Of a stretch of 40,092 bases of DNA, positions 1-40,092 are shown piece after piece. The position numbers and the translations under genes were made by a program. The stretch is from Nodosilinea sp. LEGE 07298. GTDB taxonomy: Bacteria > Cyanobacteriota > Cyanobacteriia > Phormidesmidales > Phormidesmidaceae. Every line of letters starts with the position of its first letter. Position 1 is the first letter of the stretch. The stretch is taken from the NCBI RefSeq assembly GCF_015207265.1, contig NZ_JADEXE010000025.1, positions 1 to 40,092 of the forward strand, given 5' to 3'. The notes below the pieces were generated by a model, which was given only the letters and a program-made list of their open reading frames with translations, ran no database searches and had not been told where the DNA came from.

Positions 1-456
1 GACCTGGACAACGGCAAAGCCAAGCTGCCCACACCCTGCCACCACCGCTCGGGCCGCCCCGCCGTTGCCCAACACCAGAGCCGTCTTGCCAGACCAGTCT
101 TGCCATTCCTTAAGGGGAGCGACAAACCCAGCCACATCGGTATTGGTGCCCGCCCAGCCCTGCTCGGTACGCCACACAGTATTGACGGCCCCTACCGCCT
201 GAGCCTCGGGCGTTAGCTCTGCCAGCAGCGGCACGATCGCCTGCTTGTGGGGAATGGTGACGCTAAACCCCTGCACCCCAGTGGCCGCGAACCCTGCGAT
301 CGCCGCCTCCAGCCCCTCCGCCGCGACCGGAAACGCCACATACACAATATCAACCCCCAGCTCTTTCAAAGCTGCATTGTGCATAACGGGCGACAGCGAG
401 TGGGCAATCGGGTCACCGATAACGCCAAGCAGTTGAGTGGATCCGGTGATAGGCAT
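1..456 (-). CDS. aroE: Shikimate dehydrogenase, C-terminus cut by window edge
   Basis: Reduces 3-dehydroshikimate to shikimate with NADPH, in the cytosolic shikimate pathway. Only the first 152 codons are present; the gene runs off the left edge with no stop. The N-terminus reads MPITGSTQLLGVIGDPIAHS followed by LSPVMHNAAL, the AroE substrate-binding signature. SVTIPHK supplies the catalytic Lys, NTD the partner Asp, and GNGGAARA the nucleotide-binding glycine loop. The ATG at 456 is the only start that fits the family N-terminus. It lies 31 bp after the stop of panC-cmk on the same strand, so the two are probably co-transcribed. Family assignment is firm. Confidence 0.93.
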   Translation of the reverse strand, partial: MPITGSTQLLGVIGDPIAHSLSPVMHNAALKELGVDIVYVAFPVAAEGLEAAIAGFAATGVQGFSVTIPHKQAIVPLLAELTPEAQAVGAVNTVWRTEQGWAGTNTDVAGFVAPLKEWQDWSGKTALVLGNGGAARAVVAGCGQLGFAVVQV

Positions 457-487
457 AACAAAAGTGAGTGATGAGCAAGGGATGACA

Positions 488-2092
488 TTACTTGCCCATC
501 ACTTTCTCATTAAACAACTGCACGATCTTCTCAACTACGTCTTCAATGGAGAGGTTGTCGGTAATGAGGGCGATCGCATCGTCGGCCTGCCGCAGGGGAG
601 CCACTGACCGGCTGCTGTCTTTGCGATCGCGCTCGTCAATCGCCAGCTCTAGCTCTTTGAGGGATACCGCTGGCTGCTGCTGGGCGGCCAGGTCACGCTG
701 GCGGCGGCGAGCCCGTTCTGCCACTGAGGCGGTCAGAAAGATTTTCAGCTCCGCCTGGGGAAACACCTGGGTGCCGATGTCGCGGCCTTCCATCACCACA
801 CCGCCTGTAACGCCATACTGCTGCTGCTGGCGCAGGAGGGTTTGGCGCACCGTGGGCTGGGCCGACACGAGCGAAACCTGCTCGGTCACCGCCGAGCTGC
901 GAATTAGCTGAGTTACCTCCTGCCCATTCACCCAAATTCGGCTGGGGAACGCAGCGAAGGCGGGGTCGTCCCCCGAGGCGGCCAGGCGAATGTCGCAGTC
1001 GCTGACCAACTCTGCGATCGCCACCTCGTCGTGCAGATCCACCCCTCGCTCTAAGGCCAGCCAGGTTATGGCCCGGTACATGGCCCCGCTGTCGAGGTAG
1101 AGCAGGTTTAGCCGCTGGGCCACCCGTCGTGCCACCGTCGACTTGCCTGCCCCCGCTGGGCCGTCAATGGCCACAATGGGCTGGCGATCGCGCAGCAGCA
1201 GGTTGTCAATTAGCCGGGTGGTGCCCAGATAGGCCGCGATCGCGACCATGCCCAGGGTCTCTACCCGCTCCAGCGGTTGCAGAGTTTCAGGGTGCACCAG
1301 CTCCACGTACTGCGGCTGCAGGCTAGGCTCCTGTGCTAGCTCCTGGTGCACAGCGGCAACTAGGGCCGTGCGGCGACGCTCGCCCGCCTTAAAGCGGCTC
1401 TGGGCTGCCACCAGGCCTCGGTAGAGGGCAGCGGCCTGCTGACGTTCGGCTGCACTCAGATAGGCGTTGCGCGAGCTAAGTGCCAAACCACTGGCTTCGC
1501 GCACGATGGGGCAGCCCACAATTCGGCCCGGCAGATTCAAATCTTGCGCCAGACGTTTCAGAATGGCTAGCTGCTGGGCGTCTTTGTAGCCAAAGTAGGC
1601 GCGATCGGGGGCGATCAGGCTCAGTAGCTTAGTCACTACCGTCGCTACCCCCTCAAAGTGGCCCGGACGATGGGGACCGCAGAGTACAGCCGTCATGGCC
1701 TGGGGGGGCACCACCTGGGTCAGGTCGCTGGGTTGTGGGGCAGCGGTGCCGTAGAACGCCGCCGGGGTTGGCATAAACACAGCATCCACCCCGGCCTGCT
1801 CACACAGCTGCAGGTCTTGGTTGGGGGTATGGGGGTAGCGGGCCAGGTCTTCCTGAGGGCCAAACTGGAGCGGATTAACAAAAATACTGACCACCACCAG
1901 GGCATTTTCCCGCCGGGCTCGCTCAATTAGGCTCAGATGCCCCCGATGCAGGTTCCCCATTGTGGGCACCAGCCCCACTTCAATGCGGTCAGCTGGCCCC
2001 AACCCCGTGCCGCTGGTGCACGTTTTACCCTGGCCCTGGCGCGCTTGGACTAAGTAGCGCGTTAAGCCTTCAACCGCCTTGAGTACCCGCAC
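488..2092 (-). CDS. panC/cmk: Bifunctional pantoate--beta-alanine ligase / cytidylate kinase
   Basis: Fusion protein of 534 residues. The N-terminal half (about 1-300) is pantothenate synthetase, making pantothenate from pantoate, beta-alanine and ATP; it shows MGNLHRGH (45-52) and the NPLQFGP and FGYKD motifs. The C-terminal part (about 305-534) is CMP/dCMP kinase, with P-loop GPAGAGKST at 312-320, YLDSGAMYR, and a MEGRDIGT motif. This fusion is a known cyanobacterial arrangement. Start is GTG at 2092, giving the expected MRVLKAVEGL N-terminus. Odd point: about 20 extra residues (17-38, Gly/Thr/Ser-rich) lie between the first strand and VGLVPTMG, where PanC normally continues directly. Confidence 0.95.
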   Translation of the reverse strand: MRVLKAVEGLTRYLVQARQGQGKTCTSGTGLGPADRIEVGLVPTMGNLHRGHLSLIERARRENALVVVSIFVNPLQFGPQEDLARYPHTPNQDLQLCEQAGVDAVFMPTPAAFYGTAAPQPSDLTQVVPPQAMTAVLCGPHRPGHFEGVATVVTKLLSLIAPDRAYFGYKDAQQLAILKRLAQDLNLPGRIVGCPIVREASGLALSSRNAYLSAAERQQAAALYRGLVAAQSRFKAGERRRTALVAAVHQELAQEPSLQPQYVELVHPETLQPLERVETLGMVAIAAYLGTTRLIDNLLLRDRQPIVAIDGPAGAGKSTVARRVAQRLNLLYLDSGAMYRAITWLALERGVDLHDEVAIAELVSDCDIRLAASGDDPAFAAFPSRIWVNGQEVTQLIRSSAVTEQVSLVSAQPTVRQTLLRQQQQYGVTGGVVMEGRDIGTQVFPQAELKIFLTASVAERARRRQRDLAAQQQPAVSLKELELAIDERDRKDSSRSVAPLRQADDAIALITDNLSIEDVVEKIVQLFNEKVMGK

Positions 2093-2274
2093 AATGTTCT
2101 ACCCTTTGCCGCATGAGCCTATGTGACAGCTAAACTTCTGGCCACCCCTTTTCAAAGGTTTTACCGTACCAGATTTAAAGTCAGGAGCATATCGCCCCAG
2201 CCTCTGCTTTTCCATGCCTTTATCTCACCCCCACTACAGCCTTACAGGCCTTATAGCTAGGGTAACCCACCAAA

Positions 2275-2306
2275 AACCCTCTCCATTTGGGGCTATGGAG
2301 AGGGTT
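2275..2306 (-). terminator. Intrinsic terminator of rlpA
   Basis: Perfect 12-bp inverted repeat (AACCCTCTCCAT / ATGGAGAGGGTT) with an 8-nt loop. Read on the minus strand it is followed by a run of T (TTTTTGG). It lies 45 bp past the rlpA stop. Confidence 0.8.
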
Positions 2307-2350
2307 GATTTGGGCCTCAGCAGAGATTTGGCCGAGGCTTTTGATAGAGG

Positions 2351-3370
2351 CTACTGGGTCGAGAGCACGTCTACCTGCACCCGACCAACACCGCTGGCTC
2401 TCAAACCAATTTGGCCTGCCGCCGCCGCCGATAGATCAATCACTCGACCATGGCCAAAGGGGCCGCGATCGTTAATCCGCACCACCACCGACTGGCCAGT
2501 AGATAAGTTGGTGACGCGCACCTGGGTGCCAAAGGGCAAGGTACGATGGGCCGCCGTTAGAGCGTTTTGGTCAAACACTTCACCGCTAGCGCTCCGGCGA
2601 CCGTGGAACCCAGGGCCGTACCAGGAGGCCATGCCTGTCAGGCTAGAGGCAACCACACCCACCCGGTTGACCTCAACGGCTGGTTCGGGCAACCCTTCAA
2701 CCCGAGCTAAGGGAGGAGCATCGCCCAGCAAGCGCCGCAGCCGGTTTGCCATTTGAAGCGCATCTTCGCCGGGGTTAGCGGTAGTGTCGGGCAGGATGAC
2801 TTTGTCGTTAACGGTGAGTAGGGTTTCGTCACCCCAGGCCACCACAAACGCTTCCGACTCGTCTTCCCAACGGGCTTCGATCGCATTGGCATCACCATCG
2901 GCGGCAAGCGTTTGTAGCCGAGCCACGATACCGCTTGCCTGCCGCAGGGGCTCCTGGGCATCGGGAGGCGTTGCAACCGCCCCATTGCCGGCACTTAGGG
3001 TTTCCAGCTCACCCCCAATTAGGGTGATGACAGGTATCGATCGAATGTAAACCGTAGCGGCCTGGCGAGCATCGAGGGCGTGGGGAAATACTGTAGCCGT
3101 ATCTAAGGTTTGGGATGCTTCGTCAGAGGGCTGAATGAGTAAGGCTGATTCAGGTTCGGCAGGCTCGGCAGGCTCAAAAGTTGAAGGGTCAGAGTCGGCA
3201 GGTTGACCTGCATCAGGGTAGTCAGTGAGCGACAGAGCTTCAGCATGATGCTCTGCTTCGGGATCCAAAGAAAGACCGCTGTTGCTGTCCTGGGCGTGGC
3301 TGGGCAGAGGTGCTCCAAAGACGGACATAGCGACGGCAACCGTCAGTCCGCCCAATACGGAATGTTTCAT
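2351..3370 (-). CDS. rlpA: RlpA-like septal ring lytic transglycosylase (DPBB domain)
   Basis: Exported protein of 339 residues from the ATG at 3370 (a TTG three codons upstream is possible but less likely). A signal peptide ([20 protein letters not shown] ending in SHA-Q) is followed by an acidic, low-complexity linker and a middle region found in cyanobacterial RlpA proteins. The C-terminal ~95 residues are a double-psi beta barrel: [37 protein letters not shown] and [18 protein letters not shown]. In E. coli RlpA cleaves glycan strands lacking stem peptides; activity here is inferred from the conserved Asp in NDRGPF. Monocistronic, with its own terminator. Confidence 0.88.
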
Positions 3371-4008
3371 GTACACCAAAAGAATTCAACAGAAAGAGCA
3401 GGGGATAAAATTCTGGGTTAGTAAAAATGACCTAGAACAGACGACACAGGAATCGCCTTAAAGCCCGTACTCGTTGCAAATTGGCCTTCGGTTTTTTTTG
3501 ACGAAATGTAACTTAGCACGTTCAGCCAGGCTTGCGAATCCGGGGAGATCCCGATGACTTATACTTCCGCTGCAAAATAAAAAAGTAGCTAACCCTACAT
3601 GAATGGCTCAACTGACTGCCATGACTGGGCTGATCAGCCCTACCAAGGCTCGGTTGAATTTCGAATTATTTATGAGTTCAGTCAAGTGAGTTATGTAAAA
3701 ATAATCAGTCTGCCCGTCACTTGGGCTGGGTTTTGTCAGCAAAGGGTGAAGTTTTTGGGACGCAAACTGTATTTTTCGATACAAATTCTCTCGGCGATCG
3801 CAAATTGAGGGAACAAAGTCTAGTGCTCTAAGGACCGCAAGAATCTGCCAAAAGTATCGCTACTTGGATCCGGTTCTGAGAAAAATATCCAGGAAATTAG
3901 ATTGGTAAAGCCCGGCGATCGCCGCTGCCAGTGACCTGCCCCATTGACGAAGCTCACCCCCGTTTTTAAGGTAAGAGACTGGCCCACACAAAAGGATCTT
4001 TAAACCCC
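3371..4008. other. 638-bp intergenic region between divergent rlpA and purM
   Basis: Holds the upstream regions of rlpA (minus) and purM (plus). AT-rich stretches occur near 3490-3600 and 3660-3800. One 69-codon open frame at 3599-3808 has no recognisable family, no good ribosome site and atypical composition. I see no RNA gene or repeat. Confidence 0.5.
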
Positions 4009-5058
4009 ATGGACTATCGGGATGCCGGTGTAGACGTAGAGGCAGGGCGTGGCTTTGTGCAGCGCATCCGCAGCCTGGTAGACAGCACCCGTCGCCCCGA
4101 GGTGCTGGGTAGCTTAGGAGGGTTTAGCGGCCTCTGCGAACTCCCTACTGGCTACCGCGAACCGGTGCTGGTGTCGGGCACCGACGGGGTCGGCACCAAG
4201 CTCAAAATTGCTCAGGTGACCCAGCGCCACAGCACCGTCGGCATTGATCTGGTGGCCATGTGCGTCAACGACATTCTTACCAGCGGGGCTGAACCGCTGT
4301 TTTTCCTCGACTATCTAGCTACAGGTAAGCTCGAACCCGCTGCCCTGGCGGAGGTCGTCGAGGGCATTGTATCGGGGTGTCACCAGGCGGGGTGTGCCCT
4401 GCTCGGCGGCGAAACTGCTGAAATGCCCGGTTTTTATGGCCCTGGTGAGTACGACCTGGCGGGTTTTTGCGTGGGTGTAGTCGAAAAGTCCCAGATTTTA
4501 GACGGCAGCCAGGTAGAGGTGGGCGATCGCGTCATTGGCCTAGCCAGCAGTGGCTTGCACAGCAACGGCTTTAGCCTGGTGCGCAAGGTTGTCGCCGAGG
4601 GTCAGCGCCCTGACGGTGGCACGGGCTACCGCTGGGACGAGGTCGTACCCACCCTCAGCGACCTGAGCTTAGCCGAGGTGCTGCTTACTCCCACCCGCAT
4701 CTACGTAGAGCCTGTGCTGAAGGCCTGCCAAGAGGGGTTGGCTATCCACGGCATGGCCCATATTACTGGCGGTGGCTTGCCCGAAAACCTTCCCCGCTGC
4801 CTGGGGCCAGACCAGAGCATTCATCTCCAAGCGGGCAGCTGGCCTGTGCTTCCCGTGTTTAACTGGCTGGCTGAGGCAGGTGAGGTACCCGAGGGCGCTC
4901 TCTACAACACCTTCAACATGGGGCTTGGGTTTGCGCTAGTCGTTCCCGCCAACCACGTCGATCAGACCCTGGCCTGGCTAGCCAAGCACCAGGTAGCCGC
5001 CTACGCCATTGGCGAAGTGGTGGCTGGTTCGGGCCAGGTGATGGGGCTAGCCGACTAG
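4009..5058 (+). CDS. purM: Phosphoribosylformylglycinamidine cyclo-ligase (AIR synthetase)
   Basis: Fifth step of de novo purine synthesis: closes FGAM to aminoimidazole ribotide with ATP. It has 349 residues, normal for the family. The signature N-terminus is [13 protein letters not shown], followed by [11 protein letters not shown], the [14 protein letters not shown] substrate/ATP loop, [12 protein letters not shown] and [13 protein letters not shown]. The C-terminal half carries [12 protein letters not shown] and [13 protein letters not shown]. The ATG at 4009 gives the canonical N-terminus. It stands alone, 128 bp before the next plus-strand gene. Confidence 0.97.
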
Positions 5059-5186
5059 CCTAGTCAGTACCTCGGCTGCACTGCGTCTGTGGATCTGAAG
5101 CGCTTAATCCAAAGCCTTGCTGAAGAACCTCCCCGCTCAGCTGAATAGCCGATACCGTAGAAGGGCAGCATAATTAGGAACTTCCG

Positions 5187-6047
5187 TTGAAATCTTCGAA
5201 TTTAAACTGGCCACCAGTCGTGCTGAGTTTTCTCGCCATCGTAGGTTTGGCCCTGGTAACCAGTAGCTTTGTGATCATCAACCCCGGCCAGGCCGGCGTG
5301 CTGAGCGTACTGGGTAAATCCCAGGATGGGGCACTGCTAGAAGGCATTCACCTGAAGCCGCCCCTGGTCTCAAACGTCGATGTGTATGACGTCACCGTGC
5401 AAAAGTTTGAGGTGCCGGCCCAAAGCTCAACCAAAGACCTGCAGGATCTATCGGGTCGCTTTGCCATTAACTTTCGCCTCGACCCGACTGAGGTCGTCAA
5501 TATTCGCCGCACCCAGGGCACTCTAGAAAATTTGGTGTCTAAAATTGTGGCTCCCCAAACCCAGGAGTCTTTCAAAATTGCCGCCGCACGCCGCACCGTA
5601 GAAGAGGCGATTACCCAGCGGGCTGAGCTAAAGCAAGACTTTGACGACGCCCTGACCACGCGCTTGGCTAAGTACGGCATTTTAGTGCTGGATACCAGCG
5701 TGGTCGATCTCACCTTCTCGACCGATTTTGCCAAGGCTGTAGAAGATAAGCAAATTGCCGAGCAGCGAGCCCGCCGTGCCGTCTATATTGCCCAGGAAGC
5801 CGAGCAAGAGGCCCAGGCCGAAATCAACCGGGCTAAGGGCCGAGCCGAGTCTCAGCGGCTAATTGCCGAAACCTTGAAGGCCGAGGGCGGCGCTCTAGTG
5901 CTACAAAAAGAGGCGATCGAGGCCTGGAAAGACGGCGGTGCCCAAGTACCCCGAGTACTGGTCGTCGGTCAAGGCAGCAACATACCCTTCATTCTGGATA
6001 TGCAGCAGGCCGCAGAGGACGAGGTGGCGATCGCTCAACCCAGCTAG
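5187..6047 (+). CDS. Prohibitin-family (SPFH/band 7) membrane protein
   Basis: 286 residues. One N-terminal membrane helix (about 11-30, VVLSFLAIVGLALVTSSFVI) is followed by a band-7 domain (about 31-200, starting INPGQAGVLSVLGK) and a charged coiled coil with RARRAVYIAQEAEQEAQAE, typical of prohibitin oligomers. Proteins of this family form ring-like membrane scaffolds and modulate membrane proteases; the partner here is unknown. The start is TTG at 5187, chosen because AGGA lies about 8 nt upstream and because no in-frame ATG precedes the helix. A large hairpin follows the stop. Confidence 0.9.
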   Translation: MKSSNLNWPPVVLSFLAIVGLALVTSSFVIINPGQAGVLSVLGKSQDGALLEGIHLKPPLVSNVDVYDVTVQKFEVPAQSSTKDLQDLSGRFAINFRLDPTEVVNIRRTQGTLENLVSKIVAPQTQESFKIAAARRTVEEAITQRAELKQDFDDALTTRLAKYGILVLDTSVVDLTFSTDFAKAVEDKQIAEQRARRAVYIAQEAEQEAQAEINRAKGRAESQRLIAETLKAEGGALVLQKEAIEAWKDGGAQVPRVLVVGQGSNIPFILDMQQAAEDEVAIAQPS

Positions 6048-6094
6048 CAGGCACCGCGCTATCAGTTTGCTACGGGGTGAATCAATAGCAAGTC

Positions 6095-6135
6095 GAAGGT
6101 CAGGCAGGTTCAAACGTTGAGCCTGTCTGACCTTC
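6095..6135 (+). terminator. 19-bp hairpin between convergent genes, probable terminator of the prohibitin gene
   Basis: Arms 6095-6113 and 6117-6135 pair over 19 bp around a 3-nt loop. The two imperfect pairs are G-U in plus-strand RNA but A-C mismatches in minus-strand RNA, so the structure is tuned for the plus transcript. No T-run follows. Confidence 0.6.
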
Positions 6136-6221
6136 AACTCAAAGTATGCTTTGACGAAAGGACGCTCTGGGCCACCCGTGCGAAAACTCCAGTTCGAAGA
6201 CTAACCGTGAACGATAACCAA

Positions 6222-7007
6222 TTACCAGGCCAAGCTAATCGCTTCTGCGGGCGAATAGGTGATTTCTCGCACCATGCCCGGCTGGCCGAGGGCTTCGGCC
6301 TGGCGATCGTTGTAGCTGACCATCACGGCACCGGCATTGCCAGCCCGGATAGTGAGCGCCTGATCTGCGGTCCACAGTCGGCTATCGCCAGGCTGCATAA
6401 TGCCTTCAAACTCGGTTTGACCATCGGACGTGATGCGTAACCAAGACTGAGCCGTTAGGGTCATTTTGACCTGGATCGGAGACTGGGGGGCTGCGGGCTG
6501 CGGAGTCGGATCGGCAGGAACATTGCCAGCACTGGGGCTGACTTCGGATCCGGTTTGTGCGCCATCGAGAGGATTTAGGGGCGGCAGCACCGTCACCTCT
6601 GGGGCGGTTTGCCGCAGTAGGTAGGAGAGTCCACTAATTGCCGCTATCAGCAGCATAAAGTAGGCCCCGTAAAGGTGGAGGGGGCGCAGCTGAGCCGCTG
6701 GGGTCTCTTTCCAAGAGCGGCGCTGGATGCGGGGTGGGGCAAAAAATTGGCTGGCTAAGGTCTCACCATCGAGCTGAAGGGCGTCACCATAGCGGCGAAT
6801 CAGCCCGCGAATATAGACAGGCTCTGGCAGTCCATCTAAGTCACCCTGTTCAATGGCTGCCATTAGGCTAGGCCGAATTAGGGTTGTTTCAGCGAGAGCT
6901 TCTAGGGTTTGCCCCTGCTGCTGGCGAGCCGCCCGCAGTAGGGTACCCAGTTCTACAAGCTGCTCTCGATAAACAGCATTAGGGTCAACCAACTCTTTTG
7001 TCTTCAT
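6222..7007 (-). CDS. RodZ-like helix-turn-helix membrane protein
   Basis: 261 residues. A cytoplasmic Cro/C1-type HTH (about 18-80: LGTLLRAARQQQGQTLEALA, IRPSLMAAIEQGDLDGLP, IRGLIRRYGDAL) is followed by a single membrane helix (about 113-131), a Pro-rich linker and a C-terminal beta-rich domain (about 185-261: SWLRITSDGQTEFEGIMQPG) of the RodZ C-terminal/DUF4115 type. RodZ links MreB to the wall elongation machinery; that role is inferred here. It follows the rRNA pseudouridine synthase gene by 16 bp on the same strand, so it is probably the second gene of a two-gene operon. Confidence 0.85.
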   Translation of the reverse strand: MKTKELVDPNAVYREQLVELGTLLRAARQQQGQTLEALAETTLIRPSLMAAIEQGDLDGLPEPVYIRGLIRRYGDALQLDGETLASQFFAPPRIQRRSWKETPAAQLRPLHLYGAYFMLLIAAISGLSYLLRQTAPEVTVLPPLNPLDGAQTGSEVSPSAGNVPADPTPQPAAPQSPIQVKMTLTAQSWLRITSDGQTEFEGIMQPGDSRLWTADQALTIRAGNAGAVMVSYNDRQAEALGQPGMVREITYSPAEAISLAW

Positions 7008-7023
7008 ACAGGGAAAATCTAGC

Positions 7024-7809
7024 TCAAGACGGCGAATGGCTTACTGATGGAGGAGGCAGCTTTGTAAGGGGAGGTGATTGAACCGATGACTCTGCTAATA
7101 ATGCCTCAATTTCGGCAGATGATAAAGCCCGGTAAGACCCCACATTGAGGTTGCCTAACTCCACTGAACCCACTGCAGTTCGGTGTAAGTCTAGCACCCG
7201 GTAGCCTAGGGCTTGGGCGACTCGTCGAATTTGTCGGTTGCGCCCTTCTTGTAGTACGACTTCGAGCTGAGTTTGGTTTTGGCCTCTGGCTATCACCGTT
7301 ACCTCAGCGGGGCGGGTGGGCCGATGGTCGAGCCAGATGCCCTGACGCCATACCTCAAGAGCATCTGGCTGCACCTGCCCTTCTACGCATACATGATAGG
7401 TTTTGGGAATATCGTGGCGAGGATGGGTGAGCCGAAAGGTGAAGTCGCCATCGTTGGTGAGCAGCAGCGCCCCAGTGGTATAAGCATCGAGCCGCCCGAC
7501 GGGATGAATACCTAGGGTTTGGAAGTCGGGCGGTAGCACGGTCAGCACAGTGGGTCGCCCCTGGGGGTCGGCGCAGGTAGACACCATACCTAAAGGCTTG
7601 TGCAGCAGCAGGTAGTGATGGGTAGGGCGGCGATGGGCCTGAAGGGGTTGTTGATTGATTTCAATGCGATCGCAGTTTGGGTCGGCCCGCTGGCCGAGAT
7701 GAGCGACTTCCCCATTAACCCGCACCTGTCCAGACTCGATCATCTGTTCGGCCTGCCGTCGGGAGGCCAGGCCATACTGAGACAAAATTTTCTGCAGTCG
7801 CTCTGCCAT
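7024..7809 (-). CDS. rRNA pseudouridine synthase, RsuA/RluB family
   Basis: 261 residues. The N-terminal S4 RNA-binding domain (about 2-60: RLQKILSQYGLASRRQAEQM, GQVRVNGEVAHLGQ) is followed by the catalytic domain, with motif GRLDAYTTGALLLTNDG in which Asp108 is the expected nucleophile, and LQEGRNRQIRRVAQALGY near the C-terminus. RsuA-type enzymes make pseudouridine in 16S rRNA and RluB/RluE/RluF types in 23S rRNA; I cannot tell which target applies. The S4 domain argues for RsuA/RluB/RluF rather than RluE. Start ATG 7809. First gene of the pair with the RodZ-like gene. Confidence 0.9.
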   Translation of the reverse strand: MAERLQKILSQYGLASRRQAEQMIESGQVRVNGEVAHLGQRADPNCDRIEINQQPLQAHRRPTHHYLLLHKPLGMVSTCADPQGRPTVLTVLPPDFQTLGIHPVGRLDAYTTGALLLTNDGDFTFRLTHPRHDIPKTYHVCVEGQVQPDALEVWRQGIWLDHRPTRPAEVTVIARGQNQTQLEVVLQEGRNRQIRRVAQALGYRVLDLHRTAVGSVELGNLNVGSYRALSSAEIEALLAESSVQSPPLTKLPPPSVSHSPS

Positions 7810-7968
7810 GGCGTGATGATCAATAGGGCGGGGTGTGGCCCAGCAGGATTAAGTAACTAACTTAACAATTATGCCAGCAATTTAGGCTGCCTGAGTATAA
7901 ATTCTTAGTCTCTAACCATAGATTTCGGTGTTTTTACTGTTAAATTTCGGTTCTTATAGGACTTGGAA

Positions 7969-9309
7969 TTACTTAATTTGGGCAGTGGCTGGCAGCTGTA
8001 GCTGCAGCCAACCGCCGCCCAAATCGGGGTGGTTGTCGGCGGTAATGGTGCCGTTGTGGGCCTCTACAATTTGACTCACGATCGCTAGACCCAGGCCAGT
8101 ACCTCGGCTCACCTCGGTGGCCACCCCAGGATCGACAGGGGGCAGGTCAATCAGTGGGTCACTGCGGCTGCGAGACGGGTCGGCGCGGTAAAAGCGATCG
8201 AAAATGTGGGGCAAATCTTTGGCGCTAAAGCCTGAACCCATATCCATCACCTCAAGGATGATGGAGTCGGATGGGCGATCGCTAACCCTAGCCTCGTATT
8301 CGGGCGTAGTTAAGTGGACAAAGATGGTGGCGCGACTGGGACTGTGTTTGATGGCGTTGTCAACCAGATTGAGCAGCACCCGGTGAAACAGAGTCTCGTC
8401 GAGGTTGACCAAACAGTGGGAGGGGCCGTCGTAGGTTAGGGATAGCCCTTTGACCTGGGCCAGCGGCTCTAGGCTGACCCAGGCTCGCTGAATTAGCTGG
8501 GGCAGATCGACCGGCTCTAAGGTGAGCCCCTGAAACTGGTCACCCTGAATCCGACTGAGATTAAGCAGATCTTCGACCAGGTTGCTGAGGCGAATGGTTT
8601 CGTTGATCAGCCGATCGAGCCAGCGCCGCTGGCCGTCATCAACGCGGGACTGAAGGGTTTCGGCCACGAGTCGAATCGAGGTGAGGGGGGTTTTGAGTTC
8701 GTGGGCCACGTCAGAAGTCCAGCGATCGCGCTGCTGCACCAGCAGGGCCGCCTCCTGGCGATTCTCCAAAAATACGCCCACTTCGCCGTTGTCGAGGGGA
8801 AGGGCGTAGCCCCGCAGGGGATAGGTCGGCTCTTCTTTAGGATGCAGCGGATCGGGAGAGATTTGGTACAGCATCCACTCCCGCTGGCAACAGGTTTGCT
8901 TTTCGCGGGCTTCTTCGATCAGGGCATCGAGTTCATAGGAGCGGGCCACCTCTAGCAGCAGTCGCCGCCGCTGGACAGGTCCGGCTATAGATTGATTCAT
9001 TTTTAGCAGCCGATTGGCCTGCTCATTGCACCAAATTAGCTGATTTTCTTCATCGACCTGGAGATAGCCGATCGGAGCCGTCTGTAAAATGCGCTCCAGA
9101 GTATCGCGGCTGGTACCGAGCGATCGCAGCTGCCTCTGCTGCTGGGGTTGAGTTTGAACTAGCTGCTCAACTTGCCCCAGGGCCGTAGGCCAATCGGTCG
9201 TCTTTAGAGTTTTCATCAGCCGCTGCTCACGGCGACGCTGTCGCCGCTGCTGCCAGATTAGCAGCAGTGCCCCTGTAGCCAACCCCAGCAGATACGCAAA
9301 AATAGCCAA
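7969..9309 (-). CDS. PAS-domain sensor histidine kinase, PhoR/SphS-like
   Basis: 446 residues from the TTG at 9309, preferred because AGGAG lies 5 nt upstream; a TTG at 9336 in the same frame lacks a site. An N-terminal hydrophobic stretch (AIFAYLLGLATGALLLIW) and basic segment precede a PAS domain (TLERILQTAPIGYLQVDEEN). The DHp helix is WTSDVAHELKTPLTSIRLV, His203 in this numbering. The ATPase has LVDNAIKHSP, DMGSGF, HIFDRFYRAD and GTGLGLAIV. The single N-terminal segment plus PAS layout resembles cyanobacterial SphS, the phosphate-limitation kinase, but no response regulator or Pho gene is adjacent, so the specific name is inference. Confidence 0.85.
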   Translation of the reverse strand: MAIFAYLLGLATGALLLIWQQRRQRRREQRLMKTLKTTDWPTALGQVEQLVQTQPQQQRQLRSLGTSRDTLERILQTAPIGYLQVDEENQLIWCNEQANRLLKMNQSIAGPVQRRRLLLEVARSYELDALIEEAREKQTCCQREWMLYQISPDPLHPKEEPTYPLRGYALPLDNGEVGVFLENRQEAALLVQQRDRWTSDVAHELKTPLTSIRLVAETLQSRVDDGQRRWLDRLINETIRLSNLVEDLLNLSRIQGDQFQGLTLEPVDLPQLIQRAWVSLEPLAQVKGLSLTYDGPSHCLVNLDETLFHRVLLNLVDNAIKHSPSRATIFVHLTTPEYEARVSDRPSDSIILEVMDMGSGFSAKDLPHIFDRFYRADPSRSRSDPLIDLPPVDPGVATEVSRGTGLGLAIVSQIVEAHNGTITADNHPDLGGGWLQLQLPATAQIK

Positions 9310-9366
9310 CGATTCTCCTGGACGACATAGACACAATAGTAATATTGTCTAAGCCTCCTGCACAAA

Positions 9367-9391
9367 AAAGCACCCCCATTAGAGGTGCTTT
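9367..9391 (-). terminator. Intrinsic terminator (second of a tandem pair)
   Basis: AAAGCACC / GGTGCTTT arms (8 bp) around a 9-nt loop, followed on the minus strand by six T. It lies between the DUF4278 gene and the histidine kinase gene, downstream of another strong hairpin. Confidence 0.7.
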
Positions 9392-9427
9392 AGCCAAATT
9401 CAGGATCTCCATTGCCCCTCTAACAAA

Positions 9428-9470
9428 CGCTGGCTCCAGCGGGGTCAAAAACCCACAGCTGGAGCCAGCG
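9428..9470 (-). terminator. Strong hairpin after the DUF4278 gene
   Basis: Perfect 13-bp inverted repeat (CGCTGGCTCCAGC / GCTGGAGCCAGCG). Its 17-nt loop holds a further GGGT/ACCC stem. On the minus strand TTTGTTAG follows. It begins 25 bp past the DUF4278 stop. Confidence 0.65.
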
Positions 9471-9495
9471 CCTAGCCTAACCGGGCAAACTTCGC

Positions 9496-9666
9496 TTAGC
9501 GAACCACGGCCCCACGGTACTTAAGACCTTGGGGATGGTCGGCTTTAACTTGCTTGGCGACGTGGCGGGTGGCGACCGCACCACGATACCGGCCAATAAC
9601 TTCTTCAGAAATAGCTACCTGAGGGGTAACTTGTTCGTAATCAACGCCGCGATATGTCAAGGACAT
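9496..9666 (-). CDS. DUF4278-type small protein
   Basis: A 56-residue gene. It begins MSLTYRGVDYEQ and ends GLKYRGAVVR; the repeated Y-R-G motif (YRGVDYE, RYRGAVAT, KYRGAVV) is the hallmark of the cyanobacterial DUF4278 family, whose function is unknown. The start ATG at 9666 has an excellent ribosome site (AAGGAGAGG, 6 nt spacing), and the stop is followed by two hairpin terminators, so it is a well-delimited monocistronic gene. A promoter-like TTGACA and a ~110-nt leader lie upstream. Cytosolic; no signal peptide. Confidence 0.85.
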   Translation of the reverse strand: MSLTYRGVDYEQVTPQVAISEEVIGRYRGAVATRHVAKQVKADHPQGLKYRGAVVR

Positions 9667-9779
9667 CTTTCGCCTCTCCTTAAATGAGTGAAGGTGTGTA
9701 TAAACAGAGGCGCGTTCCTTCGAGTTGTAACTCTACTTCCGTCTCTCTGAGAGAGATGAACGATTTGTTTCTGTATTTA

Positions 9780-9807
9780 TTGTTACCGTTTAGCCCCGAG
9801 TTGTCAA
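9780..9807 (-). promoter_or_regulatory. Candidate sigma-70-type promoter of the DUF4278 gene
   Basis: On the minus strand, TTGACA (9807-9802), a 16-nt spacer and TAACAA (9785-9780). This leaves a leader of about 110 nt that contains a TCTCTCTCAGAGAGA hairpin. Confidence 0.45.
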
Positions 9808-9859
9808 GTCGACTCATCAGGGAATCATAACATTTGCTTTGCCCACCTACTCACTTACC

Positions 9860-10693
9860 ATGCATAGCCCTATCCCGCCCCACCGCTACTTTCCCTACCT
9901 CACCTGGACCGATATTGAGGCGATGCCCGATCGCGAGCATGTCGTGATTGTGCAGCCGATGGGGGCGATCGAGCAGCATGGCCCCCACCTGCCGCTGGTT
10001 GTAGACAGCGCTATTTGCACAACCGTGCTGGGCGAGGCGCTGACTCAGCTCGATGCGGCCATTCCGGTCTACAGTTTGCCGCCGCTCTACTACGGCAAAT
10101 CGAACGAGCACTGGCACTTTCCTGGCACTATTACCCTCTCGGCAGACACTCTGCTGCGGGTCATTCACGACGTGGCTGAAAGTATCTATCGGGCCGGATT
10201 TCGCAAGCTGGTGCTGCTCAATGCCCACGGTGGTCAGCCCCAGGTGCTCGAAATCGCCGCCCGCGATCTGCACCTGGCCCACGCCGACTTAATGGTGTTT
10301 CCACTGTTTGTGTGGGCGGTGCCCAACTGCGCTGGCGATTTGCTCACTCCAAAAGAGATGGAGCTGGGCATTCACGCGGGGGATGCCGAAACCAGCCTGA
10401 TGCTGTCAATACTGCCTGACCAGGTGCGCATAGAGCAGGCCAAAGCCGAGTTTCCGCAAAATTTGCCCACCGATAGCTGGCTGACGATGGAGGGCGCGCT
10501 GCCCTTTGCCTGGGTAACGCGCGATCTCAGTGCCAGCGGAGTACTGGGTGACCCGACCGTAGCAACTTTGGAAAAAGGAGATCAGCTGCTGGAGTCTTTA
10601 GCCTCCGGTTGGGTCACTGCGCTCACCGATATTTATCGCTTTCGCCAACCTAAACCAGAGAGAGCAGCGGCGATCGGAGACAGCCCTCAATGA
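9860..10693 (+). CDS. Creatininase-family amidohydrolase
   Basis: 277 residues from the ATG at 9860; a TTG at 9839 in frame would add seven residues and has no better ribosome site. Family motifs that bind the two metals are present: PMGAIEQHGPHLPLVVDS (Glu38, His40, Asp49), LNAHGGQ and HAGDAETSLML (catalytic Glu). Members hydrolyse cyclic or linear amides (creatinine, formamidopyrimidines in riboflavin/F420-type pathways, mycofactocin precursor); the substrate here cannot be told. Convergent with the next gene, 27 bp away. Confidence 0.88.
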   Translation: MHSPIPPHRYFPYLTWTDIEAMPDREHVVIVQPMGAIEQHGPHLPLVVDSAICTTVLGEALTQLDAAIPVYSLPPLYYGKSNEHWHFPGTITLSADTLLRVIHDVAESIYRAGFRKLVLLNAHGGQPQVLEIAARDLHLAHADLMVFPLFVWAVPNCAGDLLTPKEMELGIHAGDAETSLMLSILPDQVRIEQAKAEFPQNLPTDSWLTMEGALPFAWVTRDLSASGVLGDPTVATLEKGDQLLESLASGWVTALTDIYRFRQPKPERAAAIGDSPQ

Positions 10694-10720
10694 ATAAGCG
10701 CCGCCTGCTCTCAACCTGGC

Positions 10721-11557
10721 TCAAGACAGGGCCGCTGTCACTGCCTTAAGAATAGGGCTCCACAGTAAACCCACCATGACGTAGGGGGCGTAGCGCAAAA
10801 GGGGGTGATGCTCGTGGCTGAGGCTATTGGGTAAAACCTTCTCAATGGTGAGGGGGCCGACCATGGTAAGCCCGTAGGCCAGCACCAGGGCCGCCAGCAG
10901 CGACAGTTCCTGCTGATCAATGCCCAGCGGGTTCCACCTGATGCCGGCCCAGACCGCCGCAATGATCAGCAGCTGCTCAGCGATCCGCTCGCCCTGGTAG
11001 CTGAGGCGACTCCAGGGCCACAGGCTGGGCTGGGGCATCAGGCGCTGACCCAGCATCATGGTCCAGGTGACGGGGCCGCACACGCCGTCGGCGCGCAGGC
11101 CGTAGTAGCGCTGAAATCGGCGCAGGGCTTTGTCGGTAGCTCGATCAAATTTTCCGGTGATCTCAGCCTGAAAGCCCTCTTTGACCAGAATTTTTTGCAG
11201 CCGCAGGATGTCGCTGCTGTGATCTTGAGCCCCAGCCGTATTGAGCGCCAGGGTGGGGTAGCAGAGGGCGGCCCAGGTGAGCGGGCCGACCACTCCGTCA
11301 ACCTTGAGGCCGTTACTGCGCTGAAACGCCTCAACTGCGACCTGGGTAGGCTGGTCAAACTGTCCGCTGATCTGGTCGTGGGCTAAAAATCCTTTGTCCA
11401 TCAGCTTGCGCTGCAAATCGTGGGTGGCTTGCTGCAGCAGTTCGGGGGTGCGTTTGCTGTGTAGCACGGGGCGAATGCTGAGTTTGGTTTCCCAGGCGAT
11501 CGCCGCAGGAATTGACTTGGGGGAGGGAAAAAGCGCCTTAAAAACGTTCCAAACCAT
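10721..11557 (-). CDS. Peptidoglycan-binding domain protein with C-terminal membrane helices
   Basis: 278 residues from the ATG at 11557 (TGGAG 8 nt upstream; a GTG at 11566 is the alternative). Two PG_binding_1 repeats are visible: DLQRKLMDKGFL to VDGVVGPLTWAAL, and RLQKILVKEGFQ to ADGVCGPVTWTMM. After these come three hydrophobic segments (LLIIAAVWAGIRW, LSLLAALVLAYGLTMVGPL, YVMVGLLWSPILKAV). There is no classical signal peptide, so how the wall-binding repeats reach the periplasm is unclear; the N-terminus may be translocated. Whether it anchors to peptidoglycan is inference. Confidence 0.8.
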   Translation of the reverse strand: MVWNVFKALFPSPKSIPAAIAWETKLSIRPVLHSKRTPELLQQATHDLQRKLMDKGFLAHDQISGQFDQPTQVAVEAFQRSNGLKVDGVVGPLTWAALCYPTLALNTAGAQDHSSDILRLQKILVKEGFQAEITGKFDRATDKALRRFQRYYGLRADGVCGPVTWTMMLGQRLMPQPSLWPWSRLSYQGERIAEQLLIIAAVWAGIRWNPLGIDQQELSLLAALVLAYGLTMVGPLTIEKVLPNSLSHEHHPLLRYAPYVMVGLLWSPILKAVTAALS

Positions 11558-11686
11558 AATCGACACTCCAGTTTAGGGGGGCGAACTAAACAACGACTCG
11601 CGAATAAGAAATCTTGGCGCTGCACGGGTGACAGCACCCAGGGACAGTGGCCATTAGCGCTGCCCCTGGGGCTATGGGGCTCGCGC

Positions 11687-11902
11687 TTAGGCGGGGGCAA
11701 TGACGAGGCTAAAACCCTTACGGCCTAAAACCTGCACTTTCTGCCCGTGGGCCACGGGGCAATGTGCCGCCGTGGGGGCAAGTTCTGCCTTCCAAAAGCT
11801 GCCAAAGACCCTGACCCTGAGCTGATCGGCATCGTGGCTGTCGACGACACCGTTAACCAGTCGAGCAAAGGTTTCTTCTGACGCTTGAGCGATAAAAAAC
11901 AT
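11687..11902 (-). CDS. Small NfeD-like OB-fold protein
   Basis: 71 residues with no membrane segment. The pattern GVVDSHDADQLRVRVFGSFW, KAEL, then GQKVQVLGRKGFSLVI matches the C-terminal OB-fold of NfeD proteins (compare the GxxxxxGxxW-KA-L core and the Gx(V)xVxxxxGxxLxV end). In membrane-bound NfeD this domain accompanies SPFH proteins; here it stands alone. Lies 129 bp upstream of the peptidoglycan-binding gene on the same strand. Medium confidence in the family, none in a specific role. Confidence 0.65.
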   Translation of the reverse strand: MFFIAQASEETFARLVNGVVDSHDADQLRVRVFGSFWKAELAPTAAHCPVAHGQKVQVLGRKGFSLVIAPA

Positions 11903-12132
11903 GGCGACCTCTCAGGTGATGGGGCAACGAACGAGCGTCCATGGACACTCGATGGGGGAGGCGTTTAGCGCGTCCCAATAACCTATCGGTGGATTGAGTC
12001 ACCGTTATGGTTTTTGGGGTTAAGGCTGAAAAAGCGCGATCGGCCTCCTGGTGCTATGTCGTCTACAGCCAGCGGAATTATGGTTTTTTGGCTCAGCTAG
12101 CTGTGATGTAAACCTGGAGCAGCCGTCGCAGG

Positions 12133-12152
12133 GCAGCCGGAAGTCCGGCCGC
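12133..12152 (-). terminator. Hairpin past the CHAT operon
   Basis: GCCGGA-AG-TCCGGC, extended by GGC/GCC outside one bulged base on each side. It is 38 bp after the CHAT gene stop with no T-run, so it is a weak candidate. The rest of the 287-bp gap 11903-12189 shows no gene. Confidence 0.35.
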
Positions 12153-12189
12153 CAGCCCTGTTGCAAGTGTTTTACTCGTCCGTTGGAAC

Positions 12190-15012
12190 CTAGCCGGAAG
12201 TCGCTGGAGGGGGGCAATCGCCTTCTACAACCAAGGGATCGGCTGGGTTGGTGCCGAAAGTGGTGAGAATGCGCTGGGTCAGCTCGCGGCGATCGCCATT
12301 TTCGTCAAAGCTGATGGTGGTGGGCTGGTCAAAGATTTGGCTGACAGGCTTATTGCTGGTTGTTGCCAAGCCTTCTAGCTGATGCCGCAGACGACTAGAG
12401 GTTGTTTCGCCCTCCAGGTAGGGCAGCAGCACCTGCACGGCCTCATAGGGCAGGGTGGTGGTGCGGTTGACGCCGCCAGGCCAGTAGGTTTGGGTCGTTT
12501 GCTTGAACGCTTGGGGAGCGCATTGCTTGTGCCAATCGGTGGCGATAAAGACCCGATCGGTGAGGTTGGCAAGGCCACCGGCTGGTTCGATCACCGCTGA
12601 GTTGTACAGCGGATTAGAACCCAAGATGACTTTTTGGCCAGCATTTTGCTTGATCACGGCGATCGCATTGTCAAAGGCCCTGTTATTGGCATTGCGCCCG
12701 TCAGGAATCACAATTAGGGCACCGACATTGGGCACCTGGGCCAAGGCGGTGGCGGCGTCGAAGTCGCTGGCGGCCAGGTCGAAGCGCTCTACAATCTCGA
12801 CCCCTAGAGAGCCCAGTGCCTGCTCGAACTCGGCCAGCATGTCGGCACTGTAGGACTCGCCAGCCCGGTAGAACATCGCCACAGTGGAGGCTGCCCCCGC
12901 TAGCCTCAGCTCTTCTAAATAGTTCACCAACGTTTGGGTCTCGATGGCGGTTGATGAGGTGTTTCGAAAGAAAAAGGTGGCTGGGCTGTTGGGGGAGGGG
13001 CCACACTCGCTGCGCAGGCCAGTTTTGGTGCTGAGGGGAGAAATGACCACCAGGTTGGCGTCGTTGTAGGCCTGGGTGAGGGCGGCACAGGTGGTCGCGC
13101 TGAGGTAGTGGCCAATGACGGCGAGCACGCTGCGCCCGTCGATATCGACCTGGGTTAGGCCTCGGGCCGTGGCCTGGGCTTGCTCCCGGTTGTTGCGATC
13201 GTTGGCGATAATTACCTCCAGGTTGACCCGGGGTAGGCTCTCAGGACCGCCACCGTTGACCGTCTGGTCTTGGATTTGGGCGATACCCCGCAGCATTTCT
13301 TGGCCGATGTCGACGGCCTGTTCGTCGAGGGGAACGGCGGCGGCAATGGTGTAGATCATTGCGCCGGTCTCCGCCTGGCGGTGTCTGACCTCGGCATTGT
13401 TTTGAAAAATCAGCACGGTGGGGTCGAGTAGAGCGCTGGTAGCGGCATTTAAGGCCGCCCGGTCGGCGTCGGTGCGATCGCCCTCGGGTAGGGCCAGCAG
13501 GCGATCGCGATCGCGCTTTGCCTCGGTGCGAATGCTGGCGAAGCTCGCTTGGGCCTCGTCGTACTCACGGTCGGCAAAGGCTTTCATGCCGGCTTGCTTT
13601 AGCTCGGCGTAGGGAGATGCTAGCTCAGGGTTGCCCTCCAGTGCCGAGTTACCGCCAGCGCTGATCAAGCGCCGACTCTCGGTTGGTAACGGAGTGCTGC
13701 CCAGCTCTGGCGACGGCGGCTCGCGCAGGAGGCCAAAAGCCGCGATCGCACCCCCCAGCACCCCCGCCGCGCCTAGTCCAACGGTGGCCCAGCCTGGCCA
13801 GCGTTGGGCCGACCTATGACGCGGTTCCCGACGCCCACTGGATCGGGAGACATCCACGCCAGCAGGCAGGCTGGGGGATGGTTCTAGGTGGTCGATCAGG
13901 GTTTGCCAGGTGAGGGGGGGTGTATTTTGCTTGACAAAGAGAGTCGGCAGCCAGGTGACCTCAGAATAGCGGTTGTTGAAGGCCTCTAGCCCCTGGCGAG
14001 CCTTGCGTACTGCCGCCTGGAGCGATCGCCCCTCGACCACAAACTGCTGAAAGAAGCGCTCGATAAACTCCACCGCCGCATCGTCGGGGATGGGTTCTTT
14101 CATGACGATGCAGCGGGGCGCATCGAGGCGGGCAATCTGCTGGGCTAGCCCCAGGCCATCGCAGGAGTTGAGGATGATCAGCTGTAGCCCCTTCTCAATG
14201 GCGCGCCTGAGCGCCCGCTGAAAATCGCGAATGCTCAGTTCGTCGTGCTCGTTGAGCATCAGCCAGCCTCGCTGGCCATCGTCGTGGCTGTAGCTGTGGC
14301 CGACATAGATAAAGATGTGGTACCCCTGGGGATCCTCCAGCGCTTTTTGCAGCACCTCGGGCGTCGGTTGCAGCAGTGGTACAACCTCAACCCGCTCGGG
14401 ATCGTTGTGCTGCAGCTGAATAATGCTGGCGAGATCTTGGCAGGAGTTGATGCCGGTACTTTCGCCAATCACCACCAAGAGTCTAATTTTGGCACTGCGG
14501 GGATAGGTGGTGGTCAGGATCTGGTGGCGGCTGTCGTTAAATAGCCGAAAGGCCGCATCGGCATCGCGAAAGTGAGACGACAGCAGATCCCAATCTTGCC
14601 AGGGCAAGCGCTTGAGTTCGGTATTGCTGCCCAAATCAATAATCAGTCGCAGGTCTGGAGGCGGCTGATAGAGCAAGACGGCCATGGCCTCGCGAATGCG
14701 CAGCCAACCGTCATCTACGGGCCGCAGCCAGCTTCTAAAGCCCTGCTCGATCGCCTCGACTAGGGCGTTGGTCTCTTGCACAGTACGCTGGGTGGTCTCA
14801 ACGGCCATGATGCGAAAGTGCGATCGCACCCCCTCCTGGCCTGCGTAGGCCAGCTTCCAATCGCTCAGAGCCTGGCGCAGGTCGGGCGGCAGGGGCGGCA
14901 GGGTACCCTCTGTGTCTTCTCGCCTCAAATCGCTAGCATCCAACGTGACCCGAAAGCCCGCCGCTGGATCTGTTTCACTCTGCCGCCTGACGATTAAGCG
15001 AACCGTAGCCAT
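12190..15012 (-). CDS. CHAT caspase-like protease - transmembrane - periplasmic-binding-protein receptor
   Basis: 940 residues in four parts. Residues 1-375 are a CHAT (caspase-fold) domain: the catalytic His is in IFIYVGHSYSHDDG (His239), the catalytic Cys in LIILNSCDGLGLAQQI (Cys284), and the fold ends near EVTWLPTLFV. A basic stretch (GRREPRHRSAQRW) leads to one membrane helix (about 408-429), which by the positive-inside rule puts CHAT in the cytoplasm. Outside follow a helical TPR-like segment (about 455-520) and a type-I periplasmic binding protein domain (about 530-930, LivK/receptor-ligand type: MIYTIAAAVPLDEQAVDIGQ, VIGHYLSATTCAA, VVISPLSTKTGL, LPYEAVQVLLPYL). CHAT proteins are often ligand-activated proteases; a ligand-sensing membrane protease is inference. 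Last gene of an operon, 26 bp after DUF1822. Confidence 0.88.
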   Translation of the reverse strand: MATVRLIVRRQSETDPAAGFRVTLDASDLRREDTEGTLPPLPPDLRQALSDWKLAYAGQEGVRSHFRIMAVETTQRTVQETNALVEAIEQGFRSWLRPVDDGWLRIREAMAVLLYQPPPDLRLIIDLGSNTELKRLPWQDWDLLSSHFRDADAAFRLFNDSRHQILTTTYPRSAKIRLLVVIGESTGINSCQDLASIIQLQHNDPERVEVVPLLQPTPEVLQKALEDPQGYHIFIYVGHSYSHDDGQRGWLMLNEHDELSIRDFQRALRRAIEKGLQLIILNSCDGLGLAQQIARLDAPRCIVMKEPIPDDAAVEFIERFFQQFVVEGRSLQAAVRKARQGLEAFNNRYSEVTWLPTLFVKQNTPPLTWQTLIDHLEPSPSLPAGVDVSRSSGRREPRHRSAQRWPGWATVGLGAAGVLGGAIAAFGLLREPPSPELGSTPLPTESRRLISAGGNSALEGNPELASPYAELKQAGMKAFADREYDEAQASFASIRTEAKRDRDRLLALPEGDRTDADRAALNAATSALLDPTVLIFQNNAEVRHRQAETGAMIYTIAAAVPLDEQAVDIGQEMLRGIAQIQDQTVNGGGPESLPRVNLEVIIANDRNNREQAQATARGLTQVDIDGRSVLAVIGHYLSATTCAALTQAYNDANLVVISPLSTKTGLRSECGPSPNSPATFFFRNTSSTAIETQTLVNYLEELRLAGAASTVAMFYRAGESYSADMLAEFEQALGSLGVEIVERFDLAASDFDAATALAQVPNVGALIVIPDGRNANNRAFDNAIAVIKQNAGQKVILGSNPLYNSAVIEPAGGLANLTDRVFIATDWHKQCAPQAFKQTTQTYWPGGVNRTTTLPYEAVQVLLPYLEGETTSSRLRHQLEGLATTSNKPVSQIFDQPTTISFDENGDRRELTQRILTTFGTNPADPLVVEGDCPPPATSG

Positions 15013-15038
15013 AGCCTCATGCGCTCCCTGATGTTTAG

Positions 15039-15956
15039 CTAAACCATAAACTCTTCGATGGCGCTGGCCGATCGATAGGTGATGCGAACGCTAAATTGCT
15101 CGCCGGGTTGGCAGTCTGTTAGCACCAGTTCGGTGTAGACCGCATCGGCCTGGGTTTCGGTTTCTAGCAGCACGTCCCCCAGATCATTGAGTACCACAAC
15201 GTTGATCTGGCGCGGCAGAAGGGCTTTGCTGCTGGCAGGATAGAGCCGCAGGCGCACCGTCAAATGGTCGGCAGCGGCGGCAGCGATCACCTGCACCACC
15301 AAGACGACCAACTGGGCCGATTCTCCCAGGGTGATGGGCTTGGCCTGACTGATGGTTTGAGCGGTTGCTGGAAGGCTGGGGCGATAGCGGGTGGTAGCTA
15401 AAAGCTGCTCGGGTGGCTGCCAGGTTGGCGAGTCGAGCAGTCCCTCTAGCCACTGCCGCAGGTTCGCCACCGGATGCAGCGCATTGAGCAGGGCATCGAG
15501 GGGCAGCAGGTCGTCGATGGAAACGGTGAGCGGTTCAACCACCGTAAAATCGTCTGGTAGCGGCGGCAAAAAACCCACCAGTTCTACCCGATCGAGGGTG
15601 TCGAAAAACTGTACCGCTACACAGCCAATGCGATCGTCCAGCGCCTCTGGCGGCAGCGTAAACGATCGCTCGCCAGGCCATACTGGGCGGCACTCTAGCC
15701 GCCCCACCCCCACAATGGAGAGGTCGGCTCCATCGAGCAGGGCCGCTAGCCCCGGCTGCCAGCTATCGCCCTCGCTGACGGCGGTGGCGATGTCTAACCA
15801 CTGACAGTAGGTATGCACTGCCCACACCGCCAGTGTATTTAGGTATACGCGCCTGCCCTCGGCGGGGGTTGCCTGCTCTGCCGCCAGACGGGCGGCGTGG
15901 TCGTGGGCCTCGCGGTCGAGGGCAACGGGCAATCCCACTAGTTCAATCGCGGTCAT
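15039..15956 (-). CDS. DUF1822 family protein
   Basis: 305 residues, soluble, no signal peptide. The N-terminal pattern LPVALDREAHDHAARLAAEQ, then RRVYLNTLAVWAVHTYCQWL, followed by VGRLECRPVWPGE and VAVQFFDTLDRVELVGFLPP, is that of the cyanobacterial DUF1822 family. The C-terminal ~100 residues look like a beta-sandwich (LTVRLRLYPASSKALLPRQI, VVLNDLGDVLLETETQADAV). Function unknown. It sits between the sigma-like gene (20 bp upstream) and the CHAT gene (26 bp downstream), so it is probably co-expressed with them and may bridge the two. Confidence 0.85.
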   Translation of the reverse strand: MTAIELVGLPVALDREAHDHAARLAAEQATPAEGRRVYLNTLAVWAVHTYCQWLDIATAVSEGDSWQPGLAALLDGADLSIVGVGRLECRPVWPGERSFTLPPEALDDRIGCVAVQFFDTLDRVELVGFLPPLPDDFTVVEPLTVSIDDLLPLDALLNALHPVANLRQWLEGLLDSPTWQPPEQLLATTRYRPSLPATAQTISQAKPITLGESAQLVVLVVQVIAAAAADHLTVRLRLYPASSKALLPRQINVVVLNDLGDVLLETETQADAVYTELVLTDCQPGEQFSVRITYRSASAIEEFMV

Positions 15957-15976
15957 AGCAGCATCCCTAGACTAGA

Positions 15977-16951
15977 TTACAAGCGGTGGCGTTTGAGGTG
16001 AGGCAGGCACTGGGTTTGCCAGTGGGCTACCAAATCGGTTTCGTTGACGCGCAGCTCTTTGGCGATCGCCCGCAGGGGAGAGAGCACTTCTGACAACAGC
16101 AGGCGCTGCGACAATTCCAGACAGCTGCCGTGTTCTGTGCCCTCAAGCTGGCCCTGGCCAAAGTCGCGATCGGAATGAACTTGCAGGTAGTTTCGCACTT
16201 GGGGGTCGTGCCGTAGGGCAATGATTTGCAGCAGCGGCAGGCATTTGTCGCGCCAGTGGGTATAAACGGTTTGCTCATTGGCCTTGAGCTGGGTGGCAAT
16301 CGCCCGCTGGGTCAGCGGTGGCTGGCTCAGGTACAGCCCCTGCACCAGCCCTTGGCAGTGGCAGTCGGGATATTTTCTCGACTGACAGGCTCGCAATACC
16401 CCGTGGGGGTCGGATTCCAGGTACGCCCTGACCTGCTGCCCAATGCGTTGATATTGCTGAGCCTGTAAGCGCTCGATCCACTGCTCTAGCAGCGTATAGC
16501 GTCCCGATTTTGGATCGGCGGTCAGGGGCGCTTGGGTTGTGGTGTGTCCCTGACTGTCAATGACGGGTTTGTCTAGCTCTACGGGTGGCCCGAGCCCCAG
16601 TTTTGCAATCCGACGGTAGTCGCGATCGGTTCTGTCATCCTCGGCCCCCAGCCCCCTAGCACCTCTCAAATCCTGCACTCGCCGTTTGAGTGTGCCGTTT
16701 ACCCAGCGCAGCAAAGCCTCCGAAACAGAACCGTCTCCAGGGTCAAATTTGCAAATGTCTTTACGCACCCACACTAGAGTTCGGTTCAATGCCATGGCGT
16801 AGTCTTGATGAGAATCGCGCCAAAGCCGGGGCGATCGCGCAATGCACAGCATCAGGCGTGACAATATCTTGTGCCGTGCCAGCGGCGTTAACTCTGATTC
16901 GGGGGCGCAAAGTTTCTCCAGCCAACTCTGAAGTTGCGCATCGTCGCACAT
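15977..16951 (-). CDS. Sigma-70-like protein with duplicated C-terminal helix-turn-helix
   Basis: 324 residues from the ATG at 16951; the frame stays open to a GTG at 17008, which would add 19 residues but has its only purine-rich stretch adjoining the codon. The segment ALNRTLVWVRKDICKFDPGD to WVNGTLKRRVQDLRG resembles sigma region 2 of cyanobacterial sigma-like proteins. The C-terminal third contains two copies of one unit: RAIATQLKANEQTVYTHWRD with KCLPLL, and RAIAKELRVNETDLVAHWQT with QCLPHL, each a recognisable HTH. A CDCHC-like run (KYPDCHCQGL) precedes them. First gene of the operon with DUF1822 and CHAT. A role as promoter-specific regulator is inference. Confidence 0.72.
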   Translation of the reverse strand: MCDDAQLQSWLEKLCAPESELTPLARHKILSRLMLCIARSPRLWRDSHQDYAMALNRTLVWVRKDICKFDPGDGSVSEALLRWVNGTLKRRVQDLRGARGLGAEDDRTDRDYRRIAKLGLGPPVELDKPVIDSQGHTTTQAPLTADPKSGRYTLLEQWIERLQAQQYQRIGQQVRAYLESDPHGVLRACQSRKYPDCHCQGLVQGLYLSQPPLTQRAIATQLKANEQTVYTHWRDKCLPLLQIIALRHDPQVRNYLQVHSDRDFGQGQLEGTEHGSCLELSQRLLLSEVLSPLRAIAKELRVNETDLVAHWQTQCLPHLKRHRL

Positions 16952-17159
16952 GTCGCAGTTGTTCCCCAATCGGTAAATGCTCCAGTCCCATATAGAATAC
17001 GTGATCACTCCGGGAATCCCGTGACATCTATGGCTATATCAGATGCTGTACAGGCTGTTATGGAATTACCGTTGGCTAGGCACCAACCGGCGCTAGACGC
17101 TGGAGCGGGTCGCTACGACAAACCCTGACCCACTCTGCCCTAACCTGCCAACATCGCAA

Positions 17160-17188
17160 TTGGATTGCCCCCCTGAGTTTGCTATACT
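17160..17188 (+). promoter_or_regulatory. Promoter of tRNA-Cys
   Basis: TTGGAT (17160-17165), a 17-bp spacer and TATACT (17183-17188), placed 16 bp before the mature tRNA 5' end. Matches the sigma-70 consensus well. Confidence 0.7.
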
Positions 17189-17204
17189 CAGAAGCTGATA
17201 AGGT

Positions 17205-17275
<71 letters not shown>

Positions 17276-17285
17276 TTGCAGTAAT

Positions 17286-17301
17286 CCCCTAAATTGAGGG
17301 G
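17286..17301 (+). terminator. Short hairpin after tRNA-Cys
   Basis: CCCCT-AAATTG-AGGGG, 10 nt past the tRNA, without a clear T-run. Weak candidate. Confidence 0.35.
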
Positions 17302-17395
17302 TTGAGCTCCCTAATTTAACAGTGAGGGCACAACATTTGAGTATGGCTCTCGCTGTTGTTGTTTGAGCCAATTTAAGCATGGCTGAGGCCACGAT

Positions 17396-17415
17396 TGGGG
17401 TAAAGCTGGGGTAAA
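17396..17415 (+). repeat. Tandem TGGGGTAAA repeat, 11-bp period
   Basis: Two copies of TGGGGTAAA spaced 11 bp apart, 120 bp downstream of tRNA-Cys. One-helical-turn spacing next to a tRNA is what tyrosine-recombinase arm sites look like; a similar pair (TTATACCA, also 11 bp) lies beside the tRNA-Gly fragment at 19938-19956. Confidence 0.4.
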
Positions 17416-17453
17416 CGGAGGGGCGCTCGGTGGCCCTATTAGTGCAATAGACA

Positions 17454-17684
17454 ATGGCGGAGGTGCGGCATGCGATCGCCTACGCCTACATGGATTGAGA
17501 TCTGTTCGAGTTTTGGCAGCCCCCCACTTACCGGGAGATTTATTAGCCGTTTTGGTAGGCCGCTGGTTGCTGGGCCCAACTAGCTGAGGTTAAGGAAATT
17601 TCACTAACCGATGAATTTCAAAACCCGCCGAGCTACTTTAGAGAAGCCTGCGCCGTTTGGATGGACAGGCTGAGAGAAGCTTAG
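17454..17684 (+). pseudogene. Small gene with three in-frame stops
   Basis: One frame runs from ATG 17454 to TAG 17684: MAEVRHAIAYAYMD, stop, DLFEFWQPPTYREIY, stop, PFW, stop, then AAGCWAQLAEVKEISLTDEF and QNPPSYFREACAVWMDRLRE. The residue pattern on both sides of the stops looks like a real globular protein, so this is a decayed gene of about 76 residues; I do not recognise the family. It lies 26 bp before the HNH-gene remnant, suggesting a former two-gene cassette. Confidence 0.5.
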
Positions 17685-17710
17685 CGCCAGCTGCCCCTTC
17701 TGGCTAAACG

Positions 17711-17828
17711 ATGCTTAAAGACCTGCAATACTACGCTAAGGCGTTCGCAAAGCCGAACGTCAACAAGCATCGAGAGCGCGGGGCCGCGCCACACAAGCCT
17801 GTGCTATTGATTTCGATAAGTTTTAATG
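17711..17828 (+). pseudogene. N-terminal remnant of HNH-type restriction endonuclease
   Basis: Begins MLKDLQYYAKAFAKPNVNKH and continues RERGAAPHKPVLLISIS. The APHKPVLLLS-type motif after a YY-helix and N-x-N is characteristic of the N-terminus of a family of HNH restriction endonucleases that includes phosphorothioate-dependent enzymes. Only about 37 codons remain. The frame enters the insertion sequence at 17829, and even with the insertion removed it would stop within five codons, so the gene was already truncated before the insertion. Confidence 0.5.
17821..17828. repeat. Left target-site duplication of the insertion sequence
   Basis: TTTTAATG, repeated exactly at 19400-19407 on the other side of the element. 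Confidence 0.85.
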
Positions 17829-19399
17829 CTGGACAGTCACAAGTTTTATGTGGATCCAGGTTTAGATTTAGTCCGACAACGGTAGAGACTCAGGAGGTTT
17901 CTGAGGGCCAAGCTTGGCGGTTAGGAATTTAGGCAGAAGTAGCGTGGGCGGGCTTTTGGGAAAAACCTCCTGGGCTTGAGACTGGAGGGCGAGTTGGACA
18001 ATGCGCTCACTGGGGTAGCCATGGTTAGGCAGGGTGCGAAACCAGCGAGGGAAGTGTGCCCAGACCAGGGTGGGCAATTCTAAGGCCAATACCTGAAGCA
18101 CCCCTAAGGCAATGGCATTGAGATTGACAAAGCGTTCCAGTGCTTCCACTTTAGTCAGGATTTGGGCTTGAACGGACTCAGGGTAGTCCGCTAACTTGAG
18201 ATTTTTAGGCCAACTTGGAGCTGGGGTCATGGCTTTGAGCCAGAAGCGATAGGCAAAGCCCCCGAGCAGGTGAATCAGGGTGCGGAAGGTGAGCTCAATC
18301 TTAAAGCGTAAGCCATAGGCCGCAATCACCTCGGGGCCACTCAACGAGCCATCGGTGGAGACCAGAATGAATTGCCGACCATTAGCGAGTTGGGTGAGCA
18401 CAAAGCGCACCGTGGTCTCGGGATTATCCCAATGAAACTCAAAGCATTGGTAATAGACGGTGACAAGCTGACCATAGAGCCACACCTGAGTCTGCTGACA
18501 GTGCTCAAGCGGTGCGAATAGGGTCTGGAGTTTCACCCTGCTGCCCCATCGCCTGGGGCGTCCAGGGCCTTTCACCGTCGGCACCACCGAAAACTGAGCA
18601 TGGGCAACCGTTGAGCTCCGCACGCGGCTAATCAGATGCAGCTGATGACGTCGAAATCGTGTCACCACGGGTTCACAGGCAAAGTAGGCATCCAAGACGA
18701 TGTAGCTCCCGGCTTGGGCGTAGGCCGTACACAGGTCGGCCATCTTCGTCACCAAGGTGGTCTTCGGCTGAACCTCGGTCGCCTCAGCGGTGACGGTGAG
18801 ACCATCGTGAACTCTCAGGATAATCGGGACGGCAAAGTAGGCTGAACCCGCCCCTAGCAGGAGGCTTAAGGCGTTGAAGTAATGACCTCGAATCCACTCC
18901 GGCTTACTAACGTCCTCTGATTCTTGATGGAGCCCTTTCACGCCAGGCATTTTGCGGCCTTCTTTGGCCACCTTAATCCCGTCGCCGACATAGACCCGCT
19001 GTCCCTGGATTCGATGAACATGAACCTGCTCGTTCAGCCAGCTACCCCATCCCACACACAGCCTCTCCACGCTGAAGGCACACGACTTAAACCAGTGCAG
19101 CGCTTGGGCATAGTATTCTTCCCCTAGTCCTATCGCAATGAGGTAACTGGTCACCGCTGGCGGCTGCGTGTTCAACAGTACTCCCCACACGAACAGGACA
19201 AACCATCGAAACGAGGCCTCACGACTAAAGGCTGGGCGCAAGGCCCCAAGAATTTGCTCTAGGCGCTGGCAGAGCTCCATAATAATTCCTGGCTGTTGAT
19301 AATCACTTCAGCCAGTCTCGGACATGACAGCACCCAAGAGCGCAGGCATGTCCGTTTTCCTTCCCCTTCCCCACTGCTAGAGAACTTCGCACTGTCCAG
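17829..19399 (-). mobile_element. Complete insertion sequence, IS4-superfamily type, 1571 bp
   Basis: Ends match as inverted repeats: CTGGACAGTCACAAGTT at the left and, read inward from the right, CTGGACAGTGCGAAGTT (14 of 17 identical). Both ends are flanked by TTTTAATG, an 8-bp target duplication. One transposase gene occupies nearly the whole element. Ends, duplication and reading frame are all intact, so the insertion looks recent and possibly still mobile. It landed in a minus-strand gene (19408-19612) next to the HNH remnant. Confidence 0.88.
17868..19280 (-). CDS. DDE transposase, IS4 superfamily
   Basis: 470 residues. The DDE catalytic set is visible: first Asp in VYVGDGIKVAKEGRKMPGVK, second in YIVLDAYFACEPVV, and Glu in YGLRFKIELTFR, which fits the Y-(2)-R-(3)-E signature of IS4-type transposases. 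The ATG at 19280 has AGGA at a good distance (about 7 nt). The N-terminal hydrophobic stretch (FVLFVWGVLLNTQPPAVTSY) is usual in this group. The exact IS family needs comparison with an IS database; the DDE/IS4-like assignment is reasonably sure. Confidence 0.85.
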   Translation of the reverse strand: MELCQRLEQILGALRPAFSREASFRWFVLFVWGVLLNTQPPAVTSYLIAIGLGEEYYAQALHWFKSCAFSVERLCVGWGSWLNEQVHVHRIQGQRVYVGDGIKVAKEGRKMPGVKGLHQESEDVSKPEWIRGHYFNALSLLLGAGSAYFAVPIILRVHDGLTVTAEATEVQPKTTLVTKMADLCTAYAQAGSYIVLDAYFACEPVVTRFRRHQLHLISRVRSSTVAHAQFSVVPTVKGPGRPRRWGSRVKLQTLFAPLEHCQQTQVWLYGQLVTVYYQCFEFHWDNPETTVRFVLTQLANGRQFILVSTDGSLSGPEVIAAYGLRFKIELTFRTLIHLLGGFAYRFWLKAMTPAPSWPKNLKLADYPESVQAQILTKVEALERFVNLNAIALGVLQVLALELPTLVWAHFPRWFRTLPNHGYPSERIVQLALQSQAQEVFPKSPPTLLLPKFLTAKLGPQKPPESLPLSD

Positions 19400-19612
19400 T
19401 TTTAATGCTCCGCCAAGGTAACCCAAGGCTTTGCAGTAGAAATCGTTTAGGTTCTCTAGGGACAGGCGCTTTACCGTCTGGTAATCGCCTTGCTGAAACG
19501 ACTGGAGTGCTTGACGGTGAATATCAGTCTCGGGCTCTCCTAGAACTTCAAAGATGATGGCGATGGCTGCGTTGACCTTCTCGGTCGTTAATTCTGCTAC
19601 TGGAGCGCTCAT
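19259..19612 (-). pseudogene. Hypothetical gene split by the insertion sequence
   Basis: Starts at ATG 19612 (GAGG about 10 nt upstream; a second ATG at 19630). The native part is about 69 residues: MSAPVAELTTEKVNAAIAII, then FEVLGEPETDIHRQALQSFQ and LNDFYCKALGYLGGAL. At 19407 the frame crosses the target duplication into the insertion sequence and ends at 19259 with about 48 element-encoded residues. Restoring the target joins it to a frame that ends after about 30 more residues at the left flank, antisense to the HNH remnant. Soluble, helical, family not recognised. Confidence 0.5.
19400..19407. repeat. Right target-site duplication of the insertion sequence
   Basis: TTTTAATG, identical to 17821-17828. 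Confidence 0.85.
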
Positions 19613-19660
19613 AAGCTCTATCCTCAACATTCACTAGGAGAATAGTACAGCTTGCCTGTG

Positions 19661-19672
19661 ACTAGATCTAGT
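19661..19672. promoter_or_regulatory. Palindrome upstream of the split gene
   Basis: ACTAGATCTAGT is a perfect 12-bp palindrome 48 bp upstream of the ATG at 19612. It could be an operator of the interrupted minus-strand gene; no protein can be assigned to it. Confidence 0.3.
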
Positions 19673-19702
19673 GTATTGCTATGAGTGCCGCCAACCTGAG
19701 AG

Positions 19703-19836
19703 CTGGACAAATAATTCTTTAAAACTAGTGAAAAAGTTTGCCGAACCTAATAAAAACGGCCCCCAACCGCTGGAAGCCTTATTCTCTCGTCCAAAAGGGA
19801 CACTAATCCTTTAAAACTGGACAAATAATCCTTTAA
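19703..19836. repeat. Three imperfect GGACAAATAATCCTTTAA-type repeats
   Basis: Copy 1 at 19703-19726 (CTGGACAAATAATTCTTTAA then AACT), copy 2 at 19798-19818 (GGACACTAATCCTTTAAAAC then T), copy 3 at 19817-19836 (CTGGACAAATAATCCTTTAA). Copies 1 and 3 agree at 19 of 20 positions. Copy 3 is followed at once by TGGACAGT and then the 3' end of the tRNA-Gly fragment. The layout resembles transposase-binding repeats at the end of a Tn7-like element, or iterons; which one is unresolved. Confidence 0.55.
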
Positions 19837-19845
19837 TGGACAGTA

Positions 19846-19892
19846 AGCGGGTGATCGGACTCGAACCGACGACATTCAGCTTGGGAAGCTGA
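19846..19892 (-). other. 3' fragment of tRNA-Gly (CCC), probable att scar
   Basis: 47 nt match the 3' part of a tRNA: anticodon stem TCAGC/GCTGA around TTCCCAA (anticodon CCC), variable loop, T-arm GTCGG-TTCGAGT-CCGAT, then CACCCGC and T. The D-arm and 5' acceptor strand are absent: what precedes it on the minus strand (AAGGAAATGTG) cannot form them. A tRNA cut exactly at the anticodon stem is the usual scar of an integrative element that recombines into tRNA genes. Confidence 0.72.
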
Positions 19893-19937
19893 CACATTTC
19901 CTTGATATACAAGGCTTTTAGGCAAGGGTTTTCAGGC

Positions 19938-19956
19938 TTATACCAATTTTATACCA
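19938..19956 (-). repeat. Tandem TTATACCA repeat, 11-bp period
   Basis: TTATACCA at 19938-19945 and 19949-19956 (TGGTATAA on the minus strand), 46 bp from the tRNA-Gly fragment. Possible recombinase arm-type sites. Confidence 0.4.
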
Positions 19957-20109
19957 GTTTCCAGTCTGCTGCTTAGTACCAGTCCAGAAGGCTGTCGCTC
20001 TACCATGGGCCAGCGCTGTGTGGTCTCCATTGGAGGGCTGCGGTTATCTCGCTCCCTAGCTGATGGAGTCAAGAACAGTCATTGATAAGCTTTAGGGCAT
20101 TCCTATGTA

Positions 20110-20658
20110 ATGCCCATGAACCGTCCTATTCGATTAACCAAACCCCTAAACGACATCGTCACAGCGACAATCGGATTGTTGACTCAGGAACAGGTCGGGC
20201 AAATTGATGACATCTGGGCAGGCATTCTGCGGGAGACAGAGCAGCCTGACGTCAGTTGGGACTGGGCCTATAAGTTACGACTGGCTGTCAATGATGATCG
20301 CTATGAGGCCTACGGCATCGAGTTTGAGGCACTACTTCAAGGTGTCATCTTGCTCGAAACGCAATGGCACCGTTCCTGGTTGCCGCAACGGTTTCCTCTG
20401 GTCTATGTCGAATACTTAGCCTCTGCGCCGTGGAATCGCTGGTTACTGGAAGATCCTCCCTATCTAATTGGGGTCGGACGAGCACTCGTACTCTTTGCCC
20501 GTCAGCGTAGCGTGGAGTTAGGTTACGGTGGGCGCGTCGGTCTACATGCGATACCGAACGCGGAAGCTTTCTATCGACGTTACAATATGCCGGATTACGG
20601 CTCTGACCCGGACAAAGACGGGTTGGTATACTTCGAGTACGCCGCTTTAACGCTCTAA
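20110..20658 (+). CDS. GNAT-like N-acetyltransferase
   Basis: 182 residues, soluble. The C-terminal half has the acetyl-CoA-binding pattern of GNAT enzymes: VYVEYLASAPWNR, then LIGVGRALVLFARQRSVELG (an R/Q-x-x-G-x-G/A variant), GGRVGLHAIPNAEAFYRRYN and GLVYFEYA. The N-terminal ~75 residues are helical and not recognised. Substrate unknown. ATG at 20110 or 20116; the first lies inside the right arm of a 7-bp hairpin (GGGCATT/AATGCCC). It is followed after 15 bp by an unrecognised gene, and both sit in the accessory segment next to the tRNA-Gly scar, so they may be cargo of an integrative element. Confidence 0.65.
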   Translation: MPMNRPIRLTKPLNDIVTATIGLLTQEQVGQIDDIWAGILRETEQPDVSWDWAYKLRLAVNDDRYEAYGIEFEALLQGVILLETQWHRSWLPQRFPLVYVEYLASAPWNRWLLEDPPYLIGVGRALVLFARQRSVELGYGGRVGLHAIPNAEAFYRRYNMPDYGSDPDKDGLVYFEYAALTL

Positions 20659-20673
20659 CTCATCCAATCGCTT

Positions 20674-21219
20674 ATGAATGATGCAATCTTGGCTGAGCAA
20701 CTGAGAAAAACGGGCAACCTGATGGACTTGCTCAATGACGAGGCTTGGGTTCGGGAAGCAGATGCGGATCACGCCAGTGAGGAAGGGACGGTTGAGGCTG
20801 GTCTGGGTCTACAGCCGTATGTGGAGTTCCTCAAAGAGGCTTCGCCGGAAGCTTTGCAGCGGCAGCGGTGGTATGTGCGAGTGCTATCTATCTTGTTACC
20901 GGAGTTGAAGGGGTGGTTAGAGTCGTGGCAGCTCGGGCGGAGTCTAGAGGCTGTCTACCTGGAGGCGCAGAAATGCTTATATGGTCACCTGAGGCATCCT
21001 ACCCCCGAACAAAGGGCCTGGATTGAGATGCTGTTGGCAGAGGGAGAGCAGGCGTCACCCAACGAACAGAAGGTAGTTCGGGCTGAAGCGATCGCTATGC
21101 TTGCGCAGATGTTCACGACAGAGGACTGGCAGGCAATCGCGAATGTGGCCTCCCAAACAATGACGAAAGACATTCTACAAATGGGGCAAGAAGCGGCAGT
21201 TCCTACCCTCACTATCTAA
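20674..21219 (+). CDS. Hypothetical protein, partner of the GNAT-like gene
   Basis: 181 residues, soluble, acidic, mostly helical. I do not recognise a family. Visible features: MNDAILAEQLRKTGNLMDLL, an acidic segment (EADADHASEEG), Trp-rich helices (QRWYVRVLSILLPELKGWLE) and a C-terminal helical stretch (EAIAMLAQMFTTEDWQAIAN). Downstream of the GNAT-like gene by 15 bp, same strand, ending in a hairpin at 21225, so the two form a two-gene transcript. Confidence 0.6.
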   Translation: MNDAILAEQLRKTGNLMDLLNDEAWVREADADHASEEGTVEAGLGLQPYVEFLKEASPEALQRQRWYVRVLSILLPELKGWLESWQLGRSLEAVYLEAQKCLYGHLRHPTPEQRAWIEMLLAEGEQASPNEQKVVRAEAIAMLAQMFTTEDWQAIANVASQTMTKDILQMGQEAAVPTLTI

Positions 21220-21224
21220 TCAAC

Positions 21225-21251
21225 CTCAGTACCAGATTTCTTAGTACTGAG
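21225..21251 (+). terminator. Hairpin after the GNAT-like gene pair
   Basis: CTCAGTAC / GTACTGAG, 8 perfect base pairs around an 11-nt loop, 6 bp after the stop. No T-run follows. Confidence 0.5.
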
Positions 21252-21318
21252 AACAGAGTTGCTCAAAAGCCTTCAGTAAAGTAGATGCACCAGCATGATT
21301 GAGGCACTGCCCTGGTCA

Positions 21319-23082
21319 TCATTGCATTTCGCTAGGGCGACTCGGAGATACTCCCTGGAGCACCAACAGCGACTCCATCACCCGTTTAACCAGAGGAGCT
21401 GCTACCGTTGAACCGTAGGCGTTCTCGCCAGTGGGCTCGTCAATGACCGCTAACACCACATAGCGGGGGGCTTCTACAGGCGCGATGCCAACGAAGCTAG
21501 TGATACGGGCAGAACTATAACCGGTTGAGTTGTTAACTTTCTGGGCTGTGCCCGTTTTGCCAGCAACCCTGTATCCCTCAATTTGGGCAGGTTTACCGGT
21601 TCCCTCAGCGACCACTGCTTCCATCATGGCAAGCACCTGTTGGGTGGTTTGTGGTGAGAAGACGGCTTTAGGATCGGCATGTTCGGTCTGCCACAGATAG
21701 GTACCGTCTTCTGCCACCATGCCCTCGACAATGTGAGGAGTTACCAGGTTGCCTCCATTAGCTAAAGTGGCCAGCAGTTGCAGCATTTTTACCGGTGTCA
21801 GCGCAAACCCTTGACCAAATGAGGTAGTGGCCGTTTCGACCTGACTGTTAATGAATTTGTCTCGGGGTTTCATTTGCCCAGAGGCTTCAGACGGCAAGTC
21901 AATCTTTGTAGGCTGGTCTAGGGTTAATCGTTCCAGCCAGTTGAAGTAGTTGGAGGAGGCCATCTTCTGCATGATCTGCACCATGCCCACGTTGCTGGAA
22001 TACTTGAGGATATCGGTAATTGAAATGGGGCCTCGGCCACCAACTTCGCTGTAGTCGCTGTTTTTAATTAACCATTTACCAAACTGTATGCGCCCGCTGT
22101 CGTTGATGACGTCATTGGGAGAAATCACTTGATCTTCTAGGGCGATCGCAACATTGATCGGCTTAAAGGTCGAGCCCGGTTCGTAGGTGTCGCTTACTGG
22201 CCAATTGCGAAAAGCGCTGATATCGGCTTCGTAGTAGCGGTTGGGATCATAGGTGGGCACGCTGGCCAAGGTTAAAATTTCCCCGGTCGGGGCATCCATC
22301 ACCATGACAGTGCCTCGCTGGGCGTCATAGGCTTGAACCACCGCCTCTAGTTCTTGCTGGGCAATTCGCTGCAGGCGACTGTCAAGGGTCAGGCGTAGGC
22401 TTGCGTTCGGGGATGCCCCACCCGCTAACGACGGCACTGCTGGATCGACCGATGGGGGCGCGGCGATCGCGAGTTGTTCGGCGTAGGCCATCTCCAACCC
22501 AGCCTGGGGTTTCCCATCGAGATTAATGAATCCTACGATCGGGGCAAAGAGTTCCTGCTGGGGGTAAAACCGCTGCTGCTGAGGCACCAACTCTAGGCCG
22601 TCGATGCGTAACGCCCGAATGCGATCGCCCACCGCCTCTGACAGTTGACCCGGAAACCGAATACCGGTGGGTTGCTGGTTGAGTAAAGTCAAGAGTTCAT
22701 TCTGTGGCATGGCCACCACGGGGGATAATGCCTCGGTTACCTCGGCGACAGACTGTTTAAACAGCTTGGGATGCATGTAAAGGGTATAGGCAACCTGGTC
22801 GGTAGCCAGCACGCCACCAAAACGATCGACGATTGGGTAACGAGCTTGGCGAATCAGCGTCGGCAGTGTTCGCTGCTGTTCGGCTAGAGCGCTTAGGGTC
22901 TCCCCTTGCAGCAGTTGTAAGTAGACCAGCCGCCCGCCAATCCCGACTAAGGCCAGCATCAACAGCAGCCAGACGACAACGACGCGCCGCCACACCACCA
23001 CCCGGCTCGTGACGGCCAACAGTTGACGTTGCTGAGCTAGTCTCTGGTTGCGCCGAGCAGAGGTGCGGGTAGGGTTAGCCAT
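21319..23082 (-). CDS. ftsI: Peptidoglycan D,D-transpeptidase (division penicillin-binding protein)
   Basis: 587 residues. A basic cytoplasmic tail and one membrane helix (about 33-52) precede the pedestal domain starting RYPIVDRFGG, and then the transpeptidase domain, whose three active-site motifs are intact: STFK (304-307, nucleophile Ser304), SSN (362-364) and KTGT (509-512). Length and order fit class B PBP of the FtsI/PBP3 group; it cross-links septal peptidoglycan. No PASTA domain. Lies 53 bp downstream of an M23-domain gene on the same strand, suggesting joint expression of a transpeptidase and a hydrolase regulator. Confidence 0.92.
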   Translation of the reverse strand: MANPTRTSARRNQRLAQQRQLLAVTSRVVVWRRVVVVWLLLMLALVGIGGRLVYLQLLQGETLSALAEQQRTLPTLIRQARYPIVDRFGGVLATDQVAYTLYMHPKLFKQSVAEVTEALSPVVAMPQNELLTLLNQQPTGIRFPGQLSEAVGDRIRALRIDGLELVPQQQRFYPQQELFAPIVGFINLDGKPQAGLEMAYAEQLAIAAPPSVDPAVPSLAGGASPNASLRLTLDSRLQRIAQQELEAVVQAYDAQRGTVMVMDAPTGEILTLASVPTYDPNRYYEADISAFRNWPVSDTYEPGSTFKPINVAIALEDQVISPNDVINDSGRIQFGKWLIKNSDYSEVGGRGPISITDILKYSSNVGMVQIMQKMASSNYFNWLERLTLDQPTKIDLPSEASGQMKPRDKFINSQVETATTSFGQGFALTPVKMLQLLATLANGGNLVTPHIVEGMVAEDGTYLWQTEHADPKAVFSPQTTQQVLAMMEAVVAEGTGKPAQIEGYRVAGKTGTAQKVNNSTGYSSARITSFVGIAPVEAPRYVVLAVIDEPTGENAYGSTVAAPLVKRVMESLLVLQGVSPSRPSEMQ

Positions 23083-23135
23083 CGCTACAAAGGGGGAAAG
23101 GACTTTTGGCCATGACAGATGCTCTGACTAGGGCA

Positions 23136-24347
23136 CTAGCTAGCGTTTGGTTGGGCCGGGCGGAAGGGATAGTCGGCGGGAGCCGCTGCGCCACTGGTTT
23201 CACCAGTGGTACCCGTTCCCAATGCCTGCAAGGGATTGTTGATAACGTTGAGCAGCTCAGCAATGCCGTCGTCCAAGATATCTCTGGCATCTGCTGCTAT
23301 CCAGCCCTGATTAGTTAGCTGGCGAATTTCAAAATGCAGGTTGGGGCCAGTCGCCGTGCCGGTGCTGCCCACCAGACCAATCACTTCTCCTTGCTCAACC
23401 CATTCCCCAGCCTGCACGGCCAGCTTAGACAAGTGGGCATAGCGAGACTCCAAATCCCCATCGTCGTGGCGCAGAATTACCGTTAAGCCATAGCCACCAA
23501 GGGAATCGGCCACCGCAACCTCGCCTGAGCGAGTCGCTAATACAGGGGTGCCAGCAGGAGACCCCAAGTCGGTGCCAGCGTGAAACCGCCAGTTTTGATG
23601 GACGGGATGCATCCGCCAGCCGAACAGCGAGGTGATTGGGGCTGGAATAGAAAGGGGGAAAACATATTCCTGATTGCCGCGCCGGAGGATGTTTAAGGGC
23701 CGCAGCTTTTCATTTAATTGGGCTCGGCTAACGATGGTGGTGTCGCCCAAGCTGACGCCGCGCGAGCTGATAGTGACAGGCCCCACTTGAATACCATCGC
23801 CACTATCCGCAGGTGGGCTGGTAGAGTCGGGGTCAGTTGCTTGACAGGAAGACTGGGGAGGGGTTTGCGACCCTGCTACGGTGATTTGACAGCCCGTTGC
23901 TCGTTCTGCAAACACGAGATTAGGAGAAGCCCCTGGGGCCGCTGTCGCCCCAAGGCTGTAGTCGGTTGGGTCAATAAAGACGCTGTTATCACCAGTTGGA
24001 ACAGGGGCACTAGCGGGCAATTGATTGGGTACAGTCCGTTCGGGTGTTTGAGCAGGTGCGCTAACGCTCGCACTGGGCAACGCTTCTACGGGACTCTGTA
24101 TTGAAGCGGGGGCTGAAGATTGGGGTACGCTTCCGACTCCGGACGGACTGGCTGCTGCCGGGAGCAACGCCTCTGCTGGAATAGGGGGTGATGAGTCTAT
24201 ATCGGTCGTGGCCAGGGCCGGTACAACCGCCAACCCGCTGCTTAACCCACCCACAAGCAGGAAGACACGCCCTAGTCTTGCTAGCCGCCTAGAGTAGCTG
24301 TACCCCAAGAACGGGTTAAATTCTCTTTTACTACTGTCAGTCGCCAT
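23136..24347 (-). CDS. M23 (LytM) domain protein, one catalytic His replaced
   Basis: 403 residues. A basic N-terminus and signal/anchor helix (about 28-47) precede a long Ser/Pro/Ala-rich linker (50-185) and an M23 domain (about 230-345). Zn ligands are present: HAGTD (His256, Asp260) and His338 in NLHFE; His305 is in RYAHLS. The usual GPHLHFE motif reads GPNLHFE: Asn336 replaces the first His of HxH. That His is catalytic in LytM, so the protein may be a poor or inactive hydrolase, acting as an amidase activator like EnvC/NlpD (inference). It precedes ftsI. Confidence 0.85.
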   Translation of the reverse strand: MATDSSKREFNPFLGYSYSRRLARLGRVFLLVGGLSSGLAVVPALATTDIDSSPPIPAEALLPAAASPSGVGSVPQSSAPASIQSPVEALPSASVSAPAQTPERTVPNQLPASAPVPTGDNSVFIDPTDYSLGATAAPGASPNLVFAERATGCQITVAGSQTPPQSSCQATDPDSTSPPADSGDGIQVGPVTISSRGVSLGDTTIVSRAQLNEKLRPLNILRRGNQEYVFPLSIPAPITSLFGWRMHPVHQNWRFHAGTDLGSPAGTPVLATRSGEVAVADSLGGYGLTVILRHDDGDLESRYAHLSKLAVQAGEWVEQGEVIGLVGSTGTATGPNLHFEIRQLTNQGWIAADARDILDDGIAELLNVINNPLQALGTGTTGETSGAAAPADYPFRPAQPNAS

Positions 24348-24424
24348 GGTTCAACGTTCCGTAGTTCAGCAATGTCGGTATCGGCAGAGTTTGTGGAAAG
24401 TGCAGTCTGTGTATCTTGGGTAGG

Positions 24425-25528
24425 CTAGGACGATTGGAGCTTTTGCAGCAGTTGATCAACAATCTGGGCGTCTTCACTGTTTTCTTGCTCCAGGAGTAAC
24501 GTCTTGGCCCGTTGCAGCGCCTCGATCGCCTCTGCTCGGCGGCCCCTCGCCTCTAGCGCAACGCCTAGATGGTAGTAACCAGGGGCATGGTCGGGGGCTA
24601 GTTCGAGCACCGCACGATGGGCGACGATGGTCATCAGTACCTCTTGCTGCTCGAAGTAGAGATCGGCGATCGCATCGTGGGCAATCACCGAGTCGGGCTG
24701 AAGCCGGGCCGCCTGCTGATAGCTTTCTAGGGCGGCGTCTAGATTCCCCTGCTGCCAGAGCAGGTAGCCAATCTGCATGCGAATATCGGCGTTACGAGGC
24801 TCTTCTGTTGCTGCGGTTCTAAATGCGGTTAGCGCCGAGGCCATATCTCCTGCTTTGAGGTGGGCAATGCCCAGGTTCATCTGAATTTGGCTGGTCTGGG
24901 GGGCCAGGGCAGCGGCCCGTTCTAAGGCGGCGATCGCCGCGTCGGTATTGCCCTGCTGGAGCAAAATCAGGCCGATAGATTCGGCGGCTTGTAGGTTGTT
25001 GGGGTCTTGCTGCAAAAGCTTGGTGTAAATCGCCAGCGCCTCTTCAAAGGCTGCGGTTTGAAACAGCGCCGCGCCTAGCCCCAGTTGAGCTGCCTGGTTA
25101 TCGGGCTGCAATCGCAGGATTTGCCGGTAGGCGTTGCCCGCCGCCTCGTACTCACCTAGGCTGCTGTGGGCGTAGGCTAAGCCGAAATAAAAGGCCAGAT
25201 TGTCTGACTCTAGCTCGATCGCTGTTTGAAAGGCGGCAATAGACTCTCGGAAGTTGCTTTGACGAGACTGGAGGTAGCCAATAGCCGAGAAGATTTTGGC
25301 GTTGTCCCCAGCGAGGTCAGCCGCATGCTGGTAACGAGCCAGCGCCTCAGCCAGATCCCCGGCTTCGACTAGCTCTGCCCCTGACTCTAGCAAGTCAGCG
25401 AGTTCATCGCGTTGGGCCTGCTCGCTCAACACCTGGACAGGGCTGTGGGCACCTACCGGAGAGGCCACGGCCAACACCCCTCCCATCGCCACACCAACCA
25501 GGCTCAATAGTTTACCTGTACGTCTCAA
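24425..25528 (-). CDS. Exported TPR-repeat protein
   Basis: 367 residues from the TTG at 25528, chosen because AAGGAG lies 6 nt upstream and a signal peptide follows at once (RRTGKLLSLVGVAMGGVLAV, ASPVGAHS). The rest is about nine tetratricopeptide repeats, with the W/Y-G-A-F-A-P spacing clear in AIGYLQSRQSNFRESIAAFQ, AYAHSSLGEYEAAGNAYRQI and HLGVALEARGRRAEAIEALQ. The frame stays open further upstream into the VKOR gene, but that would bury the signal peptide. Third gene of a probable operon (permease, VKOR, TPR). Likely a periplasmic or lipid-side scaffold; no specific partner is visible. Confidence 0.82.
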   Translation of the reverse strand: MRRTGKLLSLVGVAMGGVLAVASPVGAHSPVQVLSEQAQRDELADLLESGAELVEAGDLAEALARYQHAADLAGDNAKIFSAIGYLQSRQSNFRESIAAFQTAIELESDNLAFYFGLAYAHSSLGEYEAAGNAYRQILRLQPDNQAAQLGLGAALFQTAAFEEALAIYTKLLQQDPNNLQAAESIGLILLQQGNTDAAIAALERAAALAPQTSQIQMNLGIAHLKAGDMASALTAFRTAATEEPRNADIRMQIGYLLWQQGNLDAALESYQQAARLQPDSVIAHDAIADLYFEQQEVLMTIVAHRAVLELAPDHAPGYYHLGVALEARGRRAEAIEALQRAKTLLLEQENSEDAQIVDQLLQKLQSS

Positions 25529-25544
25529 GGGATTCTCCTTCGCG

Positions 25545-26462
25545 CTAAATCGAGTTTTGAAATGTGGTAGGGCCGGTATAGCCCGAGAGTTGGGCAAGTT
25601 CCTCCAGAGTTTGCGTCCCCGAAAGGCGTTCACCGTTGATTTCCCAGGTCGGATAGCCGGTAATGCCAGCTTCCTGGCACTCGGGGGTTTGCTCTTGCCC
25701 CTCGGGGGTGGCGCACTCTACGTAGGGCATAACCTGGCTGGCTTCCTGGCCAAACAGCTGCTTTTGGTCGTGGCAGTGGGGGCACCACCAGGCTCCGTAG
25801 AAAATAGCGCCAGTATCTTTCAAATGCTGGGCCAAAGCCATTTCAGCCGGGCCAGACTGGGTGGTGATGGCAGGCCCGAGCTGATCGCCCGAGCCCTCGG
25901 CGACGGGGTTGTTGACATTGGCATAGACGCCAAGCGTGCCCACCACCACCAGAAATGCTGTAATGCTGCCAATAAAGAAGGGTTGAGATAGATCAGACCA
26001 ATTTTGGCCGATGAGGGCAAGCAGAAACAGGCTGGTGGAGAGGAGCGCTGAGCCGATGCAATAAAGACAGGCCGCCTGGATTTCTGCGGTGAGCAGATAC
26101 ATCAGGTAGCCGCTAAAGACCATCATGGCGGTACCGCCGATCAGCAGCAGGGGTTGGGTCAATCGGGTGAGTTTATCTCTGAGGTCTTTTTGCTCAGATC
26201 CATTGACCAGCAACGGGGCGATCGCCATCACCGCCATACCCACGTAGGCCAAAAATCCAAACAGGGCCAGCGGCTGGCCAAACACCGTGGCATAGGGGCT
26301 AGAGAGCACGATGTCACAGCCCTTGGTAGGACAGGCTGTGGCGCTACCTGTGAGCTTGTTGATCGTTAAATAGGCGGTGACGACAGCACCAACCGCCGCT
26401 AACCCCGCTATCAGGGGGCGGGCATAGCGATGGGTCCAGGGAGTAGCTTGTTTACGCGGCAT
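25545..26462 (-). CDS. VKOR - thioredoxin fusion, disulfide-forming membrane oxidoreductase
   Basis: 305 residues. The vitamin-K-epoxide-reductase domain (about 12-180) has four to five membrane helices, the loop Cys pair Cys44/Cys49 and the quinone-site CLYC at 132-135. The C-terminal thioredoxin-like domain (about 200-305) has FYGAWWCPHC (Cys227, Cys230) and extra cysteines at 250 and 262. Cyanobacterial homologues oxidise luminal or periplasmic dithiols and pass electrons to quinone. The ATG at 26462 is 2 bp past the permease stop, so translation is probably coupled. Downstream TPR gene after 16 bp. Confidence 0.93.
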   Translation of the reverse strand: MPRKQATPWTHRYARPLIAGLAAVGAVVTAYLTINKLTGSATACPTKGCDIVLSSPYATVFGQPLALFGFLAYVGMAVMAIAPLLVNGSEQKDLRDKLTRLTQPLLLIGGTAMMVFSGYLMYLLTAEIQAACLYCIGSALLSTSLFLLALIGQNWSDLSQPFFIGSITAFLVVVGTLGVYANVNNPVAEGSGDQLGPAITTQSGPAEMALAQHLKDTGAIFYGAWWCPHCHDQKQLFGQEASQVMPYVECATPEGQEQTPECQEAGITGYPTWEINGERLSGTQTLEELAQLSGYTGPTTFQNSI

Positions 26463-26464
26463 AA

Positions 26465-27127
26465 CTACATATCAATAAACAACGTCAAAAAACCCAGCAC
26501 TATGAGGATCAGGCCTGTTAGGGCATAACCGCTGAGATTCCCGGTAGAGATAGCGGCAGAGAAAGGCTTGGCGCTCTGCCAGCCCCAGTTCACAACCAAC
26601 ACCATGCCCAGTACGGTAACAACGGGGTACACCCCAGAGACCAGGGCAATGCCAAGCCATCCCAGCGCCCCTGCAGATAGGTAAAAAGCGCTGATTTCCA
26701 GGCACGGCGAGAAAAACATGGCGACGGCAAGGGCCATGACCGTCGTTGCTTTACTACGACCAGAGCGGCTAACGGTGACCTCAACAGAGTGAGAATCGCC
26801 CTGAGAGCGACCTAGAGATAAGCGTTGACGCAGCGGCTTACTGAGGTAAACCAAGCCCAGCCCAATTAACGCAGCCGGAGCAACCAAGTGCGTCACGATC
26901 TCGTAGTTGTAAGCGAACTGGTAGCCCAATAGCCCTACGGCCACCCCAATCAAGAGAGTGCTGGCGGTGTGGGCAGAACCAGCCAGGGCTGTGACCCACA
27001 GGGTTTCTTGCCGCGACCATCCTTCGGCCTTGCCCACCGTCACTAACGGCAGCCAGTGCCCCGGAATTAGGGCATGAATCAGGCTCAGGGTCAAGGTGCC
27101 CAGCACGATTTGAAGGGGGGCTGACAT
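26465..27127 (-). CDS. NicO/RcnA-like membrane permease, putative metal transporter
   Basis: 220 residues from the ATG at 27127 (MSAPLQIVLG); upstream in-frame codons lack membrane character. Six hydrophobic segments. The first carries LSLIHALIPGHWLPLVTVGK and the second GSAHTASTLLIG, the paired His motifs seen in NicO/RcnA and HupE/UreJ-type permeases that move Ni or Co. The later FFSPCLEISAFYL is a Cys-containing helix. Substrate is not certain; the metal-resistance context and the His-rich peptide gene transcribed divergently 130 bp away favour a metal. First gene of an operon with VKOR and TPR genes. Confidence 0.68.
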   Translation of the reverse strand: MSAPLQIVLGTLTLSLIHALIPGHWLPLVTVGKAEGWSRQETLWVTALAGSAHTASTLLIGVAVGLLGYQFAYNYEIVTHLVAPAALIGLGLVYLSKPLRQRLSLGRSQGDSHSVEVTVSRSGRSKATTVMALAVAMFFSPCLEISAFYLSAGALGWLGIALVSGVYPVVTVLGMVLVVNWGWQSAKPFSAAISTGNLSGYALTGLILIVLGFLTLFIDM

Positions 27128-27183
27128 GACTAGAGATTTGTCTCGGTCAGAACATGAACTAGGGTGACATCCTATGACGAATT

Positions 27184-27214
27184 GCTCAGATGAGGGTTTT
27201 GCCCCCATCTGAGC
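27184..27214. promoter_or_regulatory. 13-bp dyad between permease and His-rich peptide genes
   Basis: GCTCAGATGAGGG / CCCCCATCTGAGC with a 5-nt centre; one mismatch in 13. It is central in the divergent intergenic region, 44 bp before the peptide ATG and 57 bp before the permease ATG. A second short dyad (GAGTAT-AA-ATACTC) lies around 27225-27238, between it and the peptide gene. Candidate operator shared by both genes. Confidence 0.45.
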
Positions 27215-27257
27215 GCTAGGATCAGAGTATAAATACTCAACATACAAGGAGGACGTC

Positions 27258-27434
27258 ATGACACGGACTTCTAGGACTTCTATGGTTAGTGCAGTTGTCG
27301 CCGCTGCGATCGCGCTCTCTGTACCAGCTGTTGCGTGGGGGCAGGTTAATCCTGCTGCGGTTGACTACTCAGACATCGCTGGTACTGTGATAGTCAACCA
27401 TCACGGCGGACACCACCACGGTGGGTGCTGGTAA
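27258..27434 (+). CDS. Exported His/Gly-rich mini-protein
   Basis: 58 residues. ATG at 27258 with a strong ribosome site (AAGGAGG, 5 nt spacing). A signal peptide (MTRTSRTSMVSAVVAAAIAL then SVPAVA) has a clear A-x-A cleavage site near residue 26. The mature part is about 32 residues and ends HHGGHHHGGCW: five His and one Cys in the last eleven residues, with a single Trp at the end. Divergent from a metal permease gene and convergent with a Zn/Cd ATPase gene. I infer periplasmic metal binding; no family is recognised. Confidence 0.75.
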   Translation: MTRTSRTSMVSAVVAAAIALSVPAVAWGQVNPAAVDYSDIAGTVIVNHHGGHHHGGCW

Positions 27435-27449
27435 CGGGGGAGCGCTGCA

Positions 27450-27463
27450 ATTCTCCGGAGAAT
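27450..27463. terminator. Palindrome between convergent genes
   Basis: ATTCTCCGGAGAAT, perfect 14-nt palindrome, flanked by outer arms AACGGG (27433-27438) and CCCGTT (27475-27480). Could end both the peptide gene and the ATPase gene transcripts. Confidence 0.35.
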
Positions 27464-27478
27464 GATCATCGCAACCCG

Positions 27479-29476
27479 TTATTGAGGGTTCCGAATAATT
27501 CGACCCGCATTTAAGATAGCGAGCAGAGCCACGCCCACATCGGCAAACACGGCCTCCCAAAGCGTCGCAATGCCCAACGTGCCCAGCACAATAAAAACAG
27601 CCTTGGCCACCATGGCAAAAATGATGTTTTGCCAGACAACCCGCCGGGTTTTGTGGGCGATTTGAATGGCTTCGGCTACCTTTGAGGGTGCGTCGGTCAT
27701 GATCACCACGTCAGCGGTTTCGATCGCTGCATCAGAGCCCAGCCCGCCCATGGCGATGCCCACATCGGCCCTAGCAATGACTGGGGCATCGTTAATGCCG
27801 TCGCCGACAAAAGCAACTTTGCCGTTGATTTGCTTGGCTTGATGTAGAAACCCCTCTAATGCCTCTACTTTGTCTTCGGGCAGCAGCTCGGCTCGATACT
27901 GGTCGAGGCCCAGCTCTTTGGCGATGCTGTCGGCCACCGACTGGCTATCGCCAGTTAGCATGGCAGTGGCAATGCCCTGGGCATGCAGCGCCCGGATAGC
28001 TTCGACCGCGTCATCTTTCAGCTCATCGGCAATGATGATACGTCCGCTGTATTCGCCATCCACGGCCAGGTGAGCCACCGTGCCGTCTACTACACAGACA
28101 TCGTGGGGAATGGCTTCGCGGTGCAGTAGCCGATCATTGCCCGCCAAGACAGCACGACCGTTCACCGTGGCGCGAATGCCGTGCCCAGCAATTTCTTCGT
28201 AGTCTTGCACGCCGGAGGTATCAATGGTCTGACCGTAGGCTTGACGAATCGACTGCGCCACCGGATGGTTAGACTGCGACTCGACCTGGGCCGCTAGCTC
28301 TAGCAGTTGATGCTTCTTCAAACCGTTGTGGGTCACCACATTCGTCACGCGAAAGTCGCCCTGGGTGAGGGTGCCAGTTTTGTCGAAGACAACCGTTTTC
28401 ACCTGGGCCAGGGTATCCAAATAGGTTGAACCTTTGACCAAAATGCCGCGTTTGGCGGCACCACCCACCCCGCCAAAGTAGCCGAGGGGAATGCTAATCA
28501 CTAACCCGCAGGGGCAGGAGATCACCAGCAGCACCAAGGCGCGATAGGTCCACTGGGCCTGGGTTGCCCCCTCAATGAACAAGGGCGGCAAAATCGCCAC
28601 CGCCAGGGACAGAAACACCACCACCGGGGTGTAATACCGCGCAAAGCGGGTGATGAATTTTTCGGTGTCGGCTTTTTTGCTGCTGGCGTTTTCGACCAGT
28701 TCTAAAATTCTGGCGATCGACGACTCGCCAAAGGGTTTGCTCACCTGCACGGTAAGCATCCCAGACTGGTTGATCATCCCGGCCAGCACTTTTTCGCCAG
28801 AGGCGACGGTGCGAGGCACCGATTCGCCTGTTAGGGCAGAGGTATCGACTAGGGATTTGCCCTCTAGAATGTCGCCATCTAGGGGCACCTTTTCACCGGG
28901 ACGCACCACAATCACATCGCCAACCTTAACGGTCTCGGGGGCAACGGCGCGGATGTCACCGTTGACGCTGAGGTTGGCGGTGTCGGGCCGGATCTCTATC
29001 AGAGCTTTGATAGAGCGGCGTGATCGCCCTACCGAGTAGCCCTGAAACAGTTCCCCCACCTGAAAGAACAGCATCACGGCAACGGCTTCGGGGATTTCGT
29101 GGATGGCGATCGCCCCCAGAGTTGCGATCGTCATCAAAAAGTTTTCGTCAAAGATGCGCCCCCGCAAAATGTTACGCCCCGCTGTGGTCAGCACAGTCCA
29201 GCCGCTGATTAGATAAGCCGGAATCAGCACCGCGTACTCGGCAATGGCGAAGGGTGTGTTGTGCAGCGCCTCGTTGAAAATCAGGCCGATGAGGAAGAGA
29301 ATGGCGGCGATCACGATCGGGGTCATCTCTTTCCGCAGGTTAAACTCTGCTGAATCATGGCTGTGGCCGTGGTCAGACCCGCAGCAGTCATTATGACTAC
29401 CCGCCTGAATCTTGGGTGGTGGATCAATCGTTGTCTCGTGACTATCGCAACAAGACCGAGAGTGAGAGTCTGCCAT
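27479..29476 (-). CDS. Zn/Cd-type P1B-2 heavy-metal ATPase
   Basis: 665 residues from the ATG at 29476. The N-terminus has no HMA domain but a Cys/His-rich tail (SRSCCDSHE, then NDCCGSDHGHSHD) likely to bind metal. Actuator TGES at 216-219, CPC in the sixth membrane helix (SCPCGLVISIP, 321-323), DKTGTLT phosphorylation site (Asp365), SNHP, GDGINDAP. The last helices carry the Lys (VAKAVF) and DxG (FADVGVALLAILNAGR) of the Zn/Cd/Pb subgroup, so it is a cytoplasmic-metal exporter of ZiaA/ZntA/CadA type. An SmtB-like operator lies 32 bp upstream. Confidence 0.92.
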   Translation of the reverse strand: MADSHSRSCCDSHETTIDPPPKIQAGSHNDCCGSDHGHSHDSAEFNLRKEMTPIVIAAILFLIGLIFNEALHNTPFAIAEYAVLIPAYLISGWTVLTTAGRNILRGRIFDENFLMTIATLGAIAIHEIPEAVAVMLFFQVGELFQGYSVGRSRRSIKALIEIRPDTANLSVNGDIRAVAPETVKVGDVIVVRPGEKVPLDGDILEGKSLVDTSALTGESVPRTVASGEKVLAGMINQSGMLTVQVSKPFGESSIARILELVENASSKKADTEKFITRFARYYTPVVVFLSLAVAILPPLFIEGATQAQWTYRALVLLVISCPCGLVISIPLGYFGGVGGAAKRGILVKGSTYLDTLAQVKTVVFDKTGTLTQGDFRVTNVVTHNGLKKHQLLELAAQVESQSNHPVAQSIRQAYGQTIDTSGVQDYEEIAGHGIRATVNGRAVLAGNDRLLHREAIPHDVCVVDGTVAHLAVDGEYSGRIIIADELKDDAVEAIRALHAQGIATAMLTGDSQSVADSIAKELGLDQYRAELLPEDKVEALEGFLHQAKQINGKVAFVGDGINDAPVIARADVGIAMGGLGSDAAIETADVVIMTDAPSKVAEAIQIAHKTRRVVWQNIIFAMVAKAVFIVLGTLGIATLWEAVFADVGVALLAILNAGRIIRNPQ

Positions 29477-29507
29477 AGGGATACCTGGCGATCGCTTGCT
29501 GAACACA

Positions 29508-29521
29508 TGAAGGACTATTCA
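29508..29521. promoter_or_regulatory. SmtB/ArsR-type operator upstream of the Zn/Cd ATPase
   Basis: TGAAGGACTATTCA compared with the SmtB-family core TGAACAnnTATTCA: 10 of 12 defined positions match. It is 32 bp before the ATPase start. The likely binder is the ArsR/SmtB protein encoded at 37640-38044. Confidence 0.5.
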
Positions 29522-29653
29522 GATGATACAGTGTGGATTGTAGGCTGTCATACTTTTTGTAAAAGGCTTGCCCTAAGCCGAGGCGCTAAAAACTTTGGGA
29601 AAGGCTTGCGACGTCTGGCCTTGACCCAGCAGTCGTTAAAATTGACTAGAGTT

Positions 29654-30334
29654 ATGTCTTCCACAAGACCTACTGTGTCGCCCCCAATGAGTTCTATTGA
29701 GTCAACGGTTACAGACCAGTACGACCAGCTTGCCAATGTCTACGATCGGCGCTGGAAGCGATATGTCACGAATACGTTGAACTTCTTCAAGGGATGGGCT
29801 GAGATTGCGGCGACGGCGGCAGTGTTAGATATTGCCTGTGGCACAGGGGAGCTAGAGCGCTTGCTTTTACAAGACAACCCAACTCAAATCATCACAGGCA
29901 TCGATATATCTGAGCAAATGTTGGGTCAAGCCAAGAAGAAACTCGAACGCTATCCAAACATCGCCTTTGAAAAGGCATCAGCCTCGGATTTACCGTTTCC
30001 AGATCAGGGGTTCGATGTTGTGGTTTCTGCCAATGCTTTTCACTATTTTCCGGATCCACAAGCTGCTTTAGCTGAGATGAAGCGCGTACTCAAGCCAGAC
30101 GGAAAGCTGGTAATTTTAGATTGGTGCAGAGACTTTTGTTTTTGCAGACTGTGTGACTGGGGGCTTCAAAAATTAGACCCGGCCCACCAGCAATGCTATA
30201 CCGAAGCCGAACTGCACAGCCTTTTAGAAAATGCCGGATTTCGTCTATCGCGGGCTCAGCGAGTGCGATTTGACGTGATTTGGGGCCTGATGGCGGTAAC
30301 GGCTCTGAGCGATTCCTCAGTACAGAAACTTTAG
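29654..30334 (+). CDS. Class I SAM-dependent methyltransferase
   Basis: 226 residues from the ATG at 29654; the frame is open further upstream but that part is antisense to the ATPase N-terminus. Motif I VLDIACGTGELERLL (57-71), acidic loop GIDISEQML, motif II-like FDVVVSANAFHYFPDP and MKRVLKPDGKLVILDW (Methyltransf_11 type). A Cys-containing stretch (CRDFCFCRLCDW) follows. Substrate unknown; nothing in the neighbours decides it. Divergent from the Zn/Cd ATPase gene, sharing a 177-bp upstream region that contains the SmtB-like operator. Confidence 0.85.
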   Translation: MSSTRPTVSPPMSSIESTVTDQYDQLANVYDRRWKRYVTNTLNFFKGWAEIAATAAVLDIACGTGELERLLLQDNPTQIITGIDISEQMLGQAKKKLERYPNIAFEKASASDLPFPDQGFDVVVSANAFHYFPDPQAALAEMKRVLKPDGKLVILDWCRDFCFCRLCDWGLQKLDPAHQQCYTEAELHSLLENAGFRLSRAQRVRFDVIWGLMAVTALSDSSVQKL

Positions 30335-30455
30335 TCTGCCTAAAAAATCAAGGCATCGAAAGTCAGACTGTCGAGGATCTAGACACCGACTAATCTTGAT
30401 GCATAATTGGGCGATAAATAGGCCGTTGACTGCACCTGTGTAGAGGAGATGTGTC

Positions 30456-31070
30456 GTGACAGCATTGAGCAAACTTGGTCATCTCTGGCTTCGGGCGAGG
30501 TTTTTACGGATGGCATTTTGTCTGGGACTGGGGTTCTTTCTCACCCTGCACTGGCCTGGTTCATCGGCTCCCGCCCTCGCTCAAGACACGGTTGAATTTT
30601 GGCAGCAGGCATCCTTTCCGGTCGAAAATTTTCAAGCTTACACCTCTGCCTTTGGCTATAGAACCTCTCCCACTGGCGGCGGCGGATCTCAGTTTCACTA
30701 CGGGCTAGACTTGGCCGCGCCCCAGGGCAGCTTTGTGCGCAACTGGTGGGGCGGCCAGGTGATCGAGGTGTCTGACCACACCACCTGTGGCACCTCTGCA
30801 GTCATTCGGTCAGGCCAGTGGGAGCACCGCTACTGTCACATGAGCGGTCGGGTCGAAGTCTCAAACGGCAAGCGCTATTTGGTTGATCCAGAGGGGGGCA
30901 TTCGCTATGAGCAGGGGCAAGACGTGCCCACTGGGGCGCGACTGGGCCGTGTCGGCATGACAGGCCGCACCACCGGGCCACACCTCCACTGGATGCTGAA
31001 ATACGACGGCAACTGGGTTGACCCTGCGTTAGTGCTAAGAGAGATGTATCTGGCTCAGCGAGCGGGTTAA
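30456..31070 (+). CDS. Exported M23 family metallopeptidase
   Basis: 204 residues from the GTG at 30456 (GGAG 7 nt upstream). Signal peptide (MAFCLGLGFFLTLHWPGSSA, PALAQ), then a short LytM domain with all Zn and catalytic positions: HYGLD (His81, Asp85), HRYCHMS, and GPHLHW (His176, His178). Unlike the other M23 protein of this window its HxH is intact, so it is likely an active peptidoglycan endopeptidase. Two Cys flank the active-site region. Followed after 15 bp by the CPBP protease gene, probably in one operon. Confidence 0.88.
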   Translation: MTALSKLGHLWLRARFLRMAFCLGLGFFLTLHWPGSSAPALAQDTVEFWQQASFPVENFQAYTSAFGYRTSPTGGGGSQFHYGLDLAAPQGSFVRNWWGGQVIEVSDHTTCGTSAVIRSGQWEHRYCHMSGRVEVSNGKRYLVDPEGGIRYEQGQDVPTGARLGRVGMTGRTTGPHLHWMLKYDGNWVDPALVLREMYLAQRAG

Positions 31071-31085
31071 ACTGGCACCTTTGGC

Positions 31086-31922
31086 ATGATTCAACTGCAT
31101 AAGCTAGTTCGCTATCCTGCCCCGGTGAGGATTTTCTGCTTTCTGCTGTTGCTAGCGCTGGTTTGGGTGCCGATTGCCCTACCTCTCTACGCCTGGCTGG
31201 GCACCGATGGCTCCCCTAGCGTTATTCCCTTAGTCTTACTCTACGTCTTGTTTATGGTTTGGCTGGTGCCGTGGGGTCGTCGCGTGCATGGGCAGGCACA
31301 ACCGTTACGCACCCACGGTCTGAGAGCATCGGCCCACCATGGACGAGAGCTGGCGATTGGGGTAGTCGTGGGTCTGGTGAGCCTGGGTCTGCTGTTTACC
31401 CTGGAGGGCTGGTTGGGTTGGCTCACCTGGCAACCGGCACCGCTAAACCTAGGACGAATTGCCCTGGAGGGATTGCTGGTGGGCCTGGGTGTTGGTCTGG
31501 CCGAAGAGCTGCTCTTTCGCGGTTGGCTGCTGGATGAACTGCGCTACGACTGGGGCTTTACCCCGGCACTGTGGGCCAGCGGCACGATCTACGCGGCGCT
31601 GCACTTTATCAAACCCTGGGAGGCGATTGTGAAGGAGCTGCCCAGCTTTCCGGGCCTATTGCTGCTGGGGCTGACCCTGGGCTGGGCACGTCAGCGCACT
31701 GCCGGACGCCTAGGGTTGGCCATTGGGCTGCACGGAGGGCTGGTAGCAGGCTATTACCTGATCGATGTGGGCGATTTGGCGATCTACACCGGGCGAGTAC
31801 CGGAATGGGTGACGGGTCTCAACCAAAATCCAATAGCTGGAGCAATGGGAGTCTTGTTTCTTGCCGTGATTAGCGCCGGTATTAGGTATATCCCAGGCGC
31901 TTCTCGGTGGCGAGATACGTAG
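31086..31922 (+). CDS. CPBP family intramembrane metalloprotease
   Basis: 278 residues with about eight hydrophobic segments. The Abi/CPBP (Rce1-like) motifs are present: EELLFR (Glu140, Glu141, Arg145), ALHF (His173) and a later GLHGG. Family members cleave within membranes or process prenylated or bacteriocin-like peptides; many bacterial members have no known substrate. ATG 31086, 15 bp after the M23 gene. Convergent with the cytochrome gene downstream. Confidence 0.88.
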   Translation: MIQLHKLVRYPAPVRIFCFLLLLALVWVPIALPLYAWLGTDGSPSVIPLVLLYVLFMVWLVPWGRRVHGQAQPLRTHGLRASAHHGRELAIGVVVGLVSLGLLFTLEGWLGWLTWQPAPLNLGRIALEGLLVGLGVGLAEELLFRGWLLDELRYDWGFTPALWASGTIYAALHFIKPWEAIVKELPSFPGLLLLGLTLGWARQRTAGRLGLAIGLHGGLVAGYYLIDVGDLAIYTGRVPEWVTGLNQNPIAGAMGVLFLAVISAGIRYIPGASRWRDT

Positions 31923-32056
31923 GTCATCCTAATTTAATCAACGCATCGGGAACGACATGCCAATACCTTCAGTGATTCGGGGTGATGCTTAATTAAGTCT
32001 GTTTACTTATCAGCTAGTTCAGATCTCTGAGGTATCGGAAAAACTGCGCGCTAAAT

Positions 32057-32761
32057 TTATTTAAAGAGTGGGATAAGCCACGCGGAAAAAATGCTGAACA
32101 GAATCATGGCTTCTAAAAGTATCAGCCCAGACACATTTTGAAACCAGCCTGACCAAGATTCTTGGCGAAACTCTGACCACCATCGGGAAGCATGGGCAGA
32201 CCAAAAAGCAGGACTATCTTGGTCGCGAATTTGCCAATTGAGCATAGATAGTAGCAATGGTGAGCCACCCACTTTGGCATTCATCAACAGGTGGAGGGCG
32301 ATCGCACCTACCATAATCACCCATGAAATTAGATGAGCATAATACCAACCATGTTGGAGTTCACCCTTGGGTAGCCAGGTTTCATCCATCATTTTGCCAC
32401 TGAAGAGTGCAAAGGTTAGGGCTAAAAGGGCCAGGGTATTGGTTAACCGATTGAGGGTGTACCACCAAATAGGTTTGCCAACCTGGGCCAATTTGGTTAG
32501 AGAACCAGACTGCACCAGTCGCCGCTGACCGCGATGAAAGGCGTAAACCACAAATACTGGAAAAATGAGTAATGTCCACAATCCAAAGGTGCCATGAATC
32601 CCTTCAATATCTTTAAAGCTGGGCAAGGGAACCTTTCCCCAGCGTCCATCGTAGGTGTCATAAGTCCAAAAAGCGGTCAAAATTGCAGCTATCAAAAATA
32701 GCCCTGTCAAGCCATGCAAAATGCGCAGGAGAAGTGGTTGATAGGGTTGTGTTGCTTTCAT
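32057..32761 (-). CDS. Cytochrome b561-like membrane protein
   Basis: 234 residues from the ATG at 32761. Four or five membrane helices with His positions suited to two b-type haems: RILHGLTGLFLIAA, GIHGTFGLWTLLIFPVFVVY, YYAHLISWVIMVGAIALHLL. Fits the Ni,Fe-hydrogenase/cytochrome b561-type family that moves electrons between quinones and a partner. No redox partner gene is adjacent. Starts 86 bp downstream of the CoaT-type ATPase stop on the same strand, past a hairpin. Confidence 0.78.
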   Translation of the reverse strand: MKATQPYQPLLLRILHGLTGLFLIAAILTAFWTYDTYDGRWGKVPLPSFKDIEGIHGTFGLWTLLIFPVFVVYAFHRGQRRLVQSGSLTKLAQVGKPIWWYTLNRLTNTLALLALTFALFSGKMMDETWLPKGELQHGWYYAHLISWVIMVGAIALHLLMNAKVGGSPLLLSMLNWQIRDQDSPAFWSAHASRWWSEFRQESWSGWFQNVSGLILLEAMILFSIFSAWLIPLFK

Positions 32762-32820
32762 ACACAATTTATGTCTAGGTAAGCATGTAAACTGACTATC
32801 CAGTGATGAGATATCACCTT

Positions 32821-32839
32821 GCTAGCTCCTGAAGCTAGC
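32821..32839 (-). terminator. Hairpin after coaT
   Basis: GCTAGCT / AGCTAGC, 7 perfect base pairs, 5-nt loop, 8 bp past the coaT stop. No T-run. Confidence 0.45.
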
Positions 32840-32847
32840 TTACTTGC

Positions 32848-34803
32848 TTAATTTCTCAACAGGCGCAAACCACTGAGGGTGACGATAACAGTAGAGCCTT
32901 CATGTCCCAACACGCCCATTGGCAAGGTAATATGCCCGCTCAATGTACCAATAATCAGTATCCCAATCAGCCCAAGGGCAAAAGCGATGTTTTGTCGCAC
33001 GACCGCCCGTGCCCGCCGCCCTAGGCTAATAGCCTGTTCTAGTTTTTCCAGGCGATCGGCCATGAGCACAATATCGGCGGTTTCTAGGGCCACATCGCTG
33101 CCCGCAGCGCCCATGGCAATGCCGACTGTGGCCAGAGCCAGGGCGGGGGCATCGTTAATGCCATCGCCGACCATCGCCACGCTGCCATACTGCTGCTGCA
33201 ATTGCCGTAGAATCGTGACCTTATCTTCAGGCATTAAATCAGCATGCACCTGATCTATCCCCAGCTGTTGGGCCATACCGTGAGCCGTGCGGGCATTATC
33301 ACCCGTTAGCATCACCACTTGCTCAATGCCCAGGTGCTTGAGGCGGGCGATCGCCCTTGCCGCCTCCGGACGCGCTCGGTCGGCCACCGCAATCAAGCCC
33401 AGCATTGTGCCGCCGTGGGCTACCCAGACCACTGTTTTGCCCTCTGCCTCCCACTGCTGGCTTTGCTTCGCTAGATGCGGGGAAACGGCCTGTCCACGAG
33501 CTTGAACCTGGCCACTAACAAAGGCTGCTTTACCTACCACCGCAGACTGCTCAGCCACCTCCCCTGTGATGCCCTGACCTACCTGAGCCTGCCCGTTGGC
33601 CGCCGCTTGCCAAGTCAGGGCTCGGCGCTGTGCCGCTTGCACAATCGCCGCACCAATGGGATGTTCCGACAGGCTCTCCAGGGCGGCGGCCACGGTGAGT
33701 AGCTCATCCGGATCGTCAGCCAGCACATTCACCACGTCGAGCTGTCCGGTCGTGAGGGTGCCGGTTTTGTCAAAGGCGATCGCTCTGACTTGGCCCATCT
33801 GCTCCAGCTGAGCCCCGTTTTTGAATAAAATGCCCTGCCGAGCCCCGTTGGCAATACCTGAGAGCAGTGTCGGCATAATTGAGGCCATCAGTGCACAGGG
33901 GGAAGCCACGACCAAAAACACCAGGGCGCGGTAGATGGTTTCCTCCCATCCCCAGCCCAACAACAGAGGTGGCAGCGTGGCTAGCAAAACGCCCAACGTC
34001 ACAATCACTTGGGCGTAGCGGCGCTCAAACCGCTCCATAAATTTTTGGGAGGGAGGCGCTTCGAATTGGGCCTGCTGCACCAGGCGAATCACCCGTTGAA
34101 TTAAGCTGCTTTCCGGCGGCTGGTGGAGTGTTAGGCGCAGCGCACCGTAGCCGTTGAGGGTGCCCGCTAAGACCTCGTCGCCCACAGTCTTCTCGACAGG
34201 AATAGATTCTCCCGTAATCGACGCCTGGTTCACCGTGCTGAAGCCTTCGGTCACGACCCCATCGGTGGGCACCAGCTCCCCCGGCTTGACCAAAACCTGA
34301 TCGCCGACTTGTAACGCTGAGACCGGCATGACCTGCTCTTGCCCCTGGCGGATCACCGTTGCGGTGTCAGCGGTGAGGCTCATTAACCCTTGAATATTTC
34401 GCTCTGTTCGTCCCATGGCATAGCCTTCTAGGGCACCACTAATGGCAAAAATCAGAATTAGGACAGCACCATCGACAATCAGGTTGTACTCCCGCTGCCA
34501 CAAGCCCAGGCTGGCGGCTCCTAGGGCGGCGATAATCATCAGCAGGTCTACGTCTAGCTCTTTTTCCTGCACCAGCGTTGTCAAGCCCTCACGGGCGCTC
34601 TCAAATCCACCAATGACATAGGCCGCCGTTAGAAACAGCAGGGCACCACCCACCCAGTCTAGGGCTAGGGTTTGCCAGCCCAACCCGACTAAAACCGCGC
34701 AGGCGATCGCCGCCACCGCCTCGGGGTGCTCGTTGAACAAACCTTTGCACAGGTCGCCGAATCGAGACTTCGACAGAGCATTCAACGGGGCAGTAGACAC
34801 CAT
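32848..34803 (-). CDS. coaT: Cobalt-type P1B-4 ATPase, CoaT
   Basis: 651 residues. No N-terminal metal-binding domain, as usual in P1B-4. TGES at 197-200, SPC in the sixth helix (ASPCALMASIMP, 301-303) in place of CPC, DKTGTLT (Asp345), HPIG, GDGINDAP, and the subgroup motif HEGST (634-638) in the last helix. Together with a divergently transcribed CoaR regulator 82 bp away this identifies it as the cobalt exporter CoaT known from Synechocystis. Expression is probably Co-induced through the dyad at 34835-34872. Confidence 0.93.
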   Translation of the reverse strand: MVSTAPLNALSKSRFGDLCKGLFNEHPEAVAAIACAVLVGLGWQTLALDWVGGALLFLTAAYVIGGFESAREGLTTLVQEKELDVDLLMIIAALGAASLGLWQREYNLIVDGAVLILIFAISGALEGYAMGRTERNIQGLMSLTADTATVIRQGQEQVMPVSALQVGDQVLVKPGELVPTDGVVTEGFSTVNQASITGESIPVEKTVGDEVLAGTLNGYGALRLTLHQPPESSLIQRVIRLVQQAQFEAPPSQKFMERFERRYAQVIVTLGVLLATLPPLLLGWGWEETIYRALVFLVVASPCALMASIMPTLLSGIANGARQGILFKNGAQLEQMGQVRAIAFDKTGTLTTGQLDVVNVLADDPDELLTVAAALESLSEHPIGAAIVQAAQRRALTWQAAANGQAQVGQGITGEVAEQSAVVGKAAFVSGQVQARGQAVSPHLAKQSQQWEAEGKTVVWVAHGGTMLGLIAVADRARPEAARAIARLKHLGIEQVVMLTGDNARTAHGMAQQLGIDQVHADLMPEDKVTILRQLQQQYGSVAMVGDGINDAPALALATVGIAMGAAGSDVALETADIVLMADRLEKLEQAISLGRRARAVVRQNIAFALGLIGILIIGTLSGHITLPMGVLGHEGSTVIVTLSGLRLLRN

Positions 34804-34834
34804 GAGCCAACCTGAGAAATCTTTACTCTGTCAG

Positions 34835-34872
34835 GCTAAACCTTGACATTAGTGTCAATGTCAAGGTTTAGC
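34835..34872. promoter_or_regulatory. CoaR operator/promoter between coaT and coaR
   Basis: Two 16-bp perfect arms (GCTAAACCTTGACATT / AATGTCAAGGTTTAGC) around 6 bp. On the coaT strand a TTGACA (34864-34859) sits inside the dyad, with a weak TAGCCT about 20 bp downstream: the over-long spacer typical of MerR-controlled promoters. Confidence 0.8.
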
Positions 34873-34885
34873 GTAAGCTAAGCCT

Positions 34886-35998
34886 ATGACGACCGAATTT
34901 CTGACCATTAAAGAACTCACTGATGCGGTAGGCGGCGGCGTTACCCCCCGCATGGTGCGGCACTATCACACCCTGGGGTTGCTGCCTCCCGTTCCCCGCT
35001 CAGAGAGCAACTACCGACTCTACACCCAGCGGGATATACAGCGCTTACAGCGAGTGGTAGCGCTTAAACAGCAGGGCTTTCAGCTCTCTCACATTGGGCA
35101 AATTCTAGAGAGTGACTCTGAAGCAACCGCAGACGCAAGCCTAATGACCCAGCTACAGCAGCAGTATCAGGCTGTGATGCAGCAGATTGCCCGCCTGCGC
35201 CATACTGCTTCGGCTTTGGAGGGGCTGCTGGGGCGCGATCTAGATTGTCAACGCACCCAGGCTCAAGCTCTGGCCCAGCTCAAGCAGCTCGATGTAGACA
35301 CCCAGGCGGGTCTAATCCAGATCGATCAGCTCTGGGCCAGCCTTGATGCCGAAACCACCGCCCACCCTGAAGCCTTTCAAGAATCGCTTCAGCGCTTGCT
35401 GCCCAACCTCTCGCACTACTCTGAAATTACCCAGCATCTGATCCAACAACTGGTGCTGGCCTGCGGCGATGTGAGCTTAGTTGACCTCATGCGAATCAGT
35501 GCAGCTGCGATCGCAGCTGCACGCACTGCTCTCAGCAGCGGGTGTGAAATCATCACTGATGTGCCTGTTGTCGCCACGGCGATTGATCAAACTCGGCTAG
35601 CTGCTTTGGGCTGTCCGATCACAACCTTGATTGACGATCCTCACATTACCGCTGCCAACGAGGCTGAACAGGCTTTTTGGCTCCACAAACGGTGGCAACA
35701 ACCATTACATCACTGTTCACCGGGTAGTGTGCTGGTCATTGGTTATGCCCCTTCAGTGCTGCTCACCGTCTGTCAGTTAATAGAGCAACAGCGTTTTCAA
35801 CCCGCTCTGGTGATTGGTATGCCCATTGGCTTTAATCACGCCCCTGCTGCCAAGCGGCGACTGATGGCAACATCCATTCCTTACATTACGATTCAGGGGA
35901 GCCTTGGCGGCGGGCTATTGGCTGCCGTGACCTTGAACGCCTTAGTCGAAACACTGCTTGAGAAGCCAGATTGCCACTGCTATCTGACTCGGCCCTAA
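34886..35998 (+). CDS. coaR: CoaR, MerR-type cobalt regulator with precorrin isomerase-like domain
   Basis: 370 residues. N-terminal MerR winged helix (about 5-75: TIKELTDAVGGGVTPRMVRH, YHTLGLLPPVPRSESNYRLY), a coiled-coil linker (about 90-130), then a domain like precorrin-8X methylmutase CbiC/CobH (about 180-350: VSLVDLMRISAAAIAAARTA, ITDVPVVATAI, LVIGMPIGF). It ends in Cys363-His364-Cys365 (CHCYLTRP), the C-terminal cobalt-binding motif described for Synechocystis CoaR. It activates coaT in response to cobalt. The start ATG 34886 is 14 bp past the shared dyad. Confidence 0.93.
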   Translation: MTTEFLTIKELTDAVGGGVTPRMVRHYHTLGLLPPVPRSESNYRLYTQRDIQRLQRVVALKQQGFQLSHIGQILESDSEATADASLMTQLQQQYQAVMQQIARLRHTASALEGLLGRDLDCQRTQAQALAQLKQLDVDTQAGLIQIDQLWASLDAETTAHPEAFQESLQRLLPNLSHYSEITQHLIQQLVLACGDVSLVDLMRISAAAIAAARTALSSGCEIITDVPVVATAIDQTRLAALGCPITTLIDDPHITAANEAEQAFWLHKRWQQPLHHCSPGSVLVIGYAPSVLLTVCQLIEQQRFQPALVIGMPIGFNHAPAAKRRLMATSIPYITIQGSLGGGLLAAVTLNALVETLLEKPDCHCYLTRP

Positions 35999-36169
35999 AA
36001 GCTATCGATCGCCCCAAGCAACGATACTTTGTTTAGTTTAAGTACTCATGATTGGAGCGTCTACAACAGATTAGGACAGACCCTTATCGCTACTCCTGCG
36101 TAAACGCGTTTAACTGCTGTAGGCTTACGCAGTAGGGCTTGGCTTTTCTGCTGTATTGCAAGACTTACC

Positions 36170-37069
36170 ATGGGAAACCGCTCGGCTCGGTTTTACACGC
36201 TGCTCTCGATTGGAGCCGCTGTTTTAACGATTTTGCTGAAAACAACGGCCTACCTATTGACAGGCTCGGTGGGATTACTGTCTGATGCTGCCGAATCGGT
36301 GGTGAACCTGGTGGCTGCCATCGTCGCAACTTGGGCCGTAACGTTTGCCGCTAAACCGCCGGATGACGAGCATGCCTTTGGGCATTTCAAGGCGGAATAT
36401 TTTTCTAGCGGTGCCGAAAGTGTGTTGATTTTGGTAGCGGCGGGCAGCATTGCTTTTGCGGCCTGGGGTCGTCTGTTTGACCCCCAACCCCTAGAGCAGG
36501 TGGGCATTGGGTTGGCCCTGTCCTTTGTGGCAACGGCGATCAACGGGGCTCTGGCTTTCGTTATGCTACGGGCCAGTCGGCGGTTGCGCTCCATTACCCT
36601 GCGGGCCGATGCCCACCATCTTCTAACGGATGTCTGGACATCGGTGGGGGTAGGAGTGGGGGTAATTCTAATTCCCATTACGGGTTGGATAATTCTTGAC
36701 CCGATTATTGCCTTAGTTGTCGCGGCCAATATTGTTTGGGCAGGGCTAAGATTGCTGCGCGAAACGGGGATGGGCCTGTTAGATACGGCCTTACCGGCTG
36801 AGGAGCGTCAAACTATTGCCGATGCGTTGGAGCCTTTTGAGGCTGAGGGAATTCAATTTCACGCGTTAAGAACTCGGGTGGCGGTTGCCCGGCGGTTTGT
36901 CTCGCTACATGTGTTAGTGCCCGGTAGTTGGACAGTTAAGCAGGGACATGACCTCTGTGAAGCCATTGAGCTGGCGATCGCCCGATCGCTACCCGGCACA
37001 TTTGTGTTTACCCATTTGGAGCCTTTAGAAGACCCTGTGTCGTGGGCAGACCAAGCCCTGGAACGTTAG
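36170..37069 (+). CDS. Cation diffusion facilitator (CDF) transporter
   Basis: 299 residues. Six membrane helices, then a cytoplasmic C-terminal domain (about 205-290: LDTALPAEERQTIADALEPF, SLHVLVPGSWTVKQGHDLCE). Metal-site candidates: GLLSDAAESVVN in helix 2 (Asp39) and ADAHHLLTDVWTS in helix 5 (His150, Asp154); EHAFGHFKAEY between helices 2 and 3 is a family motif. An HxxxD site suggests Zn or Co rather than Fe/Mn (inference). Antiporter exporting cytosolic divalent metal. 171 bp downstream of coaR on the same strand. Confidence 0.9.
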   Translation: MGNRSARFYTLLSIGAAVLTILLKTTAYLLTGSVGLLSDAAESVVNLVAAIVATWAVTFAAKPPDDEHAFGHFKAEYFSSGAESVLILVAAGSIAFAAWGRLFDPQPLEQVGIGLALSFVATAINGALAFVMLRASRRLRSITLRADAHHLLTDVWTSVGVGVGVILIPITGWIILDPIIALVVAANIVWAGLRLLRETGMGLLDTALPAEERQTIADALEPFEAEGIQFHALRTRVAVARRFVSLHVLVPGSWTVKQGHDLCEAIELAIARSLPGTFVFTHLEPLEDPVSWADQALER

Positions 37070-37163
37070 CCTGCTTAAGGTTTTATCGGCCTCGCTAGCC
37101 TGCCTAAAACTGTTTTCATCACCTCTCTGCCGCATTCAAACAACTGTGGAAGAGGGCTTTCAT

Positions 37164-37547
37164 TTATTTTGCTTCATCAACCATCTGAATAGTTTTTTCT
37201 TCAACCTCTTCAGCAATTCGAGTTAATTCCGGATCCTGAGACAGGGCTGCAAGCATTTGAGCAGGCTTGATCAAGCCAATCTTCGTTGTACCTTTTTCGG
37301 TAAAGACCGAGATCCGACAGGGTAATGCCATGTTCAGGCGCATATCCGTTGCCATGACAGCTGCTGCCTGCTGCGGATTACAAACCTCAAACACCTTACA
37401 TTGCTCTTCAAACTTAAGGCCTTTACCGCGCAGCGTTGCCCCAAGATCGTGAATATGGAGAACGCCAAAGCCGTAACGCTTAACGGACAATTCAAGATCG
37501 ATGGCGGCCTGTTCAAAGGGCTTTGCCGTTTCGACTATGTAGTACAT
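37164..37547 (-). CDS. DUF302 family protein
   Basis: 127 residues, soluble. YYIVETAKPFEQAAIDLELS, VKRYGFGVLHIHDLG, then FEVCNPQQAAAVMATD and LPCRISVFTEKGTTKIGLIK fit the DUF302 fold. Function unknown; members often sit beside metal or sulfur genes, as here. Two conserved Cys (CNPQ and PCRI) could bind metal or form a redox pair. Lies between the CDF gene and the ArsR gene; 92 bp separates its start from the ArsR stop on the same strand. Confidence 0.87.
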   Translation of the reverse strand: MYYIVETAKPFEQAAIDLELSVKRYGFGVLHIHDLGATLRGKGLKFEEQCKVFEVCNPQQAAAVMATDMRLNMALPCRISVFTEKGTTKIGLIKPAQMLAALSQDPELTRIAEEVEEKTIQMVDEAK

Positions 37548-37639
37548 AAATATTTGTCTGGGGGTGAGGGTGAACCTCTTTAGTCTATAGATCGTAGTGA
37601 AGTAACCGTGACTCGATAACCTTCAAAAGAGGGATTAAG

Positions 37640-38044
37640 TCACTCATCCAGGTGTTCGGCCACTTCCCGGTAAAGGGACATGATGTGATCGTCAGCGAGG
37701 CCATAGTAGACGTTGCGGCCTTGGCGACGGTAGGTGACTAGACGCTGCGATCGCAGCACCCGCAGCTGGTGCGACACCGCTGATTCACCCATCTTCACCG
37801 CAGCAGCCAGATCGCACACACAGAGTTCTTGCTGTGCTAGGGCCGACAGTAGCTTGAGCCGGTGGGGGTCAGAGAGGGCGCTAAAAAATTCTGCCATCCG
37901 CTGGGCTTTCTCGGTGCTGAGCACCTCGGGCTGAACCTGGCGAACGTTGTCTAAATGCACCAGCGACTCGTCACAACTGACGTCACAACTAGGGGCATCA
38001 ACGGCTTGAATTGTAGAGTTCTCTGTAGAGCGAGAATTAGCCAT
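37640..38044 (-). CDS. ArsR/SmtB-family metal sensor with both alpha3N and alpha5 sites
   Basis: 134 residues. Winged helix: MAEFFSALSDPHRLKLLSAL, ELCVCDLAAAVKMGESAVSH, QLRVLRSQRLVTYRRQGRNV. Metal residues: Cys20 and Cys24 in the N-terminal arm plus Cys75 and Cys77 in ELCVCDL match the CadC alpha3N thiolate site; Asp118, His120, His131 and Glu134 match the spacing of the SmtB alpha5 Zn site exactly. So both known site types are complete. Probable Zn/Cd-responsive repressor of itself (operator at 38090) and perhaps of the Zn/Cd ATPase. Start ATG 38044. Confidence 0.92.
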   Translation of the reverse strand: MANSRSTENSTIQAVDAPSCDVSCDESLVHLDNVRQVQPEVLSTEKAQRMAEFFSALSDPHRLKLLSALAQQELCVCDLAAAVKMGESAVSHQLRVLRSQRLVTYRRQGRNVYYGLADDHIMSLYREVAEHLDE

Positions 38045-38089
38045 CGATTAGGTTTCCTGGCTTTTTCTCTATGATACTGAGAATCGTTA

Positions 38090-38111
38090 CCACTGAACAT
38101 CTGTTCAGTGG
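38090..38111. promoter_or_regulatory. SmtB-type operator of the ArsR gene
   Basis: CCACTGAACA-TC-TGTTCAGTGG: perfect 10-bp arms with the 2-nt centre of SmtB/ZiaR operators (core TGAACAnnTGTTCA at 38094-38107). It lies 46 bp before the ArsR start, at the -35 side of a TATCAT hexamer (near 38073). It also falls 17 bp past the stop of the upstream TPR gene. Confidence 0.8.
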
Positions 38112-38127
38112 ATTGAGGGCGTTGACC

Positions 38128-38919
38128 TTACGGGGTTTGCTCGCTTCCCTGCTGCACCTGCTGCATGAAGTACAAAGTTTGCTGATAGCCTTGGCGATCG
38201 CCCTGGGCCTGAAACAGCGCCGCCGCCTGGCGCAAATCGTCCATAGCGGCTTGAGAGTCGCCGAGCTGGTACTGCAAAATACCGCGATTGCCGTAGGCTT
38301 CAGCCAGCTCAGGATTGATACGGAGCGCGGTATTGAAGTCTGACAGGGCGGCTTCGGCGTTGCCCAGCTCGGTATAAATTTTGCCTCGGTTGTAATGGGC
38401 ATCGGCACTGTCAGGGGCCAGGGCAATCGCAGTGTCTAGGTCGCTGAGGGCCTGGGGTAAACTGCCAGTGGCCGCAAAGACAAGACCGCGATCTAAATAG
38501 GGCTGGACAACCTCAGGGGCTAGCTCGATAGCCTGGGTTAAATCGGCGATCGCCGCCTCGGCATTGGTCATGTGAGCGTGGGCCTCTCCCCGGTTGTACA
38601 GGGTTTCTGGATGGTCGGGGCGAAGCTGAAGCGCCGTGGAAAAATCGGCGATGGCAAGCTGATAATCGCCCAGGTCGTGGTAAGCAATGCCGCGATGGAA
38701 ATAGGCCTCGGCACTGGTGGCATCGGCTTGAATGGCCTGACTGTAGGTGGCGATCGCCGCCTCTAGCTGCCCCTGCTCTGCCTGCTGTCGGCCTTGGGTT
38801 AGGAGGCTGGCGGCAGCTTGCTCCACCGCTTGGGCAGGCTGCATCCCCGCTGCCATATTCCCAGAGGCGACAACGACGGCCATTCCTAAAGCTACCGCTA
38901 CCATTCGTTGCATCTGCAT
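38128..38919 (-). CDS. Exported TPR-repeat protein
   Basis: 263 residues from the ATG at 38919 (GGAG 7 nt upstream). Signal peptide (MVAVALGMAVVVASGNMAAG, cleavage near PAQA), then about six tetratricopeptide repeats with the AYxxRGxxYxxLGxxxxAIxDF pattern, e.g. AYFHRGIAYHDLGDYQLAIA, HYNRGKIYTELGNAEAALSD and AYGNRGILQYQLGDSQAAMD. Presumably a periplasmic or thylakoid-lumen scaffold. No link to the downstream metal genes is visible apart from shared strand. Confidence 0.87.
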   Translation of the reverse strand: MQMQRMVAVALGMAVVVASGNMAAGMQPAQAVEQAAASLLTQGRQQAEQGQLEAAIATYSQAIQADATSAEAYFHRGIAYHDLGDYQLAIADFSTALQLRPDHPETLYNRGEAHAHMTNAEAAIADLTQAIELAPEVVQPYLDRGLVFAATGSLPQALSDLDTAIALAPDSADAHYNRGKIYTELGNAEAALSDFNTALRINPELAEAYGNRGILQYQLGDSQAAMDDLRQAAALFQAQGDRQGYQQTLYFMQQVQQGSEQTP

Positions 38920-39218
38920 GGGTTTTCTCCTAACTGCATGACTGAGCTATGGGTCGTAACCGCGAGCCTGTACCGTAAGCCCCAGGCACAACTCCAAACC
39001 GGTGCCTTGTGACGCTTTACACGCTGAGCTAACCCCATGAATCCTAGACTGTGGCGTTTCTGAGGTGAGCCTTCACGCTTGGGGTAAAGCCTACCCCCCT
39101 ACAGTGTAGCGACCGTTTTGAGGATGAGATTTTCTCTGAAACAAGATGAAAGGAGCGATCTTGATGCCGTAAAATCAGGCAAGATCAAAGGCCGACCCAG
39201 CGCACTGTGAGATGCTGC

Positions 39219-40092
39219 ATGAAAAAATACCGACCTCTGGTGAGCCTAATCGGCATGGTAGGTGGGTTACTGCTGGCGCTTCCAGTCGAAGCCGCTCAGT
39301 TTAGGACTTGGCGCTTTGACCCTCAGCAAAACCGGCTAGAGTTTTCGACCGATGCCGCCGTGCAGCCCAAGGCGCAGCTTTTGTTTAACCCCACCCGCAT
39401 TGTGGTGGATTTGCCTGGCACAACCCTAGAGCAGCGGACGATTAACCAGGCCGTTGGTGGCGCTGTTCAATCCGTTCGCATTGGGCAGTTCGATGCCCAA
39501 ACCACCCGGTTGGTCATTGAGCTAGCCCCTGGCTATACCCTTAACCCAGACCAGGTCGTGGTACGGGGAGAAACGCCCCAGCAGTGGGTGATACAACTGC
39601 CCCCGCCGCAGGCTGGAACAGCGCCCAGCGCCAGCACCAATCGGGTCAATGCCACCCCGATCGCTGGAGCCGCCACCCAGGTTGAAGGCGTACGCGCTAC
39701 CCCCGATGGCTTTTTCATCCGCACCTCTGGGGCAAGCCCTAACCTGACCGTGGAGCGAGTCAGTGATACCCAGGTGATGCTTCAGCTCGAAAATGCCACC
39801 GTGGCCGCCGCCCTCACTGGTCAAACCCTGCCCAACAATAGGTTTGGGGTCACTGCCTGGGATATTCAGCCGGTAAGTGCGGCGGTACCGACCCTGCAAA
39901 TTACTCTAACGGTGCCCGTCAACAGCACCGACTGGCAAGCCTCGGTCAGCAACGGCAGCGGCATTGTAATTTTGCCGCCCAGGGGAATTGATATCGCCGC
40001 CGTTCCGGCCAGCCCAGTCGTGGCAACAGCTCAGGCACACGCTGCGGCGTCGCCTCCCATTGCCGTACAACCGCCGCCACAGGCTCCAGTGG
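39219..40092 (+). CDS. AMIN-domain N-acetylmuramoyl-L-alanine amidase, N-terminal part
   Basis: Open from ATG 39219 to the right edge (291 codons, no stop). Signal peptide (MKKYRPLVSLIGMVGGLLLA, LPVEAAQF), then two AMIN domains: about 24-130 (FRTWRFDPQQNRLEFSTDAA, RIVVDLPGT, VIQLPPP) and about 150-250 (VRATPDGFFIRTSGASPNLT, VMLQLENATV, GIVILPPRG), followed by a Pro/Ala-rich linker. This order is that of cyanobacterial AmiC-type amidases, whose catalytic Amidase_3 domain would lie beyond the window. AMIN domains target the enzyme to the septum. The catalytic part is not seen, so another AMIN-only protein is possible. Confidence 0.8.
   Translation, partial: MKKYRPLVSLIGMVGGLLLALPVEAAQFRTWRFDPQQNRLEFSTDAAVQPKAQLLFNPTRIVVDLPGTTLEQRTINQAVGGAVQSVRIGQFDAQTTRLVIELAPGYTLNPDQVVVRGETPQQWVIQLPPPQAGTAPSASTNRVNATPIAGAATQVEGVRATPDGFFIRTSGASPNLTVERVSDTQVMLQLENATVAAALTGQTLPNNRFGVTAWDIQPVSAAVPTLQITLTVPVNSTDWQASVSNGSGIVILPPRGIDIAAVPASPVVATAQAHAAASPPIAVQPPPQAPV

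Follow-up and report, generated by a model that had tools for sequence, protein, structure and literature searches.

A sigma-like, DUF1822 and CHAT receptor gene trio that looks like one signalling device in cyanobacteria

Main finding

The sigma-like, DUF1822 and CHAT receptor genes found together in Nodosilinea sp. LEGE 07298 (GCF_015207265.1, contig NZ_JADEXE010000025.1; the whole 40,092-nt stretch analysed is called the window) look like one signalling device. On a reading we rate marginally better than even, they would form a three-part transmembrane cassette in which an outside ligand activates CHAT, DUF1822 is cut or displaced and an ECF-type sigma is freed. This reading draws on the parts and their order, their recurrence across genomes, an intact catalytic dyad, topology signals and the swapping of sensors, seen in sequence or structure models. 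The gene trio is not new, a similar proposal having been made by Kaur, Iyer, Burroughs and Aravind (eLife 2021; PMC8195603, cited here from excerpts, as are the other papers); added here are replacement of the protease, a membrane form of DUF1822, a promoter-like motif and a DUF1822 model that is not a TPR protein.

Gene layout and the CHAT receptor-protease

As an earlier note on this DNA had described, three minus-strand genes (15977-17008, 15039-15956 and 12190-15012) are separated by gaps of 20 and 26 bp; all features below are on the same strand. P0003 is a divergent ECF-type sigma-like gene (15977..16951; relatives' starts, AlphaFold2 model, VIA-align and profile match), P0002 encodes a DUF1822 protein, proposed to be a sigma-binding regulator (15039..15956; Pfam E=4.3e-45; AF2 pLDDT 89.2), and P0001 encodes a CHAT - membrane helix - type I periplasmic binding protein (12190..15012; Pfam). 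Each of the four DUF1822 genes found in the Nodosilinea genome is immediately followed by a CHAT gene, a linkage beyond chance.

The 940-residue P0001 product carries a CHAT caspase-fold domain at approximately residues 171-370 (13903..14502; PF12770, E=1.5e-13, 51.3 bits against a cut-off of 24), and the CHAT-family profile A4 matches 8tl0, a CHAT protein of solved structure (E=2.5e-5), the H and C columns being aligned. The dyad picked out by the earlier note, His239 (YVGHS; codon 14296..14298) and Cys284 (LNSCDG; codon 14161..14163), is in place and is intact in 63 rows of the 65-row alignment, the remaining two being fragments gapped at the dyad; as two of the 63 repeat genes already represented, 61 alignable genes are left, all with the dyad. 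The conserved region ahead of CHAT (~residues 1-170; 14503..15012; alignment A4) sits where Kaur et al. place 'EACC2' (PMC8195603), an assignment made by position. A Pfam search of P0001 for TPR gave no match up to E=1.

A single membrane helix (residues 411-429; 13726..13782) is the sole hydrophobic segment found. Its CHAT side is basic, as had been claimed (net charge +4 over the 20 residues preceding the helix and 0 following it), and the same side is the more positive in 44 of the 48 family rows having such a helix. These are signs of a cytoplasmic CHAT and an extracellular ligand-binding domain. The latter, a type I periplasmic binding protein domain also recognised in the earlier note (residues 556-883; 12364..13347), matches Peripla_BP_6 (E=2.1e-13, 51.1 bits against a cut-off of 31.7), and its profile A3 matches PDB entries 4mlc (E=6.8e-28) and LivJ 1z15 (E=3e-16). 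S638 and T662 of P0001 align with LivJ S79 and T102, which we take to be ligand contacts in LivJ.

The DUF1822 protein and its membrane form

The 305-residue P0002 protein is modelled by AF2 as an N-terminal alpha/beta domain (residues 1-185; 15402..15956), which has a homologue in a membrane protein, a hinge (~residues 186-199; 15360..15401) that is a candidate cleavage region, and a C-terminal Ig/Fn3-like beta sandwich (residues 200-305; 15042..15359). Hinge length varies within the family, with 17-107 residues from W179 to the C-domain, and one hinge position is Arg in 42/100 DUF1822 rows and Gln in P0002. The best fold match of the C-domain (Z 7.6) is to a common fold, too widespread to say anything on function, and the DUF1822 profile had no match among PDB sequences. 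Of the 146 genomes sampled from the phylum, 102 have DUF1822, to which Pfam assigns no function.

In a second class, with small genomes and presumably a non-photosynthetic lineage, a membrane protein with a membrane helix and a TonB-like C-end begins with a DUF1822 N-domain. At 7/8 loci fetched its gene is followed after 12-40 bp by an ECF-like sigma gene, the eighth being interrupted by a contig end. DUF1822 is next to ECF-like sigma genes in both classes, an adjacency typical of anti-sigma factors, and as judged from gene arrangement the membrane form beside its sigma gene resembles an anti-sigma layout.

The sigma-like protein

The open frame of P0003 begins at GTG 17008, although the probable start is ATG 16951 (324 aa), since MCDD is where its three close relatives start. 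P0003 gave no match above the Pfam cut-off, including sigma-70 region 2 and region 4; a region 4 match is present in the upstream genes of two other cassettes (L044, L062). The sigma-like identity suggested earlier gains support from the AlphaFold2 model, which aligns mostly to sigma factors in VIA-align (nearly all of the 50 listed rows). A sigma region 2-like domain (residues 22-127, counted from GTG 17008; 16628..16945) aligns with sigmaE region 2 (5or5; Z 7.8, rmsd 3.1, 88 residues), although the sigma-fold Z scores, 7.8-8.2, fall under the VIA-align line and may represent a common helical arrangement. Foldseek with the same model returned nothing below E 0.001. When the sigma-family alignment A2 was run against PDB with hmmsearch, ECF SigE was the best match (E=0.0015), in the region 2-like part; hhalign of the profiles of two sigma-like clades was weak (probability 8%). 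Two helix-turn-helix-like repeats (~residues 218-266 and 296-342; 15983..16357; AF2 helices, alignment A2) follow, with weak matches below the Pfam cut-off, and the second is an extra that few relatives have. Model and family profile together point to sigma factors.

Recurrence and exchange of parts

The neighbours predicted for DUF1822 did recur in a survey of 99 other DUF1822 loci from 45 genomes: 88/99 have a sigma-like gene immediately upstream, and 59/99 have a gene of this CHAT subfamily immediately downstream. In 10 further loci (total 69/99) another protease-type gene takes the third place: TPR-CHAT in four, trypsin-like in three, caspase C14 in two and a CHAT of different layout in one; loci L013 and L014 also pair sigma-like and DUF1822 genes with a caspase-type gene. 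By comparison with the 69, protease-type ORFs elsewhere at the same loci are upstream (12) or downstream on the opposite strand (10). Since the place just downstream of DUF1822 holds no protease-type gene in 30/99 loci, and three genomes have DUF1822 without a strong match of this CHAT subfamily, DUF1822 need not be cut by a neighbour.

Conversely, DUF1822 is directly upstream of 72/108 strong CHAT-subfamily matches versus 2/41 of the weaker CHAT matches listed, a count made with profile A4 and biased to cassettes because the sequences behind A4 came from cassettes. Strong matches occur in 45 genomes, all of them within the 48 that have DUF1822 among the matches listed. Behind the constant CHAT the module is swapped, with at least five kinds including CHASE2, binding proteins, nSTAND/WD40 and TPR; sensors at the 59 CHAT loci include 39 CHASE2 and 9 type I binding proteins, the latter requiring at least three changes on the CHAT tree. 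Within genomes, paralogue distances correlate among the sigma-like, DUF1822 and CHAT proteins.

A promoter-like motif

A bipartite promoter-like motif was identified upstream of 9/43 related sigma genes, and its sites genome-wide led to three more sigma-DUF1822 pairs (L229, L244, L245) that had not been used in defining it. The motif also precedes CHAT-nSTAND and trypsin-like genes outside cassettes, and further linked genes include some for M50 peptidases and for proteins that are secreted or sit at the surface. A looser search gave 50 sites versus 30 with the reversed pattern, so many of the 50 are chance. It is missing from the cassette in the window (score -2.5), and the Nodosilinea genome has 0 sites. 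With the membrane form of DUF1822, the motif may be taken as new support for a transcription output.

Proposed mechanism and alternatives

In the favoured scheme the outer domain of P0001 would bind a small molecule, probably amino-acid-like, and the signal would cross the single membrane helix to the cytoplasmic CHAT. Activated CHAT would then cleave DUF1822, or DUF1822 may recruit CHAT, with release of P0003. DUF1822 would be a sigma inhibitor or holder, its N-domain holding sigma and the beta sandwich behind the hinge being the part read or cut by CHAT. Freed P0003 would transcribe target genes and its own operon, the latter control being one that we infer by analogy with related cassettes. 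Weighing against the scheme are the 30 loci with no protease-type gene in third place, the lack of the motif in the window cassette and the Nodosilinea genome, the Gln at the P0002 hinge position, and the weakness of the sigma fold and clade-profile matches.

If, instead, the ligand made CHAT cut its own chain, the freed cytoplasmic part might act while DUF1822 serves as an adaptor. We consider such autoprocessing unlikely, although it is close to the autopeptidase activation proposed for these systems by Kaur et al. (PMC8195603): some sensor parts (nSTAND, TPR) have no extracellular domain, and unrelated trypsin-like proteins replace the protease while sigma and DUF1822 stay, a better fit to a shared external target. 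A cell-death or anti-phage device, in which CHAT cuts many proteins or activates a killer and sigma only controls expression of the system, seems decidedly unlikely. CHAT, nSTAND, WD40, trypsin and caspase C14 partners do occur at DUF1822 loci, CHAT, nSTAND and trypsin- or caspase-type peptidases belong to predicted conflict systems (PMC10907252), and CHAT-nSTAND and trypsin-like genes outside cassettes share the motif. However, that motif is linked to surface/secreted proteins and M50 peptidases as well, PADLOC gives no match for any of the three proteins, the sensors (39 CHASE2 and 9 type I binding proteins of 59) are mostly of an extracellular small-molecule type, and nothing in the analysis speaks for death over transcription. 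The sign might also be reversed, with CHAT cutting sigma, or DUF1822 acting as a sigma co-activator or chaperone, and the signal turning the response off. The order sigma-DUF1822-protease is silent on direction and an adjacent protease-type gene is missing at the 30 loci mentioned, but the membrane protein with the DUF1822 N-domain resembles membrane anti-sigma factors and the tested CHAT precedent, Csx29-Csx30-CASP-sigma, frees a sigma (PMC10028731), making reversal improbable, slightly more so than the death device.

Extending the favoured release of sigma to the phylum is tentative, and we place it somewhat short of even: DUF1822 proteins would be phylum-wide ECF-sigma holders (anti-sigma factors), with their own membrane anchor or a separate receptor-caspase. 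In one class the holder itself would carry the membrane helix and TonB-like end, while photosynthetic cyanobacteria would have a stand-alone holder, sensing having passed to a separate ligand-gated receptor-caspase that cuts it, a one-step 'death-receptor-like' protease serving transcription. Sensors (CHASE2, binding proteins, STAND) and proteases (CHAT, caspase, trypsin) would be interchangeable before the sigma pair, and sigma would serve a dedicated promoter common to surface-protein and protease genes.

If true, a bacterial caspase-fold protease would be a membrane receptor with transcription output instead of death, in a direct path from ligand to protease to sigma with exchangeable sensors, DUF1822 would gain a testable role, and the cassette would be an outside-triggered counterpart of the RNA-triggered Csx29-Csx30-sigma circuit. 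The motif and membrane DUF1822 open the idea to tests in a laboratory cyanobacterium or E. coli.

Comparison with known systems

One close likeness is to the EACC2-caspase systems, caspase proteins with a constant N-terminal module plus a caspase-type domain, variable C-termini (including CHASE2, STAND and small-molecule-binding domains) and ECF sigma and DUF1822 neighbours, for which sensing and a sigma step were proposed (PMC8195603). The window cassette has the same neighbours, sigma being recognised by fold and profile, and its CHAT family likewise joins a constant CHAT region to a variable C-terminus. The excerpted description names no type I periplasmic binding protein C-terminus such as that of P0001; it mentions no promoter, regulon or membrane DUF1822, and calls DUF1822 a TPR protein, whereas it is modelled here as alpha/beta plus Ig-like.

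Caspase-fold proteases with extracellular receptor domains are also known as metacaspase-CHASE2 and metacaspase-ANF_receptor proteins of cyanobacteria (PMC3501461, PMC2853523); a cytoplasmic protease was predicted for one CHASE2 metacaspase in 2012, and the same paper reports metacaspase/sigma-70 operons in other bacteria (PMC3501461). These are Peptidase C14 and not CHAT, and DUF1822 has 0 occurrences in PMC3501461. HetF of Anabaena, the namesake CHAT protein, is likewise a cyanobacterial membrane CHAT with a conserved, required active site, but bears TPR and has its role in cell division and heterocyst formation, with no adjacent DUF1822 mentioned in the excerpts (PMC8406250).

In RseA/DegS-type proteolysis (named in PMC10028731) a protease acting on an anti-sigma likewise frees an ECF sigma. 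The anti-sigma there spans the membrane, whereas in the window cassette receptor and protease are one protein and DUF1822 lacks a sensor part; in the other class the DUF1822 protein does have a membrane helix. The earlier note's interpretation is supported in part: the unit recurs, and its analogy with anti-sigma proteolysis has a tested precedent. The idea is not new. That precedent is Craspase of type III-E CRISPR, in which Csx29 cleaves Csx30, inhibitor of CASP-sigma (PMC10028731). Both systems have a CHAT protease and a protein of two domains joined by a flexible linker, which inhibits an ECF sigma in Craspase and would do so for the sigma-like P0003 in the window cassette, giving the same protease-inhibitor-sigma logic; Csx29 is TPR-CHAT and is triggered by RNA via Cas7-11, whereas P0001 is a CHAT-helix-binding protein whose proposed trigger is an outside ligand.

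Gene content and surroundings of the cassette

Gene calls and Pfam confirmed the coordinates, strand, spacing and domain order reported in the earlier note: three genes on the minus strand, first the sigma-like gene (P0003, 15977-17008), then DUF1822 (P0002, 15039-15956) and CHAT-receptor (P0001, 12190-15012; 940 aa), separated by gaps of 20 and 26 bp. The sigma-like gene probably starts at ATG 16951, not at GTG 17008, because its three nearest relatives (L013, L014 and L124) open with MCDD. None of the cassette proteins has a match in NCBIfam or PADLOC. The window corresponds to contig C250, one of 617 in a genome of 7.25 Mb. Upstream of the cassette lie a tRNA-Cys gene (17205-17275, plus strand) and a DDE transposase gene (17868-19280, minus strand), the latter overlapped by a 123-aa ORF without a Pfam match (region 17868-19630).

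Recurrence of the three-gene unit

The cassette is real and recurrent, and belongs to a predicted kind of system. DUF1822 is present in 102 of 146 genomes of the phylum, and 100 loci were fetched, mainly from the top of the matches listed for the window's class (skipping some partial or lower-scoring ones), with two further loci of the window's genome (contigs C593 and C293) and one of genome G033 added to the set. The window's own cassette was excluded, as was L059 (stop inside the match), leaving 99 loci with a readable ORF, from 45 genomes. A sigma-like gene lies directly upstream of DUF1822 in 88/99 and a CHAT gene of the P0001-type subfamily directly downstream in 59/99, bearing out the neighbourhood that the earlier note had proposed to survey. 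Five more loci have a sigma-like gene farther up the same strand: in four (L065, L067, L068 and L076) a CHAT gene of TPR-CHAT type stands between it and DUF1822, together with extra genes in two, and in L143 a 420-bp gap separates the two. L063 shares its sigma-like gene with a divergent cassette. In L064, L066, L085, L100 and L125 no sigma-like gene was found upstream of DUF1822 within the stretches read; L125 has one 4.7 kb downstream.

A reverse count compared 131 DUF1822 places with 149 CHAT places among the matches listed, excluding the second piece of one CHAT ORF in G091. DUF1822 is directly upstream of 72/108 strong matches to the CHAT profile versus 2/41 weaker ones, the boundary (140 bits) having been chosen by us at a gap in the scores; this count favours cassette members, since the profile was built from them. 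All 45 genomes with strong CHAT matches fall, among the matches listed, within the 48 with DUF1822. Chance adjacency of the trio was rejected on these counts and on that of protease-type genes given below. Paralogue distances, compared for 21 pairs from 12 genomes with several cassettes, correlate for DUF1822-CHAT (r 0.80), DUF1822-sigma (r 0.73) and sigma-CHAT (r 0.68), values equally high in 46, 26 and 60, respectively, of 2000 within-genome shuffles.

The same trio occurs in L013 and L014 (named MAG records; P0001 identity 46-47% in its best segment), and in the window's genome each of the 4 DUF1822 genes found immediately precedes a CHAT gene. On C293 and C593, this genome has two more sigma-DUF1822-CHAT-CHASE2 cassettes, which lie within a few kb of large, high-scoring CHAT genes. 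Four related cassettes (L174, L175, L178 and L179) carry a CHAT gene of TPR-CHAT type (913-941 aa) between sigma and DUF1822, giving two CHAT proteins from one gene run; TPRs were checked in L175, where matches to the PDB are confined to the TPR part.

The CHAT protease and its replacements

The catalytic pair named in the earlier note, His239 and Cys284, is kept in 63/65 aligned rows, the remaining two being fragments gapped there, and the possibility of a dead pseudoprotease is not supported on these grounds. The 63 rows with the pair represent 61 genes; two CHAT genes were entered twice, since L063 and L092 overlap. Among solved structures, one CHAT protein (8tl0) is matched by the CHAT profile at E=2.5e-5, and the GH and N-C columns line up in this match. 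P0001 has no TPR according to Pfam, and was rejected as a Craspase part. As the CHAT side is the more positive in 44/48 rows that have a helix following CHAT, the positive-inside rule predicts a cytoplasmic CHAT domain, upholding the topology argued for previously.

With replacements included, a protease-type gene directly follows DUF1822 in 69/99 loci. The P0001-type CHAT is replaced by a TPR-CHAT-type protein (L052, L053, L054 and L114), a trypsin-like protein (L095, L098 and L099), a caspase C14-type protein (L136 and L139) or another CHAT layout (L093), as called by Pfam for L052, L053, L098, L099, L114 and L139 and by self-built profiles for the others. Control positions in the same 99 loci hold 12 (upstream) and 10 (downstream on the opposite strand) protease-type ORFs; no protease-type gene was found directly downstream of DUF1822 in the other 30/99. 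The TAAHV motif is found in all three trypsin-like replacements and G-[DS]-S-G in two, while L139 of the caspase C14 type has H and DAC and L136 has H but not DAC. The occurrence of unrelated protease types in one position points to proteolysis as the function they have in common.

The exchangeable sensor

The module after CHAT is CHASE2 in 39/59 cases, a type I binding protein in 9 and nSTAND1, with or without WD40, in 5; the six others include TPR (L088) and PBP_like_2 (L103), labelled here as a type II binding protein. The CHAT tree comprised 59 rows including the window, excluding ORFs <500 aa and reverse-strand ORFs; L093 and L108 were omitted for want of a clear C-terminal label, and L013 and L014 are also absent. 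On its well-supported branches there are at least three changes involving the type I binding protein and two involving nSTAND. The nearest neighbours of the window's CHAT are L124, with the same sensor type, then L103.

Profile comparison puts the outer domain of P0001 nearest to binding proteins of the amino-acid type (4mlc, E=6.8e-28; LivJ, E=3e-16). Its residues S638 and T662 are aligned with LivJ Ser79 and Thr102, which we take to contact ligand; an amino-acid-like ligand is thus a reasonable guess at best. Free-standing matches to the binding-protein profile (401-452 aa) are found within ~5 kb of some cassettes (L066, 1091-2296, minus strand; L084; L090; L091).

The sigma-like protein

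As a single query, P0003 gave nothing above cut-off in Pfam and sequence searches; the best PDB match of its family profile is an ECF SigE (E=0.0015). Almost all of the 50 alignments listed for the AlphaFold2 model (mean pLDDT 83) are to sigma factors. Its region 2-like part superposes on region 2 of sigmaE with Z 7.8 (rmsd 3.1, 88 residues) and the protein on whole sigmaE with Z 8.2 but rmsd 14, both Z values lying in a range that may reflect an arrangement common in helical proteins; Foldseek returned no match to the model under E 0.001. In a second sigma clade, two sigma-like genes have a Pfam Sigma70_r4 match above cut-off, and profile comparison gave a weak link between the two clades. 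Cys-rich segments (type C-x3-K-x-P-x-C-x-C) precede the helix-turn-helix repeats in P0003 and its closest relatives, partly lost in the second repeat of P0003 (gene at 15977-16951), and are possibly a metal site.

DUF1822 and its membrane form

The model of P0002 (pLDDT 89.2) consists of an alpha/beta N-domain, a hinge (17 to 107 residues across the family) and an Ig/Fn3-like C-domain. DUF1822 as a TPR protein was rejected, the model predicting an alpha/beta domain plus beta sandwich instead. Matches listed in the fold search were all taken up by the C-domain; those from Foldseek to the sensor domain of anti-sigma RsgI4 were weak and generic, and were set aside.

A membrane form was identified in a set of eight loci from another class of the phylum, with genomes of ~2 Mb and one DUF1822 match each, at a guess a non-photosynthetic lineage. 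In seven (L277, L278 and L280-L284) the DUF1822 match is at the N-end of a ~970-1300-aa protein, and an ECF-like sigma gene comes next, after a gap of 12-40 bp; the contig end truncates the eighth locus, L279. Six long proteins examined in full have a strong membrane helix between an Asp/Glu-rich linker and a short C-end, with two additional weaker hydrophobic stretches in L280. Of five long proteins scanned, Pfam supports the DUF1822 match in four and finds a TonB-type C-end above cut-off in four; sigma region 4 was detected in 4/4 scanned neighbouring sigma genes. The predicted layout matches that of membrane anti-sigma factors, the best reason given for regarding DUF1822 as a putative sigma holder. 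In many small genomes belonging to a single family, the DUF1822 match occurs just once per genome.

A promoter-like motif and a putative regulon of related cassettes

Canonical ECF (GAAC/CGT) and sigma-70 patterns upstream of sigma genes showed no excess versus shuffles, and the search then pursued words found by k-mers in these regions; one, CGATCGC, is presumably the common cyanobacterial HIP1 repeat and was set aside. Four upstream regions of the window's own sigma clade gave no convincing motif, and TGCATAA-like words, without a fixed partner, are present in 16/51 regions of the second clade. Upstream of the P0003-type sigma clade, 9/43 regions, from eight genomes, contain TAAAGTTTTGTAA-N14/15-TGCGTAAAA or near copies, scoring 28-34 (best shuffled score 14.3; matrix trained on the same set); eight further regions score 20-25, mostly through one half of the motif. 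L095 and L132 are examples of cassettes that carry it.

The strict pattern GTTTTGTAAN{13,16}YSYRTAAAA occurs 25 times across 146 genomes, with 21 sites versus 5 for the reversed pattern within the class (64 genomes) and 4 versus 12 outside it. The 34 class genomes holding the P0003-type sigma clade contain 20/21 class sites and 4/5 reversed ones; of the 21, eight are found 86-180 nt ahead of the start of a P0003-type sigma match, seven of these being motif-defining sites.

A looser search of 12 genomes gave 50 sites versus 30 reversed: nine motif-defining and 41 others, of which 40 were read (G042:C1:2220038 was left out). Three of the 40 (L229, L244 and L245) precede sigma-DUF1822 pairs outside the defining set, and are the fairest test passed by the motif. 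Other sites lie in front of trypsin-like genes (L219 and L242), CHAT-nSTAND genes located apart from DUF1822 (immediately in L232 and L241, 839 nt away in L243) and M50-type peptidase genes (L227, L233 and L234 above the Pfam cut-off, L247 just below), the last from four genomes and three families, with L233 and L234 in one genus. TPS proteins follow directly (L236) or as a later gene (L225 and L226), and surface-type proteins (DUF11/DUF4347, DUF4114, subtilase) follow L213, L217, L237 and L238. Further sites precede a kinase, a cytochrome peroxidase-like protein and other genes, many of the remaining ones lack an informative neighbour, and a good share of them must be due to chance. Motif scoring and a genome-wide pattern search found no copy in the window's cassette or its genome, so a dedicated promoter for P0003 itself would be predicted only by analogy.

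Comparison with known systems

In the available text of Kaur et al. 2021 (PMC8195603), caspase proteins combine a constant EACC2 module with variable C-termini, including CHASE2 and STAND; genes for ECF sigma and a 'TPR protein (Pfam: DUF1822)' adjoin them, and sensing, autopeptidase activation and a sigma step are proposed. Passages in other sources place CHAT proteins near ECF54 sigma factors (review PMC8999054) and date metacaspase-CHASE2 and metacaspase-ANF_receptor proteins to 2010 and 2012 (PMC2853523, PMC3501461). Besides Kaur et al. 2021, DUF1822 was found in the open-licence literature as a table entry only, and the accessible portions of that literature yielded no earlier report of protease replacement, of a membrane form of DUF1822 or of the motif. 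The binding-protein receptor, with the added DUF1822 and promoter evidence, makes the circuit testable.

The evidence is compatible with a receptor-protease acting on a sigma holder, triggered, as proposed, by a ligand outside the cell; cleavage, the cleavage site and the sign of control are what we infer. Csx29-Csx30-CASP-sigma provides a tested precedent: in the text available (PMC10028731), a two-domain inhibitor is cut by CHAT, and the reported findings support the view that an ECF sigma is thereby relieved. The window's cassette would differ from this precedent in its trigger, the proposed outside ligand.
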